This document shows positions 1 to 64,000 of a stretch of 64,000 nucleotides of DNA, one piece after another; position 1 is the first letter of the stretch, and every line of letters begins with the position of its first letter. The notes under the pieces were generated by a model. That model did no database searches. It was not told the DNA's origin and saw only the letters and a list, made by a program, of their open reading frames with translations. This DNA comes from Sulfurovum sp. NBC37-1. GTDB lineage: Bacteria; Campylobacterota; Campylobacteria; Campylobacterales; Sulfurovaceae. The translations under genes and the position numbers were made by a program. The stretch covers positions 1,674,001 through 1,738,000 of the forward strand of contig NC_009663.1 in NCBI RefSeq assembly GCF_000010345.1, written 5' to 3'.

Positions 1-268
1 CATAGACCGAGTTGTCACCGTGCGGGTGATACTTACCAATCACATCCCCGACGATACGTGCCGATTTCTTGTAGGGACTTCTGTGCGAAAGGCTCAAGTC
101 GTTCATCGCATAGAGTATCCTTCTGTGTACGGGCTTGAGTCCGTCACGTGCATCCGGCAGTGCCCTACCAATGATAACGGACATGGAATAATCCAGATAG
201 CTCGATTTGATACTGTCTTCAATCAGTACCTCTTCAACATTATGATTATCGTCAAACAGATCAGACAT
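1..268 (-). CDS. gyrA: DNA gyrase subunit A, N-terminal 89 residues (runs off the window)
   Basis: This is the start of GyrA, the cleavage-religation subunit of DNA gyrase. Reading the minus strand from the ATG at 268 gives an open frame with the family landmarks [20 protein letters not shown] (residues 22-41), [14 protein letters not shown] and the quinolone-binding stretch [20 protein letters not shown]. The gene leaves the window before the catalytic tyrosine. Position 86, equivalent to Campylobacter jejuni Thr86 and E. coli Ser83, is Asn, as in Helicobacter pylori. The spacer to exbB on the other strand is AT-rich and must hold both promoters. Confidence 0.95.
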
Positions 269-479
269 TTTTATCCTTACTTTATTAAGTTAAGAGATTT
301 TATCCAATAGAGGTATTCAAAAGGCTTAAAAAGCGCTCAAAATCGCATTTAGATGCTTTAAAATGGATTTTTGTAATTTTTTGTATTTTTTGATTAACAT
401 AATATTTTTATCAAAAGTGCTTATTTTGTCTTTTTAGTAAGTCACTTATTCTATTTTATCTTATTAACAATTTTTAGGC

Positions 480-485
480 TATAAT
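480..485 (+). promoter_or_regulatory. -10 box of the exbBD promoter
   Basis: A perfect TATAAT lies at 480-485 in an AT-rich spacer. It overlaps the first possible ATG of exbB (484). If it is the true -10 element, transcription starts near 492 and translation must begin downstream, which supports the GTG start at 511. Confidence 0.5.
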
Positions 486-510
486 GCACTCAAAAAACAA
501 GGACAGTCCC

Positions 511-951
511 GTGCCCATAGAACAGATCAAACATATAGTAGATTATGGAATCATCGGTTTACTGGTTTTTCTCAGCTTTATTACTTTTGCCTTTGCCATA
601 GAAAGAGTACTCTTCTACCGAAGCATAAAAGTGAAAGACTATAAAAACCGGACCGCAATGGAACTGGACATTATGAAACGCCTTCCGACCATCGCTTCCA
701 TCGGTACCAATGCTCCCTATATCGGTCTGCTTGGTACCGTGCTTGCAATCATCCTCACTTTCTATATCATCGGTGAGCAGCAGGACCATGTCAATGCCGG
801 AGACGTCATGAAACACCTTGCACTTGCCCTGAAAGCGACTGCTGCCGGTCTTGTGGTCGCCATCCCTGCAACTGCCATCTACAATGCACTGCTCAGCAAG
901 GTAGATACCCTGCTCGCCCAGTGGGATATCGCCCATGACACACAGAAGTAA
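511..951 (+). CDS. exbB: ExbB/TolQ/MotA-family proton channel protein
   Basis: Inner-membrane component of the energy module that couples proton motive force to TonB-dependent outer-membrane transport. The first membrane helix follows HIVDYGIIGLLVFLSFI, then AIERVLFYRS. The second and third helices lie around IGTNAPYIGLLGTVLAI and LALKATAAGLVVAIPATAIYN, both hallmarks of short Helicobacter-type ExbB (about 145-150 aa). An ATG at 484 is in frame, but it sits inside a TATAAT box. The GTG at 511 has AAGGA 8 nt upstream and gives the usual short N-terminus, so I prefer it. It is followed 9 nt later by exbD. No tonB is visible in the window. Confidence 0.9.
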   Translation: MPIEQIKHIVDYGIIGLLVFLSFITFAFAIERVLFYRSIKVKDYKNRTAMELDIMKRLPTIASIGTNAPYIGLLGTVLAIILTFYIIGEQQDHVNAGDVMKHLALALKATAAGLVVAIPATAIYNALLSKVDTLLAQWDIAHDTQK

Positions 952-960
952 AGCAGCCTT

Positions 961-1338
961 ATGAGACGCGAACGCTTTGACAAGATGAATGTCGTCCCAT
1001 TCATCGATATTGTACTGGTTCTGCTGGTCATTGTATTGGCAACAGCAACTTTCGTGACCAATCAGACCGTCAACGTCGATCTTCCTACAGCTTCATCCAA
1101 AAAAGCCGAAGAGAAAAAAAGTATTGCAATTTCGGTAGATAAAGAGGGAAAATATTATTATAATAAAGATGAATTTCCACTTGATGCTATTAAAGAAAAA
1201 CTGATGAGGCTTGATCCAAAAAAAGACCTTATTTCTCTGCATATGGACAAGACCAGCCAGTTCCAGTTCTTTGTAAATATCATCGATATTCTGAAGACCA
1301 AAGGGTTTGAGAATATTTCAATCATTACGAAGAAATAA
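961..1338 (+). CDS. exbD: ExbD/TolR-family biopolymer transport protein
   Basis: Partner of ExbB in the TonB energising complex. The 125-residue protein has a short cytoplasmic N-terminus ending in MNVVPFIDIVLVLLVIVLAT, where the membrane helix carries the conserved Asp (FIDIVLVLL) needed for proton coupling. A periplasmic domain follows. It is co-transcribed with exbB. Length and order are typical for Campylobacterota. Confidence 0.92.
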   Translation: MRRERFDKMNVVPFIDIVLVLLVIVLATATFVTNQTVNVDLPTASSKKAEEKKSIAISVDKEGKYYYNKDEFPLDAIKEKLMRLDPKKDLISLHMDKTSQFQFFVNIIDILKTKGFENISIITKK

Positions 1339-1383
1339 TACAGAATCACTGTATCCAAACAACACATTCACATTTTCCACATC

Positions 1384-1404
1384 ATCCTGAACTTGTTTCA
1401 GGAT
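1384..1404. repeat. Palindrome ATCCTGAA-N5-TTCAGGAT
   Basis: A perfect 8-bp inverted repeat sits in the 142-bp gap between exbD and the convergent thioredoxin-like gene. The core CATCCTGAACTTGTTTCAGG resembles short palindromes dispersed between genes in many unrelated bacteria. There is no T-tract, so it is not an ordinary terminator. Confidence 0.5.
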
Positions 1405-1458
1405 CTCCCCGTGACTTAAACCGAGGCGTACATACTGCGTGTGATTAATTTAAATGCC

Positions 1459-1475
1459 GTCCGATAAAATCGGAC
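1459..1475 (-). terminator. Possible terminator hairpin after the thioredoxin-like gene
   Basis: GTCCGAT-AAA-ATCGGAC is a perfect 7-bp stem 6 bp beyond the stop codon of the minus-strand gene ending at 1481. Read on the minus strand it is followed by GGCATTTAAATT, a weak T-rich tail only. It could act bidirectionally for exbD. Confidence 0.35.
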
Positions 1476-1480
1476 CGGTA

Positions 1481-1798
1481 TTATTCCGTCATCAGGCCAT
1501 ACGGTCTTTTGAGCTGTTCCATCATCTGATGCAGGCTCACCGCCCTTCCCTCCCGGATAAACTCCCTTCCGTCAAGAAAAACGATCATTGTCGGTACCGA
1601 GAAGACCTGGTAGTGTGCCGAAATCTCGGCATTTTCATGGGCATCAAGATAAATCTGCTTGATGAGAGGAAACTCTTTGTCGAATACCTCTTTAAATTTG
1701 GGACGCAGTGCGTGGCAGACATTGCACTTTTCTCCCGAGAAGTAAAGCAGTACACCTACTTCCGACCTTATGATGTTTTGCAGTTCTTCCAATGTCAT
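1481..1798 (-). CDS. Thioredoxin-family protein with CNVC active site
   Basis: A 105-residue single-domain thioredoxin fold without signal peptide, so cytoplasmic. The redox site is CNVC (context YFSGEKCNVCHAL), and the cis-Pro loop VPTM in FSVPTMIVF is present; both are expected for thioredoxins. The CNVC pair differs from the usual CGPC and resembles the small thioredoxin-like proteins of this phylum. Substrate unknown. An AAGG lies just upstream of the ATG. Confidence 0.8.
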   Translation of the reverse strand: MTLEELQNIIRSEVGVLLYFSGEKCNVCHALRPKFKEVFDKEFPLIKQIYLDAHENAEISAHYQVFSVPTMIVFLDGREFIREGRAVSLHQMMEQLKRPYGLMTE

Positions 1799-1876
1799 AA
1801 CCTTACCTTCTCATTTTATTGTTTTACAAATTAAAAATATACGTACTGAGCATATGGGGAGGTACTTCCCATCAAG

Positions 1877-2206
1877 TCACAGTGCGATAAACAGTGAACA
1901 TCGATTTACAGTTTCACGTCCAAACGTATCCATCAGTCTTTCATGATCGAGTTTAACGAAACGGTGTACCTTTCTGTAAAGTTCTCGGACATCATCCCTA
2001 TAGGAGATGGCATGAAACTCATATTCCAGTTTCTCGATATCCATAAGGTTAGCTTTACAACGTGCTCTCTGTATACGGTTCAGCTCAAGCCTGTCCCGTT
2101 CTCTCTGCAATCTTCTCTTCACATGGTGCACACGGTGAAAAAAATCCCTGAGTTCATTCTCAAGATCACTGATCCTGCATCTGTCTATTGCGGTAAGGTA
2201 ATACAT
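1877..2206 (-). CDS. Hypothetical basic helical protein
   Basis: I do not recognise this 109-residue protein. It is rich in Arg, Lys, Glu and His, is predicted by eye to be almost entirely helical (long heptad-like stretch ISDLENELRDFFHRVHHVKR), and has no signal peptide or membrane segment. It lies between the thioredoxin-like gene and selO on the same strand. The opposite-strand frame over the same bases is less protein-like. Confidence 0.55.
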   Translation of the reverse strand: MYYLTAIDRCRISDLENELRDFFHRVHHVKRRLQRERDRLELNRIQRARCKANLMDIEKLEYEFHAISYRDDVRELYRKVHRFVKLDHERLMDTFGRETVNRCSLFIAL

Positions 2207-2257
2207 CCTTCACTCCTTTACACAGTTGATATACCATTATAAAAAAATTACCTTAAT

Positions 2258-3694
2258 CTACGAAGAACAACTCAACTTGGTATTTTTTAACTCATCAGGT
2301 GTGGCCCCTGCCCAGCGTTCGTAAGCAGGATGTTCCGCATAGGGATCCTGTACGATTCGGAAAAGTCTGTCAATCAGTGAAAAATCATCTTTCTCTGCTG
2401 CATCTATGACTTCCTGAAGCATATAATTCTTCAGTACGAACTTTGGATTGGTCTGCAGCATTCTCTCTTCTCTTTCCTGCTGCGTCGAACTGTTCTGTGC
2501 CAACCGTTTGTCATAATCATCCAGCCAGTCCTGCATAGGTTTATGATAGAGTCCAAGCTTCAAGATCCCTGCTCTGTCTCCGGTATAACGGCTTAAAGTC
2601 CTAAAGAAAAGCGTATAATCAATATGCAACCCCTGCAGTGTACCGAGCATATGTTTTACCAGATCAAGATCTCCATCAAGCACTTCATCGAAACCCATTT
2701 TTCTACACATCAACTTCAAATAGTGCTCCCGATAGATCTTCCAGTACTGAGTCATGTTCTCTTCCATCTTTTCCATCTGTATCAGAGGAGAGAGTGCCGC
2801 CATCAGCGCACGCAGGTTCCACTCGCCGATGCTTGGCTGATTACCGAAACTGTAACGTCCGTACTGGTCCGTATGGTTACAGATATACCCTGCATCGTAC
2901 TCATCGAGAAAAGCATAGGGACCGTAGTCGATGGTCAGGCCGGCAATGGACATATTGTCCGTGTTCATAACACCGTGGTTGAAGCCGACGGCCTGCCATT
3001 CAGCCATCAGTCTGGCCGTTCTTTTCACTACTTCTCCAAAAAAACGTGCATAGGCATTCTCTACATCTATCAGATGTGGATAGGATTCTGCAATGGCATA
3101 GTCCCTCAGTGCTTCAAGTTCTTTGAATTTCTTTTTATGGGCAAAATACTCAAAAGTACCGAAACGTACCCATGAGGGGGAGACGCGTAACACTATTGCA
3201 CCCTTTTCCCATTCCTGACGGAACACCGAATGTTCCGAACCGATCAGGGCCAGCGCTCTGGTGGTCTCTATGCCCAATCCATGCATGGCTTCGCTCATAA
3301 GGTACTCACGTATGGAAGAACGCAGTACTGCACGTCCGTCACCCGAACGGGAATACTTGGTCTGCCCTGCCCCTTTCAGCTGCATATGCAACCCGTTCAG
3401 TGTTCCGATATTGATGGCACGTCCATCCCCCAGGCGGTCCACAAAAAAACCGAACTGATGTCCGGCGTAGCACATGGCAAAGGCATCGCTGCCTTCAGGC
3501 TGGTATGCACCATTGACGAAGTCCACAAATTCATCTGTGTAAAGTTCTTCTTTATCGATACCCAGCATCTCTGCAACAGCCTCATTGGCATGTATAAGAA
3601 ACGGTTTGGTCAGCGGTGAAGGTTTGACACGGTCATGACATTCCGCAGGAAGCTTAAGATAGGGGTTTGTGAGTTTAATTTCATTCAGTTTCAT
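2258..3694 (-). CDS. selO: SelO/YdiU pseudokinase-fold protein adenylyltransferase
   Basis: SelO proteins transfer AMP from ATP to Ser/Thr/Tyr of target proteins and are linked to redox control. Family motifs seen are MCYAGHQFGFFVDRLGDGRA (glycine-rich loop region), MQLKGAGQTKYSRSGDGRAV, LRSSIREYLMSEAMHGLG and FNHGVMNTDNMSIAGLTIDY, which holds the Asn/Asp metal and catalytic residues. The C-terminus ends LSCSS, the conserved Cys position that is selenocysteine in animal SelO. Length 478 is normal. It is a single gene on the minus strand, diverging from yebC. Confidence 0.93.
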   Translation of the reverse strand: MKLNEIKLTNPYLKLPAECHDRVKPSPLTKPFLIHANEAVAEMLGIDKEELYTDEFVDFVNGAYQPEGSDAFAMCYAGHQFGFFVDRLGDGRAINIGTLNGLHMQLKGAGQTKYSRSGDGRAVLRSSIREYLMSEAMHGLGIETTRALALIGSEHSVFRQEWEKGAIVLRVSPSWVRFGTFEYFAHKKKFKELEALRDYAIAESYPHLIDVENAYARFFGEVVKRTARLMAEWQAVGFNHGVMNTDNMSIAGLTIDYGPYAFLDEYDAGYICNHTDQYGRYSFGNQPSIGEWNLRALMAALSPLIQMEKMEENMTQYWKIYREHYLKLMCRKMGFDEVLDGDLDLVKHMLGTLQGLHIDYTLFFRTLSRYTGDRAGILKLGLYHKPMQDWLDDYDKRLAQNSSTQQEREERMLQTNPKFVLKNYMLQEVIDAAEKDDFSLIDRLFRIVQDPYAEHPAYERWAGATPDELKNTKLSCSS

Positions 3695-3731
3695 AAGTTC
3701 ATAGTATCAAACACTTTCTTAAAACAGTAAT

Positions 3732-3824
3732 GTAGGGTGTGTAATCACGCACCAAAGATAAAATTTGCATAAAATAAAAAGTGCGCCGAAAGGCCCTCAA
3801 AAGGTGCATGATTACGCACCCTAC
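3732..3824. repeat. REP-like inverted repeat, copy 1 (GTAGGGTG...CACCCTAC)
   Basis: Two arms, GTAGGGTGTGTAATCACGCA with CC and GGTGCATGATTACGCACCCT with AC, are near-perfect inverted repeats around an AT-rich loop. It lies between selO and yebC. The outer part GTAGGGTG is shared with copies at 15806 and 32622, while the inner part differs but stays self-complementary. Confidence 0.7.
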
Positions 3825-3848
3825 ATAGATTATTAATTGATTTCGGAG

Positions 3849-3854
3849 TATAAT
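3849..3854 (+). promoter_or_regulatory. -10 box of the yebC promoter
   Basis: TATAAT at 3849-3854 gives a start near 3861 and a roughly 50-nt leader that contains the terminal-repeat hairpin at 3867-3893. No clear -35 hexamer is seen. Confidence 0.45.
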
Positions 3855-3866
3855 CACACAACTAAA

Positions 3867-3893
3867 GGACACCTATTATTAGAGGTGCCCTAA
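3867..3893 (+). repeat. Solo terminus of the roughly 270-bp inverted-repeat element, in the yebC leader
   Basis: GGACACCTATTATTAGAGGT followed by GCCC closely matches the right end of the element copy at 53892-54159. CACCT and AGGTG pair across ATTATTAG, so it can fold as a hairpin in the yebC 5' leader, upstream of its AAGGA ribosome-binding site. No internal part of the element is present. Confidence 0.55.
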
Positions 3894-3912
3894 AATTTCT
3901 AAGGAAACAAAT

Positions 3913-4650
3913 ATGGGTAGAGCGTTCGAATACCGTAAAGCGGCAAAGATGAAACGATGGGGGACCATGTCACGGGTCTTCCCGAAACTGGGCAAGATCA
4001 TCACAATGGCAGCCAAAGAAGGCGGCCTTGACCCGGACATGAACCCGAAACTTCGTACAGCCATTCTCAATGCCAAAGCACAGAATATGCCAAAAGACAA
4101 CATCGATGCAGCGATCAAAAGGGCCGCAGCCAAAGATGCTGCGGACATCAAAGAGATCACCTACGACGTGAAAGCACACTACGGTGTACAGATGATCGTA
4201 GAGTGTGCCACGGACAACCACACAAGAACCGTTGCCAATGTCAAGGCGATCCTAAACAGGAACGGCGGAGAGATGCTTACATCGGGATCACTCAATTTCA
4301 TGTTCACAAAAAAAGCGGTATTCGTATTTGACAAGACAGACGATATGGACCTTGAAGAGCTTGAACTTGACCTCATAGATTACGGGCTTGAAGAAATAGA
4401 AGAGGATGTCGAACCACAGGAGAACGGTAACGATAAAGCCATCGTGAGAATTTACGGGGAATTCACTTCATTCGGAGAACTCTCCAAAGCACTTGAGGAC
4501 AAAGGCATTGAAGTAAAAAAGGCGACCATCGAATACATCGCGAATACCCCTGTCGAACTCGATGAAAAGCAGCTCGAAGAGATCGAAGCACTTATCGATA
4601 AACTTGAAGATGATGAAGACGTCCAGAATGTCTTCACCAATATCAACTAA
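3913..4650 (+). CDS. yebC: YebC/TACO1-family protein
   Basis: A YebC-family protein, described as a transcriptional regulator and more recently, for some members, as a helper of translation through difficult proline motifs. The N-terminus [20 protein letters not shown], the conserved GGxDPDxNPKLRxAI stretch and [17 protein letters not shown] are diagnostic. It is 245 aa, full length, with a good AAGGA site. In many bacteria it sits with ruvC; here it stands alone. Hairpin GCAAAGG-N7-CCTTTGC at 4658-4678 follows the stop. Confidence 0.95.
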
Positions 4651-4657
4651 ATATCAC

Positions 4658-4678
4658 GCAAAGGTTTCTTGCCTTTGC
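4658..4678. terminator. Hairpin between convergent yebC and LysM/3D gene
   Basis: GCAAAGG, loop TTTCTTG, CCTTTGC: a 7-bp perfect stem just after the yebC stop that touches the last codon of the convergent gene. There is no long T-run on either strand, so terminator activity is only suggested by position. Confidence 0.35.
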
Positions 4679-5895
4679 TACCAATAGAGTATAACACTTC
4701 GTCTGCCCCAGCGCAGAGCTTTTCTCCTGTTTATTCCCATATAAATATCGATACGTTTTCTGTATCGTTTGTTCATTTTATCGCGTACCCTGTAGGTACC
4801 GGGAAGTCCGGCGATCCTTACTTTCGATCCGTTATGCAGGCCATACCTTGCCAATAGATCCCTTGAAACTGCAATGATCTTCATACCCGGTCGTATACGA
4901 TTGTTCCATGCGGCCAGAAACGGTGTTTTATCTGTTTGGCCCTTATGTGAACTGTATGCTGTGGCAGTGACCCTGAGCTTATGTTTCCCAAACCCACGGA
5001 TTAGTTTTGAACCCTTTCTTTTTTTTAATGCTTTTGCAAGTATTCTCTCTCTTTCCTTCACTTTTCTTTTAGCTTCAAGTGCTTTTAGCCTGTAAGGCAA
5101 AGGCAGCTGTATCGTTTTTCCAACACGGATGAGTGCAGTAGTTTGCAGGTCGTTGAACTTGGCTACATCCTTAGGCTTGAGATTGAATTTGTGTGCAATA
5201 GAGATAAGGGTATCATCACTTTGAACTTTATATTCTCCCGTAGCGATCGCATCTATCATCTCCTGGGAGAAAGGAATCAGCAGTTTTTTACCGATCCTTA
5301 TTTTCGCATCTTTCTCTAACTGATTCAGTGCCTCTAGATCCTTGGTCTTCATACCATACTTTGCAGCGATAGTACTGAGCGTATCCCCTTTGGAAATGGT
5401 ATAATAACCCTGCCATTTTACTTGTTCTTCTTCAAATTTTTGTTTGGTTTCCTGAACAAGTTGGATCTCTTCAATCTCTTTTTTCTTTTGTTCTTTTTTT
5501 CGTTTTTCTATTTTTTCAACAATTTCTTTATATCTACGTATAATTTCTTCTCTTCTCCTATATTTTTCTTTCTCTTTGGTCGTTTTGATGACGATATCAT
5601 GGGAGCCTCTATAACGCATGGAATCTTCTACATGCACATACTTCTCGATCATATCGACAACAGAAACAACTTTCAATTTTGGTTTTTTGGCAGGGATGGG
5701 AAGGGTTTTTGTTACAATGAGTTTCTGTTTGTTAATGTCATAGATGACTTCTTTTGCTCTCAGCAATCTCTTACTGTATGGGTTACACTCTGTCGTTCCG
5801 CCCGTAATGACCCTGCAATCCACTATACCCTTGGCGGACAATGAAGCTGTCGAAACAGTGAGAAGAAGCAAAAAAGCCGAATATTTTCTATACAT
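4678..5895 (-). CDS. Secreted LysM and 3D-domain cell-wall protein
   Basis: The 405-residue protein starts with a signal peptide (cleavage near LSAKG, residue 21). A Lys/Glu-rich coiled-coil stretch (about 105-160) precedes two LysM peptidoglycan-binding domains (164-208, SKGDTLSTIAAKYG; 222-265, QSDDTLISIAHKFN). The C-terminal part (about 306-403) is a 3D domain, the double-psi barrel found in MltA-like and Rpf-like murein hydrolases. Aspartates are visible at TDKTPF, VRDKM and RIDIYMG. It is likely periplasmic and may cleave peptidoglycan, though activity is inferred. It lies downstream of thrC on the same strand. Confidence 0.85.
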   Translation of the reverse strand: MYRKYSAFLLLLTVSTASLSAKGIVDCRVITGGTTECNPYSKRLLRAKEVIYDINKQKLIVTKTLPIPAKKPKLKVVSVVDMIEKYVHVEDSMRYRGSHDIVIKTTKEKEKYRRREEIIRRYKEIVEKIEKRKKEQKKKEIEEIQLVQETKQKFEEEQVKWQGYYTISKGDTLSTIAAKYGMKTKDLEALNQLEKDAKIRIGKKLLIPFSQEMIDAIATGEYKVQSDDTLISIAHKFNLKPKDVAKFNDLQTTALIRVGKTIQLPLPYRLKALEAKRKVKERERILAKALKKRKGSKLIRGFGKHKLRVTATAYSSHKGQTDKTPFLAAWNNRIRPGMKIIAVSRDLLARYGLHNGSKVRIAGLPGTYRVRDKMNKRYRKRIDIYMGINRRKALRWGRRSVILYW

Positions 5896-5911
5896 AACTA
5901 TTTGCGTTGAA

Positions 5912-7378
5912 CTACAGGAAGTTCAACATCTCTCCTTTTATATCCTCTTTCTTTACAATTATATTATGAATTACCGGTTTGCTGAAAAGGTCATTGATCA
6001 TGGAAGGCACCGTAACATTGGCATTCTGCGATACCCATGCCAGCGCTTCGAGGTCATTTTCAACCGGATGTCCAAGTGCTTTGGCTACCGTTGTACTGAA
6101 CTTTGTCCATTCAGCCGTGGAGTAGAGGATCGTCGGTATCTTCTCTTCTCTCAGGTTTTCATAGGCTTTAAGACAGGTTGCCGTATGTGGGTCCATAATG
6201 TACCCTTTTCCGGCATATTCCGCGATCACAGCTTCACCTTCCTCGTCACTCGAGTATGTTGCAGAAAAATCTTCCTGGAGCGATACCAGCTCTTCTGAAG
6301 TCAACGCAAACCTTTTGTTCATATTCAGCTCTTCCATCAGCTCTTTGGTCCGCTCGGCACCGAACTTGTCGAACATCACACGTTCGATATTGGAACTCTT
6401 CAGAATATCCATAGCAGGCGATTCGGTCAGGATCAGCTCTCTGTCGCTGATATCGTAGATACCTGTATTGATCCAGTCAGTCAGGATGTTGTTGATATTG
6501 GAAGCAATCAGTATCTTCTTAACAGGCAGACCCGCTTTCTTGGCATAGTATGCACCCAGCGCATTCCCGAAGTTCCCGCTCGGAACGACCATATAGACCT
6601 CTTCGCCCATGGAAACAGCTTTCTGTCTGATCAGTTCAAGGTAGGAGTGGATATGGTAAATGATCTGGAAAATGATACGTCCAAAGTTTACGGAATTGGC
6701 CGCGGAAAGTTTGATACCGCGTGCTTCGAGTTCCGCTTTGAAATCGTCAGAAGCCAGCAGTTCTTTCAGCGCATGCTGTGTGTCATCGAAGTTCCCTTTG
6801 ACACCGATCACTTTGAGGTTTTCGGCATCTTCAGTGACCATTTGCAGTCTCTGGACATCGGAAGTCCCTCCATCCGGGTAGAGACATGCTACCTTGATGT
6901 TCGCCTGGTTCTTGAACGTTTCAAGCGTTGCAGGCCCTGTATCTCCACTGGTAGCCGCCATGATCAGATAGTTCTCGCCTCTCTTCTGTGCCGTTTTGCT
7001 CAGAATGTATCCGAAAGGCTGCAATGCCATGTCTTTGAAGGCACGTGTCTGCCCATGGTAAAGCTCAGAGACGAAACAGTCATTTTCGATCTGAACCACC
7101 GGTACCGGGTTTTCGGGATCGTCAAAACCGTCATAACGGTTCACGGCTGATTCAAGTACCTCTTTGGCAATATCGATGCCAAATCTGTCGAGAAAATCGA
7201 GCGCCAGAGTTTTATAGTGGCTGGAAAGATGGCTGGTTAAAAAATCTTTATCCAGCTCCGGAAGTGTTTGAGGAACGTAAAGTCCTCCAAAACTGGCACT
7301 CGGGCTGAGTATCGCTTCTGAAAACTGTACGGATGACGGCTTCTTCCCGTCATTTCCCCGTGTCTCAATAAATTGCAT
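5912..7378 (-). CDS. thrC: Threonine synthase
   Basis: PLP enzyme converting O-phosphohomoserine to threonine. At 488 aa it is the long, fungal/enterobacterial-type form. It begins MQFIETRGNDGKKPSSVQFS and contains the PLP lysine in YHGQTRAFKDMALQPFGYI and the glycine-rich phosphate loop VVPSGNFGNALGAYYAKKAG. The ATSGDTGPATLE motif is also present. It lies between the LysM/3D protein and a secreted repeat protein, with no other thr gene nearby. Confidence 0.96.
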   Translation of the reverse strand: MQFIETRGNDGKKPSSVQFSEAILSPSASFGGLYVPQTLPELDKDFLTSHLSSHYKTLALDFLDRFGIDIAKEVLESAVNRYDGFDDPENPVPVVQIENDCFVSELYHGQTRAFKDMALQPFGYILSKTAQKRGENYLIMAATSGDTGPATLETFKNQANIKVACLYPDGGTSDVQRLQMVTEDAENLKVIGVKGNFDDTQHALKELLASDDFKAELEARGIKLSAANSVNFGRIIFQIIYHIHSYLELIRQKAVSMGEEVYMVVPSGNFGNALGAYYAKKAGLPVKKILIASNINNILTDWINTGIYDISDRELILTESPAMDILKSSNIERVMFDKFGAERTKELMEELNMNKRFALTSEELVSLQEDFSATYSSDEEGEAVIAEYAGKGYIMDPHTATCLKAYENLREEKIPTILYSTAEWTKFSTTVAKALGHPVENDLEALAWVSQNANVTVPSMINDLFSKPVIHNIIVKKEDIKGEMLNFL

Positions 7379-7441
7379 TTACATTATCCTGTTGTTTTTA
7401 TTAGAAAGATAATTATAGCTAAAAAAGGTAACAAATCCCAT

Positions 7442-8641
7442 TTATTTCGTTTTACGCAATTTAATGATAAAGAAATTCTTTGCAGGTTTGAAGCTCTCCG
7501 TTTCACCTACAACAATGATACTCCCGTCACTCATTCGTGCCACACCGTGAGCCACATCTTTCCGTTCACCTCCATAGACATGAGACCAGATCAGTTCACC
7601 CCGTCTGTCCAGTGCCAGAAGGTACGCACTGTGGTTTCCTTTTCCCAGTGTGTTGGTACCGCCGACCAGCATAAAGCCGCCGTCACGTGTCGTAGCCACC
7701 GCTTCACCGTACTCATAATATTTGAAACCGTAGATCTTGTGCCAGATCGTTTTCCCTTTGCTGTCGATCTTCATGACCGTCAGGTCACTTTGCGAACTTC
7801 CGTAGGAACGTGTACTTCCTATCGCAACGATACCGTTGTCTACGGTTGCCGTGACACCGAAAAGCATATCTTCGTACGGACCGCCGAAGGTTTTTACCCA
7901 TTGCTGCTTGCCGTTCTGGTCAAGCTGCATAATGAGAAAATTACTGTCTCCCGCACGTCCTGCTTCCCTATATCCTACCAATACCATCTTCCCGTCACGT
8001 GTACGGGTCAAAGCCGTGGCGGCATCTTCTTTTTTGCCTCCGACAGTATGAGCAGAGACAAGCTCTCCGTCTTTGCTCAGTTTGGCGATATAAATGTCTT
8101 TATCGGCTTTTTTCCCATACGATTGAGTGGCACCGACTATCAATACACCCCCGTCATCGGTACCGGCGATACCGCCCGGATACTCATCTCTGTCACCGCC
8201 AAGGCTCTTTTCCCATATCTTCTTGCCGTCCAGAGAGATTTTCGCTACATAGAGGTCAAAGTCATACTTTTTACCGAACTTTGAACGTCCAAGTACAAGA
8301 ATGTTCCCATCCGCTGCCCGGGCAATGGCTTTGCCTTCATCTTTCTTCTTTCCGCCAAGCCAGAGACGCCATTTCATATCACCGTCTGCCGACATTCTCG
8401 TCACGCAGATATCAGTACGTTTTGCACCGTAGGATTTACAGGTCCCCACAATGGCACTGTCACCATTCTCAAGCGCCACAATGCCGTAGGCGATATCATC
8501 TTCCTTGCCTCCGTAGATTCTCTGCCATTCTGCATGGTAGGCTTCTTTTTTGACGACTTTCTTCACTTTTGCCTCATCGGCATGTATTGTTAGAGAAAAC
8601 ATCAATAACCCGAGTAGCATATAAAATAACTTGTGTATCAT
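7442..8641 (-). CDS. Secreted propeller-like repeat protein
   Basis: A 399-residue exported protein with a signal peptide (cleavage after LTIHA). After it come about seven repeats of roughly 50 residues, each with a pattern like YGGKEDDIAYGIVALENGDS...IVG and LxKDG, ending D/N-GxxW. This resembles the delta-60/beta-propeller repeats of cell-surface proteins annotated as WD40-like. No catalytic motif is visible. The function is unknown; a periplasmic binding or scaffold role is a guess. Confidence 0.65.
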   Translation of the reverse strand: MIHKLFYMLLGLLMFSLTIHADEAKVKKVVKKEAYHAEWQRIYGGKEDDIAYGIVALENGDSAIVGTCKSYGAKRTDICVTRMSADGDMKWRLWLGGKKKDEGKAIARAADGNILVLGRSKFGKKYDFDLYVAKISLDGKKIWEKSLGGDRDEYPGGIAGTDDGGVLIVGATQSYGKKADKDIYIAKLSKDGELVSAHTVGGKKEDAATALTRTRDGKMVLVGYREAGRAGDSNFLIMQLDQNGKQQWVKTFGGPYEDMLFGVTATVDNGIVAIGSTRSYGSSQSDLTVMKIDSKGKTIWHKIYGFKYYEYGEAVATTRDGGFMLVGGTNTLGKGNHSAYLLALDRRGELIWSHVYGGERKDVAHGVARMSDGSIIVVGETESFKPAKNFFIIKLRKTK

Positions 8642-8676
8642 ACTTTGATCCTTCTATAAAGTTTTTTTATTATACT

Positions 8677-11553
8677 CTATTTTATTGTTTTATTCTGCTT
8701 ATACTCATTGAAAAAAGAAATAAAATCTTCTGAAGTCATAGGTTTTGCAAAATAAAAGCCCTGGCCAATATCACAGCCGTTTTTTTTCAGGAATGCTTCC
8801 TGTTCTGGTGTCTCTATACCTTCTGCAATAACCTGGTAACCTAAACTTTTAGAAAGTGCAATGATCGCTTTGGAGACCATGGCATCATGGGAATCATGAG
8901 GCAGATCCGTGATAAAGGATTTATCGATCTTGATCGTATCAAGTGCCAGTCTTTTAAGATAACTCATCGATGAATAGCCTGTTCCGAAATCATCGATTGA
9001 TATCTTGCATCCAATGTTACGCAGGTCTTCCAGAATAGTAAGATTGATCGTCGAATACTCCATAATGAAACGTTCTGTGATCTCTATTTCTATCTTATGT
9101 GCTGGAATACCAATACGCAGTATAATCTCCTGCAGTCTTTCAAATATATCCTCTTCCCGGAACTGGATACTTGACATATTGATGGAGATACTGTCAATAT
9201 CGATACCTTCTTTTTGCCAATGCATATACGTTTTACACGCCTCTTCAAATACAAAATAGCCTATACTGACAATAAGACCCGTCTCTTCTGCAATACCGAT
9301 AAATTTCTCCGGAGAAACGATACCCAGTTGTTCATTCTTCCAGCGTAACAGTGCTTCTACCCCAATGATATTTCTGCTTTCAAGTGCATATTGCGGCTGA
9401 AAATGAAGTAGCAACTCTTTACGCTCTATTGCATGAAGCAGTTCCTGCTCAAGATTTAGCCTCGCTTCCACATCCAGTGACAACTGTTTGGTATAGAACT
9501 GAAAAGTATCTTTCCCTTTTTCCTTGGCATGGTACATTGCTGAATCCGCATGCTTGACGATCTCATTTTTATCTTTACCATCATCCGGATAGATCGCAAT
9601 GCCGATACTTGCTGTTGTATTAAGATGATAGTTCTGTATGTCAATAGGCTCACGAATGACATCCAGCAACTTCTCAGCCTGCTCTCCGGCTTCTTTCTTA
9701 TGCATTTTCAGTTTCATTATTACAACGAACTCGTCCCCACCTATACGTGCGAGTAAAGTGTCGTTATCAAGCTGGGTCTGAATACGGTGTGCAAGCTCAA
9801 TGAGCATTTCATCACCTATATGGTGTCCTAAAGTGTCATTGATCACTTTAAATCGGTCCAGATCGATAAAAAGAACGGCTATCTTATCTTTCTCAATATC
9901 AGCTACTGACAATATTTCATTGATCCTCATTTCAAAACTTGATCGATTGGGCAAACCAGTCAAACTGTCATGATAAGCCAGATAGTTGGCTTTAGTCTCC
10001 ATTTTGATAATCTCTTCAAGGTTTGTATAGATAGCAATATAGTTCTGTATGTCCTGTTTTTCATTTCTTACAACTGCTATAGTAAGCCATACTGGAAGTA
10101 CCTTTCCATCTTTCGTTACATTTTCAACTCGCCCTGACCATCTGCCTGCTGTAAGCAGCTGATGCCACATATTTCCATAAAAAACCTTATCTTCTTTCAA
10201 AGACATGATTATCATCGGTTCTTTACCCACCAGCTCCTCTTTCGTATAACCAAAAAGATCAGAAAATGCAGGATTGATTGATATAATTTTTTTGTTTTCA
10301 TCTGTAATAACTATGCCATCCCCGATATTTTCATAGACTGTTGCAGCCTGCTGCAGGATCTTCTGCTGTCTGATATACGCTGTAACATCGAGCTTGATGG
10401 CCAGGTATTGTATAAGTTCACCATCCATGAAGATCGGAACAATAGAAACCTTTTCATAAATGAGGGAACCGTCTTTTCTTTTGTTGATCAGTTCACCCTG
10501 CCATTTCTCTCCACTGTCGAGTGTTTCATTCAGGTTTTTATAAATCTCCGGGCTTACAAGATCAGATTTAAGGATATTTGGATTTTCTCCAAGCACCTCT
10601 TCTTTTTTGTATCCTGTGCGTAGTTCAAATGCATCATTAACATATTCTATATGCCGCTGAGCATCTGTGATCACAATAACATTGTCACTGTTCTCGATGG
10701 CATAACGGAAAGCCAGCAACTCCTTGGCATTCTTTTTGACACGAATATAACTGAGGATCAGAAGAAACAACATGAGAAAGGCAAGTACAAAGAAGCCTAT
10801 ACCTATCATTTTTTGTTCTTCACGAACATCATTATAAACCAGATTCATCTCGTTTGACAGATGGATGATTTTGCTAGCAAGCCTTATATGGGAATTCTTT
10901 TCTATGATCGCATTCAGTTTTGTGACATTGGCAGCAAAGTTTTCAATATGCAGGCAGAGATATTGGTACAGTTTATCTTTACTGCTACATACCTTAAGTA
11001 AAGCTAGTGAATTGTTGAACATTGCCTTGTCATATGGCAGCCCCATATAGATTTTTCCTACCTGAAAGAAGAGTCCATTAATCAGATCGAGATTTTCAGC
11101 ATCATTCTTATGTAAACGAGTAATCTCTCTTTTCAGATCATACATTGTATGTATAGAATTGGTCAGGTTTGCATTCACTGTTTCAAAGCGTATCAGAAGA
11201 TCATTTTTTTGGTCATAAGCCTTTTTAATAGCCATGAAGTCACCATAGATATGTTCCCCAAACTCCTTTTTTAATGCACTCTTTTTAAGGAAACTTATCT
11301 TCTCATCGAACTGTTTGGAAATACGACTTGTCTCATCATGGTCCAAGTATCGATATTTTTTAAAGAAGATCGAATCCAACCGGTGTTCAAGTGAATTCAT
11401 CTCCTGGAGGACTTGCCGATACTCATCATAATGGCGTATATGCCGATCCCCCTGAAGCAGATAAAAAAAGAGAAAAAGAAGGAGGAGGACAAAAAAAGTA
11501 AAAAGCAGATAAACATTATCTACCCTGCTGTGCAATTTTTCTATGAGTTTCAT
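8677..11553 (-). CDS. Membrane sensor with PAS, GGDEF and EAL domains
   Basis: A 958-residue c-di-GMP signalling protein. Two membrane helices (about 13-34 and 255-278) flank a helical periplasmic sensor region. Two PAS domains (about 285-400 and 405-520) precede a GGDEF cyclase domain with intact ARIGGDEF and an EAL phosphodiesterase domain with VEALLRW, the DDFGTGYSS loop and a C-terminal VIAEGIET motif. Both catalytic signatures look intact, so it may make or break c-di-GMP. It is downstream of the di-heme peroxidase gene, 3 nt apart. Confidence 0.93.
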   Translation of the reverse strand: MKLIEKLHSRVDNVYLLFTFFVLLLLFLFFYLLQGDRHIRHYDEYRQVLQEMNSLEHRLDSIFFKKYRYLDHDETSRISKQFDEKISFLKKSALKKEFGEHIYGDFMAIKKAYDQKNDLLIRFETVNANLTNSIHTMYDLKREITRLHKNDAENLDLINGLFFQVGKIYMGLPYDKAMFNNSLALLKVCSSKDKLYQYLCLHIENFAANVTKLNAIIEKNSHIRLASKIIHLSNEMNLVYNDVREEQKMIGIGFFVLAFLMLFLLILSYIRVKKNAKELLAFRYAIENSDNVIVITDAQRHIEYVNDAFELRTGYKKEEVLGENPNILKSDLVSPEIYKNLNETLDSGEKWQGELINKRKDGSLIYEKVSIVPIFMDGELIQYLAIKLDVTAYIRQQKILQQAATVYENIGDGIVITDENKKIISINPAFSDLFGYTKEELVGKEPMIIMSLKEDKVFYGNMWHQLLTAGRWSGRVENVTKDGKVLPVWLTIAVVRNEKQDIQNYIAIYTNLEEIIKMETKANYLAYHDSLTGLPNRSSFEMRINEILSVADIEKDKIAVLFIDLDRFKVINDTLGHHIGDEMLIELAHRIQTQLDNDTLLARIGGDEFVVIMKLKMHKKEAGEQAEKLLDVIREPIDIQNYHLNTTASIGIAIYPDDGKDKNEIVKHADSAMYHAKEKGKDTFQFYTKQLSLDVEARLNLEQELLHAIERKELLLHFQPQYALESRNIIGVEALLRWKNEQLGIVSPEKFIGIAEETGLIVSIGYFVFEEACKTYMHWQKEGIDIDSISINMSSIQFREEDIFERLQEIILRIGIPAHKIEIEITERFIMEYSTINLTILEDLRNIGCKISIDDFGTGYSSMSYLKRLALDTIKIDKSFITDLPHDSHDAMVSKAIIALSKSLGYQVIAEGIETPEQEAFLKKNGCDIGQGFYFAKPMTSEDFISFFNEYKQNKTIK

Positions 11554-11556
11554 GTA

Positions 11557-12483
11557 TCAGTTCCTCTTTTTGACACTTTGAGGTATCTCACCTGTTAATG
11601 ACTTGAGAAAGGCAACGATCTTCATGATCTCATCCTCCGTCATATACCTGCCAAGCTGGTGCTCCGACATAATCTCAACAGCCTCTTTGAGCGTATGTGC
11701 CCGGCCGTCATGCATATAGGGAGCAGTCAAGGCCACATTTCTCAGTGACGGTACCTTAAAGACATATTTGTCCTCTTCCCGTTTGGTAATGTTGTAACGT
11801 CCCAGGGCACTGCTGTTGGCATCTTTGAAAATACCGAACTTGTTATAAAAATTCCCTCCTACATTGATACCGTTATGGCAGACGATACATCCTTTGGACT
11901 CGAAGAGTTTGTATCCCTCTTCGACCTCCGGGCTTATAGCATTCTTTTCTCCTTTTAGATAGCGGTCAAAAGGTGCGTTGGGTGTAATAAGCGTTTTTTC
12001 ATACTCCGCAATGGCATCGGCTACATTCTCCTGCGTAATGCCATCAGAATAAACCTTTGCGAACTCCGAAACATACATCGGATCTTTTTTCAATGTATCC
12101 ACGGTCTGCGCCATGGTCATATTCATTTCTACGGGATTCTCTATCGGTCCGAAGACCTGTGCTTTAAGATCTTCGGCACGGCCATCCCAGAATTGACGGA
12201 AATTAAAGACGGCATTGTAAACGGTGGGAGAGTTGATATTTCCCCTCTTTCCACCCACACCTATAGAGAATTTCCGGCCATCATCTCCTCCATTTTCAAG
12301 ATCATGACAGCTGGCACAGGAAACTGTCCCGTCCTGTGACAAACGGGGATCGAAAAAAAGCTTATGTCCTAAAACTACCTTTTTGCGATCTACTTTCACA
12401 CTTTGGGGAAGCGGTTTGATAGGAGCAGACAACACCATACTGAATACTAAGAAAGTCAGTAAAAAAATGTTTGTAAACTTCAT
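11557..12483 (-). CDS. Di-heme cytochrome c peroxidase-like protein
   Basis: A periplasmic MauG/CcpA-family protein of 308 aa. After a signal peptide (cleavage near VLSAP) it has two heme c attachment sites, CASCHD (about residue 56) and CIVCHN (about residue 200), plus MHDGRAHTLKEAVEIM near the C-terminus. Such enzymes reduce hydrogen peroxide with electrons from small cytochromes. The second axial Met cannot be assigned with confidence. Just upstream of the ATG is an unusual C-run (12488-12496 on the plus strand, giving a G-run that may serve as ribosome-binding site). Confidence 0.88.
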   Translation of the reverse strand: MKFTNIFLLTFLVFSMVLSAPIKPLPQSVKVDRKKVVLGHKLFFDPRLSQDGTVSCASCHDLENGGDDGRKFSIGVGGKRGNINSPTVYNAVFNFRQFWDGRAEDLKAQVFGPIENPVEMNMTMAQTVDTLKKDPMYVSEFAKVYSDGITQENVADAIAEYEKTLITPNAPFDRYLKGEKNAISPEVEEGYKLFESKGCIVCHNGINVGGNFYNKFGIFKDANSSALGRYNITKREEDKYVFKVPSLRNVALTAPYMHDGRAHTLKEAVEIMSEHQLGRYMTEDEIMKIVAFLKSLTGEIPQSVKKRN

Positions 12484-12505
12484 ACTTTCCCCCCCCCACT
12501 CATTT

Positions 12506-13357
12506 TTATAGTTCTATACAGGTCCCGACACCTGAACTGGTCAAGATCTCCAGTAAAAGAGAGTGTTCAACACGTCCGTCGATAATATGTGCTTTTTTCA
12601 CGCCACCTCTGAGTGCCTCAATACAGGCATCAACCTTGGGAACCATACCGCCCTGTATGGTACCGTCTTCTTTCAGTGCTTCTGTCTGCTCAATACTCAG
12701 ATTGGTGATGAGTTCCATCTCTTTGTCCAGTACACCCGGCGTATCCGTCAGGAAAAGTATCTTTCGTGCTTCCAATGCAACAGCGATCCTGCTTGCAGCC
12801 AGGTCCGCATTGATATTGAATCCCGGATGCCCCAGAATGTTGCTGCCTGCAATAGGAGCGATCACAGGCACAGCATCATCATCGATGATATTGTCGACGA
12901 TCTCCGGATCGATATCTTCTATCAGTCCTGTATAGCCGAAATTCTCGAAATCCTTCGGCATTCCTTTGAGAAAACCACCGTCCTTTCCGGAGATCCCTAT
13001 AGCTTTGGCCCCATGATTGTCCAAAAGCGAAACGATCTCTTTATTGATTTCACCCGAAAGTACCATTTCAACAATACGCATCACTTCTTTGGTCGTCACA
13101 CGCTGACCGTCAATGAACGTCGTATCAACCCCGAGGTCTGCTAAAAGCTGGGTAATGCTTTTACCTCCACCATGCACGATGATGGGTTTCATCCCTACCA
13201 GGTGCAGCAGGACGATGTCCTGTGCGAACTGTTCTTTTAGCTCGGCACTTGTCTGTGCGGCACCGCCATATTTGACAACGATCTTTTCATTGGAGAATTT
13301 TTTGATGAAAGGAAGGGCATCAAGCAGCGTTTTTACAACATCGATCTTGTGTTTCAT
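12506..13357 (-). CDS. argB: Acetylglutamate kinase
   Basis: Second step of arginine synthesis, phosphorylating N-acetyl-L-glutamate. Amino-acid kinase landmarks include KIVVKYGGAAQTSAELKE, PIIVHGGGKSITQLLADLG, the ILFLTDTPGVLD loop and GGMVPKVDACIEALRGGVK. Its length of 283 is typical. It lies downstream of lpxK on the minus strand. No other arg gene is nearby. Confidence 0.97.
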   Translation of the reverse strand: MKHKIDVVKTLLDALPFIKKFSNEKIVVKYGGAAQTSAELKEQFAQDIVLLHLVGMKPIIVHGGGKSITQLLADLGVDTTFIDGQRVTTKEVMRIVEMVLSGEINKEIVSLLDNHGAKAIGISGKDGGFLKGMPKDFENFGYTGLIEDIDPEIVDNIIDDDAVPVIAPIAGSNILGHPGFNINADLAASRIAVALEARKILFLTDTPGVLDKEMELITNLSIEQTEALKEDGTIQGGMVPKVDACIEALRGGVKKAHIIDGRVEHSLLLEILTSSGVGTCIEL

Positions 13358-13384
13358 ATGATAGATTCCTTTTAAAGAAGTTTC

Positions 13385-14299
13385 CTAGTGACGGGCTTTG
13401 ATATATCTGTCGATTTTTTCAAAAATCTCATTTTTTATCTTTAATTTTAACTTAGTTTTGGAGACAGGTAACTTAAAGTTCGTCATTTTGACATAATCCT
13501 TTTCCGTAACAAGAAGACTCTGGGCATCATACTCTTTCAATATTTTTTCAAGCATCTCCTTTTCAAAATAGGCATGATCCTCCAGATAAACCTTCCCGAT
13601 TACTCCTGCAGGAAGGTAAGGATCAAGGCGCTGCGGATTGGAAATAGCCGTGACCAGAACCATCTTCTCCGTAAGGTCTTCATAACTTACAATTCTTTCA
13701 AAATCTTCCTTCTCTTTCAGTACCAAATCTGCATATTTCTTGCTAAAGGAGAATTCCCTGAAAGGCCCGGAGGGAAAGGGGAAAGGATTGTTTATCTGCT
13801 CAGGTTCCAGAAGAATTTCAAACTTTTCGATCTCCACCCGGTTGAAACCGTCATCAAGAATGATGAGCTTCGCCCCCTGCCCCGTTGCCAAAGCGATCGC
13901 TTCATGCCTGTCCTCGCTTACTATGACCGAAGCACCGGGAAGGGAAAGTGCCATCAGCAGTGCCTCATCCCCGCTCTGCTCGACGGGAACAAGTATCTTT
14001 CCCCTCCGGCTCACCTCGACCAGTCCGTTGCTCTTCCTGCCGTATCCGCGTGAAATGACCGCAACGTCACTGTAACGGGATGCAAGCGCAATGACAAAAG
14101 GGGTTTTACCGCTTCCTCCGACAATGAGATTTCCTATACTGACAATAGGAATACCAAAATCTTTTTTGCGAGCAAATATTCTACGGAACAGCATCCAACT
14201 TCCATACAAAATAGAGAGCGGAAGTAATAGCAGGATGACAGGATAGTGGTACCATCGGGGATGAAAGAGCATCTGCTCATAGGCATGGGTCACTGACAC
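13385..14299 (-). CDS. lpxK: Tetraacyldisaccharide 4'-kinase
   Basis: Inner-membrane enzyme that adds the 4'-phosphate to lipid A. A membrane segment (about 18-38, YPVILLLLPLSILYGSWML) is followed by the P-loop VGNLIVGGSGKTPFVIALA, then VISRGYGRKSNG and the LILDDGFNRVEIEKFEILL stretch. Its 304 aa are in family range. The start overlaps the upstream DUF455 gene by 10 bp, so they are probably one transcript. Confidence 0.95.
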   Translation of the reverse strand: MSVTHAYEQMLFHPRWYHYPVILLLLPLSILYGSWMLFRRIFARKKDFGIPIVSIGNLIVGGSGKTPFVIALASRYSDVAVISRGYGRKSNGLVEVSRRGKILVPVEQSGDEALLMALSLPGASVIVSEDRHEAIALATGQGAKLIILDDGFNRVEIEKFEILLEPEQINNPFPFPSGPFREFSFSKKYADLVLKEKEDFERIVSYEDLTEKMVLVTAISNPQRLDPYLPAGVIGKVYLEDHAYFEKEMLEKILKEYDAQSLLVTEKDYVKMTNFKLPVSKTKLKLKIKNEIFEKIDRYIKARH

Positions 14300-15102
14300 T
14301 GTTTCGCACCCAGCTTCAAAATCTCGCTGCAGGTGAACCCCGCTTCTTTCCTTGCATTCACATTGATGTGGGGACGGTGCTTGCCCAAAAGTCTGTAGCG
14401 TTCAAGTATGTCAAAATAGACACTTTCGTCCAGACCGTTTTTCTCACAGAGATACTTAAACCATTTATCTCCTTTATGGACATGGACGATCTCTTCATCA
14501 TAGATGATATCGAGCGCTTCGATCAGCTTTGCCACAACAGGATTTTTTCGCTTGTTCTCCAACTTTTTGATGATCTGCGGGTTGACATCCAATCCTGAAG
14601 CTTCATAATAGCGCGGTACGATCGCCATACGGTCAAGCACGGAACCTGCCGTATGCTCAGCCGCATCGAACAGCCCGCAGTGAACGGGAAAATCCCCATA
14701 ACTGTACCCTACTTCTTCCAGCAATTCACCAAGCATCTTGTAGTGTCGTATCTCGTCATGTGCTACTTCCAGCCAGTCGATCTTGTATTCGACAGGCATC
14801 CCAGGAAAGCGATAGACCGCATCGAGTGCAAGGTCTATGGCAGAGTATTCAATGTGTGCAATGGCATGGATCAGTGTTGCCAGCCCTTCGTTGGTATCAT
14901 AGTCTTTTCTCGCAGGCAGTTCTCTCGGGTCAACGATCCGACATTTGGAGGCATAGGAAGGCTTTTCAAAGTGCTTTGGAGTGAAATCAACATTACTAAC
15001 GTCATTTTTGGTACAATACTCCAAACACTGAAGCGTCAACTGCTCTTTCAGGGCGATCTCATCAGTGAGGATGGCTTCTTCGAGGAGTTCATAGATATTC
15101 AT
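14290..15102 (-). CDS. DUF455 ferritin-like protein
   Basis: A 270-residue DUF455/COG2833 protein. The central ferritin-like helical bundle has putative metal ligands in HAIAHIEYSAIDLALDAV (E-x-x-H-type) and EVAHDEIRHYKMLGELLEE, plus DEEIVHVHKGDKWF. Relatives include MiaE-like di-iron enzymes, but the substrate of this group is unknown to me. It precedes lpxK with a 10-bp overlap and diverges from the hydrolase gene at 15119. Confidence 0.8.
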   Translation of the reverse strand: MNIYELLEEAILTDEIALKEQLTLQCLEYCTKNDVSNVDFTPKHFEKPSYASKCRIVDPRELPARKDYDTNEGLATLIHAIAHIEYSAIDLALDAVYRFPGMPVEYKIDWLEVAHDEIRHYKMLGELLEEVGYSYGDFPVHCGLFDAAEHTAGSVLDRMAIVPRYYEASGLDVNPQIIKKLENKRKNPVVAKLIEALDIIYDEEIVHVHKGDKWFKYLCEKNGLDESVYFDILERYRLLGKHRPHINVNARKEAGFTCSEILKLGAKQCQ

Positions 15103-15118
15103 AAGGAGATTATAACCG

Positions 15119-15724
15119 ATGGAGATTAAAATACAACCTATGGGGGTCTACCAGACCAACTGCTATATCGTCACTGTGGACGGGAAAGATTTTATCATAG
15201 ACCCCGGCATCGATGCGACAGACTGGGTGATGAACAATGTTACCAATCCCATAGCCATCCTCAATACACACGGTCACTTCGACCATGTCTGGAGCAATGC
15301 AGAGCTCAAAGAAAAACTTCAACTTCCCATCTACTGTCCCAAAGGAGATACTTTCATGCTCACCGACGATCCGCTTGGACAGGGAACACCCAAAAGTACA
15401 CCCGACTATGAAGTGGACGGGGATGAAGAGCTTACCATAGAAGGGGTCAAGATAAAATACAGACATTTCCCCGGACACACCCCCGGATGCTCCATTATAG
15501 AGATGGGAGACGTCTGGTTCAGCGGAGACTTCCTCTTCCAGCAGAGTATCGGACGCTGGGATTTTCCTGCCTCAAGCGGAGAAGATATGATCAAGAGTCT
15601 GGAGAAAGCGCTGCTGCTAAAGGGAGATTACACGATTTACCCTGGTCACGGGCTGAGCACCACATTGAAAGCGGAACAGAGAGTTATTCCTTATTGGATA
15701 GAGCAGGTGAGAAGAACATTATGA
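15119..15724 (+). CDS. Metallo-beta-lactamase-fold hydrolase (glyoxalase II-like)
   Basis: A 201-residue MBL-fold protein. The zinc motif NTHGHFDHVWSN (HxHxDH) at about residues 42-53 is followed by FPGHTPGCS, WFSGDFLFQQSIGRWDFP and the last ligand in YPGHGLST. This is the usual short hydroxyacylglutathione-hydrolase-like subfamily, probably a cytoplasmic thioester hydrolase; the true substrate cannot be told from sequence. It is divergent from the DUF455 gene with only 16 bp between them. Confidence 0.88.
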   Translation: MEIKIQPMGVYQTNCYIVTVDGKDFIIDPGIDATDWVMNNVTNPIAILNTHGHFDHVWSNAELKEKLQLPIYCPKGDTFMLTDDPLGQGTPKSTPDYEVDGDEELTIEGVKIKYRHFPGHTPGCSIIEMGDVWFSGDFLFQQSIGRWDFPASSGEDMIKSLEKALLLKGDYTIYPGHGLSTTLKAEQRVIPYWIEQVRRTL

Positions 15725-15805
15725 TCGTTGAACTGCTTCACGATCAGTTCTTCGAAACCGGAGTGGTGGAGCAAAGCGACCTGCGTAGGTAGAACACTCT
15801 AAGTC

Positions 15806-15866
15806 GTAGGGTGCTGTCCCCTGACGGCACCACCATAAATGGTGCTGTGAGGACACAGCACCCTAC
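15806..15866. repeat. REP-like inverted repeat, copy 2
   Basis: Left arm GTAGGGTGCTGTCCCCTGAC plus GGCACC and right arm GGTGCTGTGAGGACACAGCA plus CCCTAC form a long imperfect hairpin around a 9-base loop. It lies between the convergent hydrolase gene and ygiQ. The arms share the outer GTAGGGTGCTGT with the copy at 32622. Confidence 0.7.
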
Positions 15867-15891
15867 ACCGTTGATGTGTGAATTACATAAT

Positions 15892-15916
15892 GGGCACCTC
15901 TAATAACCCTAAATAG
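15892..15916 (+). repeat. Solo terminus of the roughly 270-bp element near the ygiQ 3' end
   Basis: GGGCACCTCTAATAACCCTA followed by AATAG is nearly identical to the site at 34101 and to the left end of the element at 23818. No other part of the element is next to it. It lies 14 bp beyond the ygiQ stop codon. Confidence 0.55.
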
Positions 15917-15929
15917 AAATGCCGGGCTT

Positions 15930-17819
15930 CTACTCCTCCCTATACACTATTCTCTCTTTATGTAATGTTTTGTAGGTTTTATAGTTGATAGGCCTTGGCG
16001 GCTTTAAACTGTTTTTCTGCTGTGGCTCTTTTTTTTCGTGCACTTTTCTCTTTTTAAACGGTTTTGCCTGATTGTGCTGTGGTTTTCCCGCACTATACTT
16101 TTTAAATGGCTCTTTTTGTGTGACCACATCTTTCTGCTTTTGCTTTTGCTGCGGGTCTTTTTCCACGAAGACCGGTTCTCTTGTCCACGGGTCCATCTCC
16201 GTATAGTACATCAGTGCCGAATAGGTTGACGGTGTAGGTATGAAGACCTGTACCTGTTCAGGATTCAGATGCAGCTCCTGGTTGGCAAACTCTTTGAGGT
16301 TTTGCATATCTTTAAGCTGACTTCCCGGATGTGCGGCGATCAGGTAGTAGGTTAAAAACTGTTTTTTACCCGATTGACGGTTAAGTTCATCAAAATCCGC
16401 CTTGAAGCGCATCAGTGTCGCTTTGTCAGGCTTATTCATCAGTTTCAAGACTTTATCATCAATATGCTCCGGAGCTACTTTCATCTGCCCTGAAATATGA
16501 TGATCGACCAGTGTTTTGAGGTATTGCTTGCCATGCTTTTTATCTTCCTGGATCAGATCATACCGGATGCCGCTATTGACAAAGGCTTTTTTGACATGAG
16601 GCAATTTTCGTATTTTTCCCAACAGTTCTATCTGAGGTGCATGGTCCGGACGCAATATGGGGCAGACCTGGGAGCTGGTACAGGGTATATCCTGACACAC
16701 ACCGCTTTTGAGCTTTTTGTCACACTCAAAGCCGTACATATTCGCCGTCGCACCTCCGACATCGTTGATGATGCCCTTGAAATCTTTATGTGCTTTGAAT
16801 TCATCGATCTCGGAAACGATAGAGTCCTGGCTTCGGCTTCGTATGGTACGCCCCTGATGCACTGTGATCGCACAGAAGTTGCATTCACCGTAGCATCCGT
16901 GATGTGTGGTCACGGAGAATTGTATCGTTTGTAATCCCCGTACTTCACCCTGTGCCTTGTAATAGGGATGCACATCCCTCTCATACCCAATGTCATAGAC
17001 ATGATCGATCTCCTCCTGGGTCATACTGGGCTGGGGAGGATTTTGTATCAGGTGACGGTTGCCGTGAAGCTGGCACAACCCTTTGGAGATATCGGGTTCA
17101 TTATTGGCATAGAAGTGGTGGAACATGGAGATGAAGGCATGCTTGTCCCCGGCACACTCTTCGTAAGAGGGAAGTTCGTAATACCCTTCTTTAGGTTCTT
17201 TTGCAATATAACAAATACCTCTGATATCCTCAATGGGCTTCTTATCCCGGAAAGCATCCGTAAGCTCCACAACAGATTTTTCTGCCATCCCGTAAACCAA
17301 TACATCAGCCTTTGCATCAAAAAGCAGTGAACGCCTTATCTTGTTTGTCCAGAAATCATAGTGTGCGACCCGGCGCAGACTTGCTTCCACCCCTCCAAGT
17401 ACCAGAGGTACAGTATCTTTAAAGTGCTGACGTATCAGGTTGGCATACTTGATGACCGCCCTGTCCGGTCTTCGGTCATTGACCGCTCCGGGTGTGAAGT
17501 CATCACTTTTTCGGAATTTCTTCGTTGCCGTATAGTTGGCCACCATACTGTCCACTAGACCACCGCTTATCCCCCAGTAGAGCTTCGGCTCTCCCAGACG
17601 CATGATATCCTTACCGCTTTCAATGTCAGGCTGCGCGATCACCCCGACACGATACCCGGCATCCACAAGCAGCTTACCTACGATTGCGATCCCGTTATAG
17701 GGTGTATCCACATAGGTATCACCACTGACAAGTATAACATCGAGCTGTTCCCAGCCTAACGCTTTTAACTCTTTTTTGGTTGTCGGTAAGAACATGGGTT
17801 TCCTTCTATGGCTTTTCAA
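15930..17819 (-). CDS. ygiQ: YgiQ-family radical SAM protein
   Basis: A 629-residue radical SAM protein. The N-terminal domain (about 1-280) has LGWEQLDVILVSGDTYVDTP, and the radical SAM cluster motif CYGECNFCAITVHQGR (CxxxCxxC) is near residue 310. The C-terminal 80 residues are Lys/Gln-rich and probably disordered. The family function is unsettled; it is widely conserved. The neighbouring minus-strand hotdog gene is 16 bp upstream. Confidence 0.9.
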   Translation of the reverse strand: MKSHRRKPMFLPTTKKELKALGWEQLDVILVSGDTYVDTPYNGIAIVGKLLVDAGYRVGVIAQPDIESGKDIMRLGEPKLYWGISGGLVDSMVANYTATKKFRKSDDFTPGAVNDRRPDRAVIKYANLIRQHFKDTVPLVLGGVEASLRRVAHYDFWTNKIRRSLLFDAKADVLVYGMAEKSVVELTDAFRDKKPIEDIRGICYIAKEPKEGYYELPSYEECAGDKHAFISMFHHFYANNEPDISKGLCQLHGNRHLIQNPPQPSMTQEEIDHVYDIGYERDVHPYYKAQGEVRGLQTIQFSVTTHHGCYGECNFCAITVHQGRTIRSRSQDSIVSEIDEFKAHKDFKGIINDVGGATANMYGFECDKKLKSGVCQDIPCTSSQVCPILRPDHAPQIELLGKIRKLPHVKKAFVNSGIRYDLIQEDKKHGKQYLKTLVDHHISGQMKVAPEHIDDKVLKLMNKPDKATLMRFKADFDELNRQSGKKQFLTYYLIAAHPGSQLKDMQNLKEFANQELHLNPEQVQVFIPTPSTYSALMYYTEMDPWTREPVFVEKDPQQKQKQKDVVTQKEPFKKYSAGKPQHNQAKPFKKRKVHEKKEPQQKNSLKPPRPINYKTYKTLHKERIVYREE

Positions 17820-17835
17820 GCCTTATCGTTACTGT

Positions 17836-18222
17836 TTATTCGCCAAGTACGTGCTGATCAAGTACGAACGTGGTAAAACTGCCCTCAAAGACCAACTTTC
17901 CATCTACAAATGCTTCTACGGCAACTTCTCGCTTTTTGCCCTTTTCCTGCACCACTCTCGCCATACAGGAGACCGTATCCCCCACTTTCACCGGAGCGAC
18001 GAATTTCGATGTCGACGCACCCAATACCACATAAGGATCATTCACTGCACACATCGCCGCATAATCAGCCGCACCAAACATAAAGCCGCCATGCACCAAC
18101 CCTCTCTCGTCCGCTACCATCTGATGTGTGGTATGCAGCAGTACCTCTGCATAATTCTCCTCAATTCTGACGACTTTGCCACAGAGTGATGGGTCGATGT
18201 TCAAGTGGGTGTTCTGTTGCAT
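17836..18222 (-). CDS. Hotdog-fold thioesterase-like protein
   Basis: A 128-residue hotdog-fold protein. The stretch ERGLVHGGFMFGAADYAAMC is the central helix region typical of PaaI/FlK-type thioesterases, and SKFVAPVKVGDTVSCMARVV forms the edge strands. It probably hydrolyses an acyl-CoA, but the substrate is not evident. No signal peptide. It is likely co-transcribed with ygiQ. Confidence 0.78.
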   Translation of the reverse strand: MQQNTHLNIDPSLCGKVVRIEENYAEVLLHTTHQMVADERGLVHGGFMFGAADYAAMCAVNDPYVVLGASTSKFVAPVKVGDTVSCMARVVQEKGKKREVAVEAFVDGKLVFEGSFTTFVLDQHVLGE

Positions 18223-18355
18223 TCACATAGTCCTCAAATTTTTTACAGATTATAACAGATTTAATACTCTGTATGCTGTAAAATTAGACGCTTAGTTTGC
18301 TGTAGATTTGGCTGAATGGGCCTGTTGGAGCGAGAGAGTTTACGTTATAGTAAAT

Positions 18356-18383
18356 GACCGGGCGGAAACAGGTCCGTCCGGTC
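18356..18383. terminator. Strong GC hairpin downstream of the HsrA-like gene
   Basis: GACCGGGCGGA, loop AACAGG, TCCGTCCGGTC: an 11-bp stem with one G.T pair on the plus strand. It sits between the start of the hotdog gene and the end of the regulator gene. A weak T-rich stretch follows on the minus strand, so a terminator for the regulator is the simplest reading. The one non-Watson-Crick pair would be tolerated only in plus-strand RNA. Confidence 0.4.
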
Positions 18384-18406
18384 AAAGATGCAGTAAAATA
18401 AGTGAT

Positions 18407-19066
18407 TTAATAGGAGAACTTGTAGCCGCGTCTTCTGACGGTATGAATCACCTGGAACCCAAGAATACTCTTGAGTCTCTTCCTGATCTGGTTTATCGCT
18501 ACCTCAACCGTATTGTCACTGACATACTCCGGTTCTTCCCAGAGCGCATTGATGATCTCATCTTTCGAAAAGACTCTCTGCTTACGCAATGCAAGATAAG
18601 CCAATATATCAAAGGTCTTGCCGTTCAGGGAAACGATCTTCTCATCATACTCGATCTTCTTATTGGAGATATCAATGACCAGTTTACCGATATCCACGGT
18701 CGTACCGAAAAGATGTCTCATGTTTGCAAGGACCCTTGCCGCGATGAGATCGGGATGTTCGCAATGGTTGTAAATGACATCATCCACACCCAGAGCGAAG
18801 AAAGATTCTTGCTGACGGTAATCATCCGTCAATATCATGATCTTAGTTTCGCTCTTTTTCTTTTTCACTTCATTCACATAACGCTCAAGAGAGAACTTTA
18901 CTCCCTCATCAACAATGATCACCAGTTCATAATGTCTAAAGTCCGTAAAATTCGTTGCGTCGTACAGGTCTTTGGCATTGTCTACAATACAAATAAAGTA
19001 TTTGTCCAATTCTTTTTCAAGCTCTTTGACATACTCGTCATCGAAGCCTACAGTTAATATTCTCAT
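18407..19066 (-). CDS. hsrA: HsrA-type orphan response regulator (OmpR-like)
   Basis: A winged-helix regulator. The DNA-binding half matches Helicobacter HP1043/HsrA closely: KDEIINALWEEPEYVSDN, EVAINQIRKRL and TVRRRGYKFSY. The receiver half lacks the phospho-acceptor: where canonical proteins have an Asp at the end of beta-3, this one reads YELVIIVDEGVKF. That fits the phosphorylation-independent HsrA group, which controls essential genes. Family start is MRILTVG at 19066; an in-frame ATG at 19099 would add 11 residues. No sensor kinase is adjacent. Confidence 0.85.
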   Translation of the reverse strand: MRILTVGFDDEYVKELEKELDKYFICIVDNAKDLYDATNFTDFRHYELVIIVDEGVKFSLERYVNEVKKKKSETKIMILTDDYRQQESFFALGVDDVIYNHCEHPDLIAARVLANMRHLFGTTVDIGKLVIDISNKKIEYDEKIVSLNGKTFDILAYLALRKQRVFSKDEIINALWEEPEYVSDNTVEVAINQIRKRLKSILGFQVIHTVRRRGYKFSY

Positions 19067-19227
19067 CTTTTTTACGGTCCAATCATTAGAAAAACCCATA
19101 AAACCTTAAATTTTATCGGCTTTTCTATTTTTTTAATGTATTTATAGCCAAAACTACCTTATTTAAAAATAAAACGGAGATCTTTTAGGTTCTTTTGGTA
19201 TTTTAGTAAAATGAGATTTATCGGGGT

Positions 19228-20079
19228 TTAAAGAAGCATCTTCAGATCATTCAGATCGAAGAGCAACAGGGAAGTATCTCTCATCTGCAGCAGTTCATTT
19301 GAAAAGCCGTTTTTGGAAAAAAGTACATAGATATCGACTGCTATCCCGGACTTCTCAGCTTTGGCCTTCAGTTTGGTGAGTTCATTCTTGCATACTTTAC
19401 GCTCTTTGTATTTACACTCTCCAAGGATCACCTTTTTTTCCGAGGTGACTGCAAGCAAATCAAATTCACTGTGCTGGTCCCAGTAACTGCCGTTACTCAA
19501 CAGAGGCGTTGTCTTACTATAATAATAGTACCTGAGCATATCGTTGCACAACTGTTCATAGACCAGAGAACGCAAACGTTCATAATGGTTCTCAAAATTT
19601 TCCAGAAAAGCACTGCCCTCTCCCCGCATCAACTCTTCACGATACTGCATGACGAATCCAAACCAGAAACGCATGAATGGAATGCCAAAGCGCAGTTTAT
19701 CCTGTATGCGGTAGGAGCGCAACTCTTTTTTGATCTTGTGTTTGGGGTGTATACGCAGAGGCTGTTCCCGGGTAGGTTCGATGTAGAGGATACCTTCTGC
19801 AAGCAGTTCTTTGACGATCTCTTCTCCTGCCCCTTCACTCAATTTTGCTTTTCTCAGGACCGAGTAAAATTTACCTTCACCTCTGGCCACTGAGGAAAGG
19901 ACCTCTCTGTAAGGAGATTCCATCAGATACGAGGGTGAAACGAGGGATTGGAAGGTTGAGAAATTCTCTACGAAGTTGCTTTTGACCATGGAAAAGATAT
20001 CTTCAAAGAAATCCAGGTCGATGTTCTCTTCCATACCGCCGAGGATGGCGAAATACTCTATGGATTGTTCCAGTGTCAA
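19228..20079 (-). CDS. DUF234 protein with nuclease-like C-terminal domain
   Basis: A 283-residue DUF234-type protein. DUF234 is normally the C-terminal part of archaeal-type AAA ATPases; here no ATPase domain precedes it. The C-terminal half contains a PD-(D/E)XK-like pattern, SEFDLLAV followed by ILGECKYKERK. The only conventional start is a TTG at 20079, yet the frame stays open for 31 more codons to a TAA at 20173-20175. That upstream stretch (…KNAFRNFCTYNPQ) reads like coding sequence, so the start may be non-standard or the 5' end degraded. Confidence 0.65.
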   Translation of the reverse strand: MTLEQSIEYFAILGGMEENIDLDFFEDIFSMVKSNFVENFSTFQSLVSPSYLMESPYREVLSSVARGEGKFYSVLRKAKLSEGAGEEIVKELLAEGILYIEPTREQPLRIHPKHKIKKELRSYRIQDKLRFGIPFMRFWFGFVMQYREELMRGEGSAFLENFENHYERLRSLVYEQLCNDMLRYYYYSKTTPLLSNGSYWDQHSEFDLLAVTSEKKVILGECKYKERKVCKNELTKLKAKAEKSGIAVDIYVLFSKNGFSNELLQMRDTSLLLFDLNDLKMLL

Positions 20080-20234
20080 CTGTGGATTGTAGGTACAAAA
20101 ATTTCTGAACGCGTTTTTTATAGCTCTGCCTTGCTTGTAAATTCTGGGTATTAGTAGTTTAACATAGATTTGTTATAATGTGAAGTACAAAATGATGTTT
20201 TTTTAGTCAATTTATTTATAAAAAAAGTACTTTT

Positions 20235-20969
20235 ATGGAACAATTTTTCACCAAGTCAGATCAGATACAGAATATCATCAAAGGGTTCAACCTTACCAAG
20301 ACCCTTTTTGTCTCATCCATTATCATTGGAGAAGCCAATACGGGTAAAAAAACACTTGCACGCTATCTTTTTCCGGATGCACCGATGGTCTCGGGCAAGG
20401 AGCAGAAAGTGGTCGAGGCTGCACTGGAAGAACATGATGAGTTGATCATCACCGATTTTGAGAAACTGGGCAATCAGGAAACACTGAAATTTGACAATAA
20501 GCGTATCATCGCCACTGCCAATTTTGTTGGCAACTACAATACCATCGATGCACTTTTTGCCTTCATCTATATGCTCCCTTCACTCAAAGAACGTTCCGAA
20601 GATGCCCGGTACATCAGAGATATTTTCATCGATAAAGCCAAAAATGACCTGATGATAGAAGAACTTCCGGCAGATATTACTGAAATACCCATGGACCTGA
20701 GCCACAACAGCAAAAGCCTTAAAAAAGCGGTCTATCGTTACCTGACCATTCGTACCATGGACAAACAAAGCATTAAGGATGCTGTTTACTACTATATGCT
20801 CGAACAGATGGAAGGGAACAATACCTACAAAGAGTATCTGGAACTCTATGAAAAACCCCTCATCGAAGCAGGATTGAAAAAGTACGGCTCCCAGCTGCAG
20901 CTCTCACAGGTTCTGGGCATCAACAGAAATACACTGAGAAAGAAGATCCATGAACACGATATCGATTGA
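20235..20969 (+). CDS. Degenerate NtrC-like AAA+ regulator with Fis-type HTH
   Basis: This looks like a shrunken bacterial enhancer-binding protein. There is a Walker A-like GEANTGKKT at about residue 33, a sensor-type RIIATANF, and LKERSEDARYIRDIF, matching the LRERPEDI motif of NtrC. A Fis-type HTH, LSQVLGINRNTLRKKIHEH, closes the protein. The sigma-54-contacting GAFTGA loop and a receiver domain are absent, so classical sigma-54 activation is unlikely. It overlaps the next gene by 20 bp and precedes two ammonium transporter-PII cassettes, suggesting nitrogen control by inference. Confidence 0.7.
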   Translation: MEQFFTKSDQIQNIIKGFNLTKTLFVSSIIIGEANTGKKTLARYLFPDAPMVSGKEQKVVEAALEEHDELIITDFEKLGNQETLKFDNKRIIATANFVGNYNTIDALFAFIYMLPSLKERSEDARYIRDIFIDKAKNDLMIEELPADITEIPMDLSHNSKSLKKAVYRYLTIRTMDKQSIKDAVYYYMLEQMEGNNTYKEYLELYEKPLIEAGLKKYGSQLQLSQVLGINRNTLRKKIHEHDID

Positions 20970-21651
20970 TTTTCAGCCTTTTGTGGAGTGGGACAACAGT
21001 CCCTTCATACTTTTCAGCAACCAGGGAAAGATCCTCTATCTGAACAATGCTGCTGAGATCCTTTTCGGGTATGTATCGAAACAGGAACTCTACGATATTG
21101 CACTGGCCTATGCCCCCCAGTCATTTGGCTACAAGACAACTACCGTGAATCTGAACTATGATACATTCAACTTCTATGCCGTAACGGTCGGGTATGAGAA
21201 TGAAGAATATATCTCTTTGCGACTTTACAATGCACCAAGAGCCAAACCTTCTGCACCACTCGAGACCGGCAAACTGATCACAACGGATATCAACATACTA
21301 CTTGAAGCGAACATCGCACTCTTCAAAACCAAAAACCAAAACCGTCTTCAACTGCTGACCGACCAGGATATCCCGGCTTTCAAAACAGACCAGAACAAGT
21401 TTTCCAAACTGCTGCGTAAAGTACTTGATGCATTCAGATCTTCAGATTCCATCAGTATCACACTTAAACTTCTCATCGGTGAACATGTGATCATTGCAGA
21501 CAAAAAAGAATCTATCGTCCAACTTGCCATAGAAGCCAACGGAAGATATACTGATGCGGACAATGAAATCAGGACACTTGCCGAGCAAAGTCATATCGCA
21601 GCCTATCTTAGAGAGAATACTATCAAACTTGATATACCTCTTATACAATGA
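20950..21651 (+). CDS. PAS-domain protein, degenerate NtrB-like histidine kinase
   Basis: The 233-residue protein has a PAS-like N-terminus (about 12-100, GKILYLNNAAEILFGYV). A C-terminal half follows in which FSKLLRKVLDAFRSSDSISI resembles the N-box region of GHKL kinases without the conserved Asn. I see no H-box His and no G boxes. It is likely a non-catalytic partner of the preceding NtrC-like protein. Its stop lies 104 bp before amtB. Confidence 0.6.
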   Translation: MNTISIDFQPFVEWDNSPFILFSNQGKILYLNNAAEILFGYVSKQELYDIALAYAPQSFGYKTTTVNLNYDTFNFYAVTVGYENEEYISLRLYNAPRAKPSAPLETGKLITTDINILLEANIALFKTKNQNRLQLLTDQDIPAFKTDQNKFSKLLRKVLDAFRSSDSISITLKLLIGEHVIIADKKESIVQLAIEANGRYTDADNEIRTLAEQSHIAAYLRENTIKLDIPLIQ

Positions 21652-21713
21652 TCTATCTGAAAAGATATTGATTAAAAATTAATCACTTAATCGAAAGAAA
21701 AATATCACAGCCA

Positions 21714-21722
21714 TGCTATGAT
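21714..21722 (+). promoter_or_regulatory. Extended -10 box of the amtB promoter
   Basis: TGCTATGAT fits an extended -10 (TGnTATAAT), placed 33 bp before the amtB ATG and its AAAGGAAA ribosome-binding site. No sigma-54 type -24/-12 element was seen upstream of this gene. Confidence 0.4.
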
Positions 21723-21755
21723 ACTTCCTGTAATTAAACATTTAAAGGAAATAGC

Positions 21756-23063
21756 ATGAAGTTGAAACTTTTCGCTCTACTGGCATCATTGATGCCTATT
21801 GCCGCTTCGGCAGCAGATAAACTCGATTCGGGTGATACAGCATGGATGATGATCTCCACCGCGCTTGTACTTCTTATGACACCGGCGGGACTGGCCCTTT
21901 TCTATGCCGGTATGACAAGAAGCAAGAATGCACTGAACACTTACGCAATGGTCATGGGTGCTTTCGTACTCGCATTTGTCGTATGGATCGTTGCAGGATA
22001 TTCCATTGCATTCGGTACAGCTGAAAGCGCAGGCATTCAGAAATTCATCGGTGGTCTTGGGAACATTCTTCTTAGCGAAACAAAATGGACTGACCTGAGC
22101 GGTACATACCCTACGTACGTATTTGTTGCATTCCAGGGTACATTTGCTGCGATCACAGTTGCCATCGCTTCAGGTTCGGTCATCGGCCGTATGAAGTTCT
22201 CTACATGGATGATCATCGTAGCCCTTTGGGGTCTGGTCGTGTATGCACCCATTACCCACATGGTATGGGGTGGAGACGGAGCCCTTCTCTTTGATGCAGG
22301 AGCACTTGACTTTGCCGGTGGTACAGTTGTACACATGAACGGTGGTCTGGCTGGACTCGTACTTGCGATCCTCGTAGGTAAAAGAGCCGGATACCCAAAA
22401 ATCGCTATGAAACCTTTCAGTATCATTTTCACTGCTGCCGGTGCAGCACTGCTCTGGTTCGGTTGGTATGGATTCAACGGTGGTTCAGCATTCGGTGCGA
22501 ACGCCATTGCAGGTCTTGCCGTACTGACAACAACAGTTGCAACAGCTGCTGCAGGTGTCACATGGTTGCTTATAGAGTGGTTTGTCTATAAAAAACCAAC
22601 ACTACTTGGAATTGCATCAGGTATCATTGCGGGTCTTGTTGCCATTACACCGGCTGCCGGTTTCGTAAGTGTCGGCGGTGCATTCATCGTTGGTATCTTC
22701 GGATCTGTCATTGCTTTCTTCGGTGTTGTAGCACTCAAAAAGAAATTGGGTTATGATGATTCTCTCGATGCTTTCGGTATACACTTCCTTGCTGGTCTCT
22801 GGGGTGCACTTGCAACCGGTTTCCTTGCATTGAATGACAAAGAACTTCTCTGGGACGGTCCGCTTAAAGAGAGCGGAGACAGAATGGGGCAGTTCATGGT
22901 CCAGGTAGAATCAGTAGTGGTTGTCGGTCTTTGGACACTCATCGGTACGATTGTGGTCTACTACATAGCTAGTGCTTTGACAGGTGGCGCGCGAGTCACG
23001 GCTGAGAACGAAGAGATGGGTCTTGACGAGTCGGTACACGGAGAAAAAGGAATGAATTTATAA
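21756..23063 (+). CDS. amtB: Ammonium transporter, first copy
   Basis: Inner-membrane ammonium/ammonia channel of the Amt/MEP/Rh family, 435 aa with eleven predicted helices after a cleavable leader (cleavage after IAASA, near residue 20). Motifs seen are TPAGLALFYAGMTRSKN, the substrate-pore HMNGGLAGLVLAILVGKRAG (first conserved His) and FGIHFLAGLWGALATGFLA (second His). It is followed by glnK, the usual regulatory partner. A hairpin CAGGGC-AAA-GCCCTG at 23075-23089 lies between them. Confidence 0.96.
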   Translation: MKLKLFALLASLMPIAASAADKLDSGDTAWMMISTALVLLMTPAGLALFYAGMTRSKNALNTYAMVMGAFVLAFVVWIVAGYSIAFGTAESAGIQKFIGGLGNILLSETKWTDLSGTYPTYVFVAFQGTFAAITVAIASGSVIGRMKFSTWMIIVALWGLVVYAPITHMVWGGDGALLFDAGALDFAGGTVVHMNGGLAGLVLAILVGKRAGYPKIAMKPFSIIFTAAGAALLWFGWYGFNGGSAFGANAIAGLAVLTTTVATAAAGVTWLLIEWFVYKKPTLLGIASGIIAGLVAITPAAGFVSVGGAFIVGIFGSVIAFFGVVALKKKLGYDDSLDAFGIHFLAGLWGALATGFLALNDKELLWDGPLKESGDRMGQFMVQVESVVVVGLWTLIGTIVVYYIASALTGGARVTAENEEMGLDESVHGEKGMNL

Positions 23064-23188
23064 TATAACGTGGTCAGGGCAAAGCCCTGCTTCACTGCGC
23101 GAACGCTGAGTTTGCTTCAACAGCAGATTCAGGCAGCTGGTTGCGTATATAGTCTTAAATTTATATTCCAATAAAGAAAAATACTTAA

Positions 23189-23562
<374 letters not shown>

Positions 23563-23614
23563 GACGAAAAGCATCATTGCAAACCATCTGTCTTTAGGGT
23601 ACTTACGAAATGCC

Positions 23615-23639
23615 CTATAGTGACTGGATGTCACTATAG
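23615..23639 (+). repeat. Second hairpin of the glnK 3' region
   Basis: CTATAGTGAC, loop TGGAT, GTCACTATAG: a perfect 10-bp stem. It shares the loop and inner stem (GACTGGATGTC) with the hairpins after both glnK genes, while its outer arms differ but still pair. Confidence 0.45.
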
Positions 23640-23817
23640 AGTGTCTAAAAGGCACTCTTATCTCTTCTTGAGAAGGAATCTCTTCCCTGTCACACCCACC
23701 AAGGTGATTAAAAATTAAGCAAACATACACTTAAACCTATCAAAATTTTCTCTTTTGTGCTTAACTATTAATCAATTTCTACTATCTTTTCATCTGCTTA
23801 CCTGATACACTTACATA

Positions 23818-24087
23818 CGGGCAACTCTAATACCCCTAGATACTCATAATGGGTTTTGCAAATGTGAGATTTTGCAAGAGGCTTTCAAGTCCTAGCCAAA
23901 GCTAAGACGAAGTAAGTATCTTGTGAAAGATCGTGTTTGCAAAGCCCACCCTGTGGGCATCACTAGCTTTCGCCTATGCGTCGTTACTCTTTTTCGACTT
24001 AGCTACGCGGCTAGGCCTTCAAAAGAGTGCCTAGCCTAGACAAAAGCTAGAGATGTTATGAGCATCTAGGGGTATTAGAGGTGCCCG
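23818..24087 (+). mobile_element. 270-bp structured inverted-repeat (MITE-like) element, copy A
   Basis: The termini are CGGGCAACTCTAATACCCCT and its near-complement ending GGTGCCCG, extending about 29 bp. Inside lie several nested hairpins: TGGGTTTTGCAAA with TTTGCAAAGCCCA, GTCCTAGC with GCTAAGAC, CTAGCTTT with AAAGCTAG, and ACTCTTTT with AAAAGAGT. No ORF is present. The flanks are TA on both sides, compatible with a 2-bp target duplication. It occupies most of the 575-bp gap between glnK and the second amt gene, 27 bp before its ATG, so it probably lies within or beside the amt promoter. Confidence 0.75.
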
Positions 24088-24114
24088 TAACATTTACGTT
24101 TTTAGGAGACAACT

Positions 24115-25287
24115 ATGGAAATGCATTACGTTATAGATACGTTTTTCTCACTCTTTGCCATGACCCTCATCATTCTGATGGTGCCCGGTTTTGCGATGCT
24201 TGAAGCCGGACTGGTCAGAACAAAGAATGTGACGTCTGTGCTTACGGTCAACACCATGATCTATGCCGTTGCTTCAATGTCCTTTCTGCTTATCGGCTAC
24301 AAATACGCTTTTGGAAGCTGGGAGCACCAGGACAGCATTAACAAATATGCCTTCTTTTTGTTCCAGATGGCCTTTGTCGGCAAGGTTGTAAATATTATGA
24401 GCGGTGGGGTGAGTGAACGTTCACGCATTATTCCACTGGTAATTTTTACAGTCATTGTTGGCGCCTTCCTCTACCCTACCATCGTAAATATTACCTGGGG
24501 AGCCAATTTCCTCTCCGGTACTTTCCTTGATATCTCCAGTATGCACGATCTTGCCGGATCGACCGTCATACACTCTACCGGCGGCTGGGCACTGGTAGCT
24601 GCCATTCTCATCATGGGAGCAAGACGCGGACGCTATAAAAAGAATGGTGCTATCAAAGTCATCCCTGCTTCCAACATTCCCCTCGTGGTACTGGGAGCTT
24701 TTCTACTCTGGATAGGCTGGTTCGGTTTTAACGGTGGATCCGTAGGCGCTATCTCAAGCAAAGAGAATGCAGATGCCGTGGCACTGACCATCATGAACAC
24801 CAATACAGCCGGACTGACCGGAGCCATCACCGCATGGCTGCTTACCTACTTCCGCTACAAAAAGTTCGATATCACAATGATCCTCAACGGTGCACTGGGC
24901 GGCCTGGTTGCGATTACAGCTGGCCCAGACCTTTATAACATTTACACTCCTATTCTCATCGGTGCTGTCGGTGCGGCACTGGTCGTGCTCTTCGTTCCGA
25001 TCTTTGACAAACTGAAAATGGACGACCCTGTGGGTGCACTTTCCGTACACCTTGTCAATGGTATCTGGGGAACACTGGCAGTGGGTATTTTCGCTGATGT
25101 GAGTTTTATGGCTCAACTCAAGGGTGTTTTGGTTGTAGCTGCTATTGTTTTTCCACTATCATTTGCTATAATCTACAGTATCAACAAGGTCTTTCAGTTA
25201 CGTGCGGAAGATGATGAACAGCTCGAAGGTATCGATGCCATCGAATGCGGTATGGAAGCCTACCCAGAATTTAAACGCAGTATATAA
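24115..25287 (+). CDS. amt: Ammonium transporter, second copy
   Basis: A second Amt-family channel, 390 aa, shorter than the first and without a cleavable leader. Family motifs include VPGFAMLEAGLVRTKNV, the first pore His in IHSTGGWALVAAIL and the second in LSVHLVNGIWGTLAVGIFA. It diverges clearly from the first copy, so the two are not a recent duplication, unlike their PII partners. It is followed 12 bp later by glnK copy 2. Confidence 0.94.
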   Translation: MEMHYVIDTFFSLFAMTLIILMVPGFAMLEAGLVRTKNVTSVLTVNTMIYAVASMSFLLIGYKYAFGSWEHQDSINKYAFFLFQMAFVGKVVNIMSGGVSERSRIIPLVIFTVIVGAFLYPTIVNITWGANFLSGTFLDISSMHDLAGSTVIHSTGGWALVAAILIMGARRGRYKKNGAIKVIPASNIPLVVLGAFLLWIGWFGFNGGSVGAISSKENADAVALTIMNTNTAGLTGAITAWLLTYFRYKKFDITMILNGALGGLVAITAGPDLYNIYTPILIGAVGAALVVLFVPIFDKLKMDDPVGALSVHLVNGIWGTLAVGIFADVSFMAQLKGVLVVAAIVFPLSFAIIYSINKVFQLRAEDDEQLEGIDAIECGMEAYPEFKRSI

Positions 25288-25299
25288 GGAGTACATTAA

Positions 25300-25664
<365 letters not shown>

Positions 25665-25721
25665 AATGAAAAGCTACCATAAAATTCTCTCTATAGTACT
25701 GATAAAAAAGGACCCCACTCT

Positions 25722-26255
25722 ATGACAATACTCGGCATAGGCAATGTCCTGCAAAAAGATGACGGACTGGGTGTCTATGCCGCAGCCTATCTCAAAGAGA
25801 ATTATGACTTTTCCAAAGAGGTGAAGATCGTTAACGGCGGGGTAGAAGGCATCAACCTTCTCAACCTCTTTATGGAAAACGACGACATCCTCATACTCGA
25901 TACTATACACATCGACGATGCTCCCGGAAGTATTTATCTCATTCCGGCTCAAGCACTTTCCGGCTATGGGCTTAACAGCGGAGGCGCCCATGAGATAGGG
26001 GTGATCCAGTGTCTTGATATGCTGGAACTTCAGGGTAGACCTGTGCCGGAAGCTACGGTACTTGGTATCATTCCCCATGAAGTGACTTTCGACATAGCCT
26101 TGAGCGATCCGATTAAGGCTTCTTTTTCAGACTATATAAACACCGCTTTGCGATTTTTGGAAAAGCAGCAGGTCTTTGCCATTCCCAAAGAAGAAAAAAT
26201 GTCTCTGAAAAGTATCATCATGCAGGCCAGGGACCCTTCTGGTATTATGACTTGA
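25722..26255 (+). CDS. Hydrogenase maturation protease (HyaD/HybD family)
   Basis: An endopeptidase that trims the C-terminal tail of a NiFe-hydrogenase large subunit after nickel insertion. It starts MTILGIGNVLQKDDGLGVYA, with the conserved Glu position replaced by the D-D-G variant, and has the second acidic site in LILDTIH and a HEIG motif. It is 177 aa. It stands alone on the plus strand at the edge of the hydrogenase island. The C-terminal overlap with the convergent gene is 11 bp. Likely clients are the fused cytoplasmic hydrogenase or HydB. Confidence 0.85.
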   Translation: MTILGIGNVLQKDDGLGVYAAAYLKENYDFSKEVKIVNGGVEGINLLNLFMENDDILILDTIHIDDAPGSIYLIPAQALSGYGLNSGGAHEIGVIQCLDMLELQGRPVPEATVLGIIPHEVTFDIALSDPIKASFSDYINTALRFLEKQQVFAIPKEEKMSLKSIIMQARDPSGIMT

Positions 26256-26994
26256 CGATACTCGTCTCCCAGCCGTCATAGTGAGCATCATATGCTTCCA
26301 AAAGATCGATGAGCCAGAGTGTCAATTCATCTATATCATGATAAAAGGGCTTGTTGATACGGTAGAAAGAGATCCCTTTGTATCCCTCTTCATTACTGAT
26401 CTCATCCTGTATCTTGAATCCTTCTTGTTTTAACCTCTCAATGAGATCAACTTTTTTGTATTCACTTTGGAAAAAAGCTTTATGTTCAATGGCCCGGGGA
26501 AGATGCAAATTATCCTCTTTGGCTCTCATCTGATCGCACACTTTATGGTTCTGTATGATCTGCCACTCCCTGGGTGTCGGATAAAGCAGTTTTTGGTAAT
26601 AGCTCCATTCGGCATCGTCCTGATAACCACTGCTGATCTCGTAACTTTCAAACTCGTTCAGCGCATATTCGAGAAAATCCTGCCAGTTAAAGGTGAATTG
26701 CAGATAGTAAAGAAAGGTCACATACCCGTCAGAGATCACACGCCCGACATACTTCCCTATACGGAATTTGATCAAAGAGGCTTCAAGCTTATCTTCCATA
26801 TAGGCGATCTCCGGCTGCTCCTCCTCACCCAGAAGCCCTCTTTCATTCGGCTCCTTGAGCTTTACCTTCACAAATGCGATCTGCAGATAGATATATTTGA
26901 TCGCATCTATCTCCATAGATATTCCCGCATTGAACAATATTGACGCCGGTTTCCCCTCCAGATTCTTCATATATAATTCCCAATATTCTTGCAT
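26245..26994 (-). CDS. DUF695 plus RraB-like domain protein
   Basis: A 249-residue cytoplasmic protein. The N-terminal two-thirds match DUF695 (EYWELYMKNLEGKPASILFN, then EYALNEFESYEISSGYQD). The C-terminal 80 residues resemble RraB, the regulator of RNase E (ERLKQEGFKIQDEI, YDAHYDGWETSIV). This two-domain layout is known but uncharacterised as far as I recall. It lies downstream of hypA on the same strand, separated by the 117-bp repeat. Confidence 0.65.
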   Translation of the reverse strand: MQEYWELYMKNLEGKPASILFNAGISMEIDAIKYIYLQIAFVKVKLKEPNERGLLGEEEQPEIAYMEDKLEASLIKFRIGKYVGRVISDGYVTFLYYLQFTFNWQDFLEYALNEFESYEISSGYQDDAEWSYYQKLLYPTPREWQIIQNHKVCDQMRAKEDNLHLPRAIEHKAFFQSEYKKVDLIERLKQEGFKIQDEISNEEGYKGISFYRINKPFYHDIDELTLWLIDLLEAYDAHYDGWETSIVKS

Positions 26995-27010
26995 TTCTTT
27001 CCTTTTTTTT

Positions 27011-27129
27011 TAATCACACATAGTGTGCCTTGTCTCTACGAACGACCTTGAAAGCGAAGCGATTCGAGAGTAGAGACAATTTTTTTGCTTCGTTTTTTTC
27101 TAAAAAAATGAAGAGAGAAACAACACCTC
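27011..27129 (+). repeat. 117-bp inverted-repeat element, copy 1 (plus orientation)
   Basis: It contains CACAC-ATA-GTGTG, then TTGTCTCTAC, a conserved 31-base loop including CTTGAAAGCGAAGCGATTCG, and GTAGAGACAA followed by TTTTTTT. It ends in AAACAACACCTC. A second copy runs in the opposite direction at 30182-30298, so the pair brackets hypE-hypX-hypA. The hairpin plus T-run resembles a plus-strand terminator, although no plus-strand gene ends here. Confidence 0.7.
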
Positions 27130-27169
27130 ATCTTCAATTCACGAGGAAGTAAAATTAAACAACACAACG

Positions 27170-27511
27170 TTATTCCATTTCAAGACTCATCAAATACATA
27201 TCTTCCCCATCAAGCACTTTAACCCTGAGACTCTCACATTCGGTACAATAGTACCGTATTTCATCAGTCTCAAAAACATGACCGCAATCCCTGCATTCAA
27301 GTTTGAGTCTCTGTTCATTGACGATGAATTCCGCCTCTGCACACATGGTACCCTCCTTGAATGTATCAAAAGCAACCTGCAGCAGATGATTCTCTATCCC
27401 GCTCATCACACCGATCTTGCAGACCACTTTGGTGATCTTTTCAGCATCATTCTCCTCCGCCACTTCTTCACACTGGTTCAGCAGTGCCTGTACTACGCTG
27501 TACTCATGCAT
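27170..27511 (-). CDS. hypA: Hydrogenase nickel-insertion protein HypA
   Basis: HypA delivers nickel with HypB to the hydrogenase large subunit. It is 113 aa: the N-terminus MHEYSVVQALLNQCEE carries the nickel-binding MHE motif, and the zinc site is CRDCGH with CTEC. The start overlaps the 3' end of hypX by 8 bp. It is the last gene of the hyp operon as seen here. Confidence 0.97.
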   Translation of the reverse strand: MHEYSVVQALLNQCEEVAEENDAEKITKVVCKIGVMSGIENHLLQVAFDTFKEGTMCAEAEFIVNEQRLKLECRDCGHVFETDEIRYYCTECESLRVKVLDGEDMYLMSLEME

Positions 27512-29141
27512 CTTTTCTCCCTCTTTTTAGTCTTTGAGGCGTCTGCCGTGGACAGAGCTTGTAGACGAACTCTCTGCGCAACGTGTGAAACGGACTCTCT
27601 TCATCCCAGAATTCGGGATGCATCACGGCCAACTCCTTCTCTTTCAGTGCTTCTATCCTCTCCCTGTTCGCTTCAAGGTACTCCTGTTTCCCCCACAGAA
27701 AGTCGTCATCGTAACAGGAGAGCGCAAAGGTGTAAAGTTCCTCGTAATAGTTTTCATGTGCAAATACCTTATCGAGCATCCCGAGTTCTTCGGCTCTTTG
27801 GGCAGATACGGGCAGGCACTCATCCAGGAGTTTTTCCGCCATTGCTTTGCCCACACGTCCCGGAAGTGTATAGGTATGGTACTCGCTCCCGCTGAGTCCA
27901 AGTGTTTTGTAGTGAGGATTGAAAACCACCCTTTCCTTTGCGACAACATAGTCGCAGGCCAGTCCCATGAAGACACCCCCCGCTCCGGCATTTCTGGCAA
28001 AAGAGGCGACGGTCACCACCTCGTCGGCATAAAGTATGGAGCTGACAAGGTCGTTCATCGCATTGATGTTCGCCCAGCCGTCCTCTCCCTGTTTCCGGCT
28101 GTCTTCAAGAATGTTCAGATGTATCCCGTTGGAGAAAAAATCCATACCGCCGACCAACACAAGGACATCACATTCATTCTTGAGATACTCAACGGCATAT
28201 TTGAGTCGTATGCACTGCTCCGCATTCATGGCACCGTTGTGAAAATTGAAACAGAGGTAGGCAACATTGTCTCGTTTCTCCACGCTCACTTCATAAAATG
28301 TTTCATACGATTTGTCAAACAGCAGCGGCAGACGTTCCTCTTTGACCCCCTTGAGTTTCTCTTTGAGTACATAGGTGGCCGGCAGTTTGAACTTTCCCGG
28401 CTCTTTTAAATGGCTTATCCATACTGCACCATCTATCGTTCCCAGACAGATAGCCCCATCACGTTTTGCAAGGATCTCTTTGGGGCTTCCCCGAAATTCA
28501 TCCTCTTTCCATACACCATACAAATAACATGGAATACCCAGTATCTCATCGAGAACACCGGGCAGACTGTCACTCAGATAGATCTTTTCAATGATCGTCC
28601 GGGTCGTATCTTTCTCCCAGTCGATGGCTCTGTCCTTCTGTGTGAACTTCTTATGGATAGGGTTGAGGATCTGCAGCTCTTTCCTCTTCTGTGCAAGGTT
28701 TTCGAAAAATAATTCCAAGGCTCTTAGTGAAGCCTGTGTCACCTCCTGTCTGTAGAGCGAAGCCTTGTAGGTGTCACGTACATTAAAAGGCACTTCGGCA
28801 TAGATGTCCCCACCGTCATACAGTTCATTGGCTCTCAATATCACCACCCCCCACTCTTTCGTATGACTTTGCAGGGCATACTCCAGCGCGTTGGGCCCTC
28901 TGTCACCTCTGGGCCCGGGATGAAAAATAAAGGTAGCATAATTCTCGTAAATACTTGGTGGAATATATTGTTTCAAAAAGGGGCACAGGATCAGTTCAGG
29001 CGCGAATGCCCCGATTTCTTCCAGCATCTGCTCTTCGCTGATTGCATAGGCAACAGCAATTTCATCTCCCCTGTCAAGCAAAGCAGTATAGACCGCCTGG
29101 GTCAGAGAGTTGAAAGCAGAAACAAGAAGCAGGATTTTCAT
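27504..29141 (-). CDS. hypX: HypX, CO-ligand-forming hydrogenase maturation factor
   Basis: A 545-residue HypX/HoxX protein. The N-terminal half is a formyl-THF-transferase-like domain (LLVSAFNSLTQAVYTALLDR, FHPGPRGDRGPNALEYAL). The C-terminal half is enoyl-CoA hydratase-like (NAGAGGVFMGLACDYVVA), ending in FHTLRREFVYK. HypX is known from Ralstonia and Aquifex to make carbon monoxide from formyl groups for the NiFe active site under aerobic conditions. It sits between hypE (9 bp upstream) and hypA. Its presence suggests hydrogenase assembly in oxygen-exposed cells. Confidence 0.9.
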   Translation of the reverse strand: MKILLLVSAFNSLTQAVYTALLDRGDEIAVAYAISEEQMLEEIGAFAPELILCPFLKQYIPPSIYENYATFIFHPGPRGDRGPNALEYALQSHTKEWGVVILRANELYDGGDIYAEVPFNVRDTYKASLYRQEVTQASLRALELFFENLAQKRKELQILNPIHKKFTQKDRAIDWEKDTTRTIIEKIYLSDSLPGVLDEILGIPCYLYGVWKEDEFRGSPKEILAKRDGAICLGTIDGAVWISHLKEPGKFKLPATYVLKEKLKGVKEERLPLLFDKSYETFYEVSVEKRDNVAYLCFNFHNGAMNAEQCIRLKYAVEYLKNECDVLVLVGGMDFFSNGIHLNILEDSRKQGEDGWANINAMNDLVSSILYADEVVTVASFARNAGAGGVFMGLACDYVVAKERVVFNPHYKTLGLSGSEYHTYTLPGRVGKAMAEKLLDECLPVSAQRAEELGMLDKVFAHENYYEELYTFALSCYDDDFLWGKQEYLEANRERIEALKEKELAVMHPEFWDEESPFHTLRREFVYKLCPRQTPQRLKRGRKDA

Positions 29142-29150
29142 TTGGGCCTC

Positions 29151-30143
29151 TTAGCAAATTCTCGGCAAAAGTTCACCTGTGGGCAGATCAAGGAAACGCT
29201 TCGTTCCCCAGGAAGAATTCAGCAGGACACGCCCTTGATGCTCCATTGAAACCCTGCCGATCACAGCAGAGGTTTCATGGGCCTGCAGAAGCACGTCCAA
29301 AGCCTTGGCTTCATCCTCTTTGTCAATCACCAGTACGAATGTACCCTCATTGGCGAGATTGACCGCTTCAAACCCGAGCATTTCACAAATCCCTTTTACC
29401 TGCTCCTGTACCGGCACGTTCTCCTCTTCAATCTCGATACAGACATCCGAACTTCTTGCCCATTCATTGAGTACCGCTGCCACACCGCCGCGTGTAGCAT
29501 CACGCAGTGCAACAATGTTTATACCAGCATCCATCAAAGCTTTGACCTCCGGATAAAGTGAAGCACAGTCCGTCTCAAGCGAACTTTCCAGCTCGATACC
29601 CTCTCTGGCAGCAAATATCGTCGCCCCATGTGCACCCACATCACGGCTGACAAGAATGCTCATCCCCTCTTTCAAAGCGGAAGCGGAAATGCCTTTCTGT
29701 TCGATCGCTCCAATACCCGTTGTGTTAATAAAAAGCTTGTCCACAGAGCCTTTGGGTACTACCTTCGTGTCACCACTCACTACCATCGCACCGTTGGTCT
29801 CCAGCTCCTTCTTCATGCTTCGCACGATCCTCTCCAGTTCACGGGAAGAAAATCCCTCTTCAATGATGACAGAACAGGTCAGGTACTTCGGCTTGGCTCC
29901 CATCATGGCAAGGTCGTTACAGGTACCGCAAACCGCCAGTTTCCCTATGTCCCCTCCTGGGAAAAAAAGCGGAGAGACCGTAAAGGAATCCGTAGTGAAT
30001 GCCAATCTGCCCTCTTCTATGACAGCCGCATCCTCGCTTTTGGACAGGATCTCATTTTCAAAATGTTTATAAAAAATGTTTTTAATGAGTTCGTTGTTCT
30101 CTTCACCGCCGTTACCATGGGCGATCGTAATTGTTTTATTCAT
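29151..30143 (-). CDS. hypE: Carbamoyl dehydratase HypE
   Basis: HypE dehydrates the carbamoyl group to the thiocyanate that becomes the CN ligand. At 330 aa, it has the PurM-like start NKTITIAHGNGGEENNELI, VVSGDTKVVPKG, and the required C-terminal cysteine in PRIC. It starts just after the repeat element that separates it from hypD. Confidence 0.97.
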   Translation of the reverse strand: MNKTITIAHGNGGEENNELIKNIFYKHFENEILSKSEDAAVIEEGRLAFTTDSFTVSPLFFPGGDIGKLAVCGTCNDLAMMGAKPKYLTCSVIIEEGFSSRELERIVRSMKKELETNGAMVVSGDTKVVPKGSVDKLFINTTGIGAIEQKGISASALKEGMSILVSRDVGAHGATIFAAREGIELESSLETDCASLYPEVKALMDAGINIVALRDATRGGVAAVLNEWARSSDVCIEIEEENVPVQEQVKGICEMLGFEAVNLANEGTFVLVIDKEDEAKALDVLLQAHETSAVIGRVSMEHQGRVLLNSSWGTKRFLDLPTGELLPRIC

Positions 30144-30181
30144 GATTTCTCCATTTTTTCAAACTACCTTTTATCCAAACC

Positions 30182-30298
30182 GAGGTGTTGTTTATCTCTT
30201 CATTTTTTTAGAAAAAACGAAACAAAAAAGCGTTGTGGCTCTCGAATCGCTTCGCTTTCAAGGTCGTTCACCACAACAAAACACACTTCGTGTAATTA
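30182..30298 (-). repeat. 117-bp inverted-repeat element, copy 2 (minus orientation)
   Basis: Read on the minus strand: ACAC-GAA-GTGT, TTGTTGTGG, the same core (GAACGACCTTGAAAGCGAAG and CGATTCGAGAG), CCACAAC, T-run, then TTCTAAAAAAATGAAGAGAT and AAACAACACCTC. The stem sequence differs completely from copy 1 yet pairs perfectly. It lies between hypE and hypD. A short hairpin GCATTG-CAAAA-CAATGC follows at 30304-30320. Confidence 0.7.
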
Positions 30299-30345
30299 AT
30301 AGGGCATTGCAAAACAATGCATTCCAAAATTCCTCATTACTCATT

Positions 30346-31497
30346 TCACGACGTGATAAGGTTTCCATATTTGTAATAGGCCGCACAGGCCCCTTCAGAA
30401 CTTACCATGCAGGAGCCGATGGGTGTAGTAGGCTTACAGGCCGTACCGAAAATGGTACACTCCGGAGGCTTCGCCATGCCCCGGAGAATATCTCCGCAGA
30501 TACAAAGCTTGTGGTCCTCTATCTCGGCGATAGGCAATACATCCTTGTAAAGGATCTCTGCATCGTACTTTTCAAACGCTTCTTTGAGCTTGAGTCCACT
30601 GTCAGGCACATTACCAAGCCCACGCCATCGGAAGAGACTTACTTTGTCAAAATAGGTATCGATAAGCTTTTGTGCATTGAGGTTACCCTCTTCGGTCACA
30701 ACCCTTTTGTACTGTATTTCCAGTTCACATCTCTTCTCTACGAACTGCTTTACGATCATACTGATACCTTCCATCACATCAACCGGTTCAAACCCGGAGA
30801 CAACAACCGGACGTCCGTACTCTCTTGGAAATGGCTCATAGATTTTGCTTCCGGCAATGACGGAGACATGGCTTGGCCCCAAAAAGGCATCGATCTTGTT
30901 GTTGTAGCTGTCTACATGCACATCACGGCTGTCAATGAGTTCTTTCATTACTTCAGGTACCGTCACATGGTTAATGTGAAAAAGAATGTTTGGAATATCC
31001 TGCTGGATGACCTGATTGAGCAGGACAGCCGTCATAGGTGTCGTGGTTTCGAACCCTATGGCAAAAAAAATGACAGTTTTGTCCGGGTTCTCCTGCGCGA
31101 TCTTGATACACTCCATGGGAGAATAAACAAAACGAACATCCGCTCCCTTTGCCCTGGCATCCTGCAGACTGCCGTTGCTTCCCGGAACCTTGATCATATC
31201 TCCCAAAGTCACCAGGATGACATCCGGTTGCTGTGAAAGTACATAGGCATGGTCAATACGCTCTTTTGGCATAATACAGACAGGGCATCCCGGTCCGTGA
31301 ATAAAGTTGATATTCTCCGGCATAAGCTGCGGCAGTCCGAACTTCATAATGCTGTGTGTATGCCCTCCGCAGACCTCCATAATATTGATGGGACGTTCCA
31401 GTTTTTCGGCATCTTCAGCAATGATCCTGGCATAGGCTTTCAGGGTCTTCCCGTCACGGAAATCGTCATAAAGGTTCTTGAGTTCAAGTTCTGCCAT
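30346..31497 (-). CDS. hypD: Hydrogenase assembly protein HypD
   Basis: The iron-sulfur scaffold on which Fe(CN)2CO is assembled with HypC. It is 383 aa, with MEVCGGHTHSIMKFGLPQLM and FIHGPGCPVCIMPKERIDHA, and C-terminal cluster cysteines in CICGDILRG, PPECTIFGTACKP and GSCMVSSEGACAAYY. Its ATG overlaps the hypC stop codon by 1 bp. Confidence 0.98.
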   Translation of the reverse strand: MAELELKNLYDDFRDGKTLKAYARIIAEDAEKLERPINIMEVCGGHTHSIMKFGLPQLMPENINFIHGPGCPVCIMPKERIDHAYVLSQQPDVILVTLGDMIKVPGSNGSLQDARAKGADVRFVYSPMECIKIAQENPDKTVIFFAIGFETTTPMTAVLLNQVIQQDIPNILFHINHVTVPEVMKELIDSRDVHVDSYNNKIDAFLGPSHVSVIAGSKIYEPFPREYGRPVVVSGFEPVDVMEGISMIVKQFVEKRCELEIQYKRVVTEEGNLNAQKLIDTYFDKVSLFRWRGLGNVPDSGLKLKEAFEKYDAEILYKDVLPIAEIEDHKLCICGDILRGMAKPPECTIFGTACKPTTPIGSCMVSSEGACAAYYKYGNLITS

Positions 31498-31811
31498 CAG
31501 CTTTGAATCTCCTCGGCATACTGTTCACCCCGTGCTTCACACTCGTCATCTTCAAGTATAGCCCGCCTGCGCTCCTCCTCATCCATGATCTCAAGTATTT
31601 CTTTATAGGTATCAATGGAAGCCAAAGCCTCCTCTTCATCGATCCTGTTCATCACAAAACCGATATGAAGCAGGACATAATCCCCTACTTTCACATCGTC
31701 ATCGTCCATCATCATCAGATTGGCATCTCTTTGAACTCCCATAGTGTCGACCGTACACATGGTTTTGTCCTCAGATATCTTGACTACCTTGCTTGGAATT
31801 GACAAACACAT
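31497..31811 (-). CDS. hypC: Hydrogenase assembly chaperone HypC
   Basis: HypC carries the iron with HypD and then binds the large-subunit precursor. The N-terminus MCLSIPSKVV has the essential Cys2. The ending is long and acidic (104 aa in total; typical members are 75-90). It is overlapped by hypD and follows hypB by 1 bp. Confidence 0.96.
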   Translation of the reverse strand: MCLSIPSKVVKISEDKTMCTVDTMGVQRDANLMMMDDDDVKVGDYVLLHIGFVMNRIDEEEALASIDTYKEILEIMDEEERRRAILEDDECEARGEQYAEEIQS

Positions 31812-31812
31812 A

Positions 31813-32598
31813 TTAACCTCTCATTTTTCGCTTAAACTCTATCCAGTCTGCTACTGCTTTGACTGAATCAATATCGTTGATGTTCACTTCCAGAATGTCC
31901 ACATTGGGCTTGATACGTCTTGCCTCTTTTTTCTCAGCTTCTATATCATATTTGAAGTGCGGCAGCAGGTCTGTTTTGGTAATGAGTATGAGGTCTGCCT
32001 GACGGAACATTACCGGATATTTGGCTATCTTGTCTTCACCTTCCGGTATGGAGACCAGTACGATATTCAGGTGCGTTCCCACATCATAGCTTGCAGGACA
32101 GACGAGATTTCCCACATTCTCTACAAAAAGGACGTCAACCTCTTCAAGCGGGATATGGTGTAGTCCTTTATGCACCATAAAAGCATCGAGATGACATGCC
32201 GATCCTGTCTGTATCTGCTCGGCAATGATCCCTTTGGCTTTGAGTCTGTCCGCATCTTTATTGGTCTCCAGATCACCCTCTACCACTCCGAATTTGAAAG
32301 GTGCCACATCAGCCAGATACTCAAGCAGTGTCGTCTTTCCTGAACCCGGAGAGCTCATCAGGTTGATACCCAGCACACCTGCTTTCTCGAGATGTGCCCT
32401 GTTATGTTCCGCCTCATGATCGTTCTTGTCCAGTATCTTCTGGATCACCGAAATGGTCTTGGCATCATTGAGCTGGGGGTTATGATGCAGATGCTCGTGC
32501 GCCTTCTGATGCTCCCCGCTGTGATCATGGGAATGCTCATGATCGTGGCTATGCGCCATTGTATTGTCCGTTATACTACATCCGCAGTCTGTACACAT
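31813..32598 (-). CDS. hypB: Nickel-loading GTPase HypB
   Basis: A 261-residue GTPase. The N-terminus MCTDCGCSITD has the CxxCGC nickel site, followed by a His-rich stretch (SHDHEHSHDHSGEHQKAHEH) for nickel storage. P-loop SSPGSGKTTLLEYL, GVVEGDLETNKDADR and KTDLLPHF motifs are intact. It follows the nickel transporter gene, with a REP-like repeat between them. Confidence 0.97.
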   Translation of the reverse strand: MCTDCGCSITDNTMAHSHDHEHSHDHSGEHQKAHEHLHHNPQLNDAKTISVIQKILDKNDHEAEHNRAHLEKAGVLGINLMSSPGSGKTTLLEYLADVAPFKFGVVEGDLETNKDADRLKAKGIIAEQIQTGSACHLDAFMVHKGLHHIPLEEVDVLFVENVGNLVCPASYDVGTHLNIVLVSIPEGEDKIAKYPVMFRQADLILITKTDLLPHFKYDIEAEKKEARRIKPNVDILEVNINDIDSVKAVADWIEFKRKMRG

Positions 32599-32621
32599 TT
32601 AGTCTCTCCTTATTTAATCAC

Positions 32622-32695
32622 TATAGGGTGCTGTGCCCTCACAGCAGCATTTTTCTTTTTCGTATCAAAGGTGCCGTCAGGAGACAGCACCCTAC
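32622..32695. repeat. REP-like inverted repeat, copy 3
   Basis: Arms TATAGGGTGCTGTGCCCTCA and GAGACAGCACCCTAC (part shown) flank an AT-rich loop between the nickel transporter gene and hypB. Because both genes read the same way, the hairpin would be in the transcript and could set the ratio of the two messages. Confidence 0.65.
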
Positions 32696-32700
32696 ATCAT

Positions 32701-33342
32701 CTATCCTATCAATATGTTCGTACCGACAGCCAAAGAGATCACTCCAGCCGTTGCAAAGGCACGTCTGACATTGGCGATGTTTCCAAGAAAGTGCTCATTG
32801 AGATAAAGAATCACCAGTCCGAAACCTACAAATATCAGCATCACACCTGCCGTAAAAGCTCCGATCATGGCAAAGTTAACATTCCCACTGCCGACTGCAC
32901 CCAACGTAATGAGCATTCCCCGTACACCTCCGGCACCCATCAGCAAGCCCATCGTAAAGGAAGAGCTTTCCACAACGGCATCATCATGTTTATGTGACCT
33001 ACCAAACCAAATGTGAATGTGTTCCTGACCGTCATGCATATGCTTATGAAGATGGATACGGTCAGTCGCTACCATAAAAAGCAGATAGACACCCATAGCG
33101 ATGATCACAGAAGCAGAGATGATGTCACCATACGCCAGGATCTTGTCGGAAATATCTATATGCTGCAGTATTTTGGCAAATACAAATAGACTGACACCGT
33201 GCCCGATGGCAAAAAGAAAGGTGATGAGCAGTGTTTTCTTCTTGTTCTTTCCTATGGAGAAATCAGCTATCGCCGTTAAATGGTCTGGTCCGAATGCATG
33301 CAATATCCCGTACCAGAAGATCAAAAGCAGTGACAGTTCCAT
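32701..33342 (-). CDS. HupE/NicO-type nickel transporter
   Basis: A 213-residue membrane protein with about six helices. The first helix carries YGILHAFGPDHLTAIADF, the HX4DH nickel signature of NicO-type transporters. A His-rich cytoplasmic loop (HLHKHMHDGQEHIHIWFGRS) probably binds nickel. It is the first gene of the hyp operon and lies 100 bp from hypB, which implies dedicated nickel supply for hydrogenases. Confidence 0.85.
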   Translation of the reverse strand: MELSLLLIFWYGILHAFGPDHLTAIADFSIGKNKKKTLLITFLFAIGHGVSLFVFAKILQHIDISDKILAYGDIISASVIIAMGVYLLFMVATDRIHLHKHMHDGQEHIHIWFGRSHKHDDAVVESSSFTMGLLMGAGGVRGMLITLGAVGSGNVNFAMIGAFTAGVMLIFVGFGLVILYLNEHFLGNIANVRRAFATAGVISLAVGTNILIG

Positions 33343-33357
33343 AAGTGTCCTCCTTAC

Positions 33358-33375
33358 AGTGAATGATTATTCACT
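33358..33375 (-). promoter_or_regulatory. Operator-like dyad of the hyp operon
   Basis: AGTGAATAATCATTCACT on the minus strand is a perfect palindrome with 7-bp arms. It directly follows the -10 box TACTAT (33376-33381). The same 18-bp arrangement is present at hydA (49070-49087). The position downstream of the -10 suits a repressor. Confidence 0.6.
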
Positions 33376-33381
33376 ATAGTA
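33376..33381 (-). promoter_or_regulatory. -10 box of the hyp operon promoter
   Basis: TACTAT on the minus strand, with TTTGAA as a possible -35 about 16 bp upstream. The leader to the nickel transporter gene is short and includes AAGGAGG. Confidence 0.45.
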
Positions 33382-33455
33382 GTCTTTTTTGATTAACTTC
33401 AAATTAAAAAATCAATTTCTACTCTATTTTAAGGACTAAAAGTTTATACTGTTTT

Positions 33456-34112
33456 ATGAAATGTATCTATTGCGGCCATCCTTATACCTACCTCCTGAAA
33501 GACAAGCAGCGAAAATGCAGCAAATGCAAAAGAAAGTTCAGTTCCCAAAAAGTTAAACGGGAAGAAACGCTCAACAGACTTTTTGTTGAAGGTGCTACAG
33601 CAAGAGAAGCATCACTTCAAACCGGCATGCACTTCGCTACCGTGCAAAGGTATTATGACATATTCCGAAACAATATCGCTCTGTACTGTGATGAATTGTA
33701 TCAGCACAACAGTGATAAAGTGTCTGCTTATGATGAGTATCTTTATCTTCCAAAAAGTCTAGACCCCCATGAAAACATAGGGAAAGTCCAGCATTTTCTC
33801 ACCCTTGCCTATGAAGGCAGGGTCTATAACCTTATGATGCCTTCCATCTCCAGACTTGGACTCGATCCAAACAAAAGGGACGAGCAGAAACTCCTTGAGA
33901 AATACCTCCGCTATCACACCATATCCAAACTTTCCACCGAACGCTCCACCATACGCAGTTTCTGGGAATATTTTGAGAACTTCATCGTCAAATTCAAGGG
34001 TATCAGTGATGAAAGGTTCATCTTCTACCTCAAAGAGGCAGAGTGGCGCTTTAACAGATTAGAAACATCATCTCATTGTGATATAATAGAAAAAAGATTA
34101 GGGCACCTCTAA
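33456..34112 (+). CDS. IS1595-like zinc-ribbon/HTH protein, probably not an active transposase
   Basis: The 218-residue protein has a zinc ribbon (C3xxC6, C20xxC23) and an HTH (EGATAREASLQTGMHFATVQRYY), then a region ending FKGISDERFIFYLKEAEWRFN. The last motif is the signature C-terminus of ISXO2/IS1595 transposases. Of the DDE residues, only DE in VSAYDEYLYLP is recognisable; the second catalytic Asp and the HxxxN/E region are missing or altered. The stop codon TAA lies within the terminal-repeat sequence at 34101. It may be a domesticated regulator or a dying transposase. Confidence 0.55.
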   Translation: MKCIYCGHPYTYLLKDKQRKCSKCKRKFSSQKVKREETLNRLFVEGATAREASLQTGMHFATVQRYYDIFRNNIALYCDELYQHNSDKVSAYDEYLYLPKSLDPHENIGKVQHFLTLAYEGRVYNLMMPSISRLGLDPNKRDEQKLLEKYLRYHTISKLSTERSTIRSFWEYFENFIVKFKGISDERFIFYLKEAEWRFNRLETSSHCDIIEKRLGHL

Positions 34113-34120
34113 TAACCCTA
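34101..34120 (+). repeat. Solo terminus of the roughly 270-bp element at the end of the transposase-like gene
   Basis: GGGCACCTCTAATAACCCTA supplies the last codons (Gly-His-Leu) and the stop of the IS1595-like gene. It starts 43 bp before the fusion hydrogenase ATG. It is identical over 20 bp to the site at 15892. Confidence 0.6.
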
Positions 34121-34143
34121 AATACTCAAAAAGGCAGTAAACA

Positions 34144-36564
34144 ATGAGGATCGTGATCATAGGCGGCGGGATCGCAGCAGTCTATCTTGCCAACCGTATC
34201 AAAGAAACGGCAGCACAGCATGATGTACTCATTGTGAGTGCAGAGCCCTACCCACCCTACGACCGGATCCATCTCTGTAGTCTTGTGGACCATTCCAAAG
34301 ATCTTGATGATATCACACTTCCCCTCGATCCGACAGTACGACTGGAACTAAACCAAAAGATCGAAAGGATCGATACAGAAAAGAAACAGATCTTTTCACA
34401 AAACAGCATGTTCAGTTATGACAAGTTGATCATCGCGACCGGATCAATCGCCAAAGCGCCTTTCAATCTTGACGGTATCGAGAATGCCACGGTGTTCAGA
34501 TCTACCGATGAAGCATTCAAAATAGCCCAAAACATCCAAGGAAAAGAAGTGCTGCTCGTCGGTGCAGGACCTATTGGCCTGGAGCTTCTTGAAACACTGG
34601 TCCATATGGAAGAAGCGGAATATATTACCCTGCTTGTTAGACACAATTTTCTCTATGACAGAACACTCAGCGCTGAATCGATCAAGATCATCGAGTCTGC
34701 CTATGGGGAAAGCGGTAAAGTACATATTTCTTATGAAGACAAGATAATTGATACAAGCATAGAAGATCAAATGATCACGAAAGTCCGTACCAAGAAAGAT
34801 CTTTACAAAAATCCCTTTATCATCTACGGTATCGGTATCACTCCCAATATCGATTTTGCAAGAGATACACTTGAATGCGACAGAGGCATTCTGACCGACC
34901 GTTTCATGCAGACTTCCGATCCCCACATATTTGCAGTGGGAGAGTGCGCACAGATCAAGGAGAGCGGTTTTATTGCAGGGCATGTCAGAGCATGTACTAT
35001 GCAGGCACAAAGTGCTCTTTCGAAACTTCTAGAGTTGGAGCTGATCCCTTTTGAAGAAAGCATTACCACAGATATGCTCAAAGTAGGTAGTTTCGAGCTG
35101 GTAGATGCCAGAGCACCTTGGTTTGACGAGCACTTTGAGAAGGTCATACTGAATGCCCCTGAGCAAAAGAGAGTTGATGAACTTTACATCTGTGAGAACA
35201 GACTTACCCGATTCATCGGACTGAACTCGAACATGGATGTCGGCTATATTGAAAGCATAATAGGCTCTAAAGAGAATGTCGATCTTGAAAGTCTTTATGA
35301 GAATAGACTTAGCAGTGAAAAGGGACGGCTTATCTGCAGCTGCGAACATCTCTACTATCAGGATCTTGTCGATATCATTACCCAGAACGGTATCAGGGAT
35401 TTTCATGCACTCAAAGATTTCACCCAGGCCGGCAGGGTGTGCGGCAAGTGCCGGCAGAGTGTCATAGGGATCATAGAAGCATCACAACACCTCATCGATC
35501 CGAACTTGATCACGAAAACCCCTGAAGAGAAAAAGAGGGAAACCATACTGCAGAAAATAGAAAAACGCATCGAGAAGTTCAACCGGTTGCACCCTCACAA
35601 CCAACTCGACAAAAAACATCTGGAGAGTGCTCTTGCTGCCATTGATGAGGACAAAGGGGCATTTAACCGATGGGTATCCATGGTGACCGCCTCCATGCAG
35701 CTGCATCCCAGCTTTGAAACATATGTCGGAGATGCTGTAACGACACTCAACAGGATTCCCATCATTTGGCTGGAACTAAGCGACTGTTCGGGTAACTCTG
35801 AAGCCTTCATCAAATCCACTCACCCCTCCATCGAAGAACTGATATTCAACTATATCTCTCTGGATTACCATGAACTGATCATGAGTGCCTCTTCCGATGC
35901 AAGTGAAAGTCTGCTTGAGTCTATCATCAAAAAGGAAAAAGGAAAGTATATCCTCATCGTCGAAGGGGCTGTCCCGCTTGGCATGGAGGGCAAATTCCTG
36001 CGCATCGGGACACAGGGAGAGACAGGTGCTGCCCTGCTGAGACGATGTGCGAAAGATGCCACACTCGTGATGGCCGTGGGAAGCTGTGCCTATGACGGCG
36101 GTGTGGTGGCCGCCGCTCCCAATCCTACCGGTGCCGTAGGGGTAGGAGAAGCACTTGGGAGAGAGGATGTCATCAACATTTCCGGCTGTCCTGCCAATCC
36201 TGTCAATATTGTAGGTACACTGCTGCATTACCTGATGTTCGATGAACTTCCGGCACTGGATGCAAACAACAGACCGCTCTGGGCATATGAGGGACGTATT
36301 CACGATAATTGTGAGAGACGCGGACACTATGAGCTTGGGGAATTCGTCAAGGAGTGGGGAGACGAAGGTGCGAAAAAAGGATGGTGCCTCTTCGAGATGG
36401 GATGCAAAGGCCCCTATGCTTTTACCAACTGTCCAACAGTCAAATTCAACAGTGGGACCAGCTGGCCGGTACAGTCAGGACATGGATGTATGGCATGTAC
36501 GGAGAAGAACTTTTTCGATACTTACGCACATGAAAGAAAGATCTCAACTGAAGGTGAAAAATGA
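34144..36564 (+). CDS. FAD/NAD(P) oxidoreductase fused to NiFe hydrogenase small subunit
   Basis: An 806-residue fusion. Residues 1-290 are a NirB-like pyridine nucleotide-disulfide oxidoreductase with two dinucleotide motifs (IIGGGIAAVYLANR; LLVGAGPIGLELLE) and an FAD site IFAVGECAQ. Residues 397-440 form a BFD-like [2Fe-2S] domain (Cys398, 400, 433, 436). Residues 535-806 are a full hydrogenase small subunit with proximal (Cys548, GSCAYDGG, SGCPANP), medial and distal cluster ligands. The CxxC partner at 551 is Asn. The linker aligns with the Tat signal region of HydA in decayed form, so the protein should stay in the cytoplasm and pass electrons between hydrogen and NAD(P). The large subunit overlaps by 4 bp. 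Confidence 0.88.
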   Translation: MRIVIIGGGIAAVYLANRIKETAAQHDVLIVSAEPYPPYDRIHLCSLVDHSKDLDDITLPLDPTVRLELNQKIERIDTEKKQIFSQNSMFSYDKLIIATGSIAKAPFNLDGIENATVFRSTDEAFKIAQNIQGKEVLLVGAGPIGLELLETLVHMEEAEYITLLVRHNFLYDRTLSAESIKIIESAYGESGKVHISYEDKIIDTSIEDQMITKVRTKKDLYKNPFIIYGIGITPNIDFARDTLECDRGILTDRFMQTSDPHIFAVGECAQIKESGFIAGHVRACTMQAQSALSKLLELELIPFEESITTDMLKVGSFELVDARAPWFDEHFEKVILNAPEQKRVDELYICENRLTRFIGLNSNMDVGYIESIIGSKENVDLESLYENRLSSEKGRLICSCEHLYYQDLVDIITQNGIRDFHALKDFTQAGRVCGKCRQSVIGIIEASQHLIDPNLITKTPEEKKRETILQKIEKRIEKFNRLHPHNQLDKKHLESALAAIDEDKGAFNRWVSMVTASMQLHPSFETYVGDAVTTLNRIPIIWLELSDCSGNSEAFIKSTHPSIEELIFNYISLDYHELIMSASSDASESLLESIIKKEKGKYILIVEGAVPLGMEGKFLRIGTQGETGAALLRRCAKDATLVMAVGSCAYDGGVVAAAPNPTGAVGVGEALGREDVINISGCPANPVNIVGTLLHYLMFDELPALDANNRPLWAYEGRIHDNCERRGHYELGEFVKEWGDEGAKKGWCLFEMGCKGPYAFTNCPTVKFNSGTSWPVQSGHGCMACTEKNFFDTYAHERKISTEGEK

Positions 36565-38219
36565 AAAAGATCGTTATAGACCCGGTCACACGCATCGAGG
36601 GACATTTACGCATCGAAGTAGTAGTAAATGAAACAAACACTGTACAGGAGGCCTATGCCAGCGGCCAGCTTTTCCGCGGTATAGAAACCATCCTCAAAAA
36701 CAGGGATCCCAGAGATGCCGGCTTGATGGCAGGGCGTATTTGCGGTGTCTGCACCAATTCTCACTTCCGTGCCGCAGTAAGCTGTGTAGAAGATGCCTAC
36801 GGACTCGAAGTCCCGGCAAACGCGAAGATTATTAAGGAACTCATGGCACTAGCCCTCTTTATTCAGGACCATGTGGTGCATTTCTACCATCTGCAGTCAC
36901 TCGATTTCGTCGATGTGACGCAGGCACTTGAAGCAAATCCGGCACAAGCAGTGGAAGTAGCACGCAGATATTCGGATGATCCCTTTCGTAATTCACAGGC
37001 ACATTATGATGAGGTTCTGAACAAGCTTCGAAACTTTGTTAACGCAGGAAAACTGGGGCCTTTCGCCAATGCCTCCTGGGGACACCCCTCCTACAAACTG
37101 AGTCCCGAAGAGAATCTCATTCTGCTCTCGCACTATCTCGATGCGCTCAAATTCCAGACAAGTATCTCCAAGGCGGTTGCCATCTTCGGCGGCAAGACAC
37201 CCCATCCCCAAAGCATTGTCGTGGGAGGTATCACCAGTGTAAAGGATATGCTCGACCCGGCCAGGGTCAACGACTATCTTTTCATCATCAAAGAGGCAAA
37301 AGAGTTCATCGACAGAGCCTATCTGCCTGATATGAAACTGCTTGTAACTGCATACCGTGAAGAGATCAAAGAAGGCAGAGGACGAGCAAATGGCAACTTC
37401 ATCTCCGTGGGAGGATATGACTTCAACGGCGGAACCCTTTTTGAAAGCGGAGTGATCTTCGGACACGATTTTGATAAAGTTAAGCCCTTTGATCCAGAGA
37501 AGATCACTGAACATGTGGACCGAGCCTGGTATGAGGAGAGTGATCCGCAGACACCCTGCTACACCGATCTCAATGAAGACGGTACACTTAAAACGGAACA
37601 GGTAAGCGACAAATACAGTTGGATTAAAGCGCCGCGTTATGCAGAGAAAACCATGGAGTGCGGCCCTCTGGCAAGGCTGCTTGTCAGCTATGCCAAAGGC
37701 AGCCAAAGCATGAAACTCTATGTGGACGGCTTCCTGAGTGAAACAGGGCTTGAGCTCATCGATCTCTCCACTTCAGTGGGAAGGAATGCCGCCCGGGCCA
37801 TAGAAACACAGTATATTGCGGAGTATCTCTTCAGATTCGTTAGCGATCTGCTGCAGAACATCACCTATTACGATACCGAAACATGGGGAAGATACGATTT
37901 TGAATCACTGCCCAAAACAGCAAAAGGAAAATTCTTCGTTGAAGTACCCAGAGGCCTTCTTTCACACTTTATCAGCATTAAAGAGCAAAAAATAGCCAAC
38001 TACTCCGTCATCGCGCCCACCACCTGGAATGCCACTCCCAAGAACCGGGACGGACATAGAGGCCCCTATGAAGAAGCCCTCATAGGCATTACCATAGAAG
38101 ATACGGACAAACCGATCGAAGCACTCAGGGTTATCCGCTCATTCGACCCCTGTCTGGCCTGTGCCGTGCATGTGATCGATGCAAGAGACAGAGCATTGGG
38201 CCGCTACATGATCACTTAA
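36561..38219 (+). CDS. NiFe hydrogenase large subunit, partner of the fusion protein
   Basis: The 552-residue catalytic subunit starts MKKIVIDPVTRIEGHLRIEV. The N-terminal nickel site is RICGVCTNSH and the C-terminal one DPCLACAVH, followed by a 15-residue tail (VIDARDRALGRYMIT) for protease removal. It resembles HydB at 45938 throughout, but lacks that protein's Ala/Glu-rich N-terminal extension. The pair looks like a duplicated HydAB unit turned to the cytoplasm. The end overlaps the convergent DsrE-like gene by 8 bp. Confidence 0.94.
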   Translation: MKKIVIDPVTRIEGHLRIEVVVNETNTVQEAYASGQLFRGIETILKNRDPRDAGLMAGRICGVCTNSHFRAAVSCVEDAYGLEVPANAKIIKELMALALFIQDHVVHFYHLQSLDFVDVTQALEANPAQAVEVARRYSDDPFRNSQAHYDEVLNKLRNFVNAGKLGPFANASWGHPSYKLSPEENLILLSHYLDALKFQTSISKAVAIFGGKTPHPQSIVVGGITSVKDMLDPARVNDYLFIIKEAKEFIDRAYLPDMKLLVTAYREEIKEGRGRANGNFISVGGYDFNGGTLFESGVIFGHDFDKVKPFDPEKITEHVDRAWYEESDPQTPCYTDLNEDGTLKTEQVSDKYSWIKAPRYAEKTMECGPLARLLVSYAKGSQSMKLYVDGFLSETGLELIDLSTSVGRNAARAIETQYIAEYLFRFVSDLLQNITYYDTETWGRYDFESLPKTAKGKFFVEVPRGLLSHFISIKEQKIANYSVIAPTTWNATPKNRDGHRGPYEEALIGITIEDTDKPIEALRVIRSFDPCLACAVHVIDARDRALGRYMIT

Positions 38220-38655
38220 AGGTCATCAGTGCATAACCCTTGTTCTGATATCCGATCGTATCTATGAAACTGTTGGGAGAGATCTCGACAAAAGGCAATA
38301 CCTCTTTGCGCTCTATGGCATTGGCATCAAGGGACATGGCACAGACGATCACTTTCACTTTTTTCCGGGTTGCCAGTGTTTTAAGATGCTCCTGTGCTTT
38401 GGCTATAGCTTCCACGTCATCGTCATCTACAAACTCCTTGTACTCTTTGGAGACCATCGATACACAGCCGCCATGCAAGGTGATAACGAAATCGGCTTTG
38501 TCCCCCTTTTTTTCTATCATATCGATCGTCTTGCCCACAAGCCACATACGACTTTTGATATAATCCGCATCGCTCGAGCTACAGTCAAATACCGCTTTGT
38601 ACTCCCCGGACTGCAGTAGCACAGATAGAAGACCGATAAAAAGAAAAATACGCAT
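38212..38655 (-). CDS. Exported DsrE-like protein
   Basis: A 147-residue protein with a short signal peptide (MRIFLFIGLLSVLLQSG). The body looks like the DsrE/DsrF fold (KADFVITLHGGCVSMVSK, VKVIVCAMSLDANAIERK), with Cys in both loops. DsrE proteins handle protein-bound sulfur, but exported forms of this type have no known role that I can name. It follows the AhpD-like gene by 2 bp and is probably in its MerR-controlled unit. Confidence 0.65.
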   Translation of the reverse strand: MRIFLFIGLLSVLLQSGEYKAVFDCSSSDADYIKSRMWLVGKTIDMIEKKGDKADFVITLHGGCVSMVSKEYKEFVDDDDVEAIAKAQEHLKTLATRKKVKVIVCAMSLDANAIERKEVLPFVEISPNSFIDTIGYQNKGYALMTFK

Positions 38656-38657
38656 GG

Positions 38658-39188
38658 CTACGCACCCAGTCCGAATACATTGGAAAGCGTATTGATATAG
38701 TTGAAGTATCCGGTGATCGCAACTGCCTCGATGATCTCCTCATCACTCCATCCCATCTCCTTGAGCATATCGATATCTTCTTTCTGTATCTTGTAATTGT
38801 CTTTCTGCGAAGCCCGGATGCAGAAGTTCAAAAGCGCTTTCTCTTTCTCATCTGTATCGATCGCTTCGACCCCCTTCAGGATCTCTTCTATTCTCTCATC
38901 GCTGAGTCCAAGCATCTTTGCGATACTTTTGTGGACATCCACACACATCTTGCAGCTGTTCTCTTTGGAGATCAGCAATGCGATTGCCTCCTTGATATCA
39001 TAGGAAAGATGTGTTTCGTCCAGAAGATACCCCTGTACCATCGCATCTGTCGCAAAGTAAATTTTCTCGTCAATGGCAAGCAGTTTGAATATCTCTCCCA
39101 GCTTTCCTGTCTTTTCCATGATCGGTCTTGCTTTTTCCTGTACTGCAGGGCTCATCTCTTCGAATTCGGGCAGGTCAATATATGCCAT
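38658..39188 (-). CDS. AhpD-like carboxymuconolactone decarboxylase family protein
   Basis: A 176-residue alpha-helical protein of the CMD/AhpD superfamily. The redox site is SCKMCVDVH (CxxC followed by His), as in AhpD-type alkylhydroperoxidases. A GTG at 39194 is in frame, but AGGAG lies 5 nt before the ATG at 39188, so that is the start. The promoter region holds a MerR-type dyad at 39215, shared with the divergent merR gene. Confidence 0.82.
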   Translation of the reverse strand: MAYIDLPEFEEMSPAVQEKARPIMEKTGKLGEIFKLLAIDEKIYFATDAMVQGYLLDETHLSYDIKEAIALLISKENSCKMCVDVHKSIAKMLGLSDERIEEILKGVEAIDTDEKEKALLNFCIRASQKDNYKIQKEDIDMLKEMGWSDEEIIEAVAITGYFNYINTLSNVFGLGA

Positions 39189-39214
39189 CGTCACTCCTTG
39201 ATTATTATTTAAAA

Positions 39215-39233
39215 CGTAAAGTTTAACTTAACG
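39215..39233. promoter_or_regulatory. MerR-type operator, site 1
   Basis: CGTAAAGTTTAACTTAACG lies between the AhpD-like gene and merR, both pointing away from it. It matches 39990-40008 at 17 of 19 positions. The imperfect dyad (CGTnAAGT and ACTTnACG) fits a MerR dimer site. Confidence 0.55.
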
Positions 39234-39286
39234 ATTTAGCAATTATAGGGTATAATTCTTAATACTTTATTGAAAAAAGGGCCACA

Positions 39287-39970
39287 GTGGAATATAAGAT
39301 CTCCGAACTTGTCAGCAAAACAGGTACCCCGAAATCGACGATCCTTTACTATATACGCGAAGGTCTGCTGCCCGAAGCAAAAAAACTGAAATCGAATGTA
39401 CACCGGTATAGTGACGAACATCTTGAACTGCTCAAATACATCAAATACATGAAAGAGCATCTTGGTAGCAGCAATGAAGAGATCAGGTATGCACTTCAGA
39501 ACAGAGACCGGTCTCTTTCAAGCTCCTCCTCCATGATCGAACCGCTTATGAACACACTCAGCGGGGTCAAGGCAGAGATGCAGCATTACACGAAAGATAC
39601 GTTCATTCAAACTTTCAATATCGATCCAGAGCTCCTTGAAGGACTATTAAAGGATGAGATCGTTACTCCTGTCAGAGAAGACGATTTTACCCAAAAGGAT
39701 GCTTCCATCGTCAGCCTTGTAGAACATTTCAGGGAAGTAGGCATAGACTACACTGTTCTGAAGTCCTACGTCTATCACGCCAAAGCACTGAGTCAGCTCG
39801 AAAACATGATGCAGACACAGCTCTGCAGTGTCAGGAACAACCGGAATTTTTCTACACTGTGGAAGATCATGTTCGAAACACTCTTCAATGCAAAGGATTA
39901 TATTTTCAAGCGTCAGACCTACAAAACCTTCCTTGAAGCACTGAAAAACGAAATAGCCAATAGATCTTAA
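39287..39970 (+). CDS. MerR-family transcriptional regulator
   Basis: A 227-residue regulator starting with GTG. The winged helix comes first: YKISELVSKTGTPKSTILYY, IREGLLPEAKK, YSDEHLELLKYIKYMKEHLG. A helical effector domain of about 150 residues lacks an obvious Cys metal site, so it does not look like a metal or SoxR sensor. Two similar operator-like sequences flank it, one before its divergent partner and one after its stop, upstream of the gene at 40036. Confidence 0.82.
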   Translation: MEYKISELVSKTGTPKSTILYYIREGLLPEAKKLKSNVHRYSDEHLELLKYIKYMKEHLGSSNEEIRYALQNRDRSLSSSSSMIEPLMNTLSGVKAEMQHYTKDTFIQTFNIDPELLEGLLKDEIVTPVREDDFTQKDASIVSLVEHFREVGIDYTVLKSYVYHAKALSQLENMMQTQLCSVRNNRNFSTLWKIMFETLFNAKDYIFKRQTYKTFLEALKNEIANRS

Positions 39971-39989
39971 GAAAATTCCATTACAATAA

Positions 39990-40008
39990 CGATAAGTTTA
40001 ACTTAACG
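39990..40008. promoter_or_regulatory. MerR-type operator, site 2
   Basis: CGATAAGTTTAACTTAACG, 28 bp before the ATG of the gene at 40036. Same sequence as site 1 except two bases. Confidence 0.55.
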
Positions 40009-40035
40009 TTTTACAAATCACTATAGGAATAGACA

Positions 40036-40368
40036 ATGAAAAAAACGACTCTCCTTCTCGCCCTGACGATCTTTGGCACGATGGTAACACCTACCGTGAC
40101 AATGGCCAATGAAAAAAAAGGGCACAGGCTCTACAAGAAGAAAATGCAGCGGAAATGTAAAATGGCCGGTTCACTCTTTGCCAGAAAACATACACAGGAT
40201 GAATGGGAAAAGCTCAAAGAGACGAAAGCCTTTAGAGCAGAGGCCCAAAAGATATGCCCCGCTATGGACTTTTCAAAATTCAGTGACAAACAGTGGAACG
40301 ATCTCTACGACTTCAGCTATATCTATGGTATAGGCGGAAAGGTACCCAACGGATGCGATCCGAAATGA
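40036..40368 (+). CDS. Small exported protein, unknown function
   Basis: A 110-residue protein with a clear signal peptide (MKKTTLLLALTIFGTMVTPT, cleaved near MAN). The mature part is basic with four Cys in the pattern CKMAGSLF, ICPAMDF and GCDPK, and no CxxCH heme site. It resembles short periplasmic cytochrome-like proteins of this phylum that have lost heme motifs, but I do not recognise a named family. The MerR-type site upstream links it to the regulator. Confidence 0.55.
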   Translation: MKKTTLLLALTIFGTMVTPTVTMANEKKGHRLYKKKMQRKCKMAGSLFARKHTQDEWEKLKETKAFRAEAQKICPAMDFSKFSDKQWNDLYDFSYIYGIGGKVPNGCDPK

Positions 40369-42591
40369 TCAGGAAAGTATAGCTGCAGCCTGTCCCAGGG
40401 CTATTCCTCCGTCATTCGGGGGAAAACGATTGAGGAAATATATATCGGGAACCCGTTCCATCATGAGGTTCAAAAGGATACGGTTCTGAAACACGCCGCC
40501 GCTCAGTACCAGTGGCAGGCCGAACGCTTTATGTATGGTCATAATGATCTCTACCAAAGTATGAAAGAACTTTGAAACAGCCACTGTTCTATCAGACTCT
40601 TTTACGATCTCTTTGATCATAGGGAGAATATCTATCCTGCCGTCATCATAACCGAACGGATAATACCCTTCCACACTGCCATCATACAATTCTTCAAGCA
40701 GCATACCGCTCTCGCCTTCAAAACTCATAACATGACAGACATCTGTCAGCGAAGCAACTGCATCGAAGAGTCTTCCAGCAGAGGAACTCAAGGGGCCATT
40801 CAATCCCTTTTCCCAGGCAATGTAATATGTTCTCAGTTCCGAAGGCGAGAACGCATCCAGCACAGGGTGTTGCAAAGCCAAAGCCTCTTTACCGTACAGT
40901 TCAAAAAGAAGGCTGAGAGCCATCCGTCTTGGTTCCTTTATAGCTTTGGCACCCCCGAGGAGTTTGAAGTAGTTCAGATGCGCCACTCTTTCATATCCTT
41001 CATAGTCACACACAAGAAATTCCCCTCCCCACAAATTGCCGTCATCACCATATCCGGTACCATCAAATGCTACCCCCAGCACTTTACCCTCGATACCTTT
41101 TTCAGCCATGACACCCAGGATATGTGCATAATGATGTTGCACGGCAACAGCATTGAGCGTTGAGCGTTGAGCGCTGAGAGAGAGTGCTACCTTGGTTGAT
41201 TCGTATTGCGGATGTTTATCGTGCACGATCACTTCCGGTTCAAAGCCGTAAATACGCTCCAGCGTCCCTATGTTCTTTTTATAATACTCCACCGAACCTA
41301 TGCTATCCAGATCTCCGATATGGGGCGAGAGGATCACCTGGTCGTCAAAACCTATGGCAACGGTGCTTTTCTGGTTGGCCCCCATGGACAGTACACGTTT
41401 GGACAACTTAAAAGGCAACTTGACACTGGACGGTGCATATCCGCGTGCTCTTCTGAGTGTGACCTTCTGCTCACGGACCACCATCACCACCGAATCATCA
41501 CATCCGTTGACGATCTTTCTGTTATGGTCCAGCACGTAGTCATAGACATCACTGAGCTTCTCCAATGATTCCCTGTCGGTACAGATGGGCTCATCGGTGA
41601 CATTGGCGGATGTAGCCACCAGAGGACGGTTCAGCGTGTGAAGCAAAAGAAGATGAAGCGGCGTATACGGTAAAAACAACCCTATACGGGAGATATTCGG
41701 AGCGACATGAGCATTTAGCGTTTGGCGTTTGGCGTTTAGAAGTACGATCGGCCGTTCTTTTGACTCCAATAGTGCTTCCTCTTTGGAAGAGATAACTGCA
41801 AGTTGATGCGCCATATCCATGTTTTTAACCATCACCGCAAATGGTTTGGAAGGCCGCCTTTTACGCTCCCGAAGTTTCGCTACCGCTTCCTCATTCGTTG
41901 CATCACACATCAGATGGTATCCCCCCACCCCTTTGACAGCCAATATATTACCGTCCAATAAAAGCTGTGATGCCATATCTATTATCTCTGAACGCTTAAC
42001 ACTCAACGCTGAACACTGATTGTCCAAAAGGGACAATCCCGGTCCGCACTGGTAGCATCCAATCGGCTGAGCATGATAACGTCTGTCCAGCGGATCATTG
42101 TACTCTTTGGTACACATTTCGCACATCTCAAAGAACTTCATGGATGTGTTTTTCCGATCGTAGGGAAGGTCATAGATGATGGAGTATCGTACACCACAGT
42201 GGGTACAGGTAATGAACGGATAGCCGTAACGACGGTCAGTTGGGTCAAAAAGTTCTTTTTCGCATGCTTTACAGATGCTCACATCAGGAGGGATACGTAC
42301 TGTTTTTTCGCCCCCATCCTCTGTTGCTATGATCTGAAAATCCTGAAACTGTTCCAAAGGCAATTCTGTGGTTCGTATGTGATCAATGGAAGCAAGAGGA
42401 GGAAGCTCATTCTTGATAGCCTGAAGAAAATTGTCTAAGTCAGCTGATGTAGCATTGATAACGATCTCCACACCCTGCGTTCCGTTCAGTACGCTACCCT
42501 TCAAGTTAAATCGGGCAGCAAGACTGTATATAAAAGGCCTGAAGCCTACTCCTTGCACCGTACCTTCAATCTCTATTTTATATGTATTCAT
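40369..42591 (-). CDS. hypF: Carbamoyltransferase HypF
   Basis: HypF converts carbamoyl phosphate to a carbamoyl group on HypE. It is 740 aa, with an acylphosphatase domain (EGTVQGVGFRPFIYSLAARF), two zinc fingers (CKACEKELFDP/CTHCG and CEMCTKEY/CYQCG), a YrdC-like domain and a Kae1-like C-terminal domain (LSGGVFQNRILL). Three in-frame heptamer-repeat stretches are inserted at about residues 198, 288 and 475. It is the last gene of the hydABCDE-hypF cluster, 69 bp after hydE. Confidence 0.96.
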   Translation of the reverse strand: MNTYKIEIEGTVQGVGFRPFIYSLAARFNLKGSVLNGTQGVEIVINATSADLDNFLQAIKNELPPLASIDHIRTTELPLEQFQDFQIIATEDGGEKTVRIPPDVSICKACEKELFDPTDRRYGYPFITCTHCGVRYSIIYDLPYDRKNTSMKFFEMCEMCTKEYNDPLDRRYHAQPIGCYQCGPGLSLLDNQCSALSVKRSEIIDMASQLLLDGNILAVKGVGGYHLMCDATNEEAVAKLRERKRRPSKPFAVMVKNMDMAHQLAVISSKEEALLESKERPIVLLNAKRQTLNAHVAPNISRIGLFLPYTPLHLLLLHTLNRPLVATSANVTDEPICTDRESLEKLSDVYDYVLDHNRKIVNGCDDSVVMVVREQKVTLRRARGYAPSSVKLPFKLSKRVLSMGANQKSTVAIGFDDQVILSPHIGDLDSIGSVEYYKKNIGTLERIYGFEPEVIVHDKHPQYESTKVALSLSAQRSTLNAVAVQHHYAHILGVMAEKGIEGKVLGVAFDGTGYGDDGNLWGGEFLVCDYEGYERVAHLNYFKLLGGAKAIKEPRRMALSLLFELYGKEALALQHPVLDAFSPSELRTYYIAWEKGLNGPLSSSAGRLFDAVASLTDVCHVMSFEGESGMLLEELYDGSVEGYYPFGYDDGRIDILPMIKEIVKESDRTVAVSKFFHTLVEIIMTIHKAFGLPLVLSGGVFQNRILLNLMMERVPDIYFLNRFPPNDGGIALGQAAAILS
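41155..41183. repeat. Heptamer repeat inside hypF, stretch 3
   Basis: On the minus (sense) strand: CAGCGCTCAACGCTCAACGC then TCAATGC, a run of CAACGCT-type heptamers encoding QRSTLNA. It keeps the reading frame. Confidence 0.55.
41711..41741. repeat. Heptamer repeat inside hypF, stretch 2
   Basis: Sense strand: CTAAACGCCAAACGCCAAAC then GCTAAATGC, heptamer run AACGCCA, encoding LNAKRQTLNA. In frame. Confidence 0.55.
41988..42022. repeat. Heptamer repeat inside hypF, stretch 1 (inverted relative to the others)
   Basis: Plus strand: CTGAACGCTTAACACTCAAC then GCTGAACAC; the sense reading gives CSALSVKRSE. The repeat unit is the reverse complement of that in the other two stretches. In frame. 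Confidence 0.5.
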
Positions 42592-42659
42592 TCAACCATA
42601 AAAGTATTGCGCAGCAATACCTACCTTCATTGTTAATTTTTAATTTCTCATTTTTAATT

Positions 42660-44585
42660 CTAAAGGTAGATCCCTCCATATACCGCACACTCCTTGCCAA
42701 TAGGATAATTCACAGGGAAAAGCAGATTCCTTGTTCCCATATGTCTCTGTATTCTAGCATAGAGAGCTTGATTGGCAAATGTTTCACCGGTCAGTGTCAC
42801 ATTTTTCGCCTTGGTCTTTTCAAGAAGCTGAGACACCACCTCGGCAATATAATCCCCGAACGATTCATATATACTGTAGCACATCAGTGTACTCTCCACG
42901 GTACCAAGCTGATAGCTCATGATACTGGCCAGAAAAGCATAATTGTCAAAACGGTTATTGTTCACACGGGTGTCTATCTGTATGCCGCCTTTACCCAAAA
43001 AGCTCAGTGCTTCAGCCGATATGCCTTCGAAGCTCTCTTCTTTGAGCCCAAGCATAATAGCGGTGACGGTAAAGATATCGACATCTCCATTTAGACTGTC
43101 CAGTCTTTCGCAGATCTTCGGGTAGGCTTTACGGTAATTGACGACCAGTCTGTCCGAACCTTCCCTCAGCGCGCTTATGTGTTCGAAAAGATGGTCCGCT
43201 TCAAATGGATTCGGTGGTACGGCATTGATCACTTCTTTCCTGTTGTAGTAAAGGAAGTAGAGCGAACTGTCAAAATGGATCCCTATGGCCTGTTCTCCCA
43301 GTACTCCATGCTCAGCCAGCACGGACATCATGGATCCTTTCCACTGGGGAAAGGGTTTTTCATTCCGATGTCCGCTCTCGAACTTCTCCCCTTCCAGCAC
43401 ATTCAGTCTTGCAGTCCGTATCGAATCGAACCGTTCCATGGCATCGATAAGCATAACCTCATCCATCCGGACGGCAGCCAGATCATGTGCGACAGATACG
43501 ACATCACGTATTTCCTCGACAACCGAAGGGAATACCGCTCTCTCACCGGAGATATAGAATTTCATATCCTGATTGACGAAAAGTTTCGAATCTCTCTGCG
43601 GTTCTATGGGGATATCGAAGTCAACAAGGAAATCCGCCGCTTCATCCTCCTCGCATTCGACATACGAGACATAGGTCATCCCGTGATTGATCAGTTCCCG
43701 TGCCAAAAGCATGGTCATCCCATCATCAGGATATTTGACCAATACCGTTGAACCATAGAGCGCCTTCAATACATCACTCTTGGTAGAGACACGTAGGAGA
43801 GGACGCTCTATGCTCATGAGTGCATTGAACTCCTGCGTAACCATCATCAAGTGTTCATTGAGTCCCTTGGCGTCAGCCATCAGAAGGACACTCCCCTCCA
43901 ATGGTGTCCCACCGGAAGGAAAGTAGAATTTCCGGTATCCGTTGGCAGTCTTCATCAAAACACTCTTGCCTTTTTTAATAGCAGCGGCACTCACCTCAAA
44001 AAGTTTTCGGTAACTTCCCTTGTCATTGGCATAACGCTCGGATTTTCCATCATTCATCTTTAGCGAGATCCCACAGTCCACACAGGAAATCAGGGGATAA
44101 TCCTTACGCAAAGGATTGTTCTTCATCTCTTGATGGCAGGCATCACAAGGCACAAGGAACTTCATGGTACTGTTAGCTCTTTTATAAGGGTATGCTGTCA
44201 TAAAAGGATGCTGTGAAGCACAGGAATTGCAGGAAGTAAATGGATAGTAGTAGCGCCTGCTGCTGACATCAAACATCTCTTTTTGACAGCTTGGACATAA
44301 AGAAATATTCAGGGGCATACTGATTTTTTTGATCTTGGTGACCTCTGGTTTCTTTTCAGAAAAATAATGCCGACTCTTACCAAGAAAAATAGATGCAGGC
44401 AGAGTGTCGTTCAGCCCAAGCAGGAATGGCTCTATCTTCTCATCCTCTTTATTGAAAATGATCGAAATATGTTTTTTTGATTGTATCACTTCATTATTGA
44501 TACCAAATGCATTGCTGTAAACTGCGATAAGATCAGAAATATAGGTTTTGTTCGAGGCGAATTCCATCTCGAAGATAAAATACAT
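42660..44585 (-). CDS. hydE: HydE, degenerate HypF-like protein
   Basis: Position and character match hydE of the Wolinella/Helicobacter hydABCDE clusters. The protein (641 aa from the ATG at 44585, which has AAGGA upstream) keeps HypF-type zinc fingers (CPSCQKEM/CNSCA and CDACHQEM/CVDCG). It lacks the acylphosphatase domain, and the YrdC- and Kae1-like parts are much diverged. An in-frame ATG at 44720 would overlap hydD by 113 bp and is unlikely. Its biochemical role is not known to me; in Helicobacter it is reported as needed for hydrogenase activity. Confidence 0.75.
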   Translation of the reverse strand: MYFIFEMEFASNKTYISDLIAVYSNAFGINNEVIQSKKHISIIFNKEDEKIEPFLLGLNDTLPASIFLGKSRHYFSEKKPEVTKIKKISMPLNISLCPSCQKEMFDVSSRRYYYPFTSCNSCASQHPFMTAYPYKRANSTMKFLVPCDACHQEMKNNPLRKDYPLISCVDCGISLKMNDGKSERYANDKGSYRKLFEVSAAAIKKGKSVLMKTANGYRKFYFPSGGTPLEGSVLLMADAKGLNEHLMMVTQEFNALMSIERPLLRVSTKSDVLKALYGSTVLVKYPDDGMTMLLARELINHGMTYVSYVECEEDEAADFLVDFDIPIEPQRDSKLFVNQDMKFYISGERAVFPSVVEEIRDVVSVAHDLAAVRMDEVMLIDAMERFDSIRTARLNVLEGEKFESGHRNEKPFPQWKGSMMSVLAEHGVLGEQAIGIHFDSSLYFLYYNRKEVINAVPPNPFEADHLFEHISALREGSDRLVVNYRKAYPKICERLDSLNGDVDIFTVTAIMLGLKEESFEGISAEALSFLGKGGIQIDTRVNNNRFDNYAFLASIMSYQLGTVESTLMCYSIYESFGDYIAEVVSQLLEKTKAKNVTLTGETFANQALYARIQRHMGTRNLLFPVNYPIGKECAVYGGIYL

Positions 44586-44607
44586 GGATATCCTTGGTAG
44601 AATTGGA

Positions 44608-45180
44608 TTAAAATGGTTTGGGTGCAATCGGATTGGCATAGTCGTCGATGATCGTTTCAAAAGAAATCTCGTTCTTTTCTTTCTTCTGCAACACGATACC
44701 CGATCTTTCCAATTCTTCAAGCGTAGCTTCTACAAGCTTTGGCATATGTTTCAGCACAGAAGGTGTCAGACCATTACGTACATCTATGATGTCTTCCGGA
44801 ATCATCGTAATGAGCTGTACTTCTCCCATATCTTCATGAAAAGAGCAGATCTCAAGCATCATCGTGATCTCGACTTCATTGGCTGTTTGGCGCGTAGCAC
44901 CCTGTGCCATCACCTCATCGGCCGATTCACTGTGGATTGTTCCGACCTCACCGTTTTTGGAACCGGTTCCCACTATGATGATCTTATCATATTCCTGATA
45001 GTAGGTCATCAGAGTAAAGCCGAGCGTTCCGCCCTCGATCACAGTCAGGTTTTCCGGCAGGTAATAGTTCTCTTCGATATACTTGACAAGATAGGCACCA
45101 AGTCCTTCATCGTGGAACATGATGTTCCCGATGCCTATCAATGCTACTTTATGATGTGACAAGCTGTTATTCCGGTACAA
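44608..45180 (-). CDS. hydD: Hydrogenase maturation protease HydD
   Basis: HyaD/HoxM-family endopeptidase. VALIGIGNIMFHDEGLGAYL carries the nickel-sensing acidic residue (DEG) and MTYYQEYDKIIIVGTGS the second region. It removes the C-terminal tail of HydB (VVDTKGKELAVYKVDPTCAF). The first start available is TTG at 45180, with another TTG at 45162; both give a conventional N-terminus. It follows hydC by 9 bp. Confidence 0.9.
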   Translation of the reverse strand: MYRNNSLSHHKVALIGIGNIMFHDEGLGAYLVKYIEENYYLPENLTVIEGGTLGFTLMTYYQEYDKIIIVGTGSKNGEVGTIHSESADEVMAQGATRQTANEVEITMMLEICSFHEDMGEVQLITMIPEDIIDVRNGLTPSVLKHMPKLVEATLEELERSGIVLQKKEKNEISFETIIDDYANPIAPKPF

Positions 45181-45189
45181 TAAAGAGGA

Positions 45190-45927
45190 TTACCCCTCTT
45201 TATCTTCCTTGACAAACTTTGTTCCGCCAACCACTATCGCAATGTCACTCTCTTTCCAGAAGATCGTTCTCCAGACCTGATAATAAATATGAAAGGCCAC
45301 CCAGGTAATAATCAGCCACATGGAAAGATGATGCACAATACGTACATCCATCAGTGTAGGCATCGCACCGCCTCCAAGCAGCCATGCACTTGCAGGGATC
45401 GTCCAGTCCGTTGCCCAGTGCAACATGGCAGGCCACCACTTTCCAATACTGCTCAAGCCAGATTCAAGACCGTGTACATAAAGTTGCAGTCCGGTCAGAA
45501 GCATCCAAAGCAAGAGCACATGGAAGATAAAGAAAAATACCGCATTGAAACTGTCTGAGTGACTTGATTCAAAATTCTTTCTCCGGTTGAGCGTCAACAG
45601 GTTGATCAACACTTCGAAGAACTCTTTAATATTCGCTCCTGTCGGTATGATCTTCTTGTATGGTTTTTCAAACCTTGAGAAGAAATAGAGATATGCGATG
45701 ACAATACTACTTACATCAAATATAATGGCTACCATAAAATGAACCCATCTGTTCCACGCCATCACATATTTGTCTACGGCAGGGTCCGCTATGAAGGTCT
45801 GATAGTACGGATGCCCGATATAGAGGCCCGTGATAACGGCAGCCACCATACAAATGGCGACGACCCAGTGATTAAGCCTCATGAAAACTGTCATCCGTTT
45901 GACTTGTTTATATCCAGGTTTTGACAT
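45190..45927 (-). CDS. hydC: Hydrogenase cytochrome b subunit HydC
   Basis: Diheme membrane anchor that passes electrons from HydAB to menaquinone. From the ATG at 45927 (AAGGAGG 5 nt upstream) it has 245 residues and four to five helices. Candidate heme His residues are in RLNHWVVAICMVAA, RWVHFMVAIIFDVSS, FFIFHVLLLW and VHHLSMWLIITWVAFHIYYQ. Longer reading from 46056 would overlap hydB by 119 bp and has no family support. Confidence 0.93.
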   Translation of the reverse strand: MSKPGYKQVKRMTVFMRLNHWVVAICMVAAVITGLYIGHPYYQTFIADPAVDKYVMAWNRWVHFMVAIIFDVSSIVIAYLYFFSRFEKPYKKIIPTGANIKEFFEVLINLLTLNRRKNFESSHSDSFNAVFFFIFHVLLLWMLLTGLQLYVHGLESGLSSIGKWWPAMLHWATDWTIPASAWLLGGGAMPTLMDVRIVHHLSMWLIITWVAFHIYYQVWRTIFWKESDIAIVVGGTKFVKEDKEG

Positions 45928-45937
45928 ATTGTCCTCC

Positions 45938-47812
45938 TTAGAATGCACAGGTAGGATCAACTTTGTAGACAGCCAATTCCTTACCTTTTGTATCGACCAC
46001 ATGCACCGCACAGGCGATACATGGGTCGAAACTGTGGATCGTCCGTATGATCTCAAGCGGCTCTTCAGGATTGGCGACCTTCGTTCCGATCAGACTTCCT
46101 TCATAGGCACCGATCTCCCCTTTCGGTCCTCTTGGACCGGCATTCCAGGTAGACGGAACCACAGCTTGATAATTCTCGACTTTTCCGTTCTTTACCTTCA
46201 CCCAATGCCCCAATGATCCTCTCGGTGCTTCTGCAAGGCCCATTCCTTTGGTATCCACACTGACTTTGTCAAAATCGAACTCGGTCCAGGTAGACAGATC
46301 ACCAGAGGCAGCGTTCTTGGCCAACTCATCAACCCATTCCATCATTACATCACCCATGAGTTCGGTCTCGATGGCCCTTGCAGCTGTTCTTCCCACTGTC
46401 GAGAAGAGTACTGTCACAGGGAGATTTGCTCTCTTAAGGAAGTTCCCAACATATTTTGTAATTCGTTTATCCCCTTTGACATAGCCAATAACCATTCGGG
46501 CCAATGGTCCTACTTCCACTTTCTTGCCGTCGTACAGTGGTGACTTGATCCAGGAATATTTTTCTTCTGTTTTAAGGTACGAATAACCGTCCGCTTTCTT
46601 CTCAAGACCTGTATATTTAGGGATCGTTGTTCCTTCATATGGATGTTCGGGTGCCCCAGTACCCTCATACCATGAGTGTGTCACATCTTCCGTGATCTTG
46701 TTGGGATCTACATCCAATGCTTTACTGATATCTCCGTCAAGTACCAATCCTGAAGGGAAAAGCATCTCTGAATTGTAAAAACCTGTATCATCCAGTCTGA
46801 AATCACCATAGCTCATATAGGAGAGTATCCCTCCACCGGTTCCCCCGACTCCTTTGAGTGTTGCATCTTTATCTGTTGCTTCATCGGCATACATCGTTCC
46901 AGCCATATAGATATCAGGAAGGTATGCACCCTTTATAAATTCATTTGATTCCTGTAGGAGCTGTTTGAATAGAGCTATCCTTGCCGGATTCTTAATATCC
47001 TGAACACAGGTCACGCCACCAACTACAATACTTTGCGGATGCGGGTTCTTTCCGCCGAATATCGCCTGCATTTTTGCCATGTCCCTCTGGATATCCAGTG
47101 CTTTAAGGTAGTGTGCCACACCAATGAGGTTCTGTTCAGGTGTCAGCTTGTAGTGCGGATTGCCCCAGTACCCGTTTCCAAAGATACCCAAACGCCCTTC
47201 TTTGACAAACTTGACGATACGGTCCTGAACTGCTTTGAAATCTGCAGCACCGGAAATAGACGGTTTATGCCCTGCAACATCTGCCCATTTTTGTGCCTCA
47301 GCTGCCGTAGCTGTCGGGTTTGCTTTTGTTGCAGAGACGACATCGACAAAGTCAAGCGCATGCAGATGGTAGAAGTGTACCAGGTGGTCATGCACGTAGA
47401 GTGCACCCTGAATGAGATTTCTTACAAGTCTTGCATTTTTGGGAATCGTGATCTTGAATGCATCTTCGACAGCTTCTATACTTCTCTGGTAGTGTGTACC
47501 CGTACAGACACCGCAGATACGCATCGCCATCAGACCACAGTCACGAGGGTCACGTCCTTTTAGGATCGTCTCGATCCCTCTGAACATCGTCGAGGAACTC
47601 CATGCATCCACGATTTTGTTGTTCTCATCGATGATCGCTTCGATTCTGAGGTGACCTTCGATCCTGGTAATAGGATCTACGATAATATGTTTCTTGCCGA
47701 CTTTCGGTGCTGCCTCCGCTGCAGGGGCTTTTGTCTCTTCTGTTTTAGGAGCCGCACTCTCTGCCGCTGCTGCTGTTTCTTCTGTTACTGTTGTTGTATT
47801 ATTCTCTGGCAT
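45938..47812 (-). CDS. hydB: Uptake hydrogenase large subunit HydB
   Basis: The 624-residue catalytic subunit of the periplasmic hydrogenase. The core starts HIIVDPITRIEGHLRIEAII at residue 42; nickel sites are RICGVCTGTHY and DPCIACAVH. The tail after His is 20 residues. Residues 1-40 are a low-complexity Ala/Glu/Thr-rich extension (AAAAESAAPKTEETKAPAAE) absent from the cytoplasmic paralogue. The ATG overlaps the hydA stop by 1 bp. It would be exported bound to Tat-directed HydA. Confidence 0.97.
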   Translation of the reverse strand: MPENNTTTVTEETAAAAESAAPKTEETKAPAAEAAPKVGKKHIIVDPITRIEGHLRIEAIIDENNKIVDAWSSSTMFRGIETILKGRDPRDCGLMAMRICGVCTGTHYQRSIEAVEDAFKITIPKNARLVRNLIQGALYVHDHLVHFYHLHALDFVDVVSATKANPTATAAEAQKWADVAGHKPSISGAADFKAVQDRIVKFVKEGRLGIFGNGYWGNPHYKLTPEQNLIGVAHYLKALDIQRDMAKMQAIFGGKNPHPQSIVVGGVTCVQDIKNPARIALFKQLLQESNEFIKGAYLPDIYMAGTMYADEATDKDATLKGVGGTGGGILSYMSYGDFRLDDTGFYNSEMLFPSGLVLDGDISKALDVDPNKITEDVTHSWYEGTGAPEHPYEGTTIPKYTGLEKKADGYSYLKTEEKYSWIKSPLYDGKKVEVGPLARMVIGYVKGDKRITKYVGNFLKRANLPVTVLFSTVGRTAARAIETELMGDVMMEWVDELAKNAASGDLSTWTEFDFDKVSVDTKGMGLAEAPRGSLGHWVKVKNGKVENYQAVVPSTWNAGPRGPKGEIGAYEGSLIGTKVANPEEPLEIIRTIHSFDPCIACAVHVVDTKGKELAVYKVDPTCAF

Positions 47813-49050
47813 TATGCTTCCTCCTCGTTACTTTTTTTACCTGCTACCGCACTTGCTGCCGCATGAATGGCAATACCGATACCTGCCGCTGTCAGCAACC
47901 CGAGCCCGAACTCATCGACAGTTTTTTCCACACCGCCTGTCGGTGCTTTGATATTGGCATTTGCCATCGGTCTTTCATAGGCGTATTTGTCCCAAAAGTC
48001 AGGTTCAGAACAACCGATACATCCACGTCCTACGCCCACCGGCCAGTTCACCGCTTCATTATAACGGATAATCGAACAGTTGTTGAAGGTCATCGGTCCC
48101 TTACATCCAACCTTGTAGAGACAGAAGTTGTTCTTCGCCCCTTCATCGCCCCACTCTTCGACATATTCACCCGCATCAAAATGTGCACGTCTCTCACAGT
48201 TGTCATGGATACGGTATCCGAATGCAAATTTCGGTCTCAGTAGAGAATCAAGTTCCGGTATGGAACCGGTCAATACATAGTGAAGGATTACTCCTACCAT
48301 ATTGGATGGGTTCGCAGGACAAGCAGGAATGTTAATAATCGGCTTGCCTTTAACCACATCCATAACCCCCACTGCATCAGTAGGATTTGGTGCTGCTGCC
48401 GGGATTCCACCGAAGGTTGCGCAGGAACCTACTGCCACAAGTGCTGCTGCATCTTTAGCCAAACGTTGTAAATGATCGTGGAATGTCTCGGCATGTGCAC
48501 CCAGAGTCCCATATTGACCATTCATTCCCATAGGAATCGCACCTTCTACAAAAAGAAGATATTTCCCTTTGAAATGTTCAACTGCATCTTCAAGTTGCTT
48601 TTCTGCCTGATGTCCGGCGGCTGCCATCAACGTTTCATTGAATTCAAGAGAAATAATGTCCAGAATAATATCGTCTATCTTGGGTCCGTCACTTCGAATG
48701 AGCGCTTCGGTATTGCCTGCGCAGTCAGACAGTTCGATCCAGATGACAGGCAGTCTGTTCATCATGACTGCCGCTTCGGCAACCAGTGGCGTAAAAGAAG
48801 CAGGAAGCATGAGCATCGCAGTCGTAGCCGATGCCCACTTGAGGAAATCTCTTCTCTCGAGCCCTTCTTCCTCGATACTTTGCATGAAGTCCATCCGATT
48901 GTTGAGCGGTTTGAGTTTTTTCAACTCATCCAGTCTCGCCCGGCATCGGTCATACAACTCATTATAGTAGGCATCGCCCCTGTTGGTCTCTACCTTCGCA
49001 CTTTGTGCCGTAAAAAGTTTCTTTACAGACTCTTGCTTGTCTATGCTCAT
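47812..49050 (-). CDS. hydA: Uptake hydrogenase small subunit HydA
   Basis: The 412-residue iron-sulfur subunit. A 65-residue N-terminal region precedes the Tat motif ERRDFLKWASATTAMLM (RR at 66-67), then RLPVIWIELSDCAGNTEALI. Cluster ligands in VGSCATFGG, CPANPSNM, IHDNCERRAHF and GCIGCSE are conventional, except that the second proximal Cys is Asn113. A C-terminal membrane helix (LGLLTAAGIGIAIHAAASAV) contacts HydC. First gene of the hydABCDE-hypF cluster; promoter with dyad at 49070. Confidence 0.96.
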   Translation of the reverse strand: MSIDKQESVKKLFTAQSAKVETNRGDAYYNELYDRCRARLDELKKLKPLNNRMDFMQSIEEEGLERRDFLKWASATTAMLMLPASFTPLVAEAAVMMNRLPVIWIELSDCAGNTEALIRSDGPKIDDIILDIISLEFNETLMAAAGHQAEKQLEDAVEHFKGKYLLFVEGAIPMGMNGQYGTLGAHAETFHDHLQRLAKDAAALVAVGSCATFGGIPAAAPNPTDAVGVMDVVKGKPIINIPACPANPSNMVGVILHYVLTGSIPELDSLLRPKFAFGYRIHDNCERRAHFDAGEYVEEWGDEGAKNNFCLYKVGCKGPMTFNNCSIIRYNEAVNWPVGVGRGCIGCSEPDFWDKYAYERPMANANIKAPTGGVEKTVDEFGLGLLTAAGIGIAIHAAASAVAGKKSNEEEA

Positions 49051-49069
49051 ACTCCACTCCTTTTGTAAA

Positions 49070-49087
49070 AATGAATACCTATTCAGT
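49070..49087 (-). promoter_or_regulatory. Operator-like dyad of the hydABCDE promoter
   Basis: ACTGAATAGGTATTCATT on the minus strand: TGAAT-N4-ATTCA, directly after TAGAAT (49088-49093). The arrangement is the same as at 33358-33381. Confidence 0.6.
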
Positions 49088-49093
49088 ATTCTA
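49088..49093 (-). promoter_or_regulatory. -10 box of the hydABCDE promoter
   Basis: TAGAAT on the minus strand, 38-43 bp before the hydA ATG, which has AAAGGAGTGGAG as ribosome-binding site. No convincing -35 is seen, which fits a promoter needing an activator or a relaxed Campylobacterota -35. Confidence 0.45.
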
Positions 49094-49185
49094 GGAAAAA
49101 TAAACTTAAACTGTATTGATTAATGATTCATTTTGATGAAAAAATATTTTAATTTATTTGTTGTTATAATAATTATTCATTGGAT

Positions 49186-50487
49186 TTATTGTGCAGTACA
49201 AACAGAGCAGACATCAAAAGTTCTGAAGATAAAGTCCGCCTCTTCCATACTTTGGCTGCCTACCATCGCTTTAACAGCGATCCCTTTCTCTTTTTCGTCT
49301 CCATGACTGAGGTTCCACTGTGTCGGGGTAATGATTTCATAATTGGCGATCTTTCCGTTACTTACTGTTGTACGGTGTATCAGAGAGCCTCTGGCTGCCT
49401 CCACTGTACCTGTTCCTTCAAATTCATACAGTTTCAACGTATCACTTAGGGTACAGGAGGGTTCATCTACTCTGATACTTTTCAGCATCTCTCTGTTCTT
49501 TTCAAGAAGTTGTGCCACTTCGTGTATACGTGCGAAAACACGTGTCATCATAGAATCTTTGTAACGTTTGTGCAGATTTTTGACGATGGGTTCTTTTGAG
49601 ACCATACCACGGGCGAGGGGACCCACCTCATACATCCTGTTTTTGTAGCTGACCGCTTTTGCCATGCTTCCTTTCTGCTCACTCTCCACAACATATTTTG
49701 TATCGACTTTCGATACGGAGGTGGCAATAGACTTTCCTGCCGGAGAAAGCGGAGAGTCGGCAAAAACAATAAAGCGGTCATAACTCTGCCCCTTTTTGGC
49801 CATACCGTTACTACCAAGAAGATGCAACAGTTTTCCGAAATCTCCCTCTATATGATGAAGTGAAGAGACCGATTCTATAGAGAGATAGGCTTCAAGTGTA
49901 CACCCCGTCAGCATCTGCTCGAAAAAACGTACACACTCCTCCAGAAGGCTTTGTGCCTGTATGATGTCAAGCTGCGTGGGGTCACATGTCACTCCGCCGG
50001 GGACAGCATAACTCGAATGCGGCCACTGCCCTGCAAAGATCGCCAGCGCTTTGGTAATGGTCGTTGAAAAATAACTTGCCTTCACTGCATAGTTCTCAGA
50101 TGATTCTATCTTGAGATAGCGTTCAAGATTGGGGAAAATGGTCATGTACATCCATTTGATATGGTTCTGCAGCAGTTCGCAGGAGAGTGTGAATTCACGT
50201 ATGGCTTTAGCCTTTGGACTCAATACCACTTCCCAGCCAGCACTTGCATAGCCGTTTTCAAGAGCTCTGACTGCTGCGATGAGATGTGCATGGTTGCAGA
50301 TACCGCATACCCGAGGAGTGATTACCAATGCATCCCTAGGGTCTTTGCCCACCAGTATCTCCTCGATCCCCCGGTAAAAACCAAAATTGATTCTGACATC
50401 CTCTATACTTCCATTGGCAAAAGTATAGTCCAGCTCCGCTTCACCCTCTATCTTTTCGATGAGCTTTCTGATCACCGTCCTTTTCAT
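49186..50487 (-). CDS. Soluble, sensor-like NiFe hydrogenase large subunit
   Basis: A 433-residue group 2-type large subunit, about 120 residues shorter than HydB. Nickel motifs are RVCGICNHAH near residue 59 and DVCSVCTAQ at the very C-terminus, with no tail. Regulatory hydrogenases (HupV/HoxC) also need no tail cleavage, which is the main reason for the sensor assignment. The last residue being Gln rather than His is odd. It forms an operon with its small subunit and a TetR regulator; each junction is an ATGA overlap. Confidence 0.82.
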   Translation of the reverse strand: MKRTVIRKLIEKIEGEAELDYTFANGSIEDVRINFGFYRGIEEILVGKDPRDALVITPRVCGICNHAHLIAAVRALENGYASAGWEVVLSPKAKAIREFTLSCELLQNHIKWMYMTIFPNLERYLKIESSENYAVKASYFSTTITKALAIFAGQWPHSSYAVPGGVTCDPTQLDIIQAQSLLEECVRFFEQMLTGCTLEAYLSIESVSSLHHIEGDFGKLLHLLGSNGMAKKGQSYDRFIVFADSPLSPAGKSIATSVSKVDTKYVVESEQKGSMAKAVSYKNRMYEVGPLARGMVSKEPIVKNLHKRYKDSMMTRVFARIHEVAQLLEKNREMLKSIRVDEPSCTLSDTLKLYEFEGTGTVEAARGSLIHRTTVSNGKIANYEIITPTQWNLSHGDEKEKGIAVKAMVGSQSMEEADFIFRTFDVCSVCTAQ

Positions 50488-51386
50488 TTGTCATACTCCA
50501 TCAGACGTTCGGTAAACCGTTTGATCTTGAAACTTTTCACCACACCTGTCAACGTAAGGTAGGCACGTCTCGGGATCCCAAGCGGCATCGTTGCCGGGAT
50601 ACCCATATGGGTCTTTGTCCTGTAAAGTCCGGCTTGGGGAAAACCCGGTTCTGTACAGCCGAAACATGGTGTACCCACACGTGTCTTTGATGAAGTATCG
50701 TTCCAGAGTATTTTGTTGCAGCTACCTCTGGTGTAGGGTCCCTGGCATCCCTGTTCATAAAAGAGACATCCCTCTTTCACTCCAAACTGTTTTGCATCGA
50801 TTTTCCACTCGAAATATTCATTCCTTGTACATCCCGTATGCACCGTATAGCCATAAAGCTCCACCGGACGGTGCAGAGTATCAAGCGGTACCTTATTGCC
50901 GCTAGCGATCATCAGAAGAAGATAGGAGAGCCATCGGGGGTGGATGGGACATCCCGGAAGTGAGATGAGTTTGGAAGCATAGCTTTCATACCGCGGGGTC
51001 TTCTCTTCTCCGTCAAAACAGAAACCCGATATCTCTTCGGGATCATTCTCTTTGAATATCCCTCCGAAAGTCGCGCAGGTACCTGCCGAAATAATATACT
51101 TGGCCTTGTCTGCATATTTTTTCAGTACAGAAGAGACCTCTACGCCGCTTTTTAAAAAGCCCTCTTCCTTGAATGCACCCTCGACAATAAGCAGGTCACA
51201 GGGAACTTCACCCTTGATGACATTCTCCAGGGTGTATGCACTTTCAAGTACCGGATGATGGACAAGTTCGAAGTGCGAAAGTATGGAAAAAAGTTCAGGA
51301 TGATTCAGGAAAGAGTGTGTATTGCCGTTACAGGTAATTGACTGAAGCCAAAGCAGTTTAGGCTTGTTTCGGCTTTGCAAGATCAT
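50484..51386 (-). CDS. Soluble, sensor-like NiFe hydrogenase small subunit
   Basis: A 300-residue iron-sulfur subunit with no Tat signal or membrane anchor, so cytoplasmic. It starts KPKLLWLQSITCNGNTHSFL, of the HupS/HupU type. Cluster ligands are in SAGTCATFGG, LPGCPIHP, VHTGCTRNEYF, GCLFYEQGCQGPY and GTPCFGCTEPGF. The second proximal Cys is Asn22. Group 2a (cyanobacterial uptake) and 2b (sensor) types are both possible. Confidence 0.85.
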   Translation of the reverse strand: MILQSRNKPKLLWLQSITCNGNTHSFLNHPELFSILSHFELVHHPVLESAYTLENVIKGEVPCDLLIVEGAFKEEGFLKSGVEVSSVLKKYADKAKYIISAGTCATFGGIFKENDPEEISGFCFDGEEKTPRYESYASKLISLPGCPIHPRWLSYLLLMIASGNKVPLDTLHRPVELYGYTVHTGCTRNEYFEWKIDAKQFGVKEGCLFYEQGCQGPYTRGSCNKILWNDTSSKTRVGTPCFGCTEPGFPQAGLYRTKTHMGIPATMPLGIPRRAYLTLTGVVKSFKIKRFTERLMEYDK

Positions 51387-51976
51387 GCCTTAAGCGCGTT
51401 ATAGATGTTGCGGGAGATATCATCTATGTAATATTCGATCTCTTTGGGAAGTACCCCCTCACCTTTGAGGAAGACCATGCCGCCAAGATACCCCATAAAG
51501 AGACCAAAGGCTGAAAAGAAATCCTGATTGCGCAGTTCACCCGACGCAACCGCATCGTCAAAGAAGATCATGATTTCGGTAATGAAACCCGAAACACAGA
51601 CCATTCCTTCGCAACCGTCACTGAAGACTTCCCTGTTGGAGAGATACACCCGAAGAAAATACTCTATCATTTCAGGCTTCTCCTGCGCCATCGTAAAATA
51701 GACCGTAACGATCCCTCTGATCTTCTCCCGGGCAGAGATATCCTGCATATTGATCTTCCTGATCTCTTCACCGAGTACTTCAGAAGTGTATTTAATGATC
51801 TCCTGGGCCAAAATATCTTTGGAGGAGAAGTAGTTGTAAAGATTCCCTACACTCATATGGAGTTTTGCCGCGATGTCAGGTATGGTCGTTTTATGGAAAC
51901 CGTTTGCAGAAAAAAGCTGAAGTGCAGTCTGTATGATCGATTCACGTTTTAATGCTTTCTTCTCTGCTATTTTCAT
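51383..51976 (-). CDS. TetR-family regulator in operon with the sensor-like hydrogenase
   Basis: A 197-residue TetR repressor. HTH: ESIIQTALQLFSANGFHKTT, IPDIAAKLHMSVGNLYNYFSSK. The C-terminal ligand domain is uncharacterised. An in-frame TTG at 51991 is possible, but the ATG at 51976 has AAGGGA close upstream. The stop overlaps the hydrogenase small-subunit ATG (ATGA). With no HupT-like kinase in view, the TetR protein may be the output of hydrogen sensing; this is inference. Confidence 0.85.
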   Translation of the reverse strand: MKIAEKKALKRESIIQTALQLFSANGFHKTTIPDIAAKLHMSVGNLYNYFSSKDILAQEIIKYTSEVLGEEIRKINMQDISAREKIRGIVTVYFTMAQEKPEMIEYFLRVYLSNREVFSDGCEGMVCVSGFITEIMIFFDDAVASGELRNQDFFSAFGLFMGYLGGMVFLKGEGVLPKEIEYYIDDISRNIYNALKA

Positions 51977-52053
51977 TCCCTTACCTTTCAATGCTATATA
52001 TCCACATTAACCTATTGAGATTCATTTTATTTCAAATAAGATTAAATGATGCT

Positions 52054-52611
52054 TTAGCTATATGTCCTTGAAAGCGTACTAACCTGCGCCTCAGGCGCTT
52101 TGATTTCCCACAAAACCCTGTCTATATTAAACGTTCTGTCAATCTGGGAAATACCCAACTGCTTTAAAAGGTACATTACTTTATCCACTTCCGAATATGA
52201 CGTTTCAAAACGATATGTAAGTTCTTTTTCATAGAGTTGAAATTCTGCCTCTTTTATCACATTTTTGACCGCCAGTGCATACGCTCTTGCCATCCCACCG
52301 GTACCAAGTTTGATACCGCCGAAATAGCGCACGATCAAAACGGCACAATTAATGAGTTCTTCACCGCGCAATACATTCAAAGCTGGTACACCCGCACACC
52401 CCTTCGGCTCTCCGTCATCTGAACTGTTCTCAACGATCTGATCGAATTCATTCAGGTAGCGCAATGCGTATACCACATGGTTTGCTTTTGGATGCTCCCT
52501 TTTCAGCCGTTTTTGAAAGCCTTCATACTTGTCAATGGGCACGAGGTGGGCAATGAACTTTGAACGGTTCACTTCAGTAGGATGGATGCAGGGCTGCTTA
52601 ACGGTCTGCAT
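52054..52611 (-). CDS. YigZ/IMPACT-family protein
   Basis: A 185-residue UPF0029 protein starting MQTVKQPCIHPTEVNRSKFI. The core motif SSDDGEPKGCAGVPALNVL, then LIVRYFGGIKLGTGGMARAYA, is typical. The function is unknown, with a link to translation in eukaryotic IMPACT. The ATG at 52611 overlaps the end of the VanZ-like gene by 14 bp; a longer start at 52740 would overlap far more. Confidence 0.88.
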   Translation of the reverse strand: MQTVKQPCIHPTEVNRSKFIAHLVPIDKYEGFQKRLKREHPKANHVVYALRYLNEFDQIVENSSDDGEPKGCAGVPALNVLRGEELINCAVLIVRYFGGIKLGTGGMARAYALAVKNVIKEAEFQLYEKELTYRFETSYSEVDKVMYLLKQLGISQIDRTFNIDRVLWEIKAPEAQVSTLSRTYS

Positions 52612-52966
52612 CACATACCCGCTCCAATCTGGCATAGAGCAGAAGGCCAATAGCGATACCGATGGCATCCGCGACCACATCAAGGAATTCTGCACAGCGA
52701 TTGGGCGTAAAATACTGGGAGATCTCGATGAATACACCATAAAAGAGCATCGCTGCCACTGTCCATAAGACTTTTGTACGATAGGAGAGACGCAGCAGCA
52801 GCGTCAACACGGCAAATGCCAGAAAGTGGGTCCATTTGTCCGAAAGAGGACCCAGTGTCGGCGCAATCTCCTGCGGCACAATCGCAGCGATATAGGAACT
52901 AACAAGTGCGATCCAGAAGAGGATCTTCAAATGAAGTCTATTTTTGTAAAGTTCTGACTTTATCAA
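52598..52966 (-). CDS. VanZ-like membrane protein
   Basis: A 122-residue protein with four hydrophobic segments. LSDKWTHFLAFAVLTLLLRL and FYGVFIEISQYFTPNRCAEFLDVVAD are VanZ-domain signatures. The function is unsettled. It overlaps hemH by 29 bp and yigZ by 14 bp. Confidence 0.75.
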   Translation of the reverse strand: MIKSELYKNRLHLKILFWIALVSSYIAAIVPQEIAPTLGPLSDKWTHFLAFAVLTLLLRLSYRTKVLWTVAAMLFYGVFIEISQYFTPNRCAEFLDVVADAIGIAIGLLLYARLERVCDADR

Positions 52967-53888
52967 CGATCATCTCCACAAATCTGTCGCTGTCATTCAT
53001 ACACGAAGCGACGATATAGTCTTCATATTTTATCTTCTCCGCGATCTCTCTGTGTTCTATATCAAGCTCGAACACGGTTTCAGAGTTGTCAAGCGTAAAT
53101 GCCAGCGGGTAGATCAGCACTTTTCTATGTGTCGGATTACGCAATACATCCACCAGATTTGGCTCCAACCATGCCGAAGAACCTACTTTCGACTGATAGA
53201 CCAGTTTGATATCGTGGAAGTCAACCCCTTTACAGGCCAGGTAGGTTTTGATCGCTGAAGCATTCCCTTCCACCTGATTCTGATAGGGGTCTCCCGCCTT
53301 GATAATACTCATAGGCAGCCCATGTGCCGAAAGCAGAAGGTCATATTCTTTGGTCTCTTTGCCTTCTGCCACCTCAAGTATCTTCTCACAGCAGGCTTCG
53401 ATATAGGTGTAGTCATCATAATAGGGATCGATCACCGTGATCTTCGGTGCATACCCCATTGCTTCACAGCGTTCTTCTATATCTTCAATCGAGGAGAGTG
53501 TCGTGGTTGTAGAATACTGGGGATACATTGGAAAGAGTATCAGTTCTTCCACTCCATCTTTCTGACAGGCATAGAGTGCTTTGTCTGCAAAAGGAGGTAC
53601 ATAGCGCATTGCCGGATAGACAGGAAGGTCCAGGCGGGTTTTCAGCTTTGCAATGAGCCTTTCCGTCAGCTCCGGCAGAGGAGACTTTCCGCCAAGCAAA
53701 CGGTAATTCTCTTTGACATCCTCCAGTCGCTTGGAGATAATGATATTGGCAATGAATTTACGCATAACAGGATTCATCGTAAGGATGTTCCTGTCCGCAA
53801 ACATATTACGCAAAAAGAGTTCTACCTCTTCAATAGTATTTGGGCCGCCCATATTGAGAAGCAACAGTGCCTGTTTCATTTTTTCCAT
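52938..53888 (-). CDS. hemH: Ferrochelatase
   Basis: Inserts iron into protoporphyrin IX. It is 316 aa: LLLNMGGPNTIEEVELFLRN, LLSAHGLPMSIIKAGDPYQN (catalytic His), and VYQSKVGSSAWLEPNLVDVL. C-terminal ETVFELDIEHREIA holds the conserved Glu residues. The ATG at 53888 starts only 4 bp from the end of the structured element copy B, so the element supplies the upstream region; ATG at 53879 is an alternative. Confidence 0.95.
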   Translation of the reverse strand: MEKMKQALLLLNMGGPNTIEEVELFLRNMFADRNILTMNPVMRKFIANIIISKRLEDVKENYRLLGGKSPLPELTERLIAKLKTRLDLPVYPAMRYVPPFADKALYACQKDGVEELILFPMYPQYSTTTTLSSIEDIEERCEAMGYAPKITVIDPYYDDYTYIEACCEKILEVAEGKETKEYDLLLSAHGLPMSIIKAGDPYQNQVEGNASAIKTYLACKGVDFHDIKLVYQSKVGSSAWLEPNLVDVLRNPTHRKVLIYPLAFTLDNSETVFELDIEHREIAEKIKYEDYIVASCMNDSDRFVEMIVDKVRTLQK

Positions 53889-53891
53889 TCC

Positions 53892-54159
53892 AAGGCACCC
53901 CTAATAATAGGTGACACTCACAATGGGTTTTACAAATGTGAGATTGTGCAAGAGATTTTTGAGTCCTAGCCATAGCTAAGACAATGAAATATCTTGTGCA
54001 AGATTGCGTTTGTAAAGCCCACTCTTCGGGCATCATCAGCTTTCGCCTATGCGTTGTTACTCTTTTTCGACTTAGCTAAGGCTAGGCCGTCAAAAGAGTG
54101 CCTAGCCTAGACAAAAGCTGAAGATGTTGTGAGTGTCACCTATTATTTAGGGGTGCCTT
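53892..54159 (+). mobile_element. 268-bp structured inverted-repeat (MITE-like) element, copy B
   Basis: It has the same interior as the copy at 23818 (about 75-80% identical by eye) in the same orientation. Termini AAGGCACCCCTAATAATAGG and the matching end are long inverted repeats of about 32 bp (inner part TAGGTGACACTCACAA perfectly paired). The outer arms differ from copy A but are complementary to each other. No clear target duplication. It lies between divergent hemH and kdsB. Confidence 0.75.
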
Positions 54160-54231
54160 ATAGTAATAAAGTCCCGTATTTTAGCATAGAGAGTGTAAAA
54201 TCATACATAATTACATACAAAAGGTTTTACC

Positions 54232-54951
54232 ATGATCATCATTCCCGCGCGTATAGGTTCCAGCCGTTTCCCCAACAAAGTACTTGCCGATATAGGTGGC
54301 ATACCCATGGTGGTCAGAACAGCCATGGCCGTACAGGATATCGATGCCGTAGTCATCGCCACTGATGCACAGGAAGTAATCGATATAGCCAGAGACCACG
54401 GTATCGATGCCGTCATGACATCCAACACACATAAAAGCGGAACAGACCGCATTTATGAAGCAGCCCAGAAACTGGAATTACAGGATAATGATATCGTTAT
54501 CAATGTACAGGGAGATGAACCGTTCATTGAGCATGAAGTAGTACAGGCCGTTTATGACCTGAGCAAAAAGAATGCTGCCGATGACCGAATTATGATGAAC
54601 TCCTGTTATAAACGCATTACCAACCCTGAAGCGGATGACCCCAATATCGTCAAAGTGGTTACCGATACAGACGATATAGCACTCTATTTCTCACGTGCAA
54701 AGATCCCCTACCCCAGAGACCATCATTTCGACAGCTATAAAGGACATCTGGGGATTTACGGATTTACCGTACGTTCACTGCGACAGTTCTGCATATTGAC
54801 ACCGGCACCGCTGGAAGATGTAGAGAAACTCGAGCAATTGCGTGCTCTTCATCATGGTTATGCAGTCGCAATGGTAGAAGTAGATACAAAAAGTTTTGGT
54901 ATCGATACACAGGAAGATCTGGAAAAAGCCGTGAAGTTTCATCGGCTTTAA
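54232..54951 (+). CDS. kdsB: 3-deoxy-manno-octulosonate cytidylyltransferase
   Basis: Activates Kdo as CMP-Kdo for lipid A-core synthesis. It is 239 aa: IIPARIGSSRFPNKVLADIG, HKSGTDRIYEAAQKLE, IVINVQGDEPFIEHEVV, and HLGIYGFTVRSLRQFC. Slightly short (typical 245-255) but complete. The upstream region contains element copy B. Confidence 0.96.
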   Translation: MIIIPARIGSSRFPNKVLADIGGIPMVVRTAMAVQDIDAVVIATDAQEVIDIARDHGIDAVMTSNTHKSGTDRIYEAAQKLELQDNDIVINVQGDEPFIEHEVVQAVYDLSKKNAADDRIMMNSCYKRITNPEADDPNIVKVVTDTDDIALYFSRAKIPYPRDHHFDSYKGHLGIYGFTVRSLRQFCILTPAPLEDVEKLEQLRALHHGYAVAMVEVDTKSFGIDTQEDLEKAVKFHRL

Positions 54952-55006
54952 AGGCATTCGTGTAAATTTCTATCAAATATAGAAAGAGTGCAAAGATTTT
55001 TCTCTC

Positions 55007-56260
55007 TTATCCATTCTTAACTGCTTTACCAAGATCCCACATCGGCATAAAAATACCAAGTGCCATTAGCAAGACCAAAATCGCAATAAAAAAGAGCATG
55101 ATAGGCTCAATATAGGCAGCAAGGTTATCAATAAGATCCTGAAACTCCATATCGTAATAATCAGTCACTTTTTCCAGCATGGCATCAAGCTGTCCACCTG
55201 CCTCACCCGCCTTTATCATCTGCAGAAGCATATTCTGATAGAGTCCGGTCAAGGCAAAAGCTTCTGCAAGATTCATACCTCGTCCGATATTGGCATTTAC
55301 GGTCAGTAATTGTTCCTTAATCGCAAGATTATCAACCATGCCTACCGCTGTTTCCAAAGCCTCTGAAACAGGGATACCTGACCGCACTAACTCTCCAAAT
55401 ACCAAATTGTATTTATGCATAGTTGAGAGAAAAATTGCTTTATTGATCAAATAAAATTTTGGATGGATCATCAGCTTATCCATCCTGTATTTGAAATCCA
55501 TATTGTTCTGATAGAAATACTTAAGTGCAAAAACACCACCCACAAGAATTGCCAGGATAAGAAGACCATAATTACTGAGTGCCCACTCCAGTTTCAAGAG
55601 TATCTGTGTTGGAATAGGCAATTCAGTTTTAAATTTGTCGAAAATATCTTTAAATTTTGGCACAACAACCATAATAAGAACAGTAAACGCTATAGCCATC
55701 GCGGCCATCGTAATCATTGGTGTACGAATAGCTTTTTTAAATTTTCTTGTATTATCTCTGATACTCTCAAGGATTTTCGCCAGTTTATGATAGGACTCTG
55801 AGATATTACCTGTCCTTTCACCCAGTTGGGTCATGGCCAGTGCAACCTGCCCAAACTCATCAATATAAGGCTCCATTGCATCAGACATGCTATTACCGGC
55901 ATTAATATCACTGTGCATCTTGTTATATATCTCTTTTAGTTTTTGATTATCCGTATTGTCTGCCACATCTTCCAAAGTATCTGTAATGGGGATACCCGCA
56001 TCCGTCATAACAGCAATTTGTCGGATCGTCGAAATTTTATCATTGATAGGTATCTTACTTTTAAAGGCTTTTTTTATCCCAATGAGTATATTAGATAAGC
56101 TCTCTTCCATAGGTGCAGCAGTTTCTACTGCTCTAGATATAACGGCTGAAGGAAATTTATTTTTTGCTATTTTTACAGCATTCATTTTGCTTTCAGCCTT
56201 GACTAATTCATTTCTTCGTTTTCCCCGTTCCATTACCGTTACATTAAAATACTTTATCAC
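55007..56260 (-). CDS. mshG: MshG/GspF-like inner-membrane platform protein
   Basis: A 417-residue PilC/GspF-type platform protein. It has two repeated GspF domains (TIRQIAVMTDAGIPITDTL and MHKYNLVFGELVRSGIPVSE) and three membrane helices (TMAAMAIAFTVLIMVVVP, YGLLILAILVGGVFALKYF, PIMLFFIAILVLLMALGIFM). It overlaps the ATPase gene by 4 bp. It is the last gene of this operon in the window, with no pilin gene downstream. Confidence 0.9.
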   Translation of the reverse strand: MIKYFNVTVMERGKRRNELVKAESKMNAVKIAKNKFPSAVISRAVETAAPMEESLSNILIGIKKAFKSKIPINDKISTIRQIAVMTDAGIPITDTLEDVADNTDNQKLKEIYNKMHSDINAGNSMSDAMEPYIDEFGQVALAMTQLGERTGNISESYHKLAKILESIRDNTRKFKKAIRTPMITMAAMAIAFTVLIMVVVPKFKDIFDKFKTELPIPTQILLKLEWALSNYGLLILAILVGGVFALKYFYQNNMDFKYRMDKLMIHPKFYLINKAIFLSTMHKYNLVFGELVRSGIPVSEALETAVGMVDNLAIKEQLLTVNANIGRGMNLAEAFALTGLYQNMLLQMIKAGEAGGQLDAMLEKVTDYYDMEFQDLIDNLAAYIEPIMLFFIAILVLLMALGIFMPMWDLGKAVKNG

Positions 56261-57996
56261 AATCTTGCCACCCTATAAATTTCTTCAATGGTTGTCTCTC
56301 CTTCCAGCGCTTTGTGCACACCATCTTCGAACATACTTACAAAGCCTTCCTCCATCGCCTGCTTTGTCATCTCCTCTTTCGATGCGTTTCTGGCAATCAT
56401 TCTGGAAAGTGTCTCACTGATCGGTAAAACTTCTGCAATCATTTCTCTGCCCCGATACCCACTAAATCCACATTCTTTACACCCTTCTCCAATATAAAAT
56501 GTAGGCTGCTCAGGGAGATATTGTTTTACATCTTTCAAAAGACTTTCAGGTAAAACTGTCTCTTTCTTACAATATGTACAGATCTTTCTGACAAGTCGCT
56601 GCGCCTGTATCGCAACTAACGCACCGGAAACTAGATATTCTTCTATTCCCATATCCAAAATTCTTGTTACCGCAGAGATCGCATCATTGGTGTGCAAGGT
56701 TGAAAGAACCAGGTGCCCAGTCAAAGCCGCCTGTATTGCAATCCGCAATGTTTCCTGATCCCGGATCTCCCCGATCATAATTTTATCGGGATCCTGCCTC
56801 AAGATCGATTTCAATGCTGTAGCAAACGTCAAACCAACATTGGAACGCACTTGAACCTGCTGCAGACCGGTCATCTGATATTCTACCGGATCCTCAACAG
56901 TAATAATTTTATCTTTGACATCTTTAATGGCATTGAGAGCACCATAAAGTGTAGTTGTCTTACCAGAGCCTGTAGGACCTGTAACCAAAACGATACCATA
57001 AGGTACTTTGATTGCATTAGAAAATTTGTCATAACATAATTTACTCATACCCGCATCTTCAAGTCTAATCATCGCTTTCGTTTTATCCAAAATTCTAAGA
57101 ACAATCGATTCCCCATAAATGGTTGGCAAAGTTGAAACCCTAAAATCAAAATCTTTTTTAGATATAGTAGCAGAAAAACGCCCATCCTGAGGTTTTCTTC
57201 TTTCAGCAATATCAAGATTGGAAAGAAGTTTCATACGTGATGACAGAGGATTAAATATATCTTTGTCAAAGGTAAAACTCTGACGCAGCATACCATCAAC
57301 ACGTTCTCTAACAATACAATTTTTTTCCGTTGCTTCTATATGAATATCACTTGCTCCGGCATAAATAGCTGATTTAAGAATAATATCAATTAGTTTCAGA
57401 ACAGCCGGTGATTCTTCGCTGTTCTCTTCAAGGCTTCCTTCCTGACTCAAATCCTGTCGAATCTCAGCAACCAAACTCTTTATACTCTCATTAATCTCAA
57501 GTCTCTGAAGATACTGCCGAATCTGGCTGGGTTTTGACATAGCGATCTTGATCGGTTTCTTAGGGAAAAGTCTCTGGACTGCATCTTGTGCCGCCATGTC
57601 AAGAGGATCATCAAATACGACAAGTACATTCAACTCACTCTCGTCTATAGGTATCACGTTATATTTCAAAAGTTGCTTATAAGGAATCTGGGAAAAAAGT
57701 CTCATATCGATCTCAACAGAATCAAGATCCACATATTCTACATGAAGCTGATTGGCAACTTCTTCGAGTATTGGTGTGATATCGATTCCCTCGATCTTTT
57801 CCAGGTGGGAAAGCGTGATAACACCCTGTCTAATCTTTTTTGCAAGAAATATCTCTACTGTATGGAGATCAATCATTTTTTCTGCTACGAGATTGGCAAA
57901 AGATACCTTTTTGGGTGGTCTACTTTTGACCAAGGTTGAAATAGCCTCTTTTGTTATCAGCCCTTCATTCAGCATTATTTCAATCAGTTTGACCAT
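56257..57996 (-). CDS. mshE: MshE/GspE-type assembly ATPase
   Basis: A 579-residue ATPase that drives pilus or pseudopilus assembly. The N-terminal MshEN-like domain (LIEIMLNEGLITKEAISTLV, about 1-160) may bind c-di-GMP, as in Vibrio MshE. Walker A is GPTGSGKTTTLYGALN, the Asp box ITVEDPVEYQ, Walker B IMIGEIRDQETL, and a tetracysteine zinc site CTYC/CKEC. It precedes mshG with a 4-bp overlap. Confidence 0.92.
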   Translation of the reverse strand: MVKLIEIMLNEGLITKEAISTLVKSRPPKKVSFANLVAEKMIDLHTVEIFLAKKIRQGVITLSHLEKIEGIDITPILEEVANQLHVEYVDLDSVEIDMRLFSQIPYKQLLKYNVIPIDESELNVLVVFDDPLDMAAQDAVQRLFPKKPIKIAMSKPSQIRQYLQRLEINESIKSLVAEIRQDLSQEGSLEENSEESPAVLKLIDIILKSAIYAGASDIHIEATEKNCIVRERVDGMLRQSFTFDKDIFNPLSSRMKLLSNLDIAERRKPQDGRFSATISKKDFDFRVSTLPTIYGESIVLRILDKTKAMIRLEDAGMSKLCYDKFSNAIKVPYGIVLVTGPTGSGKTTTLYGALNAIKDVKDKIITVEDPVEYQMTGLQQVQVRSNVGLTFATALKSILRQDPDKIMIGEIRDQETLRIAIQAALTGHLVLSTLHTNDAISAVTRILDMGIEEYLVSGALVAIQAQRLVRKICTYCKKETVLPESLLKDVKQYLPEQPTFYIGEGCKECGFSGYRGREMIAEVLPISETLSRMIARNASKEEMTKQAMEEGFVSMFEDGVHKALEGETTIEEIYRVARL

Positions 57997-58058
57997 ATAA
58001 AGACACCTCCCCTTTTTTTATTTACGATAAAATTAAAACATATACAGTATAAAACTGT

Positions 58059-58799
58059 TTACAGTTTTCCTTTTTTTATTTTTTCTAACAAAACCTTTGC
58101 TTTTGCAGAATCTGTCTGTTTAATATACTTTGACAACACACGTATCGCTTCATTCTTGCGTCCCAGTTTGACCTTTGCTTTGGCAAAGATCAAAATACTT
58201 TCTTCAATACCACTGTTGACATTATTAGTCTGAAGTGCCCAGTATTCAGCTTTTTTATACTGACCCTGATTATAGTATGCTTTGGCTAAAAAAAGTGAGT
58301 CATCTGTATCCTGTGTCTCCCTGAAACGCTTAGCTACCTCTTTAAACGCGCTGGAACCAGATATCTTAGTAATTGTCAGATATGCTCGCTTATGAGGTTT
58401 TTTTTCTTGTAATATACTTTTCTTTATTGTTGGCATTTCAGTAGTGACTATATTCATTTTCAGTCTTGGTTTTTTTCGTATAGTTTTCTCACTTGAAAGA
58501 GGAAGGTCTTCCACGATTTCATCAGAAGCTTCCTCTGGCTGTATTTGAATAGACTGCAACGGTTGTTCAATTTCCAGTCTGTTTAATGGTTTATTTTCAA
58601 TAAAAACAAGTGATTTATCAACTCCGGCTTTCTTTGTTATGTTCATATCTATGCCAATAAAGCCTCGATCCTTCATATAATATAAGAGTCCTGCAGCTAT
58701 ACCCATTAGCAATAAGGTAAATACGATTATCAAGAATGGTTTTCTTTTTTTTCTTCGATATTTCTCCCATTCTTCTTCCAAAGGCTTAATATCATACAT
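58059..58799 (-). CDS. mshN: MshN-like membrane TPR protein
   Basis: The 246-residue protein has one membrane helix (FLIIVFTLLLMGIAAGLLYY, about 22-43), a polar linker and C-terminal TPR-like helices (YYNQGQYKKAEYWALQTNNV, AKVKLGRKNEAIRVLSKYIK). Position between the ATPase genes and the length match MshN, a poorly understood MSHA-biogenesis protein. It overlaps the mshM-like gene by 8 bp. Confidence 0.7.
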   Translation of the reverse strand: MYDIKPLEEEWEKYRRKKRKPFLIIVFTLLLMGIAAGLLYYMKDRGFIGIDMNITKKAGVDKSLVFIENKPLNRLEIEQPLQSIQIQPEEASDEIVEDLPLSSEKTIRKKPRLKMNIVTTEMPTIKKSILQEKKPHKRAYLTITKISGSSAFKEVAKRFRETQDTDDSLFLAKAYYNQGQYKKAEYWALQTNNVNSGIEESILIFAKAKVKLGRKNEAIRVLSKYIKQTDSAKAKVLLEKIKKGKL

Positions 58800-59604
58800 T
58801 TATATATCCTAATTTGATCGCTGCCATTTCTATGATCCGTTTGGGGATTTTATCATAATTGATTTTAGTGGGCTCATTCATATCATAATACTCACAGATC
58901 TCAAATATCGTAAACAGAAGTTTATTACATTCTCGAAAATTACCTTTTGTGAATGTATGGATCATTTTCATATCCTTTGTTTTGATACTGTTAGCAACTT
59001 CAAAAAGGTTTTTTTTAAGCAGCTTTTTATGGATATAATTGGTCAAATCATCATGGTTAGCATTTTTCAATTCGATCACTTCCCATATACGAGATTGAAA
59101 ATGCTCTTTTGCAATCAGATCCTCATTCTCCGTTTTATGTAGAGAAACAACAAATTTCACTGCCCTGCTATCTGAAAGGAGACGTATCTTTTCCATCATT
59201 TCCGGACCATACATCTGCGCTTCATCCAGCAAGATAATAATCTCCCTTTCACCTCTTAAATTCTTACAAAAACTAACTAAAGCAGAAAAATTCACCTCAG
59301 TGTTCTTTGGTAAATCTTTACCTGTTAATACTTTAAATAATTTATGAAAAAACTCTTTTTCGCTGATAGATGGGATATCAAAATAATGGATCTCTTTCTG
59401 ATACTTTAATTTCTGTTGGATACGGTTGAGAAGAATACTCTTTCCCGTCCCAGGACGTCCAAAAAGAAGGATCATTTTTAGGGGTTTATCTATACTGTAT
59501 TCTAACTGTTTATATGCAGTAACAGAAGTACTCAATTCAATATAATCATCGATATCGATTGAATCGATGAATACATTCTTGGCAGATTCATATCTACTTT
59601 TCAT
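58792..59604 (-). CDS. mshM: MshM/ExeA-like AAA ATPase
   Basis: AAA ATPase of the ExeA/MshM family. The P-loop is LLFGRPGTGKSILLNRIQQ and Walker B EIIILLDEAQMYGPEMME. It is 270 aa starting MKSRYESAKNVFIDS at 59604, overlapping the secretin gene by 11 bp; an in-frame longer start at 59748 would overlap by 155 bp. In ExeA it helps secretin assembly through peptidoglycan; this one lacks the C-terminal peptidoglycan-binding domain. Confidence 0.85.
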   Translation of the reverse strand: MKSRYESAKNVFIDSIDIDDYIELSTSVTAYKQLEYSIDKPLKMILLFGRPGTGKSILLNRIQQKLKYQKEIHYFDIPSISEKEFFHKLFKVLTGKDLPKNTEVNFSALVSFCKNLRGEREIIILLDEAQMYGPEMMEKIRLLSDSRAVKFVVSLHKTENEDLIAKEHFQSRIWEVIELKNANHDDLTNYIHKKLLKKNLFEVANSIKTKDMKMIHTFTKGNFRECNKLLFTIFEICEYYDMNEPTKINYDKIPKRIIEMAAIKLGYINV

Positions 59605-61204
59605 TGAGCTTTGTGTATCCAAGGTCTTTAAGTGTAACAGATTTAGATGTTTTAACAATATGTGGTGTAATAATGAGAACAAGTTCCTCAACTCTGTTGA
59701 TTTTTTCTTCATGCTTAAATGCATACTCCAATAGAGGAATATCTCCAAGAAGTGGTATTTTGTTTACCTTGGTACCAGTACTTGAAGTGATCAGCCCCCC
59801 AAGGATTGCATGCTCACCATCTTTTACCTTCACAACAGAAGCGATTTGTCTTCTAATGAGATCAGGTGGCATATCTCTTGAACCTGTCACTGTATTTTTT
59901 TGTGTCTGAATATCTTCAATCGTTTCAGAAATTGATGGATTAATTTTCAGTGTAATTATACCATTATTGCCTATTTCAGGTGTTATATCTAAAAGTATAC
60001 CGGCAAAAACCGAATCAACAGACTCTCCTTGGGCAGTGTTAGCATTATTACCCGTCCCAAGTGCACTAGTCGATTTAAGCTTATAAAAAAGCTCTTTACC
60101 TACACTGATCATTGCTGGCTGATTATTAAGAGTCATAACTCTAGGACTTGAAATTGCTTTGACATCTCCTTGTGTGGCAAGGAATTTAACAACCTCATTA
60201 ATATTTGCTTTTCCTGTAAGCTGAACAAGACTTCCATTTCTTGGTTGCGTATCAGGACCAAACGCTGTATCCTGTATACCATTTAATTTATCAAAAGTAT
60301 AGGAAGCTACATTCTTCTGAGCCATGATTAAAGAATCCACTGCAAAATTCTGTAAGCCATAAAGCTGTGACCAGTCTACACCTGTAGTTCTACTATCATC
60401 AAACTTGACAGCGAGAATTCGTACATCAATAAGTACCTGTGTTTTGATCTGCCTGCTAAGTACATTGATATATCTAGCTACTCTATTAATCTGTCTTGCC
60501 GTTCCGGTCACTGTTACCATACCTGCCTCAGGGTTAACAATAGGTTCTAAAGGATTATATTCCCATACCTGGCCATCAGGCCCTGTCCAGCTCTCTCCTG
60601 TTTTTGTATAGTGTGTACTACCATCCCCGGCACCTATCAAGATACGCTGAATCTCATTCTGAACTGTTTGCCAGAACCTGAATTCATCATTGCTCTCTAT
60701 TGACATACCAGTTCTTGTCAAACTGCCATTACCACTGGAGTTATTATTACTTGTACTATCAGCTCCATTTTGATTCAAAGAATTAGAAGCATTGGCAATA
60801 GTCACATTTGCATTACTTTTTCCTATTCTCTTTCCTGAAATATAATGTATTTTAAACGTTCTCGTAATAAGATAAGAAATGGCCAGCTTATTCCCCTTTA
60901 ATGTATAATACAAATCATTATCTTTCAAAATTGTATTTAAAAAGCCTTTCAGAGTACTATTTTTCAACTTTACATAGTAGAGTTTTTTATTCATTCTCTT
61001 TTTAGCAGCATCATCTTTGACAGAGACTGTCAAATCACACGTTTCTGCCAAATTTTCTATAACATCACCTATTGTAAGTTTACTGTCAATTGTAACACTG
61101 AAAAGTTTTGTTGAACAACTTCCTGCCTGTATCAACTGAGTAAGTCCAATGTACATTACACATACAATAATAAACTTCATTCCACTTTTTTCTATTATTT
61201 TCAT
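59594..61204 (-). CDS. mshL: MshL-like secretin
   Basis: Outer-membrane channel of 536 residues. It has a signal peptide (IGLTQLIQA), an N-terminal STN-like domain and an N1-like domain (TVTGTARQINRVARYINVLS). The secretin core contains VKAISSPRVMTLNNQPAMIS, RRQIASVVKVKDGEHAILGG and VNKIPLLGDIPLLEYAFKHE. A Ser/Asn-rich low-complexity patch (SLNQNGADSTSNNNSSGNGS) lies near residue 145. AGGGG before the ATG at 61204 supports this start. Confidence 0.92.
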   Translation of the reverse strand: MKIIEKSGMKFIIVCVMYIGLTQLIQAGSCSTKLFSVTIDSKLTIGDVIENLAETCDLTVSVKDDAAKKRMNKKLYYVKLKNSTLKGFLNTILKDNDLYYTLKGNKLAISYLITRTFKIHYISGKRIGKSNANVTIANASNSLNQNGADSTSNNNSSGNGSLTRTGMSIESNDEFRFWQTVQNEIQRILIGAGDGSTHYTKTGESWTGPDGQVWEYNPLEPIVNPEAGMVTVTGTARQINRVARYINVLSRQIKTQVLIDVRILAVKFDDSRTTGVDWSQLYGLQNFAVDSLIMAQKNVASYTFDKLNGIQDTAFGPDTQPRNGSLVQLTGKANINEVVKFLATQGDVKAISSPRVMTLNNQPAMISVGKELFYKLKSTSALGTGNNANTAQGESVDSVFAGILLDITPEIGNNGIITLKINPSISETIEDIQTQKNTVTGSRDMPPDLIRRQIASVVKVKDGEHAILGGLITSSTGTKVNKIPLLGDIPLLEYAFKHEEKINRVEELVLIITPHIVKTSKSVTLKDLGYTKLNEK

Positions 61205-61615
61205 TTATTCCCCTTCTACTATCTTAATAAAGTTGTTCTTCTTTTCATGAAGAAATAATTTCTTAACTTGATTACCATTTTTCAGTACAACTCCTCTTTT
61301 ACCAATATATTTTACTGTATATCCAAAAATTTTATCATCAATACTTTTCCATGAATCATTGATATATGCCTTTCCGTTCATAATCGCATGTAAGGACATT
61401 TTAGTTTCTGTTTTCGATACTTTAGTCGGTACAAAAACTATCTTTTTTTCTTCTTTCCTGATTACAAACGGTTCTTTTGTTTTCTCAAGTGTAATTAAAT
61501 CAGCCCCTTTTCTTTTTTTGTGGATCTTAACAACCATATTTTCTATTTGATCCACTGATAAATTCGCATTGAGTGATATCATCAAAAGTCCAAAAATTAA
61601 AAGTAATTTATTCAT
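61205..61615 (-). CDS. mshK: MshK/PilP-like periplasmic protein
   Basis: A 136-residue exported protein starting MNKLLLIFGLLMISLNA. The ATG at 61615 overlaps the stop codon of the preceding gene (TAATG); an extra six residues could be read upstream. The mature part ends in a compact domain (DDKIFGYTVKYIGKRGVVLK) like GspC/PilP HR domains, which dock onto the secretin. The assignment rests mainly on gene order. Confidence 0.6.
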   Translation of the reverse strand: MNKLLLIFGLLMISLNANLSVDQIENMVVKIHKKRKGADLITLEKTKEPFVIRKEEKKIVFVPTKVSKTETKMSLHAIMNGKAYINDSWKSIDDKIFGYTVKYIGKRGVVLKNGNQVKKLFLHEKKNNFIKIVEGE

Positions 61616-62268
61616 TAGTGGTTTATCCCCCATACTGATAGATTGATATCAGCTACAATCTGTGAATCATTAGTATCTACAGTTAGATTTGTACCATAAA
61701 TATCTGTAACAAGTACATTTTGTTCCAACTCATTGATAAATTTAACGATATTTTTATAACTTCCCTTACATCCAATACCAATTTCAAGTACATGTCCAAA
61801 ACTACCGTTATTGTCAATATAGTCATTAGATATATAATTGATATCTACATTTTGGACTTCAGCCCTATTCGTAATAGAATTTAAAAATCTAGACCAGCTT
61901 CTTTGATTGAAAAGCATATCTGAAAGTTTTTGAATATTCGTATCAATAAACTTAATTTTATTATCTAAGGTTACGATATGCTGTTTCTTTCTAACAATGT
62001 CATTATCATATTTCTTTATATAATAATTTCTATCCCCATCAACTGTAATCGAATTCAAATAAGTATTATTATCTGTAATGCTTTTTTGAATATTTTTTTT
62101 TGTAATCTCACTTTTTTTATATTTTTTTTCCGTATATGGCAATAAATAAGCATAAGCAATATAAGCAATGATCCCCGCAATCCCTAGAATGATAAACCAT
62201 TTTTCACTCTCTTTCTTAGGTGCGAAATAATTATCTAATTCTTCAAGTTTATCTTCTATAAATTTCAT
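61615..62268 (-). CDS. mshJ: MshJ/PilO-like inner-membrane protein
   Basis: The 217-residue protein has one membrane helix (FIILGIAGIIAYIAYAYLLP), a coiled coil, and a C-terminal ferredoxin-like domain (LEIGIGCKGSYKNIVKFINE). This is the PilO/GspM layout. It overlaps the upstream gene by 4 bp. Low primary similarity; order supports the call. Confidence 0.72.
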   Translation of the reverse strand: MKFIEDKLEELDNYFAPKKESEKWFIILGIAGIIAYIAYAYLLPYTEKKYKKSEITKKNIQKSITDNNTYLNSITVDGDRNYYIKKYDNDIVRKKQHIVTLDNKIKFIDTNIQKLSDMLFNQRSWSRFLNSITNRAEVQNVDINYISNDYIDNNGSFGHVLEIGIGCKGSYKNIVKFINELEQNVLVTDIYGTNLTVDTNDSQIVADINLSVWGINH

Positions 62269-63806
62269 CTCAAATCCACCTTTAACAAACCTTTATAATA
62301 TGTACTATTAAGATCTTTTTTGATCAATTCAATATCAATGGAATTTAATTCATTGAAGTGTGTGTCAGAGATGTCTTTAATTAACTCTGTTATCTTTCTA
62401 TCATCCGAACTTACTAACGAAAGCCACAAAGTATTTTCTTTGCTATAGAGTTGATCCAAATGAACGTCATGTTTTGCAAGATCTTCTGCAATGGTATAGA
62501 ATATTTCAGATTTTAGGCGATAGTTCACTTTCTTATCATAAATCGATATCAGCGTTTTTGCCTTTCCATTGTAGATATTAGAAAGAGTAGCTATTCGTTT
62601 ATCCAATCCTGAAATAATTTGTTTTTTTTCACCCAAAATCTTTTTATATTTATTTGCTTCTGCAGTTAATTGATCATCTTGTATTTTTAATGCATATATT
62701 TTGGCATCATTAGCATATGCGCCTATAAGATAAACCATAGGATAAGCCAGTCCTAGAGAGATGGCTGCAACCGTAGCCACAATGAATTGCCCACTGGCGC
62801 GATTCAGGAATGATGGTGGACGAGGGAACATAGTCAGGTTAACGATAGATGTTTCATCTTCAAGGTAATCTAAAGAAGAAAGCAACATCAGGTACTGAAG
62901 CTGATCTGTATACCACTCATCAGTATTGACATGATAGTCAAAATTGAAATCTACTGATTGCAATCCCAAATAATTTTCACTGTAATCATCCAATCCTATG
63001 ATTGGTCCCTGTACACTTCCAATAAATATATTCTCTACTGTTTCAAGTTTAAATGCTCTTTTAATATAAATAATAATATCATTAAGCGTAATAAATACTT
63101 CACCAAAAATCTTCATCAGATTTTGCTGATAAATACCATCCGTACTTTTTAAACCTTCTGACTCAAGAACAGAGAAAAACTCTTTTTCATTTACTTTTTC
63201 TCCAACAAGTTCACAATATTTATCATAAATTTGTTCAAGAGAAAATTCAATAGATTTTGAGTATAGATATTCTCCATTATTATAAAACGTTGCCGATGCC
63301 TCATACATATTAAAGTAAATAAAACAATGAACACCATTGTTCTGCAATATCTCTCTTTTATAAATAGTCTTGTATAAAAGTGGGGCAGGGATAATCAGAT
63401 CCAGAAACTTAGTCTGTTCCTTTATTGGGAGAAAAAGAGAATTGAGTGTTTCAGGCTCAGTAATGAAGAGACGAAATTCTCTCATTTCATCTATCGTATT
63501 GACTTCTTCATAAGATATGACATAATCACTAGCCTGATCTAGTCCAACTTCTTCATATGCTTTGATATCTAAAATATCCTGAATATCCTCTTCAGGAATA
63601 CTACGACTCAGTTGAATTGTTGCCGTTATAATATCTTGATTGCTCACAAATGAAGTAACAAAGTTAGATTTATTGTAACTGAGTTTTTTTAGAGAATTAA
63701 ATTTCTCATCTTTAAAAATATACTTTTCATCTGTATATACATCAAGTGTAATGATATTTTTAATATCTAATTTTGACTTTTTTAACGAATTATTTTCCAC
63801 AAACAT
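62265..63806 (-). CDS. mshI: MshI-like protein (PilM/PilN-type fusion)
   Basis: A 513-residue protein. The cytoplasmic part (1-335) is weakly like actin-fold PilM/GspL. A membrane helix (FIVATVAAISLGLAYPMVYL) near 345 is followed by a coiled coil (YALKIQDDQLTAEANKYKKI) and a PilN-like periplasmic domain. A single protein doing the work of PilM and PilN matches MshI/GspL. It is the first gene of the operon seen here, with an AT-rich leader. Confidence 0.72.
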   Translation of the reverse strand: MFVENNSLKKSKLDIKNIITLDVYTDEKYIFKDEKFNSLKKLSYNKSNFVTSFVSNQDIITATIQLSRSIPEEDIQDILDIKAYEEVGLDQASDYVISYEEVNTIDEMREFRLFITEPETLNSLFLPIKEQTKFLDLIIPAPLLYKTIYKREILQNNGVHCFIYFNMYEASATFYNNGEYLYSKSIEFSLEQIYDKYCELVGEKVNEKEFFSVLESEGLKSTDGIYQQNLMKIFGEVFITLNDIIIYIKRAFKLETVENIFIGSVQGPIIGLDDYSENYLGLQSVDFNFDYHVNTDEWYTDQLQYLMLLSSLDYLEDETSIVNLTMFPRPPSFLNRASGQFIVATVAAISLGLAYPMVYLIGAYANDAKIYALKIQDDQLTAEANKYKKILGEKKQIISGLDKRIATLSNIYNGKAKTLISIYDKKVNYRLKSEIFYTIAEDLAKHDVHLDQLYSKENTLWLSLVSSDDRKITELIKDISDTHFNELNSIDIELIKKDLNSTYYKGLLKVDLR

Positions 63807-64000
63807 TTATACACTTCCTTGCTTCTTGGCCAATTATATATGTTATAATATTAAAAGTCTCTTACAAACGCTAATGTTTTCAACAAAAACATAATTTTTA
63901 CTAATCATTCATTATATTAAGTACCAAGAAGAGTATATAATCTAATGTTTCCCTTAAGATATCTGTAAACAGACATACCTTATCTTAAATAATATAGCCA
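63807..64000. other. AT-rich region upstream of the msh-like operon
   Basis: No gene is seen in the 194 bp to the window end. It holds likely promoter sequence for the operon on the minus strand (TATAAC near 63845 region) and a dyad TTAAGATA (63954-63961) with TATCTTAA (63981-63988) enclosing TCTGT-AA-ACAGA. Confidence 0.3.

Follow-up and report, generated by a model that had tools for sequence, protein, structure and literature searches.

A two-hairpin non-coding element of Sulfurovum with covarying arms and IS5-type ends, probably a MITE

Two copies of a non-coding element of about 268 bp lie in the window analysed here, a 64,000-nucleotide stretch of Sulfurovum sp. NBC37-1 (contig NC_009663.1, positions 1,674,001 to 1,738,000). 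Where the paired arms of one copy differ from those of the other, many of the differences occur on both sides of a stem. An earlier note on this DNA proposed either a MITE with gene conversion between its arms or a structured RNA family, and took recurring G.T pairs as a hint of a transcribed plus-strand RNA. The question raised by this locus is what keeps the arms matched. Copies were collected across related genomes and their covariation was tested. Our data suggest that the element is probably a MITE, a non-autonomous transposable element, moved by IS5-family transposases, its arms being matched mainly by arm-to-arm copying plus transposase selection on the ends.

Two copies with one fold

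Copy A has type A ends and occupies positions 23819 to 24086 of the plus strand, where it separates a P-II gene from an ammonium-transporter gene. The ATG of the latter lies 28 bp downstream of the copy. Its parts, all on the plus strand, are a left outer arm (23819..23849), the first ~18 bp of which form an IS5-type terminal inverted repeat, hairpin 1 (23850..23948), hairpin 2 (23958..24055) and a right outer arm (24056..24086). A 25-nt motif, AAGTCCTAGCCAAAGCTAAGACGAA, at the apex of hairpin 1 (23887..23911, plus strand) recurs inverted in hairpin 2. Copy B has type B ends and lies at 53893..54158 on the plus strand, flanked by a ferrochelatase gene and a divergently oriented cytidylyltransferase (CTP_transf_3) gene. 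With limits set by homology, the termini are GGGCAACTC...GAGGTGCCC in copy A and AGGCACCCC...GGGGTGCCT in copy B. The coordinates first given for the two copies, 23818-24087 and 53892-54159, were correct within a base or two, and all the arm sequences quoted with them were found in copies A and B.

Two further features were observed next to these copies. The ferrochelatase frame starts at 53888 on the minus strand and adjoins copy B, so the insertion may have altered the leader of this gene and possibly its ribosome-binding site. At and past the end of the P-II gene lie two palindromes (23535-23557 and 23616-23638) of one pattern, TATAG(A/T)GAC-5-GTC(A/T)CTATA, 81 bp apart (expected matches in the window, 0.02).

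Both copies share a fold of ~268 nt, in which an outer stem of ~31 pairs encloses the two long hairpins. Folding energies were −140.5 kcal/mol for copy A (z = −13.9) and −142.6 kcal/mol for copy B (z = −15.7), each relative to dinucleotide shuffles. The minus strand of copy B folded nearly as well as its plus strand (−132.6 kcal/mol, z = −13.9). The inner paired differences between the copies were genuine (TGGGTTTTGCAAA to TGGGTTTTACAAA, CTAGC to TCAGC, and T-A to G-C). Across the family the T-A/G-C swap is polymorphic (T-A in 48 copies, G-C in 53), and the change of CT to TC with AG to GA on the opposite arm is a double change private to copy B. The outer arms were subfamily-specific and, as had been noted before, each paired with its own partner, with one A.C mismatch in the stretch quoted for copy A.

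The apices of hairpins 1 and 2 are inverted copies of each other (25 of 30 positions identical; 0 of 500 shuffles). All 34 occurrences of the 25-nt motif in the genome fall in the listed copies, where two inverted motifs are usually spaced by about 106 bp.

A dispersed family with the ends of IS5 elements

The genome of the window holds at least 17 near-complete copies, together with fragments, core-less palindromes of 50-55 bp and single ends. Matches were present in 21 of 41 related genomes, its own included, and all but three of these 21 belong to the same genus; the family ranges over Sulfurovum and reaches a few other Campylobacterota. When one genome per species was scanned (about 85,000 species), 71 stretches contained the apical motif, and their titles all named Sulfurovum, Nitratifractor or otherwise unclassified Campylobacterota, Campylobacterales or Epsilonproteobacteria. 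The viral contigs scanned for the element gave no match. The dispersed copies have no coding capacity, as the earlier note said of copies A and B. Against Rfam, the window gave no match at the gathering threshold, and relaxed thresholds gave only chance-level matches over copy A. We found no report of this element family in the open-access literature searched.

Three orphan ends were observed in the window. Two left ends, remnants of type A copies, lie at 34101..34118 (GGGCACCTCTAATAACCCTAAATACTC...) and 15892..15909 on the plus strand, and a right end from a type B copy lies at 3870..3889 on the minus strand. They have neither core nor second end and are probably deletion remnants. In the core-less palindromes at 324326-324380 (L020) and 500025-500074 (L021) of genome G000, the outer arms are directly joined, which is what a deletion of the two hairpins would leave. 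Longer type C copies also occur, with apparent internal insertions (291 bp in G010 C208, L196; 302 bp in G023 C158, L252). Genome G016 shows a recent burst of about 20 near-identical copies with clean target duplications (L037, L055, L088-L103). A search of G016 for an IS5 or DDE_Tnp_1 transposase detected none, so the recent mobiliser may have been lost.

The copies carry terminal inverted repeats of three types: A, GGGCACCTCTAATAACCC; B, GGGAACCTCTAATAATAGG (or GGGCACC...); and C, GAACCCTCTGAATAACC. In sets that still included two reversed-orientation copies, perfect 4-bp target-site duplications (TSDs) flanked 61 of the 107 type A and B copies, compared to about 9 expected by chance (type A, 32/52 vs 3.2; type B, 29/55 vs 5.4). 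No perfect TSDs of any other length were found in these two types. For type C, support was weak (6/23 vs 2.6 expected, counting the first base as target). Copies A and B have no perfect TSD and are therefore probably older insertions.

Autonomous IS5-family elements (NCBIfam NF033581) share these ends. Intact IS elements with GGGCACCTCTAA...TTAGAGGTTCCC ends, which match types A and B, and a single transposase frame were found in two related genomes from two other families of the order (G030 and G031). Their transposases scored 267 and 264 bits against NF033581, with a cut-off of 140, and the G031 element has TTAA on both sides. Broken relatives with type A/B-like ends are present in G011 and, at 2558 kb and 1293 kb, in the window's own genome. 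The latter also contains an intact type C-ended element (703259-704530), whose TSD is TATT and whose 351-aa frame reaches 217 bits against the same family, over the same cut-off.

Because the copies share the ends of IS5 elements, they are best classed as MITEs of IS5-type transposons. The MITE half of the earlier proposal is well supported by the TSDs, the copy number and the matching IS5 elements. We also considered palindromes of the IS200/IS605 or RAYT type, which are inserted by an HUH enzyme without a target-site duplication; the clear 4-bp duplications and the DDE partners argue against this assignment. Between its two ends the element is built of hairpin 1 followed by hairpin 2, which is an inverted relative of the first. 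IS5-family transposases acting in trans most likely recognise the ends and mobilise the element, and each insertion would duplicate 4 bp of an A/T-rich target. A single core rides with ends that match two IS5 lineages, GGGCACCTCTAA in types A and B and GAACCCTCTGAA in type C, and transposase recognition would add selection for likeness of both ends. The copies in G016, where no IS5 transposase was detected, the weak support for type C duplications and the lack of perfect TSDs at copies A and B count against this explanation.

Covariation, wobble pairs and arm-to-arm copying

Covariation is widely read as evidence of functional RNA. We assessed it with a background-corrected G-test whose null was made by reshuffling substitutions over the tree; this is an in-house version of the approach behind R-scape. 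Among 139 distinct copies, a set that still included two reversed-orientation copies, 17 of 112 pairs exceeded this tree-aware null (outer arms, 10/31; hairpin 1, 3/41; hairpin 2, 4/36). The covariation noticed between copies A and B, which two copies alone were insufficient to tie to constraint, is real, and its strongest signal comes from the outer arms, in which entire blocks distinguish the subfamilies. Because arm conversion yields an equal signal, these pairs do not single out a structured RNA.

The covariation could in principle consist only of founder differences among subfamilies descended from a few source elements, with inner pairing left unmaintained. The top outer-arm columns also covary with unpaired neighbours, a mark of block replacement between subfamilies. 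Such an origin is nonetheless scarcely credible for the element as a whole, given that private paired changes fell on 173 terminal branches (core events, about 100 in all) and that the tree-keeping null was exceeded in both hairpins.

A transition in a Watson-Crick pair gives G.T or, at the other base, A.C on the plus strand, and selection on a plus-strand RNA is expected to favour G.T. New mismatches along the tree numbered 149 G.T and 187 A.C, as counted by parsimony on one approximate tree with non-independent events and the two reversed copies left out. By part, G.T and A.C numbered 80 and 36 in hairpin 1, 23 and 72 in hairpin 2, and 46 and 79 in the outer arms. The recurring G.T pairs singled out before were thus borne out only in hairpin 1, whereas A.C was commoner in hairpin 2 and the outer arms. 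Insertion was unbiased in orientation (a gene lay on the right side alone in 32 copies and on the left side alone in 38), and a consensus scan for a plus-strand internal promoter found none. These data do not support one transcribed functional strand. A plus-strand RNA whose fold is selected, with mobility incidental, would account for the very stable fold, for covariation of both hairpins beyond the null and for the conserved G.T pairs of hairpin 1. We rejected it on the wobble counts and regard it as very unlikely, since both strands fold well, Rfam gives no match, and the element lies in either orientation to genes.

Watson-Crick paired changes along the tree numbered 255, and 31 of them fell on neighbouring pairs, compared to 11.3 expected (maximum of 20 in 300 randomisations). 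A further trace was observed in one copy, L009 (G000:2179028), in whose siblings the arms differ at two marker sites. In L009, whose TSD is intact, the right arm shows the left-arm allele at each of these sites, and both arms have left-arm alleles over the whole 31 bp; four further changes from the siblings are common to both arms. Adjacent paired changes, the overwritten arm of L009 and the double change of copy B form the pattern that template switching between arms produces. Published work on template switching describes it as creating and maintaining hairpins (PMC8794818) and as homogenising the arms of inverted repeats (PMC8604942). In the element, the nested palindromes may fold back at replication, and polymerase template switching would copy arm onto arm, so that a change in a single arm shows up in both. 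We infer that this is the main source of the core paired changes; conversion between arms, which the earlier note had raised, is their better-supported cause. Copying that reaches into the flanks was not adopted, as flank pairing in copies without a TSD was not convincingly above shuffles.

Among copies less than 2% apart, there were 16 single and 0 paired differences, and the paired share climbed with distance from 0 to 0.45, in sets that included the two reversed copies. Core paired changes were mostly of the transition type (76 vs 27), which is also reachable via wobble intermediates. Stepwise compensation, which likewise predicts the absence of paired differences at short distance and their rising share, must therefore contribute, or arm copying must be rare per unit time. 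These observations count against the preferred explanation, as does the G.T tolerance of hairpin 1 beside the A.C tolerance of hairpin 2, which simple arm copying does not account for.

Such compensation would be expected if the hairpins themselves were selected, either as folded DNA (cruciforms or single-stranded hairpins) or in transcripts of either strand, for instance for a role in transposition, for binding a protein or because they make insertion into transcribed leaders harmless. The inverted 25-30-nt motif in both hairpins, its near-constant 106-bp spacing and the growth of the paired share with divergence are in its favour. The opposite wobble leanings of the hairpins are in line with their inverted relationship, by which each is G.T-tolerant in its own motif orientation, but by columns this asymmetry is weak (49 vs 31) and we record it as unexplained. 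Of the 32 copies that have a gene on the right side alone, 11 carry an exact TATAAT in the left flank (control, 40/334), but the mirror case gives 5 of 38. We do not claim promoter targeting: TATAAT is enriched relative to distant sequence, but modestly and unevenly relative to upstream-region controls. Stepwise compensation would not be expected to yield paired changes on adjacent pairs or an overwritten arm such as that of L009, and we consider selected hairpins possible, though unlikely. A narrower version, based on this wobble asymmetry, has strand-specific selection acting on opposite strands in the two hairpins, each in its own motif orientation, and would make the element a mobile, orientation-independent leader structure. 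It is quite doubtful; if true, a transcript from either side would first meet a functional 5' hairpin.

Relation to known systems

As an IS5-type MITE the element is ordinary in kind and is useful as a natural test case. It covaries past a phylogenetic test without a one-strand wobble signature and with traces of arm copying, which is a warning for RNA discovery from covariation alone. The family offers a natural data set on which template switching may be told apart from RNA selection, and it ties one non-coding core to the ends of two IS5 lineages.

By definition, MITEs are 70-300 bp long, bear terminal inverted repeats, lack coding capacity and occur in many copies (PMC3733652), and the element resembles the bacterial examples RUP, NEMIS/Correia and Nezha in these respects. 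In Correia elements, too, an inverted repeat accompanies a conserved core (PMC2649163). Unlike those MITEs, the Sulfurovum element has a two-hairpin core, an inverted internal motif, ends that match two IS5 lineages, covariation measured across subfamilies and no Rfam family match. IS5-family elements of the NF033581 group share the terminal sequence of the element and likewise duplicate 4 bp of A/T-rich target; unlike them, the element has no transposase, and the similarity is seen only in the first ~18-20 bp of the ends. REP/REPIN sequences with RAYT are also mobile intergenic palindromes, and short core-less palindromes exist in the present family, but the element differs from them in its clear TSD and DDE transposase partners. 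A parallel for its arms is the template-switch correction of quasipalindromes (PMC8794818, PMC8604942, PMC7202029), with which it shares arm-copied, multi-base paired changes and an overwritten arm. Such correction is known from reporters, genes and RNA hairpins, and the Sulfurovum family suggests that it may also act in a multi-copy mobile element.
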